From: Isoetes taiwanensis
Taxonomy: Eukaryota; Streptophyta; Lycopodiopsida; Isoetales; Isoetaceae
Direction: 5' to 3'
NCBI GenBank assembly: GCA_021234155.1
Contig: JAJEKV010000002.1
Coordinates: 19,087,592-19,151,591, forward strand
DNA: 64,000 bases
A program made the position numbers and the translations under genes. How positions within the stretch are numbered: position 1 is the first letter of the stretch; each line of letters opens with the position of its first letter. Below the pieces are notes generated by a model, which saw only the letters and a list, made by a program, of their open reading frames with translations, ran no database searches and had not been told where the DNA came from. This document shows positions 1 through 64,000 of this stretch, one piece after another.

Positions 1-889
1 TAACTAACAAAAAAGGAATATCGATGAACGATATCAACTCTCACATGCATCCACATGGATTCATTGCTATCCTTTTGAATTCACTATACTAGATTGTTAC
101 GAGTTCACACACAACATACCCATATTTCTTCCATCTTTCCACACATACGAAATATCCAAAATCTCAAGATAACCTTAAACTACGACATCTGTTTATTCCA
201 CACTATACGTTTTATTATTCCTACCCATTCCATCCGCTATGGCTAATACCCGCCATCCCTAAACCCTTCACACTTAGTCCCCCATTACACTTATTGATAC
301 GTTTACATTTACAACTTTTTATTCCACCTACAAATTTCGTTACATTTACCCATTCCTCATATCGATGACTAATGCCCGACATCGTCAGACACAAGTGTCT
401 AATATAAGTATTCGGTCTACCCATTCCCACGTCCACGCTATTTGATGTACATACGGGGAGGCGACTATTTACCTTAGTTTGTTTTACAAACTATAGGTGT
501 TCTATTTAGTTTACATATTCCTTTGACTTCCTACAAATAAAAAATTAAACATGTTTACTAGCAACCACAATATCACTTGCACACTATGTGTCAATCTAGT
601 CCACAAATAATAAAAATGCTATCTACATAACGCGTTTATCTCATGCATGACCACCAACACATTAGACATGCCTAAACATCTCTATAAGGAACCCTATATG
701 CAACATCATCTACAACGACACCCATTTGAACATGAACATCCACATGCCTCGATGCAATTAGCACCTTCATTCTACACATTGCACACGCCCACGATTAATG
801 CCCGACATCATCGGGCACACGTTTCTACTACAATATAATATTGTAATTCACTATTAATTTTTTTTATTCTTTATTTTATAATTTTGTAC
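1..889. other. AT-rich intergenic sequence, no gene seen
   Basis: No open frame here resembles a protein I know. The stretch is AT-rich and holds two short GC-rich hairpin motifs, at about 374-402 and 800-816. The short open frames are accidental. Confidence 0.6.
800..816 (+). repeat. Short GC hairpin (GCCCGA-loop-TCGGGC)
   Basis: A perfect 6-bp stem, GCCCGA paired with TCGGGC, lies in AT-rich DNA. A degenerate version at 374-390 is followed by CTAA then T at 399-403. Hairpins of this kind just upstream of CTRR mark Helitron 3' ends. Here the 800-816 copy is followed by CTAC rather than CTRR, so Helitron identity is only a possibility. Confidence 0.35.
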
Positions 890-1240
890 ATCACGTCGCA
901 TGCGACGTTAACTATTTTCTATTTTTTCTATTTCTTGTATATTAAATTTAATTAATATTATTAATTATTTATATATATATTTATGCACATGCGACGTCTG
1001 ATCAACGTCGCATGCGACTTCTACTAGACGTCGCATGTTCATATCTGTGTCACGTCTGCGTCGCGTGGGTCACGTCTGTGGGACGTCTGTGTCACTCCTG
1101 CGACACGTCGCCTGCGACGTCTGGCACCACGTCGCACGCGACGTGTCTCCAGCAACATCTAGGTCACGTCTGGGTCACATGGCCAGACGTCGCATAGACG
1201 TGACCCAGACGTCGCTATACACGTCGCTAATTGACCGATC
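890..1240. repeat. Cluster of CGACGT/ACGTCG palindromic motifs
   Basis: The sequence repeats variants of ACGTCGCATGCGACGT and CACGTCTG in both orientations more than ten times, separated by an AT-rich stretch at about 920-985. Dense short motifs in both orientations are typical of subterminal regions of CACTA- or Mutator-like DNA transposons, where transposase binds. I see no matching terminal inverted repeat, so the class is open. A stray related motif (GCGACGTCTGGGCGATGTC) occurs near 10614. Confidence 0.5.
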
Positions 1241-1429
1241 TGTTGTTGTGCATATGGGCAGCTCTAGACTCTAGCACCTTTCTAGATATCCTGGCAATAG
1301 GGAGTGTCAATGTGGCATCTAAGTCAAATCCTATTGGAAAGACAACAGAGTTAGGTCAAGGTTTATGCCTCTGGCATGAGAAGAGGTGATGTACCAACAC
1401 TTGAGCTTGTTTTGCTATGCTGAGGGTCT

Positions 1430-3222
1430 AGATGACTATAACAAAGGAATGTTCTTGAGCACTTCTATCCAGTCAGTTTTAAGTAGCACACATGTGTATA
1501 TGGCTTCGTTCATGTTGGCTCCACAGTCGAAAGTACAACTTATCGTCAGGATTGTCAGGAACTTCATCTGGGGGGGGAACAGAGGAGGGTGCTGCTGTCA
1601 AAGTCAGTTGGGAAAAGTGCATGTTGCCAAAGCATTTTGGCGGCCTTGGGATGATCAATTTTCTTTTGCAGAGCAAGGTGATGATTTCTAAGTTTATTTG
1701 GAGAATTTTGAATAATGTGGACGAGTCTCCGGGTTCCCGTCTTGTTTATCAGTCTTTGCAAATGTGCATTTCTTTTGGGTCTCCATCTCTTAGGCCACTT
1801 TTCCCCTGGACTCTATTTTATTCACTGACCGCATACCCTAATGCCTCCCCATTTCTTAGAGGATTGCTAGTTGCGTGGGAGACCGTACAATCTCTGTTTC
1901 ATCCATTTTCACCATCTTGCACACACTAGCACTACTGCAAGTTGTTGGTGGATTCCATTGGACGGTGGTCCTCTGGTATCTTCAGTCCACCCATTGACGC
2001 AGCGTCGATGGAGATCAGCAGGTGTGTATATGATATTTGATTGGTATAATAATCAAAGGCAGTTGCTGACATGTGAAGAGTTTAGAGCTAAGTTCCTCCT
2101 TTTAAGATGGGATCGAGCTATTTGGCAGAAGGTGTCTTCAATTCTTCCTCCAGTAGCACAAGTGGATGATCCCCAGCCTTGGGTAGTTCATGAACGCGTC
2201 AAAGCAGATAAGTTGGTGAATTACATGTACAAGGTCTGGCTTGCTGCGGACGTCTTGCCTCCTTCATCCAAGTGGCCTTTGGTCATTCCTAGGGATCGAC
2301 AGAAAGCAGTATGGAAGTGGGTATGGGATAAACTACTCCATCCCAAAGTATCTGTTTTATGGTGGCAAGTCATTCATCGCTGTCTGCGCGTTAATATTCT
2401 GGTGCACAGATTTCGTCCAGAGGTATCTGCACTTTGTCCCTTATGTGCACAGAGGGACGAGACAATTGAGCATTGCTATTAAATAGAATTATTGACGTTA
2501 ATTTACATGCCATTCCAAAACACACATGATATCTAATTACTCTTGATCTATAACATATACTATGTTATGCCAGCTTTTATAACCGCGTGTTTTGATAAAC
2601 TTTGCATAAATTTCAAAATTAATGACTAAAGAATAAAATCCAGAGTTGTTTTTTTGGCATGATAAAGAAAGTTCATATGAAAATTACAAGGTATGTGGAT
2701 TCAATCGAGTAAGTTCATTAACAGGTTCCCAATGTTAGCCCAGCTAACGCTGGGCAGACATGTCAGACATGCTTGGTTGTGGCTTCAAGGCCTCTTTCAT
2801 TGCAATTTGAATAGCCAGCAGGTGTTATTAGCAGTCTATCCAAGTAGTTGGGATAATTTGGCAAAAAGAGCGTCTCATTTGGCTTCTGCATAGATCATTT
2901 GGTCCATTTGGAAAAGAAGGAATCTTCTCATATTCAAAGGTCTTGCTTGTTTAGATGACAGATCCTTCTTGATGCCCAACAACGAATTGTCAAAGCATTC
3001 AGGTGCTCATCAATTGCTAATGAGGTGAAGAGCCGTATTTGGGAGCACTATCTTCAGATTCATACTTATGAGTTTTTGCTTGCTCTTCATATTGTTTAGA
3101 TGTTGTATTTGAGTGGGGTGGTTTTGCTCTGGTGGACATTCTCTCCACTGAGTTCTTAGTCCCCATTGTACTTTGTATCTTTCTCTGGATAATAAAGGCT
3201 CAAGTCCGTCAAAAAAAAAAAG
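1430..3222 (+). mobile_element. L1-type LINE, 3' part with poly(A), decayed
   Basis: Three frames together give the C-terminal half of a plant LINE ORF2. The post-RT region reads VYMASFMLAPQSKV then FIWGG, followed by KCMLPKHFGGLGMINF, then the reverse-transcriptase zinc-binding domain (WKWVWDKLLHPKVSVLWWQ, later LCPLC and HC). Frameshifts lie near 1580 and 1890. The coding sequence breaks at about 2481 after EHCY and resumes near 2750 with AWLWLQGLF, so about 270 bp are inserted. The 3' end has AATAAA (about 3190) and a poly(A) run at 3211-3221. The 5' end with endonuclease and RT core is missing. It resembles the LINE copies at 10793, 35720, 44120 and 46500. Confidence 0.85.
2481..2750. mobile_element. 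Small AT-rich insertion inside the LINE
   Basis: This non-coding block interrupts the zinc-binding domain of the surrounding LINE. Near its right end is a perfect 7-bp hairpin, GCCCAGC-TAAC-GCTGGGC at about 2734-2751. It resembles the hairpin just before CTAG at 55560-55589. A non-autonomous Helitron-like insertion is possible, but no clear CTRR end or TC start is visible and a few LINE codons seem lost. Confidence 0.4.
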
Positions 3223-3396
3223 GGGAAGTAAGGTATCAACTTTGAGCTGAGAGAAAGACTTGCGAGTTCCTAATATGGTATTGCATCTATTTATAAACAA
3301 ACCCTAGTTTTGAAAACAAAATTTAGAGTTTGAGCAACAAATTGTAGGTGATTTGGAGCTGTCTAAGTCAAGTTATGAAGGTTCAAAGTTTTGACT

Positions 3397-3878
3397 ACTC
3401 ACACAGTGCGCTAGAGCATGGAGCTAAAAATTAGGTAGAGCCCCAGGCGCACTCTGTGAGTATTGGCAGCCTGTTTTGGTCCTAAATGACTCTAAAGGTT
3501 TGGTATGATGATATTTTCCTACCCTATTCGAGGAGTTGAGTCGGAAAACGTCCTTACTTTATACATTTGGGTTGAATCAAGTCCATTTTAGGTGTTGAGT
3601 ACTCACATAGTGCGCTAGAGCATGGAGCTAAAATTTAGGTAGGGCTCTGGGCGCATTCTGTGAGTAGTCACTCATTCTTGACCCTATTTTATGTCTTATA
3701 GACACTTTCTTAGGGATATGACAGGTTTTCCTAGCATAGATTTTGATTTTAAGCCTAGATATCCCATCAGCTTACACTAATTTGCTATCTTTCTAGGTGA
3801 ACTATGCTCGACTACTCACACAGTGCGCTAGATCATGGAGCTAAAATTTAGGTATGGCCCCAGGCGCACTCTGTGAGT
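3397..3878. repeat. Three copies of a 65-bp imperfect hairpin
   Basis: Copies lie at 3397-3461, 3601-3665 and 3814-3878. Each begins ACTCACACAGTGCGC (ACATAG in copy 2) and ends GCGCACTCTGTGAGT (GCGCATTCTGTGAGT in copy 2). These arms are nearly perfect reverse complements (14 of 15 in copies 1 and 3), and the loop contains CATGGAGCTAAAA. The spacing is 204 and 213 bp and the spacers are not obviously alike. No open frame spans the copies. It could be a fragment of a larger repeat family. Confidence 0.75.
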
Positions 3879-4091
3879 TTTCAAGTTTTACTAAAATTTT
3901 AAGTTTATTATTATTATATTTTCACTAACTATTACTAGTTTAGCTCTTTTACACTATTGATGGAAAAAAAGTTTTCCTCCTCCCCATTTCTCGAGGTTCA
4001 TGCTTGGGATTTCAACTCCAAGCTGAAGATCTAAACTGTTAGTACTACTAGGGAAATGGCAAGTGCTCAATCTCGTCCCTCCAAGATCATT

Positions 4092-4103
4092 GCTCTGATA
4101 CCA
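4092..4103 (-). other. Primer-binding-site-like sequence (initiator tRNA-Met)
   Basis: The plus strand reads GCTCTGATACCA, the exact complement of the TGGTATCAGAGC primer-binding site used by many plant LTR retrotransposons. Read on the minus strand it would follow an LTR ending CGTCACA, since TGTGACG begins at 4105. This suggests an LTR element in minus orientation with its LTR to the right. Confidence 0.55.
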
Positions 4104-4104
4104 C

Positions 4105-5860
4105 TGTGACGTTTGTTGCTCATATACGATGCCCCATCAGATAGAATCGAGTTAACCCTCTTGAGCCGCTACTTGCCTGAGGTCGCCCAATCTATCATCG
4201 GGCCCTTGATGGTGAAGAAGAACCCGACGGGAAAGAATGGACGTGTCATTCATCCCGTCTCCCTTTGGATCTACCTAGCTCCGGAAGCACATCAAACATG
4301 AGCACATAGCATCAAATCTGGGACATATGCAGGTCGCCCACCTATTTTTTCAATGCAATTCTTGATGGTGAAAGAATAAAAACCCGATGGCTTAATAAAG
4401 AATGGATCATTATTTGGTGTCATTCATCCCGCAAATCCATTTATGACTTTGATCTACACAAAATAGAAGTCCTAGCTCCATTTCTAAGCACATCAAACAT
4501 GAGCACATAGCATCAAATACAGACATATGCACCTCGAAGTATGGCTCACTATAATATAGCAATATAGCATATGTAATAACAACATGAGTAACATCAATTG
4601 AGGGGAAAATCCTAAAAATTGCCTCCCAAGGCTTAAAACTCAATCGATCGTATGGCTCACTCAACAATATAGCATATGTAATAACAACATGAGACAACAT
4701 CAATTGGTCCTCCCAAGGCTTAGACTCGGGGGATCAACCCGACAAACATGGTTCATAACAATGGACTTGGCTGGCATAGAACATGGTCATTAGATAGTCC
4801 GCTCCATTCGCCACTCCTGTGCATACTTTGCAGATAGGCTGATAAGTCTTAGAGCTTGACCGTAGCTTGCGAGTGCATAGCTAAAGGGGCTACTCCTGGG
4901 TCACATCTCCCTAGTTTCTGATGAGATAGGAGGAGATCACTCCCCTCCAAAATATGCATGCCAGTTACAGGCGGGCTAGAGAGCCACTGCTCGTCTATGA
5001 CTTCAACCCCATTGAAGGTGACGCATCACCCAAGAGGTGTCGAGCCCATACCTTGCCCACATTCAGTGGCAAGCTATTAGGCCTAGCCCACAGTGTTCCC
5101 CGGTAGGCTTTATACACCAGAGGGATCAACTGTAAGTGAACAAGTCTTCCTTGTCAGCCAGTCTAGCTCCGCCACCCACAGCCAGGCGGGCTCTTATGCA
5201 CAGGCCAATTTAACTGGAAATTAATGGGCTTATCTAGAATCATCAACTAAGAAGGCTCTGTATCTCTACCCCCTTCCCAATATATGGAGTGCTCACAGAT
5301 ATCAACCACAATCATCCATAGAATTGAAAAATAAAATATCATCTAATCTATCTACCTAAACATACATAGTTAAGTTCTTTCATTAGAGGTTGAGATCTCG
5401 GAATCTATAGGTCCTCTAAGGCTAATAGAAGATGCTAACTCGGCCTAATGTCGGTCGGAAAGTTGGCTTTGCACAATAGATTGACCATACACCGGATCCT
5501 TGGCTTGCTCCAACTCCAGAAAAGGCATGTATGCTCTCGATCTGGCCTGAGACGATCGAACACGTGTGATATGTTGGGCAATGTGGGCTTCACGGCATAT
5601 GGCAAGGCAGAATGGCACATACGCTTAGTTCAACAGGCTCTTGGAGACTGGAATCCGAAAAGGGGACTACGTTTTAGGATTAGGGTCTAATGAGCCATAT
5701 GGCTCATATGGGATATTGCCACTTGGCGATATAGGATATATTCACATGTTGCATAACATGTGCAATATAATGGGTTCTAATGGTTGTGCCCATGGTACAA
5801 CCCTTTACGGTCGCCGTGTACATGTCGTCATAGTCAACATGTACTAGTGATGTGGTGGTA
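4105..5860 (-). mobile_element. Probable LTR-retrotransposon LTR and debris
   Basis: It starts TGTGACG directly beside a minus-strand primer-binding-like site. It contains internal short repeats, for example AGCACATCAAACATGAGCAC near 4285 and 4486, and AATATAGCATATGTAATAAC near 4560 and 4670. No convincing protein is present. The far LTR boundary is not defined, so the end coordinate is approximate. Confidence 0.35.
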
Positions 5861-6570
5861 TAATATACGTATTTATATTGTATATTGTGCTAGAACATCA
5901 CAATGAGTTTCAGGCAATCCAGAGCACAGTATACAAGATGGACAGAGGCCCAAGCTTGAGTCGCCCCGTCCGAGCAAGAAGCGTATAGGATGGGTCCAAC
6001 ATCAACTTGGAGAATGCAGCCACCATGTGGAGGGATCGTGACGACCTCTTGGCAATGGACATCTACGACAGCGCGGTAGGGAGGAAAGGCACGGAGGCAG
6101 ATCAAGCAAAACCTCAGAGGGGAAGGCCTTTCATTATTATCTTCCATTTTTATGCCAAGGCCAAATGATAGTATTCCATAGGGATTTTAGCCCAAGAGGA
6201 GAGGAAGCAGTATCACTCATGATTGCACTCACAAGATTCGTCCAGCATGCTAAGATGAGGAAAAACACGGATCATGTCATCTTCTTCAAGAGATCAGTAG
6301 TGCTCTACAACCTGCATTTTGCCTGAGGGCATCTGAGAGACGCACCCTTGATAGGAGTGGCGGCTATGGCACCTTTGCTATGGCAATATAACTGGCAGCC
6401 AAGGAACCTCTTTGGCCGGGAGCATGAAGATAACATGTCAGTAGAAACCTTTAACAGGAGGCTAGTGCAAATGCACAATCAGATGGAACAACTGGGAGAA
6501 TGGGCCATGCCGCTCATGCGTGCCCAACCCAGGGCATGCAGCCACATAGGGCATGTGCGTGTATAGGGTC
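5861..6570 (+). other. Decayed coding-like sequence, unassigned
   Basis: Broken open frames in the plus direction (for example VETFNRRLVQMHNQMEQLGEW near 6441-6503) precede the gag-like frame and may be a leader region of the same LTR element. I do not recognise a domain. Frames are interrupted near 6170 and 6329. Confidence 0.25.
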
Positions 6571-6852
6571 AAGAGAAACTAATTCTTATATGGATTTTTC
6601 CTCAAAAAAATCCCCTCATATTTCAAATACCCCTACCATATTTCTTATATAATTTATATGGAATTCAATTGAAAAAAGCTTCCTCCCATACTTATACAGT
6701 ACAGTTGGGCAGGAAAATACCCCCTTCGTTACACTCACATGGTTTATACGGTTTTTTTTTAGTGCATCCCCCGGGGTGCCCAGGAGTGCGGACCAATGCC
6801 ACCACCACCTCCTCAAGAATTAGAACAAGCAGGTCAGTAAGAAGAAGCTCAG

Positions 6853-8205
6853 ATGCCAAATAAGAACAAGGAAAGGAAAAGAAGAAATGGAAAAAGCCCA
6901 AGTGCCTCCAGCTCCAGTTCAGCTTATAGTATGGACAGTGGATTCCACGGTAGCTCAGAAAGTGAGTCAGATAGCTCACATGGTAGGAAGAGGAACGGTA
7001 AGGCAGAGGATTATCAGAAGAAAATTGATAGTGCGATGAGCAATGTGTGGAAAACCCAATAATTTGGGCAGTTTTTCGGGAAGGACAGGTCAGGTATGGA
7101 AGCGGAAGCATGGTTGGATGAGATGGAAGAGTTTGGAAACTCATATGGGATGAAGGATAAGGACATCGGAAAAGTGGCAACGGCGAATCTTATTGGCCTA
7201 GCATGCATATAGTGGAAGGTTTATGCTAAGTCTAATAAATTGAAAAGCAACAATTGCAGGTTAAAAACCTTCAGTAAATCCTTCCGCAAACACTATGTCC
7301 CAAGGTCTCACACAAGATGGAAAATCTAGCAATTTTACAGGCTAGATCAAGGGAACTTGTCAATGGGGAAGTATACAGAAGAGTTCATGAGACTAATGTC
7401 AAATATACCAAGGATAATGGACAGACAAGCGGTGGATGGGTACATTGAGGGGTTGAACAACAATATCAAAAGGCTTGTCCAAGCCATTAACCCAAGGACA
7501 GTAAGGGAGGCAGAAGACAAAGCTTTGAGCCTAGAAGAAGCACCCCCAACCCCAGGGCAGAAGCAATCCTTCTACAAAGGAAAAGCAACAGGGACTTATC
7601 CCCCTAGACAGATGTTTACTACAACAGCAGGGCAGCAGCAATCACAAGGTAAGTGGGATAAGAAGGGCTCATACAAGGATCAGCAAGCACAAGGGGGCCC
7701 AGCAGGGAAATCCGTAAAGTACTTCCTGGACAGCATCCCCAAGGAAAAGAGGGAAGAGTGCATTAAACAGAAGTTATGTTTCCAGCCGGGATACCGTATA
7801 CATGATTGCTTGTTTATTATGCAAGCAGCCCTAGCAGAACCTATAGATTGGGAGCCGCCAACAGCATTGGACGATGACGACGACGACGACGATCATCAAG
7901 AGGCACAAGTCTACATTGTGGGTGAGTGTAGAATATGTGCAGCAAATGAGTCAGGTAATATCGAAGGTCAGTCCAAAGTTATCTCAGCAGTGGGCACCAT
8001 AGATGATAAACCCTATGTAGATCTCATATACACAGGTAGCTCCCACAATTTTGCTTCATCCAGGTTAGTGGCATTGTTGAAATCCAAGACTCTCAAATCG
8101 AAGCCAAGGCTAGTCAGTATGGCAAGTGGGGCAATCCGCCACACCAAAGGAAGAAGAGTCAATTTTGACATAGAGCAAGAACTTCAAGATCACAACCAGA
8201 TATAA
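6853..8205 (+). pseudogene. Ty3/Gypsy-type gag-protease pseudogene
   Basis: The frame starts with a basic, serine-rich segment. It continues through a gag-like domain (AEAWLDEMEEFGNSYG; YTEEFMRLMSNIPRI), a degenerate zinc knuckle (KLCFQPGYRIHDC, with the first CxxC lost), a run of eight Asp, and a retropepsin-like segment (DLIYTGSSHNFASS). The usual catalytic DTGS is YTGS here, so the protease active-site Asp is gone. In-frame stops occur near 7060, 7210 and 7327, and the frame ends right after the protease without RT. In family terms this is the 5' half of a Gypsy polyprotein, dead in this copy. Confidence 0.75.
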
Positions 8206-8229
8206 TGCAATGCATGCTTTTTAGCACAA

Positions 8230-9846
8230 TGTAGAAGCATATAGCATGGTAGATGTGACTACACGATTTAAGCTTTACATGCAATTCATAGTCTTCTGAA
8301 AATAGAAGACCAAAATCCTCACATGTGGTTCTTCCGTTTCCAGGTTTGGAAGGTTCTTCTTAGACTAATGTGCAACATGGTTGCACTTGGCATGCCAATA
8401 TTTCATATTACTGTCATAATTCTCAATTTCAGATTTAAGCCTAGAAATTTCTACCTTTAGTTGTTGCAAACTTGATGTGTTGATCTTCAACATCTACTTG
8501 TTTAGAAAGGCTTGTAGAGCTTGCTCATCCCCTTGCAATTCTTGTATTGCAACTTCTTCTTCAAGTTGAAAGAGCTGCAACTCCAACCACATCTATCTCT
8601 TTTCCTTTATCTCATCTTCAAGATCCTTGAAGTGTGCATTTCAGTTACTAATGGAACCCTCCATTCTCAATAGGTCTGCCTGTTTCTGCACCAATTCTTT
8701 CTTAATATCTTCCATCATGAAAGATACTGACCTTAGATGATTCAGCAATGCTGTAGTGTTCTTCTCGAAAGAATTTACATGCTCTTTATTGAGCTGCACT
8801 TGGCCAATCCTCTAAGCATCTTCTGCTAGACTCGCTCAATTAACCTTGTATTCATCAGGATTATGCAATGCCTTTGCAGTATGTGACCAGGCGAAAGCCC
8901 TTACAAAAAGGGTTCTCAATTCATTATTTGGAAGTGGTTTTTGGTACAGTAATACTGTCTTAAACTGGAGTTTGATCAGCTTGATGTGTATCTTACAATT
9001 CTCAAACCTGCAGAAAATCACCAATTGGAACATCTGCCAACTTGATATACTTCTTGAATTCTTTCCCTCCATCGAAAGTTTTCAATCTTTTGCAAATTTA
9101 AGGGGTGTTCTTGCAAAAAGTAACTCCTACAAAGTCGAGTTCTTAGCCAAGTGCTGAAAAAATGGATTACAAATGGAGGAGAGAGTTCTTACCTTGCCAA
9201 AATTGGGTTTCATCACCGTGCTTCAAGCTTAATATAAATAAAAAAATGTCGTCTTTCGAACCAAAAAAAGGCATTACCTGCTCATTATGGCAAGCTACAA
9301 ATAGTAATTGGGTCGGATAATTCGAGAAATTATGAAATTCAGCAACCCGAGGACGTTTGCTACAGAGAATGATCCTGCAGAAAACTTGCGCCCAAAAAGC
9401 TTTCTTGACTGGTGGCCTTCTCTGGCCGTCACTGCCCTTCAACTTTACGGCTGATGGCTCGTGAAATTCCTGCCCGTCATCAAATGTCCGTGTAAAAAAA
9501 TAGCTACAAAACTGCTTGATGGGTGAAAAATAGCACATATCAAGCATAAAGAGATCCTTCTATGTTTTGAAAGCCTAACACAACTTTTTAAAAAGGTACC
9601 GACAACTTTTTAAAAGGATGCAACAAACCCAGCATCAAATTTCGACCAGCTTTCAAATCGATTAACAGCAGAATCCAGCTCGATTGCCAAGTTTCAAAGT
9701 GATGGTCGATGAAGCAGCTGCAAGCATTACCATTGCCATGGATTTTCTATAGGAACTTGCTCGGATGAAGAAGGAAGACTGCCAGAGAAAAGCTCCACTG
9801 CGGCTGCTAGAGCATTGGATTAACTAAGCTTGCGCGAGAGCACCCA
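8230..9846 (-). pseudogene. Relic of the transposon accessory gene (second copy)
   Basis: The minus-strand translation aligns with the accessory protein encoded at 16235-18300. Shared blocks are NNELRTLFVRAFAWSHT against NNEVRVTFARAFAWSNT, KQADLLRMEG against KQESLLRKEG, and YWHAKCNHVA against KWHAKAKHIS. Several TGA/TAG stops break it, including one after EYKVN. On its right, GCGAGAGCACCC (ending 9846) looks like a shortened version of the right terminus GCGAGGT...GCACCC at 18549-18570. The relic therefore holds the right part of an older element of the same family; the transposase half is absent. Alignment between diverged copies supports the accessory gene as a real component. Confidence 0.7.
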
Positions 9847-10792
9847 CAGACAGTGGGAGCATACAGGCAAACAAAAAAGGGGGGAACTTTTTAGTGTTTA
9901 TAGGATTTGTGGTTTTTTAATAAATAGTTATCAATTACTTAATACTTTTGGTCTATTTAATGGTTTATGTGTTATTTTTGAAGTTGTCAATATTCTTTGA
10001 TTTTTTATTTTTTTATTTTCATTTTTGTTTTTGTTTTGATCTAAAATACAATATCTCCCATAAACAACAAAGTATTGCTTGTTACTTTCTATGCTTTCTA
10101 CTTGTTATTTATTTTCTAATTCTAATTCCTAAATCTTAGAGCTGTGATTTTTAGTTATGGTTGTTTAATGTATATATTAACAAAAAAAACCTCAATAATT
10201 GCTTATATACCATTTTCAAGCAGTTGTATATTTGCTAGTATTGTCTACTTTCGTTCTAAATGTCTAACCCATACATTTTCATAGTCCTTTAACATAGTTT
10301 AGGTTTTGAAGTAAGGCTAAAGTCCTGATAGCCAGTGTTGGGCAACTTTTTAAGTTCCATTCGAAAATTTCCTATGGTTACTTTGGCCAGTTAAATGTCT
10401 TGTGTTTAGAGCTAGAACTTTCTACCTTTTTAATAGAAAATCACAAGAAAACTTGCCAGAAAAATTTCTACGATATATTAACTTGTCTGGAAAAATTCCA
10501 ATTCCAACCGGTTGGTTTATAAAGTTCTCCAGAATTTGCCCAACGCTGCTGATAGCCTCTACAGAGAAAAAAAGAGTTTTTTTACGAGATTTTTTTTTGT
10601 TGTTGTTGCATTGCGACGTCTGGGCGATGTCTTATTATCGTAAAGCCATCAGTGGAGGCCTGTAAAAAAAAATATTTGACTCTATACAAAGTGGTACTAT
10701 GCACATTTTAGAATTGAATTGAATTGATCACCATGAAAAATAATTGCCATGCAAGAATGGACTGAATGATGGCTAGATTGTTTATATTTTTA
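9847..10792. other. AT-rich intergenic sequence
   Basis: Low-complexity T-rich and A-rich stretches with no recognisable protein or structured element. The open frames at 9948-10139 and 10402-10665 are rich in Phe, Leu and Lys because of base composition. Confidence 0.6.
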
Positions 10793-11602
10793 GTTTGATT
10801 CCCAAGCAAGGTGGAGGAGAGCAGGTATTATTTCTATTGAACAGTGGTATTTTAGTATTGACATTGCTCCTTGGCAATGGTTTCAGGAGACATATGGGTT
10901 GTTGGATAAAGATATCACTCTATGGGCTTATGTAGCAAGTGCTCTTCCTCTAATTAAGAAGGTGGGCAACAAGAGATGCTGGAACTTTGTTCAAGGTATT
11001 AAAGAAGGCAAGAAGCTAGTAAGTTCATGCTACAGATTGCTTACCTCCTCAAGTATTTTATCACCTTCTCGAAAATGGCACTTACAGACTTTGCCTTCTC
11101 AATGGCAATCCATCTGGAACCTTGTTTGGTCTAAATATAATCCTCCAAAGGTAAATGTTCTACTTTGGCAGGTGATTCATCGCTCTTTGAGAGTTAATCA
11201 GATGGTTCATCGCTTTAAGCCGGGAGTAAGCCCACTTTGCCCAATGTGTGAGCGGTGCATTGAAACATTGGAGCACTGTTTATATTTGTGTGCAGAACTG
11301 AGTAGTCTTAGGTCCTGGCTGCATTCTCTTTTTGGAGTATCTTTGGATAGTCAGCACTTTCTTTTGGGTATTTATCCAAATCAGTGGACTGCTTCTAAAA
11401 CGATTGCATTTCACATGGCAAAGTCTTGGCTAATATGGAGTGTATGGAACCGAAGGCGAAGAAAGGTCTTTTATGGTAAGCGTATTCCTTCTAAGGTGGT
11501 GCTTCAAGAAATTCGTAAAAAGTTGTATAATTGCTTTCAGATCTCCAATTGGCCTGATCGTATTAAAATTCCAATATGGAGTGATCATCTAAAAGTGATT
11601 GA
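10793..11602 (+). mobile_element. L1-type LINE ORF2 tail, left part
   Basis: One open frame encodes the C-terminal LINE region. It runs from RRAGIISIEQWYF through IWNLVWSKYNPPKVNVLLWQVIHRSLR (zf-RVT start), LCPMCERCIETLEHCLYLC (zinc ligands) and SWLIWSVWNRRRRKVFYGKR to DHLKVIE. The frame then enters a DNA transposon at 11603. Its continuation lies at 18571. The 5' side is truncated near 10793. This is the least damaged LINE tail in the window, so it was probably young when the transposon landed. Confidence 0.88.
11599..11602. repeat. Target-site duplication TTGA, left
   Basis: TTGA stands directly left of the left terminus and again directly right of the right terminus (18571-18574). Confidence 0.8.
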
Positions 11603-11621
11603 GGGTGCTTTTTTTTTACCT
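11603..11621 (+). repeat. Left terminal inverted repeat, 19 bp
   Basis: GGGTGCT, eight further T, then ACCT. It is identical to the reverse complement of 18552-18570. GGTGCTG motifs follow at about 11645 and 11656. Confidence 0.85.
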
Positions 11622-11893
11622 ACTCAAAAAATCATGTCGCGACATTGGTGCTGGTAAGGTGCTGATATCCGTCATCAAATTTTTTCGACGGCCCTTCACG
11701 TTTTGTCAGGCACTTCACCCGCCATAGCCAGCCTTGAGCGGGAGTTAAGATCCATCCGAATCGCTATTTTTGGCCAAGTCATCGATCCCGAAATTTTAGT
11801 TTGCAATCTCCAATTCGAATTGGAATTTCCCCGCCCAATTCAAATGCTGCACCTTTAGAATTATGTTGTTTCAGCGTTTCTTGAAGCACAGCT

Positions 11894-14800
11894 ATGGTTC
11901 TTGAGTTGAAAGATGAATTCCTTGCTTCTGTGTCCAAGCATTGTGCGCAATTTGATGCCTGGAGAATGCTGGCGGGCATGCAAGAGTTTGTCAACAATTC
12001 CAAACGATTTCTGGAGTGCTGTTCACAATTTGCAGAAAATTACCTCGAAGAATCACCTACACAAATCGAAGCTGGCACTCACATTTCATCTGAAACAGTG
12101 GATTTCACAAGGAATGAAGAAACTATATATGAAGTCGAAAATTTAGATCAAGAATTTCATCATGAAGACGAAAGACAAGGTAGTCCTTGTTAAATGCTTC
12201 TGCTATTAAAAAGCTAAATTTTTTTGTTCTAAATTGCTGATTGATGTAATATACTGCTTTCAGTGGAACAGAATTCATTCAATGGTGCTGCTTCAAAGAT
12301 GGGTGCTGAATTTATGGACTTTGAACATGATTTCAACATGTCGAGTATGCAATTTAAATTTGTTACTTGGTTTATAAAAACTAAACTGACATGCTAAAAT
12401 TACAGGAGAATATGGTGGAATCTCATTTGAGGATACTGAAGTTATAGATGTTGGCAATGCTGTAGAGGTTGGATCTGACTCTCATAATACAGGTACTTGC
12501 TATAATAGAGGTATTTGCATTGATAAATCATTATGACTGTAGTTAGAATTGTTTCATCAATGTAGGTGCTATGAACCATGCAGGGCTTGCAAACCAAGAG
12601 AAATATGAAGCCTCTTTCAAAAAAAGACAGGCCGGAATAAGGAGGATTCAAAGAAAGAAGAAAAGAGAAATGGATGCTACAACTGGCAACAAAGGTGCAG
12701 TTGCAAATGATGCTACTGTTGGTAAGAAAGGTTCATTCAACAGTTGGAAAAAAAGAAAGTTGTCAAAAGAATTAGGCAAGCTTGTGAACGAATTGTGTGA
12801 GAATGCTACATCTGAAGAAAGAGTGGAAATTCTAGGGGGTGCTAGAATGTGGATACCTGAACTAGATCTCTCAAACAGCAAAGAATTAAACACAATGAAA
12901 ACAATCACTAACAATTTGAGGAAGTCTTTTGCAGCTCATAAGTATTCAAAAACTACAGATGTGTGGAGAGCAAGAAGTGCTGCAATGACTTTTACAGTCA
13001 ATGGTGAAACTAACAAGTCTGCTTTTGCCAAGCAAATGAATCTGAATAGGAAGATTGTGTCAGTTGCAGTCAATAGAAGATTGGCTGCAGAGCATGGTAG
13101 TGGACCATGGTCCATGTTCAAGAAGAATACTAGATGTGACAGACTCTCTTATGATGAGAGGAAACTAGTAGTTGACTTTTGGAGAGATAACACACGAGTG
13201 TCTCCATGCAAGAAACATGTTATAAGGATTAGATTGGCTAAAGGATTCAAGATCATGCATCCATTACACTTCCTAAAAGAGACTCAGGTTAGTTTGATTG
13301 CACATGCTGGATGTTGTTACAATTTCTGGTGTCTGTTATTGCAGGTTTCATTTCACCAGCGTTTCAGAAGGGAGTATCCTAAGTTTGGGGTTTCTTTCTC
13401 AGTTTTTCATGCCTTGAAACCCCCTTATGTTAGGAAAGTAAAGGACAGAGAGACATGCTGTTGTGTCTATCATATGAGAGCAGATTTTATTCGACTTGCA
13501 ATTAACAAAGTAAGACATGATGAAAAAATTCATGGTCCAAATTGTAAATGCACGTGTGAAGTTTGTGGTCCTGGACCAACATGCATGGCAAGGAAGAGCA
13601 CCTATGCTTCAAAAGTGAGCTTTGGAGGTCTCTTGTTTGTCCAAGAGATGAAAGTGAAGAATGGGTATGCACATGACTGCCTAACTCTCAAGTGTAATAA
13701 GTGTGGACCTAGCAAGCTGCCAACATGTCCAAAAGAAGAGAATTTCAAAAATGGTGTGCAGGTGGAGTGGAAGACATATGATAAGGTACTAAGATTGTTG
13801 CTGTTTTTTATGCTTCATTATCGTGTAGCTTTATTTTTAATTTCTATATTTGTTGTAGATATATGAATCTGTAGAAGAACATGATGACAAAGGAGGTTAT
13901 AAGCTGGGAAAAATACCAGTCACTAAACTGGTTTACAAGACCACAAGTGCTGCTGATATTTTCCATAATGCCAGAAAAGTGCTGAAGGAATTCATTCCAC
14001 ACAACTATGAGGGTAGATGACAGGCCAGGCAATTCAAGGAGTGTTTGGAAACATTTCCAAAGGATGCAATAGTTTCAGTGATTGATTTTGCTGAAAATTA
14101 CAGCTTTAAGATTCAGCAAGAAATTCAAAGTCTGCATTGGAGGAATGATCAATGCACAATTTTAGTGCATATAACATACAGACATGCCACCAAAAGTGAT
14201 GACCCTAAATTGGATGAAGATGAGAGAAGAATCATCAAAGAAACCCACTTCTACATTTCAGATGATAAGGAACATGACACTTTGTTTATGCAACATTGTT
14301 TGAACAGTCATGCAGCATTTTTGTCCAGCAAACAAATCAAGTACAACAGACATATTGTTTGGTCTGATGGATGTTCTAGCCAATGGAAAGGAAGTAGAAC
14401 ATTTTACTTTCTAGGAAGAAATTATCAAACTAGTGGCATCCCAATAACTTGGAATTATTTTGCTTCTTATCATGGGAAAGGTAACTTTCATTTTCATTTA
14501 ATTAGAGTTAATGTTCATTTCCAGCAATAATCTGGTAGAGAAACAAGTGAACATGATGGTGCTGGAGCTGTCATTAAGAGAGCCCTAACTCATGAGATGT
14601 TAAAACGAAATTCTGTGCCACTTAGAAATGCACATGATGTAGTGGTTTTTTGCAAAAAACATTTCAGTGACAACATGACAATAGAAGGCAAGGACAGATA
14701 CAGGTGTGCTGTTGAACTGCTGGATTTTTGTACATTCTAATTTGCTGAGCTTGTGAATACTTGTGTTTGCCAGATATTTTTGGGAAGTTGGCATAGGAGA

Positions 14801-15525
14801 TGTTGATAGAAGTGAAAGGTATGATTGTGCAACTCTATCTGGCTCTAGCAAATTTCATTCCATCAGGCCTACTCAAAGAACTGACCCGACTCAAGTGGCA
14901 CATATGAACTTCACATGTTTCTGTCATAATTGCTGGTTAGGAAAATATGCAAAGTGTCCCTACATTGCTAGAATAGGCACGTGGTCATACTCTGAATTGA
15001 AACCTATGGGTGCTGGCTATGTTGAGGAAGTTGTTGAAGGCCCTGTTTTTGAAGGAGATCATGAGTGGAAATCGAGATATCATTGTTTTGTTGAGATAAC
15101 TTTGTCTGGCCAATGCCGAGCCTAACAACAAAGAAAAAGTAGACTTTTATATTTTAAAATGCACTAGAACAAAGCATGTTATAGAGAAAGCATACAAGGA
15201 TCCTTGGGGGCAAAAGTTTGGTAGGAATGAAGTAGTTGTTACTGGAAAATATTACAAGTTAATTAATGGTAACTTGTATGAATTGCTAGAACATGAGCCA
15301 GAGTGCAGTGTATACAACCATTTGGTTTTGACTGTTAATTTCAATATGACCAGATTGAGGAACAACCTGTTTGAGCTCCCTGACATTGTGCAAGATCATA
15401 TTATGGACAGCTTGCATCAAAGCACATCCATTTATGCTCAGGAAGTTTTAGAGTCTTAAGGAAATGAGCTGAAAGGAAAGAAGAAATCAAAAGCAAAAGC
15501 AGCAAAAGGCAAAGATGCTTTGTGA
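11894..15525 (+). pseudogene. DDE-type transposase gene, spliced, with two lesions
   Basis: A likely exon set with matching phases is 11894-12179, 12264-12344, 12406-12492, 12566-13287, 13345-13785, 13859-14480, about 14541-14703 and 14774 onward. The start is ATG at 11894. The N-terminus is acidic, then lysine-rich, followed by an HTH-like stretch (FAKQMNLNRKIVSVAVNRR). A Cys cluster follows (NCKCTCEVCGPGPTC, LKCNKCGPSKLPTC). Candidate catalytic acids are Asp in IDFAENY (14084), Asp in WSDGCSSQW (14366) and Asp in EHDGAGAVIKR (14555). The order DFAENY / SDG..SQ / HGKG..DG is what I recall from uncharacterised transposase-like proteins in cnidarian, mollusc and fish genomes. Lesions are an in-frame TGA at 14018 and a frameshift near 15105. 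A Lys-rich tail in frame follows the TAA at 15457. Confidence 0.75.
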
Positions 15526-15900
15526 TTCAAACTGTAAATTGTAAATTGTAAACAATGTAAATGGTGTGATTCTTTTTAAACATTGTGAATATGTATTCGA
15601 ATCATGTGAAACATTATGAATTGGTAAACATTTGTTGTCATATTGGTATGGATACAAAATATGTTACATTGAATGAAATATGAAATATGAATGAATGAAA
15701 CATTGAAATATTGGGCAGAACATTGTCATATTGAATGAAACATGTATGGTCATGTAGGATCATATTGAAGTTGTCACAATTGATCACATTTGTATCTCAA
15801 ATTTGTTGATCAAATTAGTTGTCATAATGAAATATGTAAACATGAATGAAACATGATTGTTTTAGTTTGAAAACATGACGTAGATGCTTTGAAAAAAGAG
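15526..15900. other. AT-rich spacer between the convergent transposon genes
   Basis: A/T-rich sequence full of short variants of GAAACAT and GAATGAAA, with no coding potential. It presumably holds the 3' end of the transposase transcript. No clear polyadenylation signal was assigned. Confidence 0.5.
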
Positions 15901-16140
15901 GAACAAATTTAACTTAAGTACCCAAACAAAACTTGTATTCATATCACTTGGAATGTTTGAGCAATCATATTGCTATAACAGAACAAATTTAACTTAAGTA
16001 CCCAAACAAAACTTGTATTCATATCACTTGGAATGTTTGAGCAATCATATTGCTATAACAGAACAAATTTAACTTAAGTAACCAAACAAAACTTGCATTC
16101 ATATCACTTGGAATGTTTGAGCAATCATATTGCTATCACA
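15901..16140. repeat. Tandem repeat, 3 x 80 bp
   Basis: Three head-to-tail copies start at 15901, 15981 and 16061, each beginning GAACAAATTTAACTTAAGTA. Copies 1 and 2 appear identical and copy 3 has only a few changes. The array sits exactly between the 3' ends of the two convergent transposon genes. Confidence 0.92.
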
Positions 16141-16234
16141 GAAATATACAAAAAACATGTCAATACTATGGAACAAAATTGTGTTGCATGTGTACAAGAT
16201 CCTCAGAATATTTTAAAAAGAAAACAAGCCTTAA

Positions 16235-18300
16235 TTAGATCTTTGATAAGATCTTTGGTGTTGCATGTGTAAGATCTTCGGGTATTTTAAAAGAAAAAAG
16301 CTGCTGAAAGATCTTTGCTAAATTCGAAAGTCTTGCCTTTTTTGCCTTTTTAAAAGCAAGATAATTTTCCTCGAGTGTACCACCTAGAAGGATTTCTTCT
16401 TCAGAATCTGCTCCATAATCCTCTGATACACCTGCTAGAACTTCACCAATTTGGCTGTTAGCTAGTGTCTGTTCAGCAAGCACCTCTTCAGCATCCTTTT
16501 TTTCTACATCTCCAGCAACTACTTCTGCTTCAACATCTTGATCTTCTATATGCTCCATCCTTGCATCTTCACAGGCCAAGCTTTTTGCGAAGAATCTTAG
16601 ACACATTTCCTCGCAACAAGAATTCAATATTAACTACAATTAAATTGAACATGGACTACTATTCAAATTTTTTGCTTAGACTTACCATTTTTTTTCGATT
16701 ATTCGTGCTTGTTTCTTGCGGGGTCTTCTTTGTCTGCAGTCGGTCCAAAGTCTTTGCCGGGGGTCTTCTTATCTGCAAGATTAATTTAAAATTAATGTAA
16801 CTTAAAGAGAAGTTATAATACCAAAACTAAATGTGTACCTTTTATGGGAGATATGTGAGCAAATTTAACAGGACTCAGCTTGTCAATATCTATAACTGCT
16901 CAAATAGAATTGAAGTTAGCACAAAACAAAAACATTAGAAGATACAATGAACAAGAATACTCTTGTCTTCCTTTTTTTAATTTTTCCAGTCCTTTTCTGC
17001 TTTAAAATCAATACTTGCAGGTTTATTGTACAAAGTGGTGCTGTTATCAACTTCATCCTTCTGCTTCTTATCTTCAGCACTGTTAGCTAGTTCAGTTTCT
17101 TCTTCATCTTCATAGTTAGAGTCCTCTTCAATAACAGTACTGAATTCTTTGAATCCCAGTTCCTGCAAAATACTGCTTGGGACTTCCTCTCTACAACAGG
17201 GAACCACACAGTGCATAGGTTTCAGCACAGTCGAAAAGCAAAAGACATGGTATTTATGTCCATATTGGTTTATTTTAACAAACAGGTCATATTCTTGAGG
17301 AAAACAAAGGCCACATGCTTGACATACATCACTAGTTAGCAAAGGCAAAGAATAGACACTCATACCCAAGTCCATCCGAGTTTTGGTACTTTCACAATCT
17401 TGCTGCATGGCTGAAATATGCTTAGCCTTTGCATGCCACTTTGCCATTGATGCCTCATAGGATGCTATTTCATCCTTCAGCACTGAAATTTCAGCACGAA
17501 TGTGTTCTTCCCCTTTAGAATCTATTTGCAGAAGTGCTGTCTCCAAAAGCTCTCACATAACTTCTTCATCATTCTTTAGTTTTGCAATAGCAGCAACTTC
17601 TTCTGGAAAATCACGTTCAAGGTCTTCTCTGGACTTTTGCTTGAACTGTATATTTTCATATATAGCTTTGCAAGCTATGTCTGCTCCAGCAACAACACCT
17701 TCTTTCCTCAATAAAGACTCTTGTTTTGATAACAGCAACTCCTCTGCATCTCTCTTCATTTTAGCAAGCTTACCCAAGTGATCCAAAATAGCATTGCTAT
17801 TCAAACAGTAGCTGCTGGTCTCCCCCTTAGAAATCTGGTGCTCAGATGTTTGATAAGCTTCTGCAGCAAAACTAGCCCAGTTTACTTTGAATTGCCCAGT
17901 GTTTGACAAAGCTCGTTGGGTATTACTCCAAGCAAAAGCTCGAGCAAAGGTTACCCTAACCTCATTGTTGGTAGGCTTGCTTTTCTGATAGATTCTTTCC
18001 AGCAGGTCATACAACACAGTGGCGAACGGGGGCCTAACAAATTTTAAGTTTATCTTTCCTTTCCGAAGTGAACACTGACAGACATCAAGAAAATCACGGT
18101 CGGAAACATCCTTGGCCTTCAAATCCTTTGGCTTCTTCCCTTCATTACACAAACCTGTGTTTGTGTGAAACTCGTACTCAGTTCTTGCCAAAAGCAGTTC
18201 CTGATAACATCAAACAATGTTTTTTTAGTTTAATATCAGTAGATAAAGAAAAAAGCATGAGAAATAGAGGGATTTTTACCTCGCCGGACTTGAGCGCCAT
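16235..18300 (-). pseudogene. Transposon accessory protein: coiled coil plus zinc-binding region
   Basis: The gene reads leftwards. Exon 1 is 18300-18280 (MALKSGE, donor GAG/GTAAAA). Exon 2 starts at 18200 (ELLLARTEYEFH) and stays open to about 16977 except for one TGA at 17553-17555. Domains in order: an N-terminal block with FARAFAWSNTQRAL, a charged helical region likely to be a coiled coil (SKQESLLRKEG; LKDEIASYEASMAKWHAK), and a Cys/His cluster (CQAC, then GHKYHVFC, then HCVVPCC) like a RING or LIM finger. An acidic segment follows (EEDSNYEDEEETE). Further probable exons are 16895-16839 (IDIDKLSPVKFAHISPIK), a basic one near 16770-16670, and an acidic last one ending at 16235. I do not recognise the family. 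Relatives of its N-terminal and central parts occur at 8230-9846. Confidence 0.65.
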
Positions 18301-18551
18301 AGCTAGATGCTGGAATTCGTAAGAGTAGCAGAATAAACCGAACTTTCCAATTACACTTTCAATCAAGCTTCAAAATCGAAATGATCAGGAATCGAGAATC
18401 CCTAACACCCTACACCTAATCAATTCTGCATGCGAAAAGCTGCACACCCTGCAAAAATAATGAAGGGCGTCCTTCAAAAATGATGAAAGGCGTCCTTCAC
18501 GTCATGAGCAAATGCCGAAAATAGGTGCTGAGCCGGTGCTGGAGCGTCGCG

Positions 18552-18570
18552 AGGTAAAAAAAAAGCACCC
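18552..18570 (-). repeat. Right terminal inverted repeat, 19 bp
   Basis: It is the exact reverse complement of 11603-11621, including the nine-base T/A run. Just inside are GGTGCTG motifs (about 18517 and 18532) and two TGAAGG/AGG-GCGTCCTTCA palindromes (about 18462-18500). Confidence 0.85.
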
Positions 18571-18671
18571 TTGATGCTTCCGGGACATTTCTTACTTCTG
18601 GAAGTACTTTGTAATATTTTGAGTGTATAATATGAAGTAAAACACGTTCTTCAAAAAAGAAAAAAAAAAAG
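18571..18671 (+). mobile_element. L1-type LINE, right part with stop codon and poly(A)
   Basis: This is the continuation of the LINE at 10793-11602. After the duplicated TTGA the frame ends at TAA 18612-18614, followed by a short 3' UTR ending CGTTCTTCAAAAAAG and an A-rich tail to 18671. The same tail motif, CGTCCTTCAAAAAAG, is found in minus orientation near 24470-24490. Confidence 0.82.
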
Positions 18672-20594
18672 ATAAAATGATGATGGCTGCCAAAGAGAAC
18701 AATATAAAGAATAAACCTAATACAAACAATGGAAGGACAACAATTGATTTGTTGGTATTTAAGAATCTAAATTGTCACGACCATGATATTGATAACATGA
18801 TGCTCCACATTAACTAAGAAAGCTAGTATGGTCGCTTTTTGTTGCCCCACATCAAGTTCAACTTGATCACCATTGAATGGAGAAGTGGAATAGAGTTGAT
18901 TGTCTGTTCAAGTATGGTGTAGTGTCATTATATGTAATTGATGTATGTGGTAGATGTGCGCCGGCCACAAGAATTCTGGGTTGCGCTACTTTTAGTGTTT
19001 GCATATAAAAGCACCTGCTTGTTAAAAGGCATATGTACGAAAATATAGATGATAATGATATTGATAGATATCCTGATCTGAATAAGTGCTTCCTTTTATA
19101 ATGGATTTTGTCAATTGCCAATTTTCACTTGTAGGATCATATCCTCTATTGGATCAATGTCCTCTAATGAAGCATGAAAACACTCTCTGCCATTAGATAT
19201 TATAGATCTAGGCCATATGCACAAACCAAATTGATAGCAAAATTCTTATCCAACTTACTGGGTACAAGCGCAACAACACATCTCTGATGCTTCATAAAGC
19301 AACTATATTCCCAAGTTGCATCCTTGCAACCACCACATTTATGTTTAGCTCTCTCCCCCATTTGCTAGGTCATTTTCCTTCTCCTAGTAATGCTTACAGC
19401 GCGTCTCATGTTAGACAATTGTATGCGACCTCCCAACCTCCCTCAATCTCCTGTCTCAAGATTTGAAGATCAGGAAAAGCAGGGGACGAGGCATGGCTGT
19501 TGGACTCTGAATGAGATGCTGGCGCATCCGATTGTCGCATAAAGAGTGAGCAGGAGCCATACGTTGGGTCAAAGGGGAGGCCCGTGAATCTGAGTGAAGG
19601 ATAAGAGGGGGCGTGGGGCAAAACATGGGTCCAGACGAGAACCCGAGAGATATCTAGGGGGGTAGTGCCCATATCTAGGGCAAAGGGGGGTGCAACTAAG
19701 GGGTTGATTGGTGGGGGGATACAAATGAGAAAATGATTGTTGGGCAAGGATGTACACACACATGGACAGGGGGGCAATGGGTAAGTTCAGAAAAGTACAA
19801 GTGGGTCCTAAGGATATTTTTGTTTTTTCTACTGTCTCTTTACATGCATGCAGAAACCATATATTCATTCATAACACACCAAACATTGCCTCTACATTCC
19901 TCGTTACAATTCTGGATCCAAAATCTCTTTATTTCCTCAACACAGTATTACTCGAGAAAACGTTAAGTTTGTGAAACAACGACAGTGCCAACGCCAAGAA
20001 TTTGGGTTTTTTTGAAGATGACAACGACAATGATCCACGAAATGAACTGGGCAAAAATATTTTTATACATCATTAAATAAACCGAGCATTTGATTCCAGA
20101 AGTGGGCTCGACTCCATCAATCCAACATGAGCCAAAGAATTCATCCCATCCCAGTGAATCTGCGTCTCTGAGTCGGTTCTGACAGGAATCGTGCCAATCA
20201 TCAATTTGGAATCCGAGTGGCGCGGTGATCATGATCTTCCATGCGGCTGATGTGGGCAGAAACAGTTAAATCGAGATCGAGCATGCAGAAAAAGGAGCAG
20301 CAGGCATTATTGCGCAGCTAAGATACGGAGGGGGGGTTCACTCTCCAGCTGAAAGAGCTCAATCAATCGAAGCTGATCTGATTCTGATATACATGTACTA
20401 AAAGCAAATACAAAGGGTTCAAACTGTGCTGCGATGGGCTCGGATCAATCGAAGCTGATCTGATATGTATACTAAAGCAAATACAAAGAGTAAAACTGTG
20501 AGGAGATGGGCTGGAAAACAACATAAATCCCCGCATTGGAAACCTGGGGCAGATTAAGTAAAACAGGTGCAGTTAAGATGATAATTTGGACAAA
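18672..20594. other. Intergenic sequence and probable 3' region of the zinc-finger gene
   Basis: I see no supported coding region. Minus-strand frames at 19406-19868 are Pro-rich and look compositional. The last few hundred bases before 20595 are probably 3' UTR of the minus-strand zinc-finger gene. Confidence 0.5.
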
Positions 20595-21287
20595 TTAAGG
20601 GGCATGGCCGAGGCGGAGTTCAAGGTCAAGGGTATCGTCATGGAGCTCGAGGGCGTCCCAAGCTGGATGGCGATAAGGTGGTTTGGAGGAGTCGACGGGG
20701 TAGAGGGATTCGGGGAGGAAGCCGGATTCGGATAATGAGGAATCGGAAGAATTTTTGGATCTGGAGCACTGGGGGGATGAGAGGGGGGGATTTGGATGGT
20801 ATTTGTAAGGAGAATCGGAGGGAGTGTTTTGGGCGTTTGGGTAGAGGAGGCAGAGGCCGAGAGAAGGAGCAGGCTGAAGAGAGGATGGGCCGAGGCCGGA
20901 TTGAGGAGGAGAGGTATTATCGGATGAATTGGAGTTAGATTTCAACAGACCTATCTGATTGGCGTAGGCTCGCTCCCGGCGATGCACATTCATGTGGCCG
21001 CCGAGGGCCTGCGCGGTGCGGAACTCCCGGCCGCAGAAGCTGCAAGAGTAGCTCCTGGGAGGCCACTGCTCGCTGCAGGTGGCCATATCCTCCGCAAACG
21101 CCCGCACCTCCCATGAATCCTCCGGCGATCCCATGGCCGACAGATGCGGGGAGTAAGGTGGCGGCCAAACCCGGGGCGCTGGCATCCCAAAAACGCTGCC
21201 CCGCCTCTTCAGCTCGTAGTGTTTTTCCTGCCGCTGCTGCTCGCCCCCGCTCCCTTGGCGCGACGAACACGCTCCGGTGCAGGCCAT
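20595..21287 (-). CDS. SUPERMAN-like C2H2 zinc-finger transcription repressor
   Basis: A single exon of about 230 residues. The ATG at 21287 is in a good context (AAAAATGGC); an upstream in-frame extension to 21371 has no ATG. The sole finger is [21 protein letters not shown], preceded by WPPRSYS and followed by RRERA, the plant C1-1i type with the QALGGH DNA-contact motif. The C-terminus [11 protein letters not shown] is an EAR repression motif of the LxLxL type. The middle is Ser/Pro-rich. In flowering plants this family (SUPERMAN, RABBIT EARS, KNUCKLES and relatives) acts in the nucleus to repress genes controlling organ boundaries and cell proliferation by recruiting TOPLESS-type corepressors. 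Which member this is cannot be told. It is intact and intronless, as is usual for the family. Confidence 0.92.
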
Positions 21288-22330
21288 TTTTGGGCCCTGA
21301 TCTTGGGCCTCTATGTATATCCCTCCGGCCCCAGCGTCGAGACAAAGAATTCGCTTTGTCAGTGATTTCACTCACACCCAAGTCACTTCCTCCTTCAATG
21401 AGTTCAATTTCAATCCCCCCTGCAGACCCGCAGTAAATATTTTGCGTGTTTTTCCGACGGCGTCCCCCTGCACCCTTGATCCTCCAGCAGATCCCTTCTC
21501 TGACTCTCGAATCCCCCTCCACGTCATCCCCCCACATGGCCCCTCCTTCCACGTCACACCCTCCCCCTCCCGTACCGTCCTACCTGGCACATGGCCGCAT
21601 CATGGCCGTCAGAATATACCTCCCCTCTCCTTCCCCCCTCCCCCCACCGCCCCTAGCCGGTCGTCGCCCCTAATCCACACAAACAACGATAAATGTTTCC
21701 CAGATGTCCCAGTGCACTTTGGCCCCCCTCCCGTCCCTGTCAGCCAAGGGCGCCAAGTAGCCGGCAGCATCAGTGGCGCAGTCGCAGTTATTGTAGTCAG
21801 GGATTTCAGTCCTCTGCCGTTATTGCTTACTGCCGTTATTGCTACTGCCGTTGCTATCTCTCGTGGTGGGTGCCCTTCTGGATGGCTGGAGGAGAATTAA
21901 CCTGCATCTCTGTAGCTAGCCGCCATGCATGGACTCTCGTGCCTTTATTTATTAATCGCCTCACCATCACCATCACCATCTTTCACCCTCACTCTCACCC
22001 TCCTCCTCCCCCCCCTCACCCTCACCCTGCATTTTTTTTTTCCCTATCGATCTTATAAAAAAAAAAAAACATTGAACTCCGTGGTCTTATTTTTACTAGT
22101 TTTTGTGCTCCATTCCATTCCGACAAATATTTAACCCCATTGCTCTTCTAGCCATTTCATCTCCTTTATTACATTTAACATGAATGCCGCACATCTGGAC
22201 CACATGCTAGCGACCCTTTCGACGTTGATCCCATTGCCTTGACATTGCTCCATGCCACCCTCCTCGCCCTTGCCAGTGTATATATTTTTCCCTTCTGGCA
22301 TCTACAACTCACCTGTCTCTGCCTAAATGG
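21288..22330 (-). promoter_or_regulatory. 5' leader and promoter region of the zinc-finger gene
   Basis: The sequence upstream of the zinc-finger start is strongly pyrimidine-rich on the plus strand (GA-rich on the gene strand), especially CCCTCACTCTCACCCTCC at about 21980-22030. Long plus-strand frames here are Pro/Ser-rich and result from this bias. A weak TATA-like AATAAATAAAGG lies near 21938-21950 on the minus strand. No transcription start can be fixed. Confidence 0.35.
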
Positions 22331-22884
22331 GCGTTTACTTTCTAATCACAACTGTAGTCGCTAGCTTTTGTCACGTGGCGGGGCAATCAGAGAGTGACCT
22401 CTCCTTGTTCCCTTCATTCCCTTCCCTACCCCACTCATCTGACCCTTCACCAATTCCTCCCCTTGTCCCTAGCCCTCCCTCCCCATGCCCTTCCCATCAC
22501 CAACATTTAGTGCTAACTTCCCCCAGTTGTCCCATTGCCCTTCACTCCTGTCACGACATCATTGCAAATGCGACAAGCTTTTTATGACCCTTTGTCATCT
22601 TCCCATCCAGTCTTCTTGTGTTTTGAAGTATGTTTGTTCCTTTACTCACCTGGTTCATTTCATATTTAAGTCAAAACTCTTTGTTATAAGATTCACTGCC
22701 ATATCTATCATCCAATAAGCTTATATTCATGTAAAGTTGTTTCCATGTCCATACAATAACAAAAAACAAAAACAAAAAGAAAAAGAAATGCTCCAAAAAG
22801 GTTTAAAAAATGGTAATATATCAACCATTACTCTTACATTTACCTTTGTTCTAAACATCTACCTATATAATATATTCTTTGTTT
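22331..22884. other. Pyrimidine-rich then AT-rich intergenic sequence
   Basis: CT-rich low-complexity sequence to about 22560, then AT-rich DNA. No gene or structured repeat was recognised. Confidence 0.5.
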
Positions 22885-23585
22885 CACATCTAATAGACTC
22901 GGTCACAGGTCATAAATTGCTAAAGACATCGTTCTAATATGAATCCTTCTCCATGATTACATGAAGTTTAGGTTCTTGCAGTGTAGCAGTGTGCTAGTGA
23001 CTTTTAGCATTGCTAGGTATCTAGACTCATTTAGTGTATCAAAGCCAGACGAGTGTGACTTTTTGGATTCTAGTTCTGTCACTAGAGTTATGTTGCAAGA
23101 TGTCTGCTAGTACAACTGTGCTTGCTAAAGGAACGTATGTTCAATCTCTGAATTGGAAGTCATATATTGCCCAAAAATGAGCATCCAAAACACTTACGGA
23201 CTTTCATGAGGTTGAGTCAAAACATAAAGCCTAGGAGAATTAATAAAATACAGATATGTGGTTACCAATGATCTTGCATTTCCTAGTCGTCATCATTACA
23301 ATTGAAGTAGATAGAAATGCAAAATTGGCGCTTATGACAATGTTGGCTTGGGATTTCGTGAGAAAATGCCTTTTAAGTCCTGGCATTGGTGTCAATTCTA
23401 CAGTTGATGTCATGAAGCTGCATTGTTTTACTTGTTCTGCCATCTCTTGCAAAGTAAACCCTCCATATTTTTTGATGAGGTTTTTTCGTTGGCTCTTTGA
23501 AGAAGAGAAAAGTATCATGAGAGGAACAAAAAAATTGCAAAGGAATAAGATTTACAAATGCTATGAGACATTTATATTCTTTCTC
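22885..23585. repeat. Tandem segmental duplication, copy 1
   Basis: It aligns along its length with 23670-24370. Shared blocks include ACTCGGTCA, TCTGCTAGTACAACTGTGCT, CTTGGCATTGGTGTC-like and GTTGATGTCATGAAGCT. Divergence is visible (substitutions and small indels), so the duplication is not recent. No gene was recognised in either copy. Confidence 0.75.
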
Positions 23586-23669
23586 TATACCCTTAGACAT
23601 TTTCATCAATCATTAGACTTAGATTTACTTTTGTATTAATCATATGCTTATAAGTATATTATTTTTTCC

Positions 23670-24370
23670 CCATCTAGGACACTCGGTCAAGAGTATCTTT
23701 ACAAAATTTCACGTCGTAAATTGCTAGAATGAATCCCTTTCCATAATTACATGGAGTATCAGGTTCTTGTAATGTGTAGCAGGGTGCTAGTTTCGTTTAG
23801 CATTGCTACATATCTAGACTCAATTAATGTACAAATGCCATGTGAGTGTGATTTTTTGGATTCTAGTTTTGCCACTAGTTACGCTGCACACTTGTCTGCT
23901 AGTACAACTGTGCTTGTTAAAGGAACATATGTTAAATTTATGGAGTGCAAATGCATTTCAAAAAATATAATGTGGATATTACACCGAAAATGAACATCCA
24001 AAGGATATAAGAAAATAATTTTGCAAATTCTAGTTGTCATCTTGAAGTAGTTAGCAATGCAAAGATGTTGTGAGAGCTTATTGACATGGGATTTTTTGAA
24101 GGGATGATAAAAGTGCAGAGAAAAGGGTTTCTGAGTCTTGGCATTGGTGTGCAACTTATAGTTGATGTCATGAAGCTCCATTTATTCTAGTCACTCTGTC
24201 GTCTCTTCCAAGATGGAAATTCCATATTTCTTGATGTTGGTAAGGTTACCAATTGACTTTCTTTAGCTCAATAGGGCTAATAGTTTGCAGGAGGTTAGCA
24301 ATGTGTTGTTGATACTTTTATCTTCTTGATTCCAGAGGAATAAAATTTAGAAATGCTATCATACATATTG
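23670..24370. repeat. Tandem segmental duplication, copy 2
   Basis: Second copy of the unit at 22885-23585, offset by about 790 bp, in the same orientation. The order of matching blocks is kept to the end (AGGAATAAAATTTAGAAATG here against AGGAATAAGATTTACAAATG). Confidence 0.75.
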
Positions 24371-24454
24371 TTAGATTTTTTTTCTTCTTTGGCATCTGCA
24401 GCCTTGTGGGCTTTCAAAATGCACTACATTGTAAACTTTATGTACTCCAAGTCC

Positions 24455-24467
24455 AGCATGTGTTATT
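24455..24467. repeat. Target-site duplication of the ORF1-only LINE, left
   Basis: AGCATGTGTTATT. The partner AGCACGTGTTATT lies at 26705-26717, with one mismatch in 13. Confidence 0.7.
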
Positions 24468-26704
24468 TTTTTCTTTTTTGAAGGACGAACAAAAAGTTTA
24501 TTAATCAACAAGAATAAGTACAAAATGCATATTTCTCATCTAGTTGTATAAGCACAAGAGGATGCTGCTGGAACACGAACCTGTGACATAATGTACTTAA
24601 TCCATACTAGATAAGTAAAAGGAGATATGGCTCCACTTAAGGATCTAACTGCATTGGACTTGTAACGGAGTCAAATCAGATGTGAATACTAGACTCTCAA
24701 GAGAGTTTGAAGATGTAAACTGGGCCTGCAACAAGGCAATATTATCTTTAGCCAAATCAGCCCACCGAAGGGGAGCAAAGTGACCATATGCAACAAAAGG
24801 AGCAGAATCACGTAGAGCAAGTGATGAGGAAAGATGAGATGCAGAGGTATTAAAACCCTTGGCTAACTTTCGAGGTTGACGAAGAGTGGGTGGATGTTTG
24901 GGTGGAGGGTGGGCATCACTATGATCAATATCCATGTACTGTCCACAAGCCTCTTCAACTCGCTCTTGCGACCTCTGAAGCTCATCCAGCCTTTGCCTCT
25001 GTTGATCCAACAGCAGAAGCGTGGGACCAGCAGCTGGAATAGATGTAGAGGAAGTCACAGGGGGATGAGAGACATCCATTGAAGAAGGAGCAGAGCTAGG
25101 AGTAGGATTTGCAGCAGAGGCAACTGGAGGAGCCTGCTAGTAAGACTTACGATATTGAGCAAAGAGAGGGGCTCAGGGAACATGAGAGCCAGCTCTGAGC
25201 CTTATAGCATGTTGCAAGTGAAGTCCAATCCCATTAACGATAGCAGAAATTAACTTAGAATCCTGATTCAATAGCAATCCAGAATGGGGTATGTAAGGCA
25301 TCTGGCTTACTAAAAACGAGCCATAAACATACTGTTGATACAACAAGAAATTTTTACACAAAGGATCAACACTTTGTCTATGAGTTAAGCCATTGGCTCA
25401 GGAGACTCAAACATCAGGAGAAGTCCTAATTTGTGTAGATGCCCAGATCATGCACTGCTTGGCCTGCAACTGCTAAATATAAGATGCAACTTCTTTCTTA
25501 TTATTGTCCATCGTGGTGGCAATAGCCTCTGAGACACGAAGTGAGGTGGCTGGAGATGAAACACCTTTGCATACCACTCAGAAAAACGAACACATGTAAC
25601 CCTTGCCACTGTGTCAGACGACCTCCAAGGTGTAGAGATTGAGACATGCGGCATGGTTGAAGAAGAAGCTATCCCAGGCTTGCTCAAGGAAAGAGTTGAA
25701 AACTCTTCCTGCCTTGAGGAACCTCCAACATACATTGGATATTCTGTTTCTCCAGAAGGGCCTCCTTCATGTGAGAGACTCCCAACATGTATTGGAGGTG
25801 TAGCATGTGCCACGTTCTTCTTAACAGGAGCTACTAATCTCATTTGTTCTGAAGAACTTTCAACATGTGTTGGAGGTGCCTTTGGAACTACCAACTTTTC
25901 AGAAGAGCTTTTCAGAGTTACTTGTCTAACACTGGCTCTAGTATATCATGAGACATAGGTTCAGAAGCTAGAACAAGCAACTAAGAAGAGGAGAGAGCTG
26001 AAGTTGCTGCCTCAGTTAAGCTAGGTACATATACGCCACTGGAAGAAACATGAGCATGAGGCAATGCCAGTGAATTGAGATGCACAGAAGCCTGCCTCTC
26101 TTGCCCCTAGATCCAACCGCTACTCATGATACCAAACTCTTAGGAGAAAAAGGGGCACCTTCACGAACCAGTTTGTGTCCATCTTGAACATTCATCTTTG
26201 GAAAATCTAGAGCATATTCTCTTCCACCAATGCCCTATACCCCATTAGGATTACCAAAGGAATGCTTTGCTTTTGCCATCTCCACTGAAAGGGGCCGAGA
26301 TTTCAGAGCTCAACAATCCCCCACAAAACAATAATCTGATAAATTTAAAAACCTTAGAAAGAGCATGCCACAAGCTTTCCAACAAGCCCAAATGCGCCTA
26401 AAACTGCCACCAAACCCAGGAGTTATGGCAAAATGAAGATTGCAGCTAAACCCTAATAATGCCAATAAAGGACCAGAGATGTCAGGGGCTTTTTTCCTAC
26501 CAAAGCAGTCTAATCACCATAAAAACCACATATGAACAGATATCGCATGCGACAAGCTTTCCAACAAATCTAGGATCGCTAATCTGACATGGGAATCAAA
26601 CGTTATGTGCAAGCGAATGGGGTTGAAACCCTAGGTGCCATCACCAGCGCCCTTCAGCCAAGCCTGCACTCTCATAGATAAGTGATAAATTATTTAGAGT
26701 CTCT
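24468..26704 (-). mobile_element. ORF1-only LINE deletion derivative with TSDs
   Basis: Both ends are present and flanked by a 13-bp target duplication. The 3' end (left side) reads CGTCCTTCAAAAAAG plus A-rich tail on the minus strand, the same tail as the LINE at 18571. The 5' leader contains CACCTAGGGTTTCAACC near 26620, similar to the GC-rich leader at 50367. ORF1 is present but all of ORF2 is absent, so the 2.2-kb insertion looks like an internally deleted, non-autonomous LINE. Confidence 0.7.
24645..26278 (-). pseudogene. LINE ORF1, broken
   Basis: The likely start is ATG at 26278 (MAKAKHSFGNPNG). The frame then breaks repeatedly. Recognisable parts shared with the plus-strand LINE at 46600-47480 are SKLISAIVNGIGLHLQHAI against SKFISAIANEIGLHLQHSI, and a Gln/Glu/Arg-rich coiled-coil block (QQRQRLDELQRSQERVEEA) followed by GQYMDIDHSDAHPPPKH. 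LINE ORF1 proteins bind the element RNA. This copy cannot make one. Confidence 0.6.
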
Positions 26705-27442
26705 AGCACGTGTTATTGCCTTTTTGTGAAAGATCTTCTCGCACGCATGGTAAAGCAGCCAAATTATGTAGAGTTGTTGTGGGCATCTACATGCTTTGAG
26801 ATAAAGATAAAGTTAAAGCACTGTGCAATTTCTAGTTTGACTTCCCATGCTAGGTTCTTCTTATCATATAACTTGAAAGTAAGTTTCCCAATTTGTTTAG
26901 TGATATAGTTTAAGGTTAGCATCTAACAGATGAGCTCGCAAATGTGGCCAAATGACTATGCATTAGGAAAAATCATATAGAGCTCGCATATCATAAAGGT
27001 AAAAACAAGGGCAAGGGCAAAGGCAAAGGCAGGGCAAGGGCAAAGGCGGGAAAGGCTTGTTAAACAAGGCTAAAGTTGTGGAGAAGCTAATATTCAATTG
27101 GCTATATCTCCACAATTGAGTTCAAATTTCGACAAATTTTACTTTTCTAGAACTGTTTTAAAGTCTAGTTTTTGAATTTGAGTGGCATATTCTGTGATTC
27201 ATTAATAAGGGAGAAACAGATGAGAGAATGCCGAGAGCTCAAAGATAGGAGCTACAAGTTGGTTCCATGGATGCTGCCATCTATATGCAGTACAATAACA
27301 TGGTTTTTTTTTTTTTGGGGGTTGGGGATTTGATATGAATGTAAAAATCACAATTCCTGAAACAATAGACCATATCCTCCAAAACAATTGAAAGGGTTGT
27401 TATAAAAAAAAAATGTAGATTTAAGGTAAAAAATAATCATGT

Positions 27443-27512
27443 CAGCTCACTGGTTATATTGATCAAAGTAGTCTTATTAGGACATTGAGTTATCTGGTAG
27501 AGATTCGAGTCT
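27443..27512 (+). repeat. Possible tRNA-related SINE head
   Basis: AGCTCACTGGTTATA resembles a pol III A box, and GAGATTCGAGTCTCC about 55 bp on resembles a B box. No full tRNA fold is visible and the SINE body and tail are undefined. Confidence 0.25.
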
Positions 27513-27640
27513 CCGTATTTCATATTCTAAAATCTTAGGCGACGCTATATAGATACTCGATATTCTATCAAAACCTTAGGCGATCACGTATTTCATATTT
27601 CAAAATTGTAGGCGCCCCCAATCATAAATGATCATAAGCG

Positions 27641-27731
27641 AAACGAGATGTGCCCAGAGGCTCCAACATACGGTCTGGGTCGTAGGATCGATGGATCCGA
27701 TGACTGTGGTAGTCCAGGGTACATCTCGTTT
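27641..27731. repeat. Inverted repeat, 15-bp arms
   Basis: AAACGAGATGTGCCC at 27641-27655 pairs with GGGTACATCTCGTTT at 27717-27731 (14 of 15), with a loop of about 61 bp. Confidence 0.6.
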
Positions 27732-28044
27732 AGAATATATAGCACACAGTTACCTTAGAGCCAGATATGCATTATTGTCTTTATGATCCTACCTGATATT
27801 GCGAGCTGAGTAATTCGATTGGCTAGAGAGCTCCTTCAAATAGGATCTTGGCCACTAATTTGTGTAATAGTTCTTATGTTTATTCAAGGTATTCCAAGTA
27901 AGATCGTATCAATTGATATCACCGCGCAATTTCGATTACCATTGGAGCTTTGTATAGTGCAACCATTGCCATGATCTCGGTCGTGATCATGAAGTAGGTC
28001 TAGAATTTTTGAAGGATGTTGGAATCAATAAAGCAACAAAAGGG

Positions 28045-28122
28045 GAAAAGTTCTAAGTCTCAATGGACGTTAAAATGTTTTGCCTGTCTGTCTCTCTACC
28101 TACCTACCTACCTACCTAGTTT
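28045..28122 (+). mobile_element. Possible LINE 3' end with (CTAC)n tail
   Basis: GTCTCAATGGACGTTAAAATG resembles the conserved 3' end (GTCTCCGTGGACGTTAAAA) of the LINE copies at 30085, 33418, 38690 and 54600. It is followed by a pyrimidine tail ending in five CTAC units. No coding part is recognisable, so assignment is tentative. Confidence 0.4.
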
Positions 28123-30084
28123 AAGGTCAGCGTCGAGCTTTAGTAACATTTTTTTGAGAAGGTGATTGTTTCATTATTGGCTAGAATAAATAGTGAGGCT
28201 TGGATAGGGCAAGATTAATATAGAGCTAGACTTTATTGTGCAAAAAAAGATGGATTTGATCTCAGGTGTTGAATTTGTAGAAATTTTATAGTGCCTTGTC
28301 TATGTTTATATGATAATTCTACTGAAATGGTTTTATGGTGAGGCATAGGCAAGCTTTGGCAACCTATAGAAATTTGGGTTGCAATGTGAAAGCAACAATA
28401 GTTATAGTTGAAGTTATGCATGCTCATCTTTGGTTTGGGGGGGAGGTGGTGGCATTTAGCATTACCCATTATTTTATTTTGAATGAGTAGGTCTTGATGG
28501 TGTGAACAAATTGAATTTCTAATGTTCAAACTACACAATAGGTCAAGAACAAAGATATATGTCAGAGTTTTGTACATTTGCCATTATGAAAATTGGAAGG
28601 TGTAATACATGGGTATAGTGGTTTGTGAAAATGTATATTATATATCTACAAATGAAATTTGCTATTGGATGAGGAGTGAAATTAAGGAAAAAATGCAAAA
28701 GAAGAACATGTCTTAACTTATTTCATTGGAATATGAATGACTATTCTCTTGTGCCTGCCCTATCAATCCATTTTGTTGGAATATGGGTGACTATTATCTT
28801 GTGCATGCCCTACATTAGGTTGTCATGGCGCATAGGTGTTGAACGTATTGGACTTTTAGACAATGCCAACAGTCATGATCTAGTACAAAGATAAAAAGTG
28901 CGTGGTCTAATGAATTAGTTTGATATTGCAATAGAACTTTCTAGTTTCTTTAATTTCCACCATCATTTTTATGTGTCCTCAACTTATTTCATCTTATGTC
29001 CGTAAAGAACAACTTGCCCAACATGAACAACATTTGAGCCATATAACCAAATTTTCACCGACATTTCTACATGTCACTTAGTTCATCTTATCTTCACAAA
29101 GAACCACTTGCCCAACATGAACAACCATTGTGCCCATATGAACAACGTGTCTCAACTTGTTTCACCAAACTTATCAAGCATTTGAAATAGTTTATAATAG
29201 TTAAAACTAACTAACTAACCAATAATTAGCAGGTGAAATAACCTTATGTAATACATGACTTTCTGTTTCTGACTTTGTAACAAATAAAGCTATACCTAAC
29301 ATTATACCAGTACATTAGACTAAACGTCATGGAGGATGTTAATTCTTCTCTGAGATTACACACATCAAGAATACAATAGAGGTAAATAAAGCTATACTCA
29401 ACATTATACCATTACAATTAGACCAAAGTATAGCTTAGTGAAGGGTAAGAGCATGTTAGGGTCTACATGTTTTGGAAACTACCTGGAAAATACTCTGGGT
29501 AGTCAAAGATGATGATATATTTGAGTTCTTAACATCTTCTTGACGTCATAAAGTACCTTACAACATGTATGTACTATTACTCTTGAACATAACACAATTT
29601 TTTTTAGTCAATCTTGTAGTCTAGGTACTTTAAAATACAATTAGGTACTTGCACAGAAGTACACAAAAAAGTACCTTTTTGGTAATTTTTTATGTAGGCC
29701 CTAATATGCTTTCACCCTGAAAGGCGATTCTTCCCTGGGATTACATACATCATGAATACTTTATTTTACATTAGGCATTGATGGCTTGATAAAATGTTCA
29801 TGTTGTTCACTATTCATGTTCTTGAATAGTGAAGTAGAATATCTTCTTGACTTTTGAACTCTCCAGAAAAACATGATTGGGCTCTTTCTTGAACTGTCTG
29901 CTCTTGGAACCTTAAATAGACAAACTTGTGATTAGTGAGGCCTGTGTAAGGGCATTCTTACTGTATTTTAGACCAAAATTATACAGTCTATAATGAATTG
30001 CAAAACCCTTTGCACCGTAAGAACATGCTAAAATTAGAACATGCACCGTAGGATCGGCGCGTAACTTGTATATTATCTAACTTC
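28123..30084. other. Intergenic AT-rich sequence
   Basis: No protein or structured repeat was recognised. Short direct repeats (GAACAACYTGCCCAACATGAACAAC near 29005 and 29100) suggest minor local duplication. Confidence 0.5.
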
Positions 30085-32480
30085 TATATATATCCTTATT
30101 TGGGGGAAGGAAGGAAGGAAGGAAGAAAGGTTCTTTTATCGTCCGCGGAGGCCAATCGGCCTATGGGACCCAAATTACACGGGTGCAGCAAGCCCGTTGC
30201 TAGCCGGATTAAAAACCCCCCCCTTAGGAGGGAAAAACCGTCGCAGCAACAAGCCTGCTGGCAGCTGTACAAATATACATATAGACATGAATTCCCAGCA
30301 CCTCAGGCAAGCGCCCGGGGGCAGAGGTGAGTCCGCAGATCCAAAACCTCCTGGAGGTAGGAGCCAAGGGATCGAACTGACGGCGTACTGAGTAGCTCGT
30401 GCAGGGGCAGATTAGGTCGCACCAAGAGAATGTAGCGAGCCCGAATCTGACTATAGGCTGGACAGCTCTGGAAGGCATGGTTTTCATCCTCAACAACCCC
30501 CAGCGGGCAACACTGACAAAGCCTGTCCTGGCGCGGCTCTCCAACCCACCGACCCGTCTCAAGCCGAAGATGGTGGGCCCCTGTTCGAATGGACGCGATG
30601 ATCCTGTGCTTCTTCATGGGCAACTGAGAACGCAGGTAGAGCTGTGGGCCTCGAACCAGGGTGGGGTTTATGTGCTGTTTGTAGTGTGCCACCTTTACCT
30701 GTTCCAGAGCATGGTGGTCCCAGATCTTCCCCAGGAAACAAGAGTCCAAATGCCCCCTCAGCCTATCCCGGTCGGCGTCTGTGTGCACCTGGACACACCT
30801 ATGTGCGTCTACATTCCAGCGTGCCAGCCACTGGGCTCTCTTGTCCTTCCAACAAGCCCTGAGTCGTTGGGGGCTCATCGCCACAACGTAAACCAAGTGC
30901 GGGAGCCGAGTGTCGCCCATGCTGGCCACCTTCTGGAAATAAACAATGTGTCTATCGAGGGCCGCATGCTATAGGGGCATGAATCCTGTCTCCTGCAACA
31001 AGATCTGATATAGAGGCTTGACCCCAAGTGTCCGCGTCAAAAATGCCTTTTGGACCTGCTCTAAGTCGTTCCAAGTCGCCAAAGACACCACTGGGCCCCA
31101 CACCTCGACCCCATACAGAAGAACTGGCTCCACTAGTGCCCGGAACAAATGTGACTGGTGGCCCCAGTCATACAGCTCTGCCCTGTGACTATTGTTTTGC
31201 ATTGCGTACAGCGCCTTCCAACCTGCGGTCACCCGAAGGCGAATGGATGCATCCCAATACATTAAGGACGGAAATTCCACCCCCAGGTACTTGTAACTGG
31301 GTGTGACCTCTACCATCTGCCCCTGATAAGTGAGTGTCGGAGGTGCTGGATGACGTGAGGAGGATATGAGGACCACCTTAGTCTTGGCCAGGTTGACACG
31401 CATGTCCGTCACCTGGCAGAATGTGTCCAGGGCATCTAGGTGTGCCTGCATGCCCTCTGGTGTATGGGTCAAGAGGTCCACATCATCCGCATAGATGAGC
31501 TGCCGGATGACCTGGTGCAAGAGCTGTATACCGTCCTCCCCATTGGCAGCAAGCCAAGCTTCCAACTGGTCAATGTAAAGTCCAAAGAGTGTGGGTGAGA
31601 GAGGACACCCTTGCCTAACTCCAATGCTACTGGCAAATGACTGTCCTTCCGGTTGCATGCGGCCTGTGCAGCTCTCGTATAGTCTCTACACTGCGATCCA
31701 TAGGGAGCCCCAGATGGTGCAATCTCGCCCACAACTTTTCCCGGGGTACTGTGTCGAAAGCTTTTGCAAAGTCCATAAAACAGCAGCACAGGTCCTCCCG
31801 ACGGTTCCTGTTGTCCTCGACCAGGGCCCTAAGTGTGAAGATGTGATCAATGGTCGAATGTCGGGGTCGGAAGCCTGCCTGGGTAAGTGCCCTGACTTCC
31901 GCTGCCTCTGCCCATCTGGTTATCCGCTGTTCGAGAATGCCCGCGCACACTTGGCAAACACTGAGCTGACCATGATGGTTCAGTAATTGGCTGGACAGTG
32001 TGGGTCCCCTGCCTTGTAGATCGGAACAACCCTGCTTGTGGTCCATGACTGGGGAAAACCCTCTTGCAGCGTTCTGTGATCACCAGCGGTGGGCCATGTT
32101 GGGGGGGGCACATCTGGCCATGTTCCCGGGGGATCATAACGCTGTTGCAAGTACTGCTCCCATTGCCCTGCCGTGATGTTCCCCGTAGGTTGTGCTGGCC
32201 TGCAGAGTACCCTGCGCCAGAAAGTTCTCGGGTGGGCGTCCAGTAGGCCGAACATTTTGTTTCCTTGAGGAAGGCACGGTAATGGCTGGTGGCCTGAGCT
32301 CGCGTGTCCTGATCCACGATGAGACAGAGTGTGCGTTTGCGTTCCTTACACTCAGCATCAAACCATCTGTTACGCGGGAAGGTTGTGGCCTCTGATCTCT
32401 GGCGTGGGGGAGGTCTCCCAAAGCACTGTCGCGCCTTTGTTACGAGGAGCTCAACCAGCCTGGGGGGGGGGGGGATGTAA
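30085..32480 (-). mobile_element. Non-LTR retrotransposon (microsatellite-tailed type), RT to 3' end
   Basis: The minus-strand pieces give an RT domain in order: YKAGDPHCPANY near 32000; QAGFRPRHSTIDHIFTLRAL; CFMDFAKAFDTVPREKLW; GVRQGCPLSPTLFGLYIDQL near 31600; and the catalytic box YADDVDLL near 31490. A C-terminal region follows with a CCHC-like motif (CQCC ... H ... C) near 30450. Frameshifts separate the frames near 31640 and 31970. The endonuclease is missing. The 3' UTR has GGCCTCCGCGGACGATAAAA and ends in (TTCC)n at about 30102-30130, not in poly(A). The clade is not assigned. It differs from the L1-type LINEs elsewhere in the window. Confidence 0.85.
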
Positions 32481-33417
32481 TGCCTTGTTCATCTCTCAAC
32501 TAATGTGCTGGGTTGAAGAGTATCTTTGATGCATGCAACACGTACAACTGAATTACATTATTTTTGGCATATGGCTCCATTAGCTATAATGCAATTGCAA
32601 AATAACTGTAATAAATGTACCAAGAAGATATTTTTTACCATTAGGACAAAGTGAATCTCTAAATAGTGCATCATGATGTACTATGACCATTAGCTTGAGC
32701 ATTCAGGCTCTAGCAATTAAATGATAAGAAAACTTCTAGCATGTTTTGTTGGCATGTTCCATTATCTAAAATGCTATTGCAAAACAACTAACAAATGTAC
32801 CAGGCATGTCGTTCCATTATCTATAAGGCATTTGCAAAACAACAGTAAAAAATATACCAAGAAGATTTGCATTACGATTATGATGAAGCAAATCTCCAAA
32901 TAGGAGCTAGATTATGATGAATTGCATCCATTAGATTAAGAATTCAGGCTCTAGCCTCTAAATTAGTAAGAATCTATAGCAATTGAATTATTCATTTCCA
33001 TAGAAGCATTTTACAGATTTACCAAATGATATGTGCATCTCATTTTCTCCAATTGTAGCCATACTTGTTGGACTACTATCACTTGCTATATTACAGTCAA
33101 TGATTCAGTTGATATTCTGCCTTTGCAAATTTAAACTACAAGTATTACATCATAATGAGACGCTACTCTGCTGCAAGAGCATGAAAACCATGGGTATGAA
33201 TGTACCTATTCTCAGCTTAAGCATCACGATTTGTAGATGGAAATTTAAAATGCTAGACATGTTTGCCATTTAATATCTGAATGTTATAAAGGAATGAACA
33301 TCCCTTAAAACATCGTCGGCCCATTCCAATTAAGGAGAGGGCTCAAAGACCTCAAGGGAGCTCAAAACATTGCTGCAAAGGCTTCCATAATCATGATTTA
33401 CGTGGAGGTCTGTTTGA
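32481..33417. other. AT-rich intergenic sequence
   Basis: No gene seen. The phrase GGCATGT/CG-TTCCATTATCTA repeats loosely at about 32570-32850, suggesting old local duplication. A run of 14 G lies at about 32462-32475. Confidence 0.5.
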
Positions 33418-33890
33418 AGAATAGAATAGAATAGAATAGTTTTTTTAACGTCCACGGAGACCAATAGGTCATGGGACCCATACAATGGGCTAGTACAATC
33501 ATTACTACTAGGATTAAAAAACCCCTGCCTCGAAAGGTTTTCAAGGGAAAAACCTTTGCAGTAATGATGATACTAGACAAGCGGAGATAATGACTACTGA
33601 GGGCTCAGTAATTGCAGACGTTTATCTAGAATCTCAAGTATGTATAATGCCAAGTCATGCACAGATGGTGCTCTGAGAAGTTGTGGAAGCGTGGAATGGA
33701 ATGCTAAGGTCAAAAAATGATTCCGGACTATCTCAAAAGCAGGGCAACTCAGAAGAGTATGGCTTTCATCTTCAATAACCTGTAACTGGCAACAGGCACA
33801 TAGTCTCGCTTCTCGCGGCAATTGCGGCCGCTCCCATCTACCTGTCTCAATCCGTAGCAGAAAATGCAATACCTTCCAATGAAAGAGAAT
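33418..33890 (-). mobile_element. Microsatellite-tailed LINE, 5'-truncated copy
   Basis: The minus frame from about 33869 (IETGRWERPQLPREARLCACCQ, VIEDESHTLLSCPAF) matches the C-terminal region of the element at 30085-32480 (LETGRWVGEPRQDRLCQCC, VVEDENHAFQSCPAY). The 3' UTR is nearly identical to that at 55336-55500, and the tail is (TATTC)n at 33418-33440. Confidence 0.82.
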
Positions 33891-35299
33891 TAATAGACCT
33901 CGCTGTGAATGGCATCAGCAAATTCAAAGTCTTTCCATCTTATTTTTGAAAGTTCTACATGTGTATCTAAATATGTCAACCTGGCTGCAATAGATATCAT
34001 ATTAAAAAAAAAATGAACATTAGTTGTAGCATTTCACCGCTGCACATGTTTTTAATAGCATCATTCAGAATGCTCAGATCATAAGTATGTCTTTGGTTAA
34101 GATGACAAATGACCTGCCAATTCTACAAGAGCTCTGCTTCAAGAGATCTTGAGCTCGATCTTGCAATATAAATTCATTAGGTTTATTAGATGATGGTTAG
34201 AAAAAAAAAATACTATGAAGAACTGAAGCGTCAACTCAAGAAATTGAAGAGACAACCTACCTAAATTGCCCCCTTGTAGTCCAATAGACATAGGTGGGTA
34301 ATAATTTTCTTCATCATAACCCCTTTGTAGCCCAACAGATATAGTTAATAACTCTCTTCATCATAGTTGTTAGCCACATATACTTATGACTATCTCATCT
34401 CTGCATGAATGATAAAGAATCTATATGAATGCCGGAGAGTGATGCTAAAGGGTTTAACCTCTGCATGAAAGCTAAAGGATTTATACTTAATGAATGCTCC
34501 ACCTCTACATGAATGCTAAACATTAGAAAAGTCAAGGAATTGTTCATGAAACTAACCTCAGCATTCCCTGAGATGATATGATTTCATCTTATTTGATATA
34601 AGCCCTACATGATAGTTTATAGCCATAAGATTTGCAAAGAAAGTAATGTTTACAAAGTAAATAAAAGCTTTGAGTGTTATAGCTGGAAAGGGATCATCTA
34701 CAATAGTAGAGTGGGGCAACGACAATTCTCAAACCATCACTCACGTGCAATTACCTGATAAGATTAGTAAGAAGCACCATGAATTCGAGATGGTGCACCA
34801 GCATTATTAATTTCATTTTTTCCTAAACTGGGAGAGAAAACAACATATTTTCAATCAATAGTTACAATTGCAGACTGCAAATTAGTTAAAAGAGATGGAT
34901 TTAGTATCCATAAGATAGTATCAATTTTGTAAAAGCGCAAAACCATTAGTAGCTACTCAGCCCAAATTTCATAGTCCAATTCAAAACATCCAAAACAATA
35001 GAGTTGCAAACAGAGTGTGAAGATCGAAATCGCACCAACAATTTTTTTTGGGAGAAAAGCAGAATCGGCGACCAAACTACCAGCAATCTTAAGAAATTAC
35101 ACAAAAAAGGAACAAAAAACTTTCTCATCAAACCAAAAAACCCTAATTAACAAGATATATAGTTCTTAATTGTTCCAAGAATTCTGAGAATAAAGCCAAA
35201 CTGAAAAGCAAACTTTAAATAGAATATTTTATTCAGACAAGGTTTGAATTGCTTTAGTGAAAGAAGACGCTATGTTTTGATTCAAAATGTCATAATAAT
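33891..35299. other. AT-rich intergenic sequence
   Basis: No supported gene. Around 34380-34520 the phrase CATGAATGCTAAA recurs a few times. Confidence 0.5.
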
Positions 35300-35640
35300 G
35301 TTCGTTTTAGTGATCTATGAATAGATGACAATCACGAGATAAAGTGACCCATGAGTAGATGGGAAACCACAAGTGAAAGGGACTCATGAATAGGTGGAAA
35401 CCATGAGTTAAATTGGTCCATGAGTAGGTGGTAACCAAAAACTAATTGGTCCACAATTAGGTGGTAACCCCTGTGGCCCACGAGTGGTTGCCAAGTACTA
35501 GTATGTGAAACCCACTGAGTAGGTGATAGACATAGAAACCATGAATATGTGATAATAAAGAGCCAATGTGCAAATCACGAGCAGATGGTAAACACGAGCC
35601 CCAGAACATGAGTAGATGGTAATCATGAATTAAGATGGAA
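35300..35640. repeat. Degenerate minisatellite, GAGTAGRTGG-type unit
   Basis: Variants of ATGAGTAGGTGGTAACCA recur about ten times at irregular 25-45-bp spacing (for example near 35353, 35390, 35420, 35453, 35517, 35583 and 35613). No open frame follows the period. Confidence 0.65.
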
Positions 35641-35719
35641 TTCAAACTTGTGCAAGTAGCACCCAACAGATTTCACATCTGTCTCCTTAACCACACGGAC
35701 ATGTTGATAAGTGCTAAAG

Positions 35720-36568
35720 CTAAAGTTCGTTTAACTCTATGTGACGAAAAAGCTGCCAGGGCGCCAGCTTCCCGTCCACATTCCAATCTTCCATTGTCAA
35801 GACCCCATGCTGCGTCCACCTGCGCTGAACTCGAGGATCCACAGATGCTGCCAACATCGAAGGTGATGCACCCGGGCCGAGAGGGATCCACCATGGCGAT
35901 GACTCTAACTGGATACAACTCGAAGTGTCGATTGCAAATAACGGGCGAACTTGCTCCCAGGCTTGTAGGAGCCCCTTTAGAAAGGGAGAGGCATTAACAT
36001 ACGGCCTGATATCCATAAATAATGCCCACGGAAGTTGTGCAGGGACCGTCGGCTTATGGAAAACTATTGAATGAGACAGCGACTGATGAAGCAAAACCAT
36101 GCCAGGCGAGTCGAGCTCATTCTCGAGAATCGCAAAAATGAACTTGGAAATCAGGACCTTGATGTGGAGAGAGAGATCTAAGATGCCCAGGCCATCCGCA
36201 GCCTTGAGCCGCACACATTTCCACCACGCAAGCTTGACGACTGTCCCTTCCTCATTACCTCCCCATACAAAGTTATGGATCATAGAGGAGATTTCCCAGA
36301 TCTTACTTTCTGGTGCCAGGATGATAGACGCCATATAAATATACATTGAGCATAAAACTGACTTCGCAACTGTGATCCTGCAGGCCATGGGAAGTTTTCC
36401 ATCCTTCCACCAATTAAGGTGACGATGCAGTCCTACCAAAATGTCCTCCCAAATACCTGCCGCCGAAATATCGATGCCAGAGCCTAGAGCATGTGCAATG
36501 TGGCTGCATTCGCCAAGGAAATTGGGACATGACCGCGGGCATGGGCTTTGCTGAAGCGGGCTAGTCAA
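35720..36568 (-). mobile_element. L1-type LINE ORF2 fragment (post-RT region)
   Basis: One uninterrupted minus frame of 282 codons. It has LPMACRITVAKSVLCSMYIYM, FVWGGNEEGTVVKLAW and KAADGLGILDLSLHIKVLISKF, then WWIPLG and RRWTQHG. This is the segment between RT and the zinc-binding domain of L1-type plant ORF2. It matches the copies at 1430 and 48797. RT core and zinc-binding domain are absent on either side, so it is a truncated piece that has kept its frame. Confidence 0.85.
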
Positions 36569-37779
36569 ACATGCGAGGGGCTAGTCGTGCATGCCACGTG
36601 AACAATATAAAACCTCTATAAAATGGAGGGGTTGGCGGCACATGCCACACGAACCAATATAAAACAAAACTATCAATTATAAACATAAGCCTCCAGAAGG
36701 GCTGGTCATACATGCCACACAAACAGAAAAAGCGAATGAAAATAAGGAATTGAATTAAATTTCATCATCTTTGAAGATGAAAACGTCTATGGACCCAATA
36801 CAAACAAAAGAAAAAAAGGAGATCACATCAAAATCATTACTATCTATGGGATAAAGCATTGAAAAGGTTGGGGCCCATTGGGTAGAAAAGTTTTACCATT
36901 ATAACGAAGAAAAATCAAAGGCATGAGAACAATAGTTAATGAATTAGGTGATCTCCCCCAAAATAATTTATGTAACCTGTATGCATGTATATAGGACGTC
37001 TACTATAGAAATCCCAAAATCAACAAACAACTCGTACGGGAACTAATACCAAAACCCAAAAAATGAGAAAGGACAAACATGAACTAGAAATCATGGAAAT
37101 ATAGAAGAAGAAGAAGAAAAAACATATAGTTTAAAATCAAAACCATTAACAATTAAATAGATAAGAGTAAACAATGCCATCAATTATTTACCAATTCTAG
37201 TTTATTCATTTGTCCCCATGCAACGGATGACCAAACTTCCCTAAAACTTTACGCATTAGATAAAAGTACTCATGACATCGCCTCCATTGACAGAGCATTC
37301 AATGTATTTGCTGGATAGACCGAAAGGAATTGTGGAGGAAAGGAGACAATGAAAGTCAAGAGTACATGGAAGGACAAAGGTTTCCGCCTATAAAATTCAT
37401 CCTCAAGAATCACCTCCTTCAAAAGACGACCCCCAAAAGGCATCCCAGGAGTTTCTTACTCTCTATACCAAAGAGGCAGCAACTAGAATCGATCTTGCAA
37501 AATTTTTCATTGTGGAATATATAAAAGAAACCCTTCATTAGAACTCCCCTACCTTTGGAAGAAAGAAGAAATGACGCAATCCTTACAAGACCCTAGCATG
37601 ACAAATAACGGAAAAAAATCTGTTATGAGAAGAACAAACAAAAAAGCTCACGACGAAAGAATATACAGAAAAGGTAAAAAGGAAGCATACCGAATAGCAC
37701 CTAATGTGAGAAAAAGGAGGCTAAATCTAAAAGTAACCTCATGACACGATCCAGTATCCAAATCACAATTGACGCAAGA
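36569..37779. other. AT-rich intergenic sequence
   Basis: Nothing supported. CATGCCACACGAAC recurs two or three times near 36590-36725. Confidence 0.5.
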
Positions 37780-38517
37780 TTTGCTTCAAGACGTGGAAGC
37801 TAGCATAGAGAAAGCAAGAGAATGCATATTTGAAAGCCCAAGCAGGGCAAAAGGCCAATAAGCATTGTTGAATTGTGAGAAGGATGATGACATATGGCTC
37901 AAAATTGCAGTTTTGAAAGGCAAGCAAATTGGAATATCAAAGAAGTTAGTCCCTAAATGGGCAGGGGCATTCAAGATAATTAGGAAAATGGTGAACGTAG
38001 ACTACGAGCTAGAGCTTGCCCCACACTTAAGAGTCTATGAAGTCTTTCATGTTAGCTTGTTTAAGCATTATGTCTCTAATGGAGCAGTCTTTTGTAGGAT
38101 CACCATCTTTCTGAACTCAAGAATGGAGAACTACTCTTGAAATCTGAAAAGATTCTTCAATCAAAGGAGGAGTGGATAGTAACAAGAAGAATGACATGCA
38201 AAGAGCACTTGATAAAGTGGAAGCTTGCCAAGTGAGGAAGAAGCTACTTTTGGGAGAAGAAAACGGATTTGAAGAGGAAGTACCTCTCTTTCTGAATTCC
38301 TAAACCAAGGAAGCGTGAAATCTAGTCAAACTGGTTTTGAATAAAGCTACGTCATAGTTGTAAACTATATGCCCTTGTGAAAATTTAGATAAGTTTTCGA
38401 AGGAGAATGTAGAGTTTGAAAATTGTGTTAATCTTGTTAGATTAATGGAAACGACACCCATCTTCCTTAAGGTGAGTGAATGTAATACTCCCTGTGCTTC
38501 TCTGTACAAGGCGGGAT
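37780..38517 (+). pseudogene. Ty3/Gypsy integrase C-terminal fragment
   Basis: A frame break at 37858 separates LQDVEASIEKAREC from the main piece (37865-38140). That piece has LVPKWAGAFKIIRK, a 21-residue spacer, then RVYEVFHVSLFKHYVSNGA, the GPF...HDVFHVSLLK signature at the end of Gypsy integrases. Upstream RT and integrase core are missing. The run AAGGCGGGAT followed by TGTTACGCC at 38518 could be a polypurine tract and LTR start. Confidence 0.75.
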
Positions 38518-38689
38518 TGTTACGCCACTACTTATGTGCCATGCACCCATGTGGACTTCCCGCAGGGTAATATTGGAAGGGAACATGATCCCTAAGCAAC
38601 CACGCATATCAAGTGACAACCTTCAAATATGCACACATATACATGTTAGTCTACCCTTGTACAGTTTGACATCATTCTTATTACTGCCA

Positions 38690-38797
38690 CGGTTTTTCCC
38701 TCGAAAACCCTTCGGGGCGGGGGTTTTTTAACCCGGACAGTGGCCGATTGGTCTCAGTGGACGATAAAAAACCATTCTTATTCTTATTCTTATATGC
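38690..38797 (+). mobile_element. Microsatellite-tailed LINE, 3' end only
   Basis: GGTTTTTCCCTCGAAAACCC, GGGTTTTTTAA and GATTGGTCTCAGTGGACGATAAAA match the 3' UTR of the copies at 30085 and 54600. The tail is (TTCTTA)-like repeats at about 38774-38793. Extremely 5'-truncated. Confidence 0.75.
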
Positions 38798-40099
38798 CAT
38801 ATCCACTTTCATATGCTTATGCATATAAAACCCCTAATCATATACATACTCATTATTGTGAGTCTTACAGTTTTGACCTTCTCCTGTATCGACCTAGGTG
38901 CTCCTTCAAGTGTCTCTTCCAATTGATCTAGACATCTCTAGCACCTTGATCGCGCATCATGAGCACCTCAAGGTTAGTGCACCACACCCATTTTGAGCTA
39001 AAGTATGTGGACTGATGACTTAAGTTGAGAAGCAACATGAGGCATGGTCTAGTTTGACTAGAGCATCGGCATGACCAGCATGCTGTTGAGGGATGTCATG
39101 AAGGACAGGGATTAAAGCTCCCCTAAGATGAGAGGGTTTAGTGAGCGTTGCTCCCCTTCGTCCCTTGGAAATCGTGTCTAGGCTTCAACTCCATAAACAT
39201 CGATCCTTGGGGTTATTCGCAAACATTTGAATCACTGCTCAACTGGCTTGCCAAGGAGTGCACCTTGAAGCGCCCTAGATTATTGGAGGTAGTACTATAC
39301 GATCTTCTACAGAAGTTGTGGTTCTCCAACTTTAGATCCTGCCGGCATTCGTGGTTGATCCTATCCTCACAAGGCATGGGAGAGGGGCGGACGGAAGTGG
39401 AACCTTAGTCATATGCATCTAACTGACCAACCAGTCAATAAGATTTTTGTCTTAGGAAAGAACCCGAGACTCAATATCTGGACTCCTCTTGTAGTAATAT
39501 CTAACTGTAAGCTAGTGCATGCATTGGCATCCTCTGAAGATATGGCTCGGGTACACATTCTACTCTTACACGTGGTTCTGTCCACGTGTAGGGTTCAGGA
39601 TGCGTTTCACCACAAATCCAAACATGATACTAGTGAAGAGGTCCAGGATTCCTCATTACATGATGTTAGAAGCTTGAACTTGAGGATATGGCAAAAATAG
39701 AGGCAGATAGCCATTCATATGTCAAAATAACTCTATGCTTTTTTAAGGACGCCATGCATGTAAGCTGATTCCACGTCCTTTAGCATGGTAACTACCTCTA
39801 AGGGACTACTTTCTTAGTGGAAGAGGACCTATCCCCCTTCAGCTACGTAACCATAGAGAGTTGTGCAAGGTGAGAGAAGCGCGTCTACAAAAGGAAATGG
39901 GTAGATTAGAGAGGAGGTGCAACAATTATTCTGTATCACTAGCCTTCTAACTCCTAGATTGACTATGTCTAGATAATCTAAATATACTTGTTCAGCTTCA
40001 TTTTTTGGGCCTTCAAGCCCTCTTCAGTTGTTTGGCCTTTATGTCGTTGTTTGTTGGTGGTTGTTCTGTGATCGGGCCTAGTCCCCTTGTTTAATTTGG
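38798..40099. other. Intergenic sequence
   Basis: The open frames at 39148-39408 and 39413-39700 have no resemblance to any family I know and no splice context. I do not call them genes. Confidence 0.45.
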
Positions 40100-40176
40100 A
40101 CTTAATGTGCTTGTTCATTATATCATTCCATGGCCCTTGGCGGTCTTCGTGGACGTAGAAATTCCTATCTATCTAT
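40100..40176 (+). mobile_element. Likely LINE 3' end with (CTAT)n tail
   Basis: CATGGCCCTTGGCGGTCTTCG followed by TGGACGTAGAAATTCC lies just before CTATCTATCTATG. The arrangement parallels the other microsatellite-tailed LINE 3' ends (GGTCTCCGTGGACGTTAAAA plus simple repeat). The upstream part is not recognised. Confidence 0.5.
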
Positions 40177-41904
40177 GTAAACCACCCCCTTCCTTTTTTA
40201 TTTAATGTATAAATTGTCGTTTATGTTTTACGTTGCCTAGCATGTGTCATCAACCCATTATAAGCCCTTCCACTTGGAGGTACTTTTTCACGTGGATGTT
40301 AGCTTCGTCTATGCAGTTTTTTTTTTTTTTTTTTTTTTTTATTAGGTATCTTTCTCGATGTACATTCTTCTTCAACAGTTTAGACTTTATTTTTGTGCCC
40401 ATCTAGGAATTGCTATTACATGAGTCGAACCAAGACTGGGTAAGGTTAATTTTGATGATGAGCCTTCGGCAGGTCATATCAACTAGCAACCTATATTCTT
40501 TGTTGAGTCGCGGCTCCAAGATTATATAACTAGAGTAACCCTTATTTTAAATTTGTTTAATGGGTAGTGGCTTCCCACTCTTAACACTAGACTTGTATGG
40601 GGGGGCCTGTTTGGTTTGACCAACCCGCATGGATCCCTCAATCCCTTTTTGATTTCATGGATGAATTCTCCAAGATATTTGTGAACATTAGAATGTTGTT
40701 GACACTGTAATTCTAAAAGTAACTCAAAATTATACCACCAATTTGGCAGGAAGATGGAATTCCTCACTAATTTAGCACAATTGCACCTTGAAATACACTC
40801 AACCTTATGATTTCTATGAAATGGTATGACCCCATGATACTTGAAATAAAATAATAATTTTCAAGATAACATTATTTTTCCATGAGAATAGATTGTAAAG
40901 ACCACTTGTCATTCAAGATTCATATGATTTCTATAAAAATTAAAGTAACTATGAGTAATCAAAATTCCAGTCCCTGAGAGACCAAATTGAGACATAAGGA
41001 ATTTATGAGAAGCTGAAGTTCAAGAACACTTTCACATACTTCAAAATGGAATAACAATGTCAAGATACCATTATTTTTCAATGTGAATAGATATTAATAC
41101 TATTAGTCTTTGTAGTTTCATATGATTTCTTTAAAAAACTAAAACAGCCATAAGTTTTCAAGATTTTAGCCCTAAGAGACCCAACCAGATATCTAAGGAA
41201 CTTTTGAACAAGAGACCCAACCATATCTCTAAGGAACTTTTGAACTTCAAACTCTTAGGAATTATGTTTTTGATAGTTCCGTCATATATATTTCTAGGAC
41301 CTTTTTATGATGGATTTGCCATCTCATATTCTTCAAGATGGAAGAATTGCATTACGTAGAAAAACTCATATTTGCAACATAAGATAAGAAATGTTAAACG
41401 CTTTGAAAATGTTCCTTTTGCATTGGACTCCACATTATATTTGATAATATAATGTTTTTATATTTTACATGATTTTTTCTTATGTGTGCCATTCGGGTTT
41501 ATCAAGGGACAACCCTAGTGTTAACCTATGCATCTATTGTACCAAGAAACCATTGGAGATGATTGAAAAGTATATCTATAGATTCGAATTGATCTTTTTG
41601 TTACATTTGGCAGAACACTTGGGTTTTCATGCGCTATGTATAATACTTTTCTTTATCGTTGATGGGCGCTCTAGTAAATTCCCAGCCATTAGATAGGGGA
41701 ATATTCTGAGGGATATGCCCTCTAGTGCGATCCCATCCCTACACCTCATCGGGAGATGGGGTCAAACGCTGATGTGGCTCTATTTCTAAGGGGCCGTTGA
41801 CATCCATTGCAAGGGATTTTGATGTCATTTGACTTCAAAATAGCAACTGCCACTATTAGAGGCACTAAAGCAGGCACGGATCATGCTTCTAAATTAGTAG
41901 GCAG
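40177..41904. other. AT-rich intergenic sequence
   Basis: It contains a pure T run of about 24 bases at 40317-40340 and a 36-bp direct duplication (AGAGACCCAACCAGATATC versus AGAGACCCAACCATATCTC, near 41177 and 41211). No gene seen. Confidence 0.5.
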
Positions 41905-42399
41905 TCAGGTTTCTCCCACAAGCTTCCCTACTATAGTAGCGAAGCAGCCCAAGAGTTTGCTAGCCGTGAATGCCGAGGCTTCTTCAGCACCTGCAAAGAG
42001 AATGGACAAAGAAACCGGGGGATTTGAACCCCCTTCTTCCATTTTCAAAGGCTTCTTCACATATACAAAACATTCTGGCTTTCTGTACTTAAGATTTAAT
42101 TGCCAGGAATCTGAGAGAAACCTAGAATAATCGGCCTGCATTAAGCTATCAGATATGAGCCTATCAGAGAACCAACAACACAAATGATTGAAAATGACAA
42201 GCTTACCCTGAAGCTCAGGATACGCCTGACTTGCCCTGAAAAGCTCCACGCCTCCTTTCTCTGAGGCCAAAACTGCTAGAAACCTAACTAATTTCTTCAA
42301 CCCTCTGATACGCATAAACGAAAACTCGGCCTTGGCATCCCGAAGCCCAGTCCTGATCGCCAATGCAACCTCCCGCTGCTGCCTCTGAAGGATAAGAAC
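41905..42399 (-). pseudogene. Two-exon fragment of an unrecognised plant gene
   Basis: The upper exon (about 42399 to 42207) encodes QQREVALAIRTGLRD, AKAEFSFMRIRGLKKLVRFL and SQAYPELQ, ending at a good donor (CAGG/GTAAGC). The lower exon starts at 41990 after a textbook acceptor (CTCTTTGCAG/GTGCTG). The phases agree, giving PELQ-GAEEASAFTASKLLG, and a stop follows at 41905. The helical, Leu-rich character suggests an armadillo-like or similar helical repeat protein, but I cannot name it. No neighbouring exons were found, so it is a gene fragment or transduced exons. Confidence 0.45.
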
Positions 42400-44119
42400 G
42401 CTAACTAGCTCTGTTACTGCAGCAGAGAACTTCCAGAATCACTTTCTGTTGTAGCATTGCGGTTTAGGCCATCATGCATTTCCCTTCTATCAAAACAACT
42501 AGCATTTGCCCTAGCCGCAACCGCCCTAACCATATCTGCCCTAGCCGCCCTCTGCCTTCAAGACGCCCATAGGCTGCTCGTCGCCATAGCATCTTCTAAC
42601 GATGGGCCTTGCATCAAACTATGGAGGCGCCACGCCCGACCGATGATGCAACCGACTTTTTTTTTGCCCCTTTCTTCAGGGCTGATAACATACCCGTTAT
42701 CAACCCTCCCTTCACTTTCTAAAATAAGTTCGCTTAGAACTCGGTGGTGGTGGTCGACCCTAAAAAGAAAAAAATCTTCCCTAAAAACAGGGGTTTTAAA
42801 GATTCCTTATTGCCCTATTTTCATACTCTTTTTGATAAAAATACAGCCCTTAAACCATGTAAACTTTATGTTATAAAAATACGCTTTCATGAACTAGCAA
42901 ACTATATAAGATGTGTTAGCTAGTATTTGAAAATTTGTATGTCATTTATTTCCTCTTCATCTTTATAAGTTCTAACTATTGATATCTTGATTCAAACACA
43001 TAAATTCAACTCATTTCAATTCTAACATCATTGTATTTGCATGTATTGGCTGCATTTGCATCTTTCTCGTATATAATTTTAGTTCATAGGTATTTATAAG
43101 AGGGAGATGTCATATTGTCCTTTTGTTTTATATTTTTACTTTTCATCCTTGACTTTTTACTTGCTTCTTTATGCGCACAATTATCCTTGTTACCTTATCC
43201 TTGTTATCTTAGTTATGGACCATAAAAAACTGGATCATAAAAACTGTTTATGATAAGACGTTTATAGCATGCATAAGAGAGGTTTTAAAAGAATTAAATT
43301 ATCTCTAACTTGTGATATGATGTTTAGAATATAAGCAAATAAGTGATGATGTTAAACGAATTAGACCAGCATGACATCTTGGTCGGCAAGAATCAACTAC
43401 TAGTCATAATAGTTACATTGTTGTCTTTATGCATGGAGAGTGTTGCTATATCTTATCGTGTAATCCATATTGAAATTAATATTTTACAACCAAGAACATT
43501 GTCGTTGCGTATTCTTTGACATGCACATGCCCCCCTTTTAGTGGAAGATTGTTTGATCTTGGCCCCTCCTTCATGTCATACTTGGAAAATGGACAAATAT
43601 GTATCCATATTTGTGTCTTATATGTACTGCAAGCTCCTGCAACTAAGAGTTTCATAAGACATTCAATTTGAATAGTCACATAATTCATTCAATCCTTTCA
43701 AATCATGAAAAGAAGAAGATGAAGAAGACATTTGTCTAGCATGTTTCAACGGTTAAGTACAACAAGAAAAATCACTCGTCAGATAGATTGCATCACACAA
43801 TGTTGTAGGCATGACATCAACATACTATATAACTTGTCAAACTTATTTAATATGTTTTGGAAAACAACATCTATTAATCTAAATATGACAACATCACAAA
43901 ATTAATAACAAAGATCTTATCCTCTATGGAAGTTATATTGAATTTCAAAGTAGATTTGGTCGTACCATTATCGTGGCCTTTTCCTAACCAACCATTAGAA
44001 GAATGTGGAGGGGAGGGGTCATAAAATTACTATCTTCATTTTGTGCACTTGGAGGAAAATATTAAGCCCATCCTGCTAGAGAATGTGACTTGCAAGCAAT
44101 TATTTTTTGTTTTTTTTTT
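42400..44119. other. Intergenic AT-rich sequence
   Basis: The plus-strand frame 42457-42876 is not supported by any resemblance. The rest is AT-rich without recognised features. Confidence 0.45.
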
Positions 44120-45082
44120 CTATAATTTTTTTAAGGTAAGACGACAGATTGTATTAAAATATCATAATAGATACAGACACATTAGCAAAGAAGAACAACA
44201 TCACAGAGAATAACCACAACTCAACAACCCATCTATGCATAAGAACACGCTGATAAACCTCAAAAATTAAATGCTGTTTGGTAGGCGCAAGCCTAAAGCA
44301 ATGGTAAGCCTTTGTAATGCTATCTTTTGCATCTTGTAGGATATGGTCATTAGGAATATTCAGGCCCTTGAAGGTACAAAATCTTCTTCACTTTCAAATT
44401 GACCACAATAACTAATATGAAACCAAATAAAAGACGCAACTCTGCATTTTGTTCCAAGCCTCTGGGTAAACAGCCAAAAGCACATGTTGACTCGTGAGTG
44501 CCACTTGAAAACAAGATAGAAGTCATGATCAAGCTGGCTGGATGTGAGCACATATGAAGAAACAATGCTCGATTATCTCGACTCGATGCTTACACAAGGG
44601 ACATAGTTGAGACACATGATGGTCAATCCTGTGAACAAACACATTAACTCAAAGGCTTCTGTGAAGAATCTGCCACCAAAGTACAACCACCTTGGATGGA
44701 GCAAACTATCCCAAGCTCAACTTCACATATACCTCTATCCAGGAGGAGGAATCTGAAGGTGCCAGTGTGCAGAAGGTGGAAGGATATCAATCTAGGAGCA
44801 ATCTATACATCGAGTGCCACTCTATAACTCAGTCTCTAAGAAACCACATGCACATATCCATGGTTTGTGTGCTGTAGCTTGTGGTAAAGTATCAGCAACA
44901 TTCTGCCAGATCGCCATGCCCCATCGAGGTAACAAGCATTTAGTCTGAAATAACTCCCATGTTAATAAGTGGCCAAGCTCATACCAAACCTCAACAGTCT
45001 GAATTCCTAAATAAAATAGAATAGTTATATTAAACTTTGATTGTTCATTGATTGAAGGTGTAGGAGCAATCAATGCTTTCAA
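44120..45082 (-). mobile_element. L1-type LINE 3' relic
   Basis: Minus-strand pieces show the LINE tail: ELGHLLTWELFQTKCLLPRW near 44910-44970, then the zinc-binding region with EHCFF near 44560 and SQHVLLAVYP near 44480, equivalent to 49420-49520. An A-rich run in minus orientation near 44103-44122 may be the poly(A) end. Frames are heavily broken. Confidence 0.65.
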
Positions 45083-45499
45083 TAAATAAGCTATTAGATG
45101 GCTTTACTAGCTTAGAAGTTATAAGATTTCTCTCTTGACATTGCCATGCCCCTTGTTTCAATTGATATCTCGTTCTAGCCTACTCCATGTCAGATCCATG
45201 CTGTAAGCAATGGTATTTGAAAGAACGAGTGTTTCCTCGTCCAAAGCACAATATTAATTTGTTAAAGGTCCAAAATCCAATCTGATACATGGCACCCATA
45301 AAGTGATCGTAAGGGTAAACTTTCATGCTTTTATCTGCCCACCAATTTTTAATCATGCGGCAGAGGAGTTAGAATGAGCTTTTATATATGCTTATCTCAG
45401 CAAATTTTTTGTAGTTTTACTTGGAAAGATTTAGTAAATACTATATCTTGCCATTCCCACAGACAGATTAGCAACCTATTTAAGATGTAACATTAACCA

Positions 45500-46490
45500 A
45501 GTTCAAAGGGGCATAGGCCTATCGTACAACGAAACTTTGTCACAGACAGTAATCATGTTGATATGAACTATCTCTTGTTCATATTTCTTTATCCTGCTGC
45601 CATTGACTAAAGTTGGCAAATATTTCCCTTCTAAATCAAGAAGTTGAACAGCTCCATTTTCTGATATTTCTGCCACTATATAAGGTTCTAATCATTGTAT
45701 TTTTAATTCATCCGGATGTTGTTTAAAACAAGTCATACAACAAAACTTGATCACCCTCCTTCCAAGATTTTTTCTTCATACAACAGTGAAAGCAGGCTTT
45801 AGTTGCAGCCTTAGAAACTTGTTGGGACCACTCAGCTTGTTGATGTTTTTCATCCAAAGCTTCCAACTGCAATAACCTATGCTTGATAGATTCATCACTA
45901 GTTAACTTGTTTCGAATTGCTATGCGTGAACTAGAAACAAGGAACTCAAATGGCATAACAGCTTCTATACCATAGGTTAATTGGGATGGTGTGTGAACAG
46001 TTATAGTTTTATACGCAGTTCTATATGCAGAAAGCTTGAGTTCCCAATTTGATCAATTTGATTTACAAATTCTCTTTAGTATAGTAGTCAAAATCTTATT
46101 TGTGGATCCAACTTGGCCGTTGGCTCTTGGATAGTAGGAGTGGATTTATGATGAGTAATTAGGAAATTTTGCACAAGGCATTTAATTGTCTCATCGATAA
46201 AGGGAACTGTTCTAATGGACATCCGAACCGTGTTATTATCTGTTGATACAATACTTTTGCAACACTTAAGGTTGTACTTACTCTTAAGAGATCTTGCCTC
46301 TGCCCATTTTATATCATAAACCGTAAGGATTAGAATGTATTGGGCTCTAGTTCTAGCTGCAGGGGGTTTGAGAGGACCTACAAAATCCATTCCCCATTTT
46401 TCAAAGGGGCCCAAGGATAAAACTGGCGTTAGAGGCATATAATTCCTTTTCGTTGGTTTGACCATACGTTGACAAATATCACATGTTCTT
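45500..46490 (-). pseudogene. Ty3/Gypsy integrase relic
   Basis: Reading leftwards, 46465-46088 has LGPFEKWGMDFVGPLKPPA, the start of the integrase catalytic core with the first catalytic Asp in the MDFVGP box. 45956-45723 has PFEFLVSSSRIAIR, HRLLQLEALDEKHQQAEW and SWKEGDQVLLYD, the integrase C-terminal part. The middle is broken by stops. No LTRs were identified for this piece. Confidence 0.75.
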
Positions 46491-46680
46491 GCACGTTATA
46501 AACAACCACTTCACTGGCCCTTTCTTGGATCTGAAGCACGTGGAATCTTGGCTGTCTAGGCACCTTCATAAGCTAGGACTTCCTGCTTATCAATCTATCA
46601 AGCTTGTGGCAAAATATTAACATTGCTTTCTTTTGATGTTTGAATCTCCTGAATCGGCTGCTTAACTCATAGAACGAGGT

Positions 46681-47470
46681 GTGGTTCCTGGATCCTTTCC
46701 AGTTAAGCCAGATGCCTTATGTGCCCCGTTCTGGTTTGCTATTAAAGATTTTCCTCCAAAGCTACAGGATTCTAAGTTCATTTCTGCCATTGCTAATGAG
46801 ATTGGACTCCATTTGCAACACTCCATAACCAATGGCATCACTAAGCTTTGTGTTGCAAGGCCCATTCATCGTGATTTGCCTCAAACAATTGTTATCCAGA
46901 GCAGACCCATGTTCTTTCTGTTTAAGCTGTCCTTGTTGAATGGTCCTGAGGTAGCTCTCATGTTTCCTGAAGCCCCTCTCTTTGTTCAATATCACAAGGT
47001 TCACCAGCAGAGTCCTCCATCTGCTCTCTGGCACTCCATGCTCCTAGATCACCTCCCACCTCAATGGATATCTCTCACACCCCTGTGATTGCCCCCCTAC
47101 TCTTCCAGTTGCAGCTCCCTCACCTCAGCCTCTAGATCACCAAATGTTGAGATTGGCTGAAATTCAGAGATCACAAGAGCAAATTGAAGAGGCTCGTGGA
47201 CAATACATGGACGTTGATCGGCGTGGCATCCACCCACTGCCAAAACATCTATCGGTTCTTTGTCAACCATGAAAATTAGCTAAGGGAACCCCACTGCATC
47301 CCAGCCCTCAGTTCCTACTTCATGTAGCTCTACTCCTCCCATTGCACCCCATTATGGTCGCTTTGATCTGCTTCAGTGGGCTGATTTGGTTGATGAGGTT
47401 ACTGCCATGCCGGATGCCCAGGGGACATCCTCAAATTCCCTTGAGACACCAACAGTCTCAACTGAATTGG
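46681..47470 (+). pseudogene. LINE ORF1, broken
   Basis: SKFISAIANEIGLHLQHSIT and the later QYMDVDRRGIHPLPKH match the ORF1 relic at 24645-26278. This type of plant LINE ORF1 often carries a DUF4283-like RNA-binding N-terminus; I infer this from layout only. A stop near 47088 and later frameshifts break it. Confidence 0.6.
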
Positions 47471-47486
47471 CCTCATCACAAGGTAA

Positions 47487-48130
47487 ATGCAGTTAATTTC
47501 ATGGAATGTTCAGGGGGTAGCCAACTCCCCCCTGAAGCAGAGTCACATTTCTTTCTACTTATCTAGATTGGATGCTCAATTTATATGTCTCCAAAAGCAC
47601 AAGTGCCACAAAAGAGATATATCAAAGCTTGCAGATATGATTGGTCGAAGATTTAATATCCTTATCGCATCAGCTGATTCTGCTAGTGCAAGGGTGGTGA
47701 TAGCATGGATTCCTTCCTTGCCAGTCATCTTCACTCAGACTAATCATTTTGATCGTTGGGTCCTAATTGTATGGCAGGAACATCATAGAACTTCACAATG
47801 GGCTCAGCTTGGGCTACCACATTTCATGGCTTCTTGTTGGGGATCTTAATATGATAGAAATGGAGTTCGATCGGTTGGGGGCTATCTCTACAGTGGTGTC
47901 TGGTTTTGAACGCTAACAGTGGCTCCATCTACTCCATGACTGCAACCTCTCAAAGATTGATGGTGAAGATGCCTTTACTTGGTGCAATAGTCAGATTGGC
48001 GGGGATCGCGCAAGCTCTCGGTTGGATAGAGCTTACTGGAATGCAGATGCAGCTGTGGCACTTCCAGGTCTCTTTCGGTTCTATCTTAAAGACAACTCAG
48101 TTTCAGACCATTATCTGCAATTCCTTTTAG
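47487..48130 (+). pseudogene. LINE AP-like endonuclease domain, broken
   Basis: It starts MQLISWNVQGVANSPLK, the usual first motif (SWNxxG). The second motif normally reads CLQE and here is CLQK, so the metal-binding Glu is replaced. A later frame has SRLDRAYWNADA and SDHYLQFLL, matching the RLDR and SDH motifs at the domain end. Frameshifts occur near 47800. Confidence 0.7.
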
Positions 48131-50352
48131 ACGAGCCTTTGCAGAAGCGATGGCTGGACGTACATGTTTTCGTTTGAATATAAAGTTCTTGAAGGATACT
48201 GACTTTCAGGAAGACTGCAAGAACACTTGGACAAATGCTTTCAGCGGACGTCGAGGCATCATTGGCATAGTAGATGCAATTGTAGCAGTCAAAGACTTTG
48301 CCAAACAGTGGAGCCGAGAGTCTGCGGCAGCATGTCACGCTTTATTGGACACCTTGTAACAGGACCTGTTCCATTCTCGACAGGGACTTCTTCCAGATGT
48401 TCATGATCGAGATATTCTGGCATAGATCTAAGCATTGGAGGAGGAGCAAATCTAGCAGGCAAAGACAAAGGCAGGTCTGCAGTAGTCTCGTGATGGAGAC
48501 TGTTGTGCAGGCTTCTTTTTCCGTGCGGCTAAGAGGTGTTGCATGATGTCAACCATGTCCTCATTGCTTTTGCCGGATGGCTCAGTGATAATAGAGCCAA
48601 CAGAACTCAAGCAACATTTGCATACCCACTTTCAGACTTTTTTCGCTGAGAAACATCTTCCCTTTCAACCAGAAATGCAAGATACTATTTTGTCTAGGAT
48701 TTTCCCCATCATCTCTGACAAGCAGCGCATATCAATAAAGACGGCTATGATAGTTGATGATTTAGGTTTGGCAATCTTTGAACTAAAAAGAGGAAAATGC
48801 CCTCGAAGTGCATCCTTCCAAAATGGGCAGGTGGTCTGGGTATGATGGACTTCTTACTGCAGAGCAAAATCCTTATTTCAAAGTTCATTTGGAGACTCCT
48901 GAATAGTGAAGATGACTCTTCTAGTTTACGTCTTCTTGGACAAGCTCTGTCAATGTATCCCTCTAGGCAAGAAGGCTGTCAAACCAGTCCTACCTTGGGC
49001 ATTACTTCAGCCTACTGTCTTGGCCGGAATTTCAGGCAAAGTTCCTACTCTCTTGTTGAGATGTGTCTCTATGGGAGAAGGTCGCAGAACATTTGCCTCT
49101 TATAGTGCAACTGAAAGGGTGTCATGGGACTGTCATAAAAATATTCACAAAGGCAAGCACTTTGTCAGATCAGTATATCGCCTTCTTTTAGCACCACAAC
49201 CCCTCCAGTTGCCATATGGGTGGCACCTACAGGTTCCACGTCCCACTTTGCGTCATACATGGCGATGGCTTTGGGATAGGTTGCTCCACCCTAAAGTCTC
49301 TGTATTATGGTGGCAAGTTATCCACAAATGCCTGCTTGTTCATGCCTTTCGACATTGTTATGATCCTTGCGTATCTACAGTATGCCCGCTCTGCCTTTTA
49401 GATGTTGAGACTCTTGAGCACTGTCTCTTTGATTGTCCAGAGGTTCAGCCGGCGTGGTCCTGGCTACAAGGTTTATTTAACAGTACATTGGACTGCCGAT
49501 GCATCCTCTTGGCATCCTATCCCAATGCATACCCGAATTAATACCAAGAGGTAGTTCTGTTTAACAAACAAATTACTGAGAAACCACATGCTTGGGGAGG
49601 CATAGCACCTCTAACTTTTGCGACAACATACTATTTACATAAGAAAGAGGAGCAAGTTAATTGGTTGAGTTTTTGGGAGCAGCATGAAATAGAAAATCAC
49701 CAAAAAGCCTTGCAGCAAACATGAGCAGGAAACAAGGCTAATTGTTCAAGGAAACGTAAACAGCAAGGGTCATCACCACCTGCTGGAGATGCAAGTGAAA
49801 ATGGAAAGTATGTGGTTGGTAGGATGTGATGTTGCATAGTGTAAATATTGTGAGATGATTCTTCTTATCATAGTGTTGAGAGATGCAGCAATTAGAACGC
49901 GTGATATGAAGATGCAGCATAGTCTATGTGTTAGTCTATTGTGGTTGGAATATATTACAAACTAATGTGATGGATTAGCACATTTGTGTTATGTGAAGGT
50001 GAATATGATGTTATATAGCATCACAAGTATGGTGGCAATTTATGATGCCAAATATGATGAGTTGTTTTACGAGGCAGATAGGATGGCAAGTATGATGTCA
50101 AATATGGTGAGGTTGGTATGATGAAAAACGTGATGGCAAATATGATGTCTGGTGTTGTGTTGTGTGATGATATGTGTTGTTGTTGTATGATGGAAAATGT
50201 GATGTATAGCAAATTTTGTTATGATACAATTCATCAACACATGTCTCTCTGATTGCAGACTTTTGCAACTTATTAAATACATGGCATCAATCTACAGAAT
50301 AGGCTTTAGCGGCTCCTAAAGCCAAACTTCAGTATGGTGAAGAGAATCAACG

Positions 50353-50366
50353 AAAACTCGAAAGGC
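50353..50366. repeat. Target-site duplication AAAACTCGAAAGGC, left
   Basis: Identical to 51675-51688. The four leading A merge with the poly(A) tail on the right side, so 10-14 bp are certain. Confidence 0.85.
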
Positions 50367-51674
50367 GGGTTTTTAAGGCGATGGCTAGGGTTTCTATCTA
50401 GGGCGGCGGCGGCGGCCGCCCGACCAGTGAAGGCCAAGAAATCTGAGCAGAGCTGGAAGAGCAGCTAAAATAGCTGCTGCAGGATTGATTCAAGCGGTGG
50501 AAATGGCAAAAAGGTACCTCTGCCTCGTTGCTTTTCGGATCTTCTTGCAAAGGGGAAGGTTCGTGGGGATATGGCCGCTATTCCTGGTTTCTTGCCCTCT
50601 TGTAGCAGATCGTGACATGGTAGGGAATGCTTTCTTTTGTTGTTGAAATGTGCTTGAAGGATGCTGCTCAAACTAGTAGTTAGCCATGGTTCTAGTTCCT
50701 TAGTGTCCTTGAATCCTTCGTGCTACTGCTAGGGCTTGCGATCTATATCCAGGCATGTTTTTTTAGTTCTGAATAGATCACCCTCTTCTGATATCGTGGT
50801 TGCACTCATTGCAATCTAGAGGTTGCACTTACTGCAGCTATTTTCAGGCTGAGTTGGTGTTGTATATCAGGGCTTTTGTGTTGTTTGCAGGGATCTTGGT
50901 TACAAGCTATATGTACAGTCAGATGCTTGGGCTCTTGCGCTTCCAAAGCACATGGGCCTTAGAGCTATCTACTGTCAAACCATGCCCCGTCCCAGCTAGG
51001 GGAAGATCAGGTTACATAAGTCAGCATTGAATCACTCAGATTGATAAAGGAAAGAAATCAAATAAGGTATCCTAGGACGGGAGGCCAGGGTTCTTTACTG
51101 CTGCATGGAGCATCAGGGTGCTATGCTGGAGAGTGAGCAAGGGAAGCGACTAGACCACCCTTTTGGGGCAGGTCTGTGTGAAATCAAGAGGGAAGACAGA
51201 GCATACTCTTATAGTACCGATGAAGGATGTGTACCAGACCAAGTTAATGCGCTGGGTTTACTGCTTCCTTCTGTTCCTCAATGGTTATAGCTCCCGACTT
51301 TAATGTGGATTCCTTCCTTTATTGATTTGGGAGAGATTAGTCTGGTTTGAGCGCCTGATCTTGGTTTCTGGACACCCAAGTTGAAGAGATGGTTGAAGTG
51401 CTTCTTGCGGGCGGAAAGAATCAAGAGACACTCCAGTAGTACCTATCTTCTGGGAAGAAGCTGGGGCTTGAAGAGTCCGCTGTAGTACCAGTTGTAGTAG
51501 AGAAGATGTAGAGGTGTCTTGATTTAAGTACTAAGTTAGCTAGCATCTCACCTTCCTTTCTCTTGGGTGTGGTGCAAATATTTCCCATCTAGCCTGTTGA
51601 GAGGCTTATAAATAAGGTTGTATACCATTTTTTATTAATAAAATCTAAATATCTTGCCACCGAAAAAAAAAAAA
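50367..51674 (+). mobile_element. Non-coding poly(A) retro-insertion with TSDs
   Basis: It starts with a GC-rich leader (GGCGATGGCTAGGGTTTC, then GCGGCGGCGGCGGCC) and ends AATAAAATCTAAATATC plus 15 A. It is flanked by a perfect target duplication and carries no long ORF. The leader resembles the 5' region of the LINE at 24468-26704, so it may be a LINE deletion derivative; a processed transcript is the alternative. It splits a coiled-coil exon, which reads KLQYGEENQRKLER before and QIELLELETGRVKLESRK after. Confidence 0.8.
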
Positions 51675-53529
51675 AAAACTCGAAAGGCAAATTGAACTTC
51701 TTGAACTTGAAACGGGAAGGGTCAAGCTTGAATCAAGGAAAATGAAGATATCATGAGAAGCAACCTGAAAATATAACAGGTATCATGTATATTAACAAGT
51801 TGAGAGAGAAGGATCTTAATGAAAGAATTTTACCTGGCATTAAATCTTTGAAGAGGGAGATGGATGATGTGGCCTTTGAAACAAAGCTAGCCATTGAGAA
51901 CATATATGAGCTAGAGCCCAGATTTCAGAGACTTCAGCTGTGCATGGAGGGGGGATAAAAGTCCTTTTCCTTTTGATCCTGACGTAGAAGGAGACACGGG
52001 TTGTCCTATTGTGGACGGTCCTTTCAGTGGCAGGGGCGATCTTTGCCTATTGTGTTAGCTGAATGCAGCCACCGGTATTATATCCCACGTTTGAGCTATC
52101 ATTTGAGGTAATTATTAGGTTGTTGTAGTTCAAGATCTCCTTTCAATTCTGAAATTATGCAGTTATTCATGTGCCATTGCAGGCATACAAGGAAGTGTTG
52201 TTATTGCATATGTCAACACGTAATGTCCTCCCCATGGTTGCGTGCTTTTGGTAGCAACGAGTTTGCACAAAAACATGAAAAAAAATATGAAGAAGTATCC
52301 AAGCATGTGACAGCAAAAGAAAAGAAAGAACCCAGGGGTAAAACAGTCAAGTTACAATTTTGTTATTTTACTTACACACTAGCTTGATGACTGTTGAATT
52401 TGCAGTTGACTCAGAAGCAACAGAAACAGATGTGAAGGAGAAGGCACAAACTTATGACCATGTATCTAAAGGTGGTACTGTTCTGATCCATGATTAATAT
52501 TGTTTGGCGATGATGTCTAAATTATATATATGTTTCATACAGCTATACAAGTAGAATGCTGCAATATGAGAGAGAATAATGGAACAGATCAGGACCCCTT
52601 AGTGGCAGGTAAGAATATTAGTTTATAAATCTTGTCGTCACATTTTTTTTGGTCAAGTAATATTGGGTGCTTTCAAGCAAGTGCAGTTGCTGCCAAGAGT
52701 AACACAGTGGTTGCAAAATTGCAGTGAGTGAAAAGGTGGGAGAAGATAGGAAGGAAAAGAACAAAGCTGATGAAATCAGAGAGCAGAAAGCATCAGATTG
52801 ATGTTTGTGAGTGCAGGCAGTCAATTTCTATAATTGTTTCAATATTTGAAGGTTTCCAACTATTATATTTATGCAGGAAAGGCTTTCTCTGTAGCCACTC
52901 CTTCAAAATGCAAGTTCCTGAAGCAGAAGTGTCATCGAGCCCTGTGCCTCCACCTCTCATTAGGAGGAGTACAAGGTCAACAAAATTTCTCATTATTTTT
53001 TACTTCAACAGTGTTGTTGAATGAGCTCATACCATCAACCAAGGAACCTGATGTTGTCTTGCAGCGGCTGAACAAGCAGAAGACTATCATTTTAAGGCTG
53101 AGATTTAGAAAGTTTATGTCTTGGTGCCTCGATAACTTTGTGGCTGCATTATGGTCTCGCATGTCATCACAAAACATGCATCTAGTTTGCAGCCATAGCA
53201 CATCAGAATTTGCTTCAAAGTTTTTATTTGTATGGAACCAAGATGAATGCACGAGTACAGGGTTGTCGATCAAGAATAAGCCCATTTTCTTGAAGGAATT
53301 GAGTAAGGTTTACTGTGCATTTCCAAGGTTTGGGGTTGAGGATACCCTGCTCATTGAAGACAGCAGGTACAAGTCGTACTACAATGAGAAAAATACAATC
53401 ATTTGTCCAAACACCTTCGATCCAAGTACAATTGATGGTCAAATGTTGAATACTACATTAAAGGATTAGCTGACAGGGCTACTTAAGGGGAACAATATTT
53501 CTAGCTATGTTGAGAGTAACCAATGTATA

Positions 53530-54091
53530 ATGTGTACCAATATAGAAATGTCTTAGAAAGCTTTAAAGTTGTTGGATAGATACAAGAAAAAAAAGTGATC
53601 AAAACATTGATTGCAATGAATAAAACTTTGTTGTTAAGTTTTGACTTTTTGGTACTGTTGTCTTCAAGTTTTTGTGCTATGGATGTTGTTTGTGAATACA
53701 TGTTTGCTTTTGGCCTACAGATCCAGGAAGATGGCACCGAGCGGGTTGTCATCACTGGTAAAGCTTCCTTTGGATGTATTTGATGGTAGCAGAAAACTTG
53801 TTAATATTGGAACATCAGAAGCAAGTATTCTAGCCAAAGCTGGTTCTTGGTACAACGACCAGCTAATCTATCTTTACATAGGGTAGGTTCTCAAGTGCTG
53901 ATTGCTCTTCATTTGAGTCCATTGACTTGCATATAATTGCAGGTGCATGTTAATACAAATGTAGACCTCCCCTAACTCAGATCTTATCAACAAAGACACC
54001 AAATAAATGCTTCCATTCATATATACATGATATTCACAACATTATACAATGTCAAGCCCGGCAATGCCACGCATCCATCACTAATTACGTA
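53530..54091. other. Intergenic or intronic sequence with a possible Helitron end
   Basis: An open frame at 53727-53886 (MAPSGLSSLVKLPLDVFDGS) is unassigned. GCCCGGCAATGCC at 54054-54066, followed by CTAA and T at 54081-54085, is a decayed match to the hairpin and CTAG end at 55560-55589. Confidence 0.4.
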
Positions 54092-54174
54092 TACAAGAAT
54101 GTCTATTTACTAGACATTCTGGTGCGTCGGCATTGCTGACACGCCAGAATGTCTGGTAAACAGACATTCTTGTA
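54092..54174. repeat. 83-bp near-perfect hairpin
   Basis: TACAAGAATGTCT at the left end pairs with AGACATTCTTGTA at the right end. The arms run about 37 bp with few mismatches around the 9-base loop GGCATTGCT. Each arm itself contains AGAATGTCT/AGACATTCT, so nested folds are possible. A foldback MITE or small-RNA precursor would look like this. Confidence 0.75.
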
Positions 54175-54599
54175 ACGTGGAAATTCTGCCGCAAAAAAAT
54201 CTTCCAAATGCTGCTAGATCTTCGAAACCTGTGTAGAATCGGTAGAAAATGCTCGAATCAGTAGAATCGGTGGCTAAAATGGCTCGAAATCATCGCTGGA
54301 ACCACCTGAAGAGCCGTTGGAGAAAGCTGTAGACCAAAACCCTGCAGCGAAGAAAAAATAGTTTACATTCAGGGTTTGAAACCATGAGTTGGATCCCAGG
54401 GGCAGAATGTAACATAAACAATTTTTATGTAAATAGATTTTTGCACATTACAATATTGTAGTTTTTAAATTAGGCATGTCTCTTTATCCATTGTGTTAGT
54501 TTGCAATTTGAAACCACTGAATTGTTAAAGCCAACACATGCATGTGTTGATTATTAAGAGCAAAAGGAGTTATATGGAAGGGTTCAAATCTGCAAGCCT

Positions 54600-55503
54600 A
54601 ATGTTGTGGAGCATATTTGTGCATTGCTCCTTCCATTCCTCTCTTGGCCTCTTCAACATTCCGCTATGAAGCGCCATCTCCACTATATCTGCAAGGTGCA
54701 CCACATGGATGATGTTAGGTATCCTGTTCTTGCACTTGCCATGGCTGAATCTCCTCAGCGTTTGAAACGATGTTGGAAAGAGCATTGCACTACATGGTTT
54801 GCCCGGTTGGGGTAAACAACGAAAACCGCCGATGCTTGCCCGTTCGATCCTCGAGCTTTTGCAACAATATCTTAATGGTCGCTTTTCTCAAAAAGATATG
54901 GGGCCGCTTGATTACTTTGGCCCAAGTGAAAACCGGTCATTATCATGCACACATAAATCCCACTTTGGCACGGGGCCCCAAGCTTATTTGCTTGCTTCAT
55001 TGTCCAGAACAAGCTTGTAGCTATTGCATCAATTCGCACGCGGGGTCCCACAGTGCTACCTGATTGAGACAGTAGATGGGAGCGGCCGCAATTGCGCCGC
55101 GAAGCGAGACTATGTACCGTTGCCGATTCATGGTTATTGAAGATGAAAGCCATATTCTTCTCGAGTTGCCCCCGCTTTTGAGATAGTCCCAAATCATTTT
55201 TTCAATCCTTAGCATTCCATTCCACGCTTCCACAACTTCTCAGCACACCATCTGTGCATGACTTGGCATTATATATACTTGAGGTTCTAGATAAACGTCT
55301 GCAATTACTGAGCCCTCAGTAGTCATTATCTAAGCTTGTCTAGTATCATCATTACTGCAAAGGTTTTTCCCTTGAAAACCTTTCGAGGCAGGGGTTTTTT
55401 AATCCTAGTAGTAATGATTGTACTAGCCCATTGTATGGGTCCCATGACCTATTGGTCTCCGTGGACGTTAAAAAACTATTCTATTCTATTCTATTCTATT
55501 CTT
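54600..55503 (+). mobile_element. Microsatellite-tailed LINE, C-terminal part to 3' end
   Basis: Decayed frames show PVLALAMAESPQRLKRCWKEH (compare YVVAMSPQRLRACWKDK near 30890) and RWERPQLRREARLC. The last 170 bp are nearly identical to 33418-33580. The tail is (TATTC)n at 55478-55502. Confidence 0.8.
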
Positions 55504-55559
55504 GGTTCCCTCTCAATATAGCTAGGCATTGTACATATGTCTATTTAATATTGTATTTA

Positions 55560-55589
55560 TGCCCGGCAATGCTGGGCACCCGTTACTAG
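55560..55589 (+). mobile_element. Helitron-like 3' terminus
   Basis: The hairpin GCCC-G-GCA-A-TGC-T-GGGC is followed 8 bp later by CTAG and then T, the arrangement of Helitron 3' ends (hairpin, CTRR, insertion before T). The element's 5' end was not found; it may have been split by the LINE at 54600-55503. Confidence 0.5.
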
Positions 55590-55809
55590 TTAGGGGTAAT
55601 TATCATGATTATTTCAAGTCCATTTTAGCTTCTTTCCTTGCTAGCAGGAAGCGTCCGTTATTTGGCAGAGTTCAGCCAAGAAACATATGATTTATTCTTT
55701 TTATTGATGCTGAGCAATCACTTTTTCTTGTAAGTATCAAAGATGTAGCATATAATCCTGACAATGCGGCATTGATTAGAGCGCATGTGGCACTAAGGTA
55801 TGGAACCCT

Positions 55810-55986
55810 TGTTGGAATGTTGGAGTATGTGTAATAGGCACACATGAAGAATGACTCAGTGGAAGAGTGCCGAAAGCCCATCAAAGGGCCGGTAGCTCAG
55901 TGATAGAGTACTTGGCTTGCAAGCAAGAGGTTCTGGGTTCGATCCCCAGCCTATCCACCCAATCAACGGAGGCTCATTTCTCAACA
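55810..55986 (+). repeat. TRIM 5' LTR
   Basis: It starts TGTTG and ends CAACA, a 5-bp inverted terminal repeat. It contains the tRNA-like segment at 55886-55957. The first 76 bp recur at 56772 and 56955 with few changes. Confidence 0.78.
55886..55957 (+). tRNA. tRNA-Ala(TGC)-like sequence within the LTR
   Basis: 72 nt with a cloverleaf layout. The D arm starts GCTC, the anticodon loop is CTTGCAA (anticodon TGC), the T arm is CTGGG-TTCGATC-CCCAG, and the discriminator is A. The B box GGTTCGATCCC is perfect and the A box TAGCTCAGTGA nearly so. Weak points are two mismatches in the acceptor stem (GGGCCGG with CCTATCC), one in the anticodon stem, and no CCA. It is therefore more likely a tRNA-derived promoter module or pseudo-tRNA than a working tRNA. 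Confidence 0.6.
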
Positions 55987-55999
55987 TGGTATCAGAGCC
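55987..55999 (+). other. TRIM primer-binding site
   Basis: TGGTATCAGAGCC directly abuts the LTR end. It is complementary to the 3' end of plant initiator tRNA-Met, the commonest primer of plant LTR elements. Confidence 0.85.
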
Positions 56000-56013
56000 A
56001 TGGTCCCAAGTAG

Positions 56014-56720
56014 AGGGTGCTTAACTGCACCGGGATAGTCCCAGTGGTGTAGGGGTGAGAATGAGTAAAGGTTGGCCAATGGAAAGCCCAACTCCCGCAG
56101 TTGTGGAGGGAGGGTGCTTAACTGCACCGGGATAGTCCCAGTGGTGTAGGGGTGAGAATGAGTAAAGGTTGGCCAATGGAAAGCCCAACTCCCGCAGTTG
56201 TGGAGGGTGCTTAACCGCACCTGGGATAGTCCCAAAGTGGTGTAGGGGTGAGAATGAGAGTAAAGGTTGGCCAATGGAAAGCCCAACTCCCTTGGTTGTG
56301 GAGTTGCCCGAGGAGGGGAGTAGGGGTGAGAATGAGTAAAGGTTGGCCAATGGAAAGCCCAACTCCCGTAGTTGTGGAGTTGCCCGAGGAGGGGAGTTTG
56401 TGGATTGTGGTGAGAATGAGTAAATCTTGGCCAATGGAAAGCCCAACTCCCGTAGTTGTGGAGTTGCCCGAGGAGGGGAGTTTGTGGATTGTGGTGAGAA
56501 TGAGTAAATCTTGGCCAAGCCCAAGTAGAGGGTGCTTAACTGCACCGGGATAGTCCCAGTGGTGTAGGGGTGAGAATGAGTAAAGGTTGGCCAATGGAAA
56601 GCCCAACTCCCGCAGTTGTGGAGTTGCCCGAGGAGGGGAGTTTGTGGATTTTGGTGAGAATGAGTAAAGCTTGGCCAAGCCCAACTCCCGCAGTGGTGAA
56701 GTTGCCTGAGGAGGGGAGTT
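56014..56720 (+). repeat. TRIM internal tandem repeats
   Basis: A unit of about 95 bp starting GGGTGCTTAACTGCACC recurs at about 56015, 56111, 56205 and 56529. A shorter unit (GTGAGAATGAGTAAA then GGCCAATGGAAAGCCCAACTC) recurs at about 56309, 56411, 56492, 56569 and 56654. Open frames on both strands here only follow the repeat. Confidence 0.85.
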
Positions 56721-56762
56721 TGTGGATTGTGGTCAAGGCTGGAATGGATTGGTGTGCCCATT

Positions 56763-56771
56763 AAGGGGGAA
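56763..56771 (+). other. Polypurine tract of the TRIM
   Basis: AAGGGGGAA lies immediately before TGTTGGAATGTTGGAGTATG at 56772. The same tract recurs at 56946-56954 before TGTTAGAATG, showing a duplication of the 3' junction. Confidence 0.78.
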
Positions 56772-56954
56772 TGTTGGAATGTTGGAGTATGTGCAATGGG
56801 TACACATGAAGAATGACTCAGCGGAAGAGTGCCGAAAGCCCATCAAAGGGCCGGTAGTGGATTATGGTCAAGGCTGGAATGGAAAGCCCATCAAAGGGCC
56901 GGTAGTGGATTATGGTCAAGGCTGGAATGGATTGGTGTGCCCATTAAGGGGGAA

Positions 56955-57158
56955 TGTTAGAATGTTGGAGTATGTGCAATGGGTACACATGAAGAATGAC
57001 TCAGCGGAAGAGTGCCGAAAGCCCATCAAAGGGCCGGTAGCTCAGTGATAGAGTATTTGGCTTGCAAGCAAGAGGTCCGAAAGCCCATCAAATGGCCGAT
57101 AGCTCAGTGGTAGAGTACTTGGCTTGCAAGCAAGAGGTCCGAAAGTGGGGAGGCAACA
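56955..57158 (+). repeat. TRIM 3' LTR, rearranged
   Basis: It begins TGTTAGAATGTTGGAGTATG and ends GGCAACA. Inside, the tRNA-like segment is present as two truncated copies (57031-57078 and 57094-57142), both ending after the anticodon arm, so the B box is lost in each. CCGAAAGCCCATCAAA sits at both duplication junctions, suggesting unequal recombination. Confidence 0.7.
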
Positions 57159-57883
57159 CATAATTATCACATTTCGAGGGTCAAACCTCAATGTCTAGAT
57201 GCTTTTGCACAGTTGGTTGGGGCATGATAGTAAAGGTGTCATATCAGACAACATCACAACCCGTGGGATTCGAGTAGATGGTATCACAACTCGTGGGATT
57301 CTAGTAGACATTGCGTGGCCAAACTACACAGTTACTGGCTTACTGCGCGATTTACCAATCTTTGTGCTTGGTTCAATGCAGAAGCGCTTCAGTTTGCTTC
57401 TCTTTCCTACGCGTTCTTATGCTGCATCCCATTTCCATTCACCTCGAATCGAGGCAAACTGAAACGGGTGAGTATCAAAGGAGAAATCATCCAGCAAAAA
57501 AAACCATTCAAATCTTTTAAGGGGCAGACTCAATCATTTTGACTGAGAGCTATGATACCATCGAAATCCCGCCGTTAGAACCAAGACATTAATAATATCT
57601 TAACCGGCAGGCTTTTGGATCTAACCGTTGCCCACCGTTGATTGCAGCCCTGTGATAGGGCATAACAGGCAGTTAACAACAGGAAAACAAGCAACCTCAC
57701 CTCCGAATTCAACCGAACCTGTGATAAACAGACCGAATTCAACCGAACCCGTGATAAACAGGCTGAATTCAGCCTTGGATGTGCCGAGCCTGTGATAAAC
57801 CGAGCTGCGGAGTGATAATCGGAGCTGTGGGAGTGATAATTGGAGCTGTGGGTGCAGGTTTGGGTGAGGCTCCTTGCCTGCCG
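57159..57883. other. Intergenic region with short direct repeats
   Basis: Two copies of a 25-bp phrase ending CGTGGGATTC occur near 57255 and 57287. GAATTCAACCGAACC and GTGATAAACAG-type repeats occur at 57705-57800. No gene seen. Confidence 0.5.
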
Positions 57884-58003
57884 GTTAAGGGGGTCAATCC
57901 CCCTTGCTCGCCTGTTATGGCTGAGATAAACAGGCTCGCCCTCCCGGGCTCGCCTGTTTATCAGCCATAACAGGCTCTCAAGGGGGATTAACCCCCTCTT
58001 AAC
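57884..58003. repeat. 120-bp palindrome upstream of XRCC2
   Basis: GTTAAGGGGGTCAATCCCCC at the left end mirrors GGGGGATTAACCCCCTCTTAAC at the right end. CCTGTTATGGCTGA and CAGGCTCGCCC follow symmetrically towards a CCCGGG centre. Arms are about 57 bp with a handful of mismatches. It ends 103 bp before the XRCC2 start codon. Confidence 0.8.
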
Positions 58004-58106
58004 TAGCAACGCTGCCTACATCTTGAGCAACAAAGTTAACACCACCACCACCAACAAAAAGGTGACATAAAAAATCAAAACCTTGCATTTTGCATAACCC
58101 AACCAC

Positions 58107-61100
58107 ATGGCGGCGGCGATGGCTGAAGTGAGATCATGGGTGGCGCCAGATGAGACCGCTAGAACCATGTTAGCGAGGATTATTGGGAGGACACTTCCTG
58201 CTTTATTGCCTTTCCCTCCTCTGCATCGCGTTGCCCTTCGGCCAGGGAATGTTGTGGAGATTGTTGGGTCTTCCGGTTCTGCGAAATCTGAGATTCTTGT
58301 GCAGGTTAGCCTTTTTGCTGGAAGGTACCTGAAATGAGCTAGTCATCAGTTTGTCTGTGATGTTGTACATCTTTCATATTTAGAATGCATTAGAAGTTAT
58401 CAGCTGCAAATGCAGTTAATGACAAAGGAAGCGACAAGACGATTCTTGAAGCAGGGAAAGAACGAAGACTGATAGCATTTTTTGCCTGGCTGCTTAGTTA
58501 CGAATTATTTTCTTTTGATCACATTCTACACATTATAACACTTGATGTCTTAAAATTGCTTTTTGCTTTTTGTTTCTCCTTTATATAGGAGACTGTCACA
58601 CCCCATAATCCAACTTTCTAATTCTGTGCTCAAAGTTATATAGGCTGCAGTCACATGCATTTTGCCAAAGGAATTGGATGGCATAAAATATGGAGGTTCT
58701 GATGGAATAGCAATGATGCTTGATTTGGATTGCAAATTTGATATGTTGCGCCTTGTACAAGTTCTTCAGTCACGTATCCATAAAGCTCAAGGTAATTAGA
58801 TTTTTGATTATGCTTCTGTTATTATCGAGATTGGGTTGATTGTTCTTCCTTTCTCTGCTTCTGTTAATTCTTATAGTACCTCTGAGTGCCATTCAAGAAA
58901 ATGGGCACAGATAACACGAACTTGGGCTTTGTGGTCTGGAATTCTGGTCTACCATACATTGAGAAATACATGGTTGACCAAAGACTGGGCTCTGGCTGAG
59001 AGCTTGACAATATTCTTTGAAAAAATTCGCTTGAGGTTACAGATGTCATGAAGTAAGAGACAAATTATCTTGATTTATGATGGTGTTGTTCTCTCACATG
59101 GTCCTAGTATGTGGTACGCTTGGCATCTAGCGTATGAGTACGGCCACACCTACAAAATTCGCTATCTTCCTGGGTAATAAGTGAGTTTGAAGGATATTTT
59201 TTCCCTTTAGATGGCTTTCATCAAACTTCCCTTTGTTTTCTAAAGGTGCAAATATTGACGTTTATGGTGCTATAAATATCTTACCATTTGCCTAAAGCAA
59301 GGATCAGATCGTAGAGTTCACTAGCATGTGCGAATGTGGGCAACTTAGCTTTTGGTTGTTTCCAAGTCTTAAAGATTGGATGCCTCATTTGTTAGCTCAT
59401 CTTTGCCGTAAATCCAAGGATTAGTATGATAAGGAACTGGGACACTTTGGCAATTCACAGAGAAGCGTTAGCAATATATTTGAATACTTATCTTACTCGT
59501 GATACATGAAGATGGGTAAGTGTTAAAGTATTGCCTTATTCATCACCTTCAGACAGGAATAGCAATTGAGGGATTAAAAAGAAAAGTGTATTAGTTGAAG
59601 ATATGGCTGTATTTGGAAATAGATAGATTCTGATCCCTAAATATAGGACTTTGTGTTCTTTTTGGATGCGCTACCTCTCGAGGTAAACATTTAGCAACAT
59701 GTTAATTGTTTTGTTATCGTATTGCACCAGTGGGTAGACTGGCTTGTGGAAGGGGGAAGGGAAAATTTGGTTAGTGTAGATCTTTCCGAGTATGCAAGTC
59801 TTTTGCAAGGGCTCAATCCAGCTTCACAGATTTTGGTTAGGATATGGGCCAGGGTTCTGTTGGTGCTTTTAGACAAACATTTCCTCCGCGGTAGTAAGCC
59901 ATGCGCTTTTATGGACTATCATAAATCTCCATCCAAAGTTTTTGAAGTTTGTTTTTTGGCAGTTAATGCAGTTAGTTGGTAGATGCTCTTTTTGATTCCC
60001 CTTCTTTATTGTCGAGTACTGCTTGCCCTTGACATGAAGTTTGTCCTTTCTTTCAAGCATCACAGCTTAGGCATACCCGCAACACTCAACAGACACAAGA
60101 AGCTGAAGTGGGCAGTAAGAGCAAGACTGAGGATCAAATTTTTCTTTCATGTCTGGAGTGGTTCTATTACCTACAGTGCTATAGCAGCCTCGAGTTTCTG
60201 GCTGCGCTTAAGGTTGCAATTCATAGTGCTTTTGTAGTCAAATACAAAATTGTATTTGACATTGATGAGCAGATAATTGCAGGCTTTTCGTTGGCAGTTT
60301 AAAAAAGCAGTAGAACAACATCAGAGAACAGTGCAGCTGGTGTTGATTGACAGGTCTGGAGTACCTTTATTCCTGTTGACTGCATGCTTTTGGATTTCAT
60401 GTTTAGGAATGATAGCATGAGGAAACGAGATTTGAATTGCTCATTGTTATTTTAGTTTAGACAACTATGTACTATTCATCAATATCTATTACATGAAAGA
60501 TGAAAGGAAGTTTTTATTTGGGATAAGTTAGTACATGGGATCACAAATATGTCAAAAAGTTGAATGAGTTCTGTTGGGTCTAATATCTGGGTCATTGTGA
60601 AGGATGATGTTTTAACGTCACCTTTGAAAGGTTTCAGAAAGCACCCTCCAAATTTTGTGCAGCAAGAGCACTGCAGAATAAATATGGTGGTACCTTTAAC
60701 ACATTACACCCATTAGATGAGCATATCTACCTGGAAGGGCCCTTTAGGGTCCAATGTATTGGTCGGCTCCATCTCTGTATATTTTTGGAGTTGTTGCTAT
60801 GTACTCATTCTCCTGCTTTCTACAATATATAGTTTCTAGATTCATGATCAAGAAAAGGTCACGATGACACAAATGATTGTTTTGCTGAGCCATTTTTATG
60901 ATATGACAAACAATGGGGCTTACATATAGGCAGCTTACCTGGCATCGTGGATACCTTGCTTGTCTTCAAGCAATAAAAAATCCAAAGCTTGCGAAGCTAT
61001 GCTGCATTAGCCATGCTGGAAAGTAAAATTTTCAAGAGTTTAGCAATATTAACTTCTTCAATACTTTAGTTAAGTCAGTTGATTTCTTGGCTTGAGAGGA

Positions 61101-63569
61101 CACATTAAGGTAGGCACCCCGTTGTGTACCTTTCGATTCTCAACATTTTTTTAGTGCTCTTTTAGCCAAAGTTTTGAGTCCCTAAATAATCCATTCCTGG
61201 AAACTTTCGGACTGTTATATTTTGTGTGAGGGGCACCACCAAGAATACTTGGCCAGCATGCAGGGAAGTAGCTGATGACATATACAGTAAAGATGATTTG
61301 CGCCTGCTCATTTGGAACATAAGCATATGCCATTTGTGTCCTTTGGAATAATAGAAGTTTGGAAAGTTTGCTACCATCAGGACGGTTAAACTGGTGGGAT
61401 AAGAATGTAAATACACTGAACATAAATGATATCTTGCATATTCTAATGCAAATCTTTCTTTTTTCCATTCATTTGGTTGCTAGAAGCATGATGCTGGTTT
61501 CTCTTTAGTTATTTGTTACAAAGGAATAATACGTCCTTATTTGGCTTCGACTTTTATAGACCTTTCATACTTTGTGCTGAACTTGCCTGCAGCATTGGAG
61601 CATTCTACTGGCTTGATAGGTCATCATCATGTTCCATGTCATCGGATTATAGTCATGGAAGGTGGGTCCAGTATTGTCTGGCTAATTGAAGAAATTGTCC
61701 ATAGTAAGAAATTATCGTACCATGTAATTGTTCTCTTGCTAACTAATTGCTATAAGTGATCCAATTTCTTGAACTCCGAACATATATTCTTCAATATGGA
61801 GCTATTTCACAATGGAAGGGAAGACACACAGAAGAGATTTATTGGCAAGGATCTTAAGCATCCCCTTAGTCCTTATGAGGTCATTAATGTCTCTGATCCT
61901 CCTCTGTATTGTTTATCAAACTTCCTGAGGCCATAGAGTTCCCTCGAACTGTATCTTTATGCAATTTACTCTTTTCCACAAGAGATTCTTATTATCTTGA
62001 GTTTGTGTATAGAGTGCAGCCATATAAGTAGGAGAGGTTCCTTCTTGATCTCTGAGCATGACATCAAGATATAATACCTAGTATTAACCTGGCATAAGTG
62101 AATAGTTTTACCAAAGATATGTCACCGTATTCCTCATGTTGCACTGCTTCACTAGTCCTCACAATGGAGAAACTGGAGGTGCAATATGATAAGACAAAAT
62201 GTAGACGTCTGAAGGATCTTAATGGCTTTTAGAAGGCGAACTATGACATTCACAGGTTTGGATTGTGAAGACAAATGAGGATAGCCATGTTTTTTTATGG
62301 AAAGATAAGTTGAAAGATCCAACCGCAAAGTGATGACAAGATATAGATAGATAAATGACCCAGTCAGGTCGTTGAAACAATGCGTCACCTGGGTGGATGT
62401 ACACTGGTTGATTTTCTACTAGTGCAGCATTATGAATAATTTTTTGGAACAGTTTTGTTATGTTCAGTTTCTCATTTCGTGTTTTATATTTAGAAGCTTG
62501 AGCTTCCAGGTAGTGTTCGAAACAGTAGTGCGGGAATTGACTCAACTACTACAGTCCTATGCATTTCTGGTCTTGGCAACCAAACCTGCCCTTTCTAGTT
62601 CAACTAAGGAGCTACACGTATCCTGTTTGGGTGTTACAGAGAGGTAACACAATACTCCGAATTTTCTACCAAATGTGCTCGTATTTGTGACCTATTAAAT
62701 ACCCCAACTCCATGCCCGAATTTTGAGAATGTAAAGAACAATGGGAATACATGATCCCAGTAAAGCTTGTCTGATACAAGGCAAATCTAATGGTGCTTGT
62801 GTGTTAGATAATTTAGAGCTAAAGGGTATATATCATATTTATCTGTCTTTGAGTACTCGGTTAAGTCTTGGACCTCTTTAATTAAATCCTCAAGCCACTT
62901 TAATAACCCCTCAAGCCAACCAATTAGGCAGCGTCCTCCTCTAAAAGCAAGGAATTCTATCCAAGGGCAGAAAGTATGTCTCAAAAACGACCCTTTATAA
63001 AAAGGATAAAAACAAATATGAGAAGTTCATGGCAATCTTGCCTTAAGAGTTTACAACTGATCAGACAATTCTGCCAACTAATTACAATCAACCACTAGCT
63101 GATCACAGCAATCCTGCCATGGCACTCATTTTAGTTCATAGACTTAGCTTCAACAGAGTGGATATTGATAAAATTGTATGCCTCCATGGTTGAGGTTAAC
63201 ACAATAATATAAAACAGGAAGCAGTCATTTTTCTTCCATTTTCAACCCAGTAGTAAACGATGCAAGCAACATCTTTTGGACATTTTTGAATGGGTAAGTT
63301 TCTGGCCATGGGAAAATCTTTTGTGCAACTCATATTAATATCTTTTTGTCCGTGCACTTTCAAGATACGTTGATTGTAACAAGTCTGTTTTTATTGTCTA
63401 ATTGTTTATATTTTTTGTTGAATGTGAGCAATCCTGAGACCGTGTATATCTCAATAGAAATGACACAAGAAAACTCAATATTGAAGAGAAAGGTACTTAC
63501 TCTGATAGGACAAAAGGGAGGGTCTTTCAGAAACCTTGTTACAAGGAGTACATGCCTGCGGTTTGGCAG
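58107..63569 (+). CDS. XRCC2: XRCC2 homologue, RAD51 paralogue of homologous recombination
   Basis: Exons with consistent phases are 58107-58304, 58644-58791, about 60100-60212, 60283-60353, 61593-61661, 62494-62643 and 63509-63569; the last exon or exons lie beyond the window. The N-terminus DETARTMLARIIG and PLHRVALRPGNVVEIVG, then GSSGSAKSEILVQ (degenerate Walker A), match plant XRCC2. Exon 2 has YGGSDGIAMMLDLDCKFDML. Exon 3 has EDQIFLSCLEWFYYLQCYSS and LEFLAALK. The join at 60353/61593 makes VLIDSIGAFYWLDR (Walker B). The next exon gives VVRELTQLLQSYAFLVLATK, and 63509 gives KEYMPAVWQ. XRCC2 works in the nucleus in the RAD51B-RAD51C-RAD51D-XRCC2 complex, supporting RAD51 filaments. No stops were seen in the exons. 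The start of exon 3 is the least certain junction. Confidence 0.9.
58792..60099 (+). other. XRCC2 intron 2 (long), no recognised gene
   Basis: It contains an open stretch at 59729-59982 (VDWLVEGGRENLVSVDLSEY) that I cannot match to XRCC2 or to a transposon family. It may be a degraded insertion. Confidence 0.45.
60354..61592 (+). other. XRCC2 intron 4, no recognised gene
   Basis: Minus-strand frames at 61151-61468 lack any recognised domain. The intron ends at CCTGCAG before 61593. Confidence 0.5.
61662..62493 (+). other. XRCC2 intron 5, no recognised gene
   Basis: It starts GTGGGTCC and ends TATATTTAG. A weak coding-like piece near 61800-61940 could be a transposon scrap but no family is clear. 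Confidence 0.45.
62644..63508 (+). other. XRCC2 intron 6, no recognised gene
   Basis: Donor GTAACA at 62644, acceptor CTGATAG before 63509. Nothing else supported inside. Confidence 0.5.
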
Positions 63570-63836
63570 GTAGGGTTGTTCTTCTGTTTTATAATTGAAG
63601 TAGATGCAGCTTTGAGTAAGATATTGTTATTACATAGATCCCAAGAGTTAATATACCAGCGTGCCCTGAACTATCTTTAAATGCAGATTGTCATAGCATT
63701 ATTTTTTATTAATTAAGAAGCAAACTGTATTGACAAGCTGAACATTTGTAACCATTGAGGGAGTAACTTCATATGCAACCGCAAATAGTATATTTATCCA
63801 AAGAGGACTGACAAAAGTAAACGGGGTCTGTTTGTA

Positions 63837-63917
63837 TGTTATGAACTTGGCTAAAAGCAAGGTTTGGATGCTACACCGGGTTTATCCTAAACCTTGCTTT
63901 TAGCCAAGTTCATAACA
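63837..63917. repeat. 81-bp foldback hairpin downstream of XRCC2 exon 7
   Basis: TGTTATGAACTTGGCTAAAA at the left end pairs with TTTTAGCCAAGTTCATAACA at the right end. The arms extend about 33 bp with one or two differences around a loop containing CTACACCGGG. It is probably in an XRCC2 intron. It looks like a foldback MITE or small-RNA precursor. Confidence 0.82.
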
Positions 63918-64000
63918 TTGTAAAACAGTTATTATTGAAGTTGAAAGCTAGGCTTTTTACACTGATAACAGCAGCACATGATGCATTGAAGAGTTTGGGG

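Follow-up and report, generated by a model that had tools for sequence, protein, structure and literature searches.

The window analysed here, a stretch of 64,000 nt from Isoetes taiwanensis, contains at 11603..18570 a complete but inactivated DNA transposon of 6968 bp, which sits within a LINE and which we assign, with a probability of about 0.78, to a cut-and-paste transposon family that combines a three-Asp (DDD) transposase with a convergently transcribed RING-type partner. Two-gene transposons reveal how extra proteins aid a transposase or counter host silencing, and the pairing of a RING partner with a large transposase family for which Pfam has no clearly fitting model would bring in a new kind of helper as well as a testable system. 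The transposase clade is widespread, being found in animals, a moss, a charophyte alga, a conifer and here apparently a lycophyte. More tentatively, the element may represent a DDD transposon lineage of seed-free plants whose transposition depends on a RING ubiquitin-ligase-like partner that predates the split of two distant families; a selfish element would then bring a ubiquitin-system component of its own as part of its movement machinery.

Organization of the element

The features of the element, with strand where one applies, are as follows.

11599..11602: target-site duplication TTGA, left copy (read from the sequence and matched to an empty site)
11603..11621, plus strand: left terminal inverted repeat (TIR) GGGTGCTTTTTTTTTACCT, 19 bp identical to the right end
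11647..11665, plus strand: subterminal motif GGTGCTGG..AGGTGCTGA (read from the sequence)
11894..15459, plus strand: transposase gene (modelled exons, GT..AG introns, frame kept; homologs)
11894-12179, 12264-12344, 12406-12492, 12566-13287, plus strand: transposase exons 1-4 (model)
13345-13785, 13859-14480, 14541-14703, 14774-15103, plus strand: transposase exons 5-8 (model)
15109-15459, plus strand: last transposase exon, after the frame break (model)
14084..14086, plus strand: first conserved Asp (DFAENY), GAT (alignment)
14366..14368, plus strand: second conserved Asp (SDG..SQ), GAT (alignment)
14555..14557, plus strand: third conserved Asp (HGK..HDG), GAT (alignment)
15901..16143: three tandem copies of an 80-bp repeat, in the spacer that separates the 3' ends of both genes
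17010..18300, minus strand: second gene (exon 1 at 18280-18300; main exon from 18200 down to about 17010)
17193..17327, minus strand: RING-type cluster C-x2-C ... C-x-H-x2-H-x2-C ... C-x3-C (aligned copies)
18523..18542, plus strand, as the left motif: subterminal motif AGGTGCTGA..GGTGCTGG near the right end (read from the sequence)
18552..18570, minus strand: right TIR, inverse of GGGTGCTTTTTTTTTACCT
18571..18574: target-site duplication TTGA, right copy (read from the sequence)

The coordinates, the 19-bp inverted ends and the TTGA duplication given in the original prediction are right, the ends and the duplication having been re-read in the sequence, and its two convergent spliced genes are supported. 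The identical 19-bp repeats hold for the window copy and not as the terminus of the family: the TIR in other copies measures about 26-27 bp (GGGTGCTTTTTTTTTTACCTACTCAA...), and the 19 bp reflect what still matches in a damaged copy with about 9 bases missing just inside its right end. The two subterminal motifs are possible transposase binding sites.

The window copy is dead and unable to make either full protein, because the transposase gene carries an in-frame TGA and a frame break and the second gene a further TGA. The former codon (14018-14020) is TGG in 14/14 fetched copies that cover it (20 fetched, 6 not covering), the break near 15103-15109 splits the modelled transposase into parts of about 910 and 116 aa, and the in-frame TGA of the second gene (17553-17555) is CGA in all 11 covering copies (20 copies, 9 not covering).

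Copies, target-site duplications, and empty sites

The genome search for copies with the same ends, proposed with the original prediction as a check, found many, which together with their duplications and the empty sites confirms a complete-ended DNA transposon. The left kb of the element gave 44 match rows (40 of 174 candidates scored) and the right kb 41 (40 of 132 scored). Both ends were seen in 18 of the 25 copies examined; 16 have exact 4-bp duplications, one has a duplication with a single mismatch, and one is without its right tip and hence unscorable, so that exact duplications amount to 16 of the 17 scorable cases. The 16 are all different and include ACCA, CACC and GGAA, with an overall A+T content of 70%. 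When the flanks of the element were joined, they matched at 98% and with no net gap at 40/40 scored genomic places (1132 candidates), which are empty sites. The inverted ends and duplication are therefore beyond chance, and the multi-copy cut-and-paste family is real. That the structure is an assembly artefact, or a chance inverted repeat around ordinary genes, is exceedingly improbable given how many copies share these ends and are flanked by 4-bp duplications, and the artefact reading was rejected on the empty sites.

The transposase and its relatives

The three Asp residues named in the original prediction are the conserved ones: in an alignment of 70 sequences the first is invariant and the other two are at least 90% conserved, with spacings of 94 and 43 residues after splicing. 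At the sequence level, a probable three-Asp (DDD) transposase of the DDE/D type is supported. There are also signs of constraint, with NG86 dN/dS against the window copy of 0.37-0.77 in 20/20 copies and a mixed six-frame control. In that control exons 1, 5, 6 and 8 have their lowest value in the transposase's own frame, and exon 9 is nearly even (0.34 vs 0.32); exon 4 has a lower value in another frame (0.52 vs 0.72 in its own), as does the short exon 7 (0.38 vs 1.02 in its own, on 11 synonymous changes).

A search with the transposase core yielded 59 relatives at E<=1, and a profile search 485 at E<=1e-3 (120 listed). The motifs DFAENY, SDG..SQ and HGKG..DG, which the original prediction had associated with unclassified animal proteins and not with plant transposases, are indeed common to the transposase and uncharacterized animal proteins, for example from Strongylocentrotus, Hydra and Nilaparvata, but the set is not animal-only, because relatives occur in the streptophytes Klebsormidium, Ceratodon (a moss) and Cryptomeria. 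The proteins of all six genera resemble the transposase in the core motifs and in conserved Cys and Asp columns; the animal relatives differ in forming a separate clade, some members of which carry the Pfam domain PF02902. Of 158 pattern-matching stretches in a profile scan of prokaryotic genomes, one proved to be a relative; the 4-kb contig on which it lies bears the label of a bacterial MAG, and we take it for contamination. No relative was found in the viral contigs searched.

The window transposase has no Pfam match at E<=1. Among 70 family members scanned, 48 Pfam families match some member at E<=1; the commonest of the 25 listed is DUF6597 (4/70 members, best E=0.00024), DUF7869, for which a literature search found no paper, touches the core of 1/70 (E=0.0074), and no model clearly covers the core. 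When ten members were scanned again to locate the DUF6597 matches, none of those four was among them. The profile search of the PDB gave no convincing relative, its matches to CFAP46, huntingtin (twice) and p300 (E 0.0075-0.3) being taken for chance.

Relationship to known superfamilies

The element was compared with several described systems. Kolobok and piggyBac elements use the target site TTAA, unlike the window family, in which none of the 16 different exact duplications is TTAA. CMC (CACTA) elements end in CACTA or alike, whereas the termini of the window element read GGGTGCT, and Academ transposases have a helicase/nuclease domain, in contrast to a transposase in which Pfam recognizes no domain at E<=1. 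The ProtoRAG/RAG transposons likewise consist of two convergent genes, for a transposase and a zinc-binding partner, but they differ in their 5-bp duplications, against 4 bp here, and the window transposase has no Pfam match at that threshold. KolobokP reportedly also combines a DDD/E transposase with a second protein (PMC9587614).

The superfamily is formally unassigned; it is most likely Sola in a broad sense, compared by description only, because the 4-bp duplication length and three Asp make Sola the best fit. This superfamily was reportedly divided into Sola1, Sola2 and Sola3 by Bao et al. in 2009. According to excerpts of two reviews, Sola elements have 4-bp duplications, a DDD transposase, a size of 2-9 kb and TIRs of 11-1124 bp, and are found in a moss (PMC10741241, PMC9033089); the window element agrees in its duplication, three Asp, length (6968 bp), TIR (19 bp, about 26 elsewhere) and moss relatives, and differs in its RING gene, which those excerpts do not mention. 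An unnamed superfamily apart from Sola is unlikely: the poor Pfam coverage of the core and the lack of a convincing PDB relative favour it, as do target sites with a looser AT preference than that of the AT-rich 4-bp duplications (AWWT or alike) given for dictyostelid Sola2 (PMC3627910), but it is countered by the agreement in duplication length, three Asp, size and moss relatives with the excerpted reviews.

The second gene

The second protein has a coiled coil, read by eye, followed by a RING-type Cys/His cluster. RING fingers have the spacing C-x2-C, C-x-H-x2-H-x2-C, C-x2-C, and the aligned copies of the second gene have it save for the last pair, which is C-x3-C. This spacing, together with weak Pfam and PDB RING matches below the cut-offs, supports the predicted RING-like nature of the protein, although no RING model matches full-length second proteins of the window family at E<=1 in Pfam. 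The third Cys of the cluster, a zinc ligand, is Tyr in the window copy (codon 17264-17262) and Cys in 11/11 other listed copies.

The second gene shows signs of constraint: NG86 dN/dS against the window copy is 0.35-0.56 (13/20 copies with enough codons), and for each of its halves the six-frame control gives the lowest value in the gene's own frame. Extra 3' exons toward 16235 are possible; the ORF 16235-16633, read in its own frame, shows no sign of constraint (0.91, six-frame control).

A second family with a similar gene pair

A second transposon family in the same genome, of which one element is nested in a copy of the window family, has a transposase 24-33% identical to that of the window family and occupies at least 40 places (277 candidates). 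It starts with GGGT, makes 4-bp duplications (ATGG and ATTT in the two copies with both ends read), and has a convergent RING gene at the corresponding position and in the same orientation; the pairing is therefore not a one-off. Its RING matches zf-RING_11 with E=2.8e-5 (24.1 bits vs a model cut-off of 27). When the second genes of the two families were compared, the RING part beat shuffled sequences (0/2000 reached its score) and the coiled-coil part did not (642/2000); since only the RING part does so, a shared origin of both partners is likely but unproven. Also present in the second family is a NIF-phosphatase-like ORF, which looks captured; a Ulp1-like reading of one ORF there had no Pfam support and was rejected.

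Proposed mechanism and role of the partner

In the proposed mechanism, the transposase would bind the TIR and subterminal GGTGCTG repeats, excise the element with its three Asp holding metal ions, and insert it into loosely AT-rich targets through cuts staggered by 4 bp. The partner would dimerise via its coiled coil, and through its RING it may either serve as a ubiquitin ligase, with the transposase or a silencing protein of the host as substrate, or help to assemble the transposition complex. A requirement for both proteins in transposition is supported, not proven, by the constraint on the second gene and by the RING gene of the distant family. A literature search on RING fingers and DNA transposons, judged by titles, found no paper on a RING partner.

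DNA transposons can capture genes, and the second gene might be a RING gene taken from the host, or a passenger, and idle in transposition. The protein search found no homolog of it outside this genome at E<=1 (6232 candidates from 5.8 billion proteins), and the captured look of the NIF-phosphatase-like ORF points the same way; a frame-specific dN/dS much like the transposase's, and the presence of a RING gene at the matching position and orientation beside so divergent a transposase, make a passenger quite improbable. Somewhat less doubtful, though still unlikely, is a DNA-binding or anti-silencing helper that is not a ubiquitin ligase, comparable to TnpA of Spm or VANC of VANDAL elements. 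Plant transposon partner proteins often have such functions, and the second product contains acidic and coiled-coil-like segments, but its sole recognisable domain is RING-type.

Structure, insertion and spread of the element

The element is 6968 bp long (window 11603-18570), and its ends are as the original prediction described them: identical 19-bp inverted repeats, with TTGA duplicated on both sides. In other copies the terminus extends to about 26-27 bp, and the window copy lacks about nine bases just inside its right end. It carries a transposase gene and, convergent with it, a second gene (gene 2), and it is inserted in the 3' portion of a LINE.

Features of the element and its insertion site (window coordinates)
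10794-11657: LINE ORF with a zf-RVT domain (E=2.5e-12), interrupted by the element
18280-18300, opposite to the transposase: short first exon of gene 2
down to about 17010, opposite to the transposase: long exon of gene 2

When the two flanks were joined with one TTGA and searched against the host genome, all 40 scored places (among 1132 candidates) matched at 98% identity across the joined flanks, with equal query and genome lengths across the join, that is, with no net gap. These matches are empty sites, and insertion with a 4-bp duplication is thereby established. The tail of the LINE ORF (10794-11657) is itself high-copy, with 1132 candidate places in the genome.

The family has spread. 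Searched against the host genome, the left kilobase of the element gave 44 matches with 40 out of 174 candidates scored, and the right kilobase 41 with 40 out of 132; the further copies with 4-bp duplications are in keeping with the transposon originally predicted. We examined 25 copies, namely the window copy, 20 fetched ones and four at their ends. In 18 of the 25 both ends could be read; the other seven, all fetched copies with no visible right end, were left out of the duplication count. The duplication is exact in 16 of these 18 (TTGA, GCTT, AGAG, AAGT, ATTA, ATGT, ACAC, ATAT, TTAG, CTAT, GGAA, AAAG, ACCA, CACC, AAAT and AAAA), carries one mismatch in copy L010 (ACTA/ACCA), and copy L024 lacks its right tip. 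In three of the 16, one base within the terminal six is altered at one end, and the CACC duplication is read a little more freely because the altered base there is the first of the element. The target sites are 70% A+T.

The transposase and its relatives

The transposase of the window copy comprises nine exon pieces with GT..AG introns, encoding about 910 + 116 residues. Two lesions mean that the window copy is dead: an in-frame TGA at 14018-14020, where TGG stands in each of the 14 copies (of 20) that cover the codon, and a disrupted frame near 15103-15109. The disruption is absent from copies such as L010 and L011, in which a single alignment spans residues 801-1028.

The window transposase has no Pfam match at E<=1. 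A search with its core gave 59 relatives at E<=1, the best at E=1.5e-109 and 42% identity; those with names come from Klebsormidium, Ceratodon and Cryptomeria. With a profile of 13 sequences, 485 of 8000 scored candidates reached E<=1e-3, and many of the 120 listed have animal names. The three Asp codons singled out in the original prediction (14084, 14366 and 14555) proved to be the conserved ones across 70 sequences, the first being invariant and the second and third conserved in at least 90%, with spacings of 94 and 43 residues. In a quick tree of 74 rows, the Isoetes transposase falls in a 50-row clade with these three named plant and charophyte sequences (SH-aLRT 95), its nearest neighbours being weakly supported (81), and 21 animal-type rows are set apart with support of 100. 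In some relatives of the animal-type clade, such as P0087 and P0092, the transposase is fused to a Ulp1-type peptidase domain (PF02902).

When the 70 members were scanned against Pfam, 48 families matched at E<=1, and none of the 25 listed clearly spans the core. DUF6597 matches four members (best E=0.00024, position in the protein not displayed), none of which was among ten members rescanned, and DUF7869 matches the core of one (E=0.0074). The prokaryote scan returned one relative, on a single contig taken for contamination, and the viral contigs scanned yielded none.

The RING-type partner

Further 3' exons of gene 2 toward 16235 are possible; for the ORF at 16235-16633, the own-frame ratio of 0.91 gives no sign of constraint. 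The Cys/His cluster of the copies has, in order, the motifs C-x2-C, C-x-H-x2-H-x2-C and C-x3-C, and one Cys, present in all 11 printed copies, is replaced by Tyr in the window copy. The isolated stretch matches Pfam RING models weakly (best zf-C3HC4, E=0.0094, in L010), and full-length gene 2 proteins match no RING model at E<=1. RING proteins make up six of the nine PDB matches to the stretch at E<=10, the best being RAD18, RLIM and RNF13 (E 0.05-0.1). A homolog search with gene 2 found none at E<=1.

Both genes bear signs of constraint. By NG86, each copy being compared with the window copy, dN/dS is 0.37-0.77 for the transposase (20 of 20 copies) and 0.35-0.56 for gene 2 (the 13 of 20 with at least 60 comparable codons). 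A six-frame control used 10 copies, exon by exon, and covered gene 2 and transposase exons 1 and 4-9; it is soft because noncoding spacer also yields some low ratios (0.28). Each half of gene 2 has its lowest ratio in the coding frame (0.40 vs next 0.56; 0.49 vs next 0.76), as do transposase exons 1, 5, 6 and 8 (0.41, 0.43, 0.35, 0.34). In exon 9 the coding frame is level with another (0.34 vs 0.32), and in exons 4 (0.72 vs 0.52) and 7 (1.02 vs 0.38, on 11 synonymous changes) another frame is lower.

A second family with a similar gene pair

The gene pair recurs in a 9397-bp element nested in copy L012 (reverse strand, joined with L043), which has a perfect 24-bp TIR, GGGTAAAAGAAAGCTAGGGTGTCT, and a 4-bp duplication, ATGG. 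Its transposase retains DFAENY, SDG and HGKGEHDG at 24-33% identity to the window transposase and 27-47% to the sequence P0001, and convergent with it lies a gene for a coiled-coil/RING protein (zf-RING_11, E=2.8e-5, 24.1 bits, below the cut-off of 27). BLASTP of this partner against gene 2 gave E=3e-5 (this pair, filters off). The likeness of the two RING parts exceeds all 2000 shuffles, and that of the coiled-coil parts is reached by 642 of 2000, showing no excess; shared position, orientation and order weigh as much as the shuffle result, because unrelated RINGs might also pass. A second copy (L044:512-9574) has the same ends, the duplication ATTT and both genes; two more (L045, L046) were each seen at one end only, and the RING part occurs at at least 40 places in the genome (40 of 277 candidates scored). 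The family also contains a NIF-phosphatase-like ORF (PF03031, E=1.7e-13). Separately, on the minus strand of the oriented locus L020 (about 5449-7101), fragments of another, divergent transposase of this kind, about 31-47% identical in pieces, adjoin that copy's gene 2.

Classification and proposed mechanism

In reviews, Sola transposons are described as having a 4-bp TSD, a DDD transposase, a length of mostly 2-9 kb and TIRs of 11-1124 bp, and as being present in the moss Physcomitrella (PMC10741241, PMC9033089). The element agrees in the features open to testing; the AWWT-like target preference described for dictyostelid Sola2 is not shared (PMC3627910). By these described features the element works like a Sola-type transposon and probably is one. 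New relative to the Sola type is the RING partner: judged by titles and opening lines, the literature yielded none of this sort, which is weak evidence of novelty, Repbase lying outside the search. The transposase would act by DDD chemistry on the TIR and subterminal GGTGCTG repeats, which it would recognize, and the partner may take part in the reaction or counter host control.

Other features of the window

Complex tandem repeats with units of 84, 97, 160, 48 and 62 bp occupy 56013-57145, one unit starting GAGGGTGCTTAACTGCACC; GGGTGCT is the only likeness to the element ends seen there. Pieces of another LINE-like reverse-transcriptase ORF were recognized by eye at 30303-32488 (-), and an ORF at 20595-21371 (-), with a QALGGH motif and an LDLELRL end, resembles SUPERMAN-type proteins with a C2H2 zinc finger.
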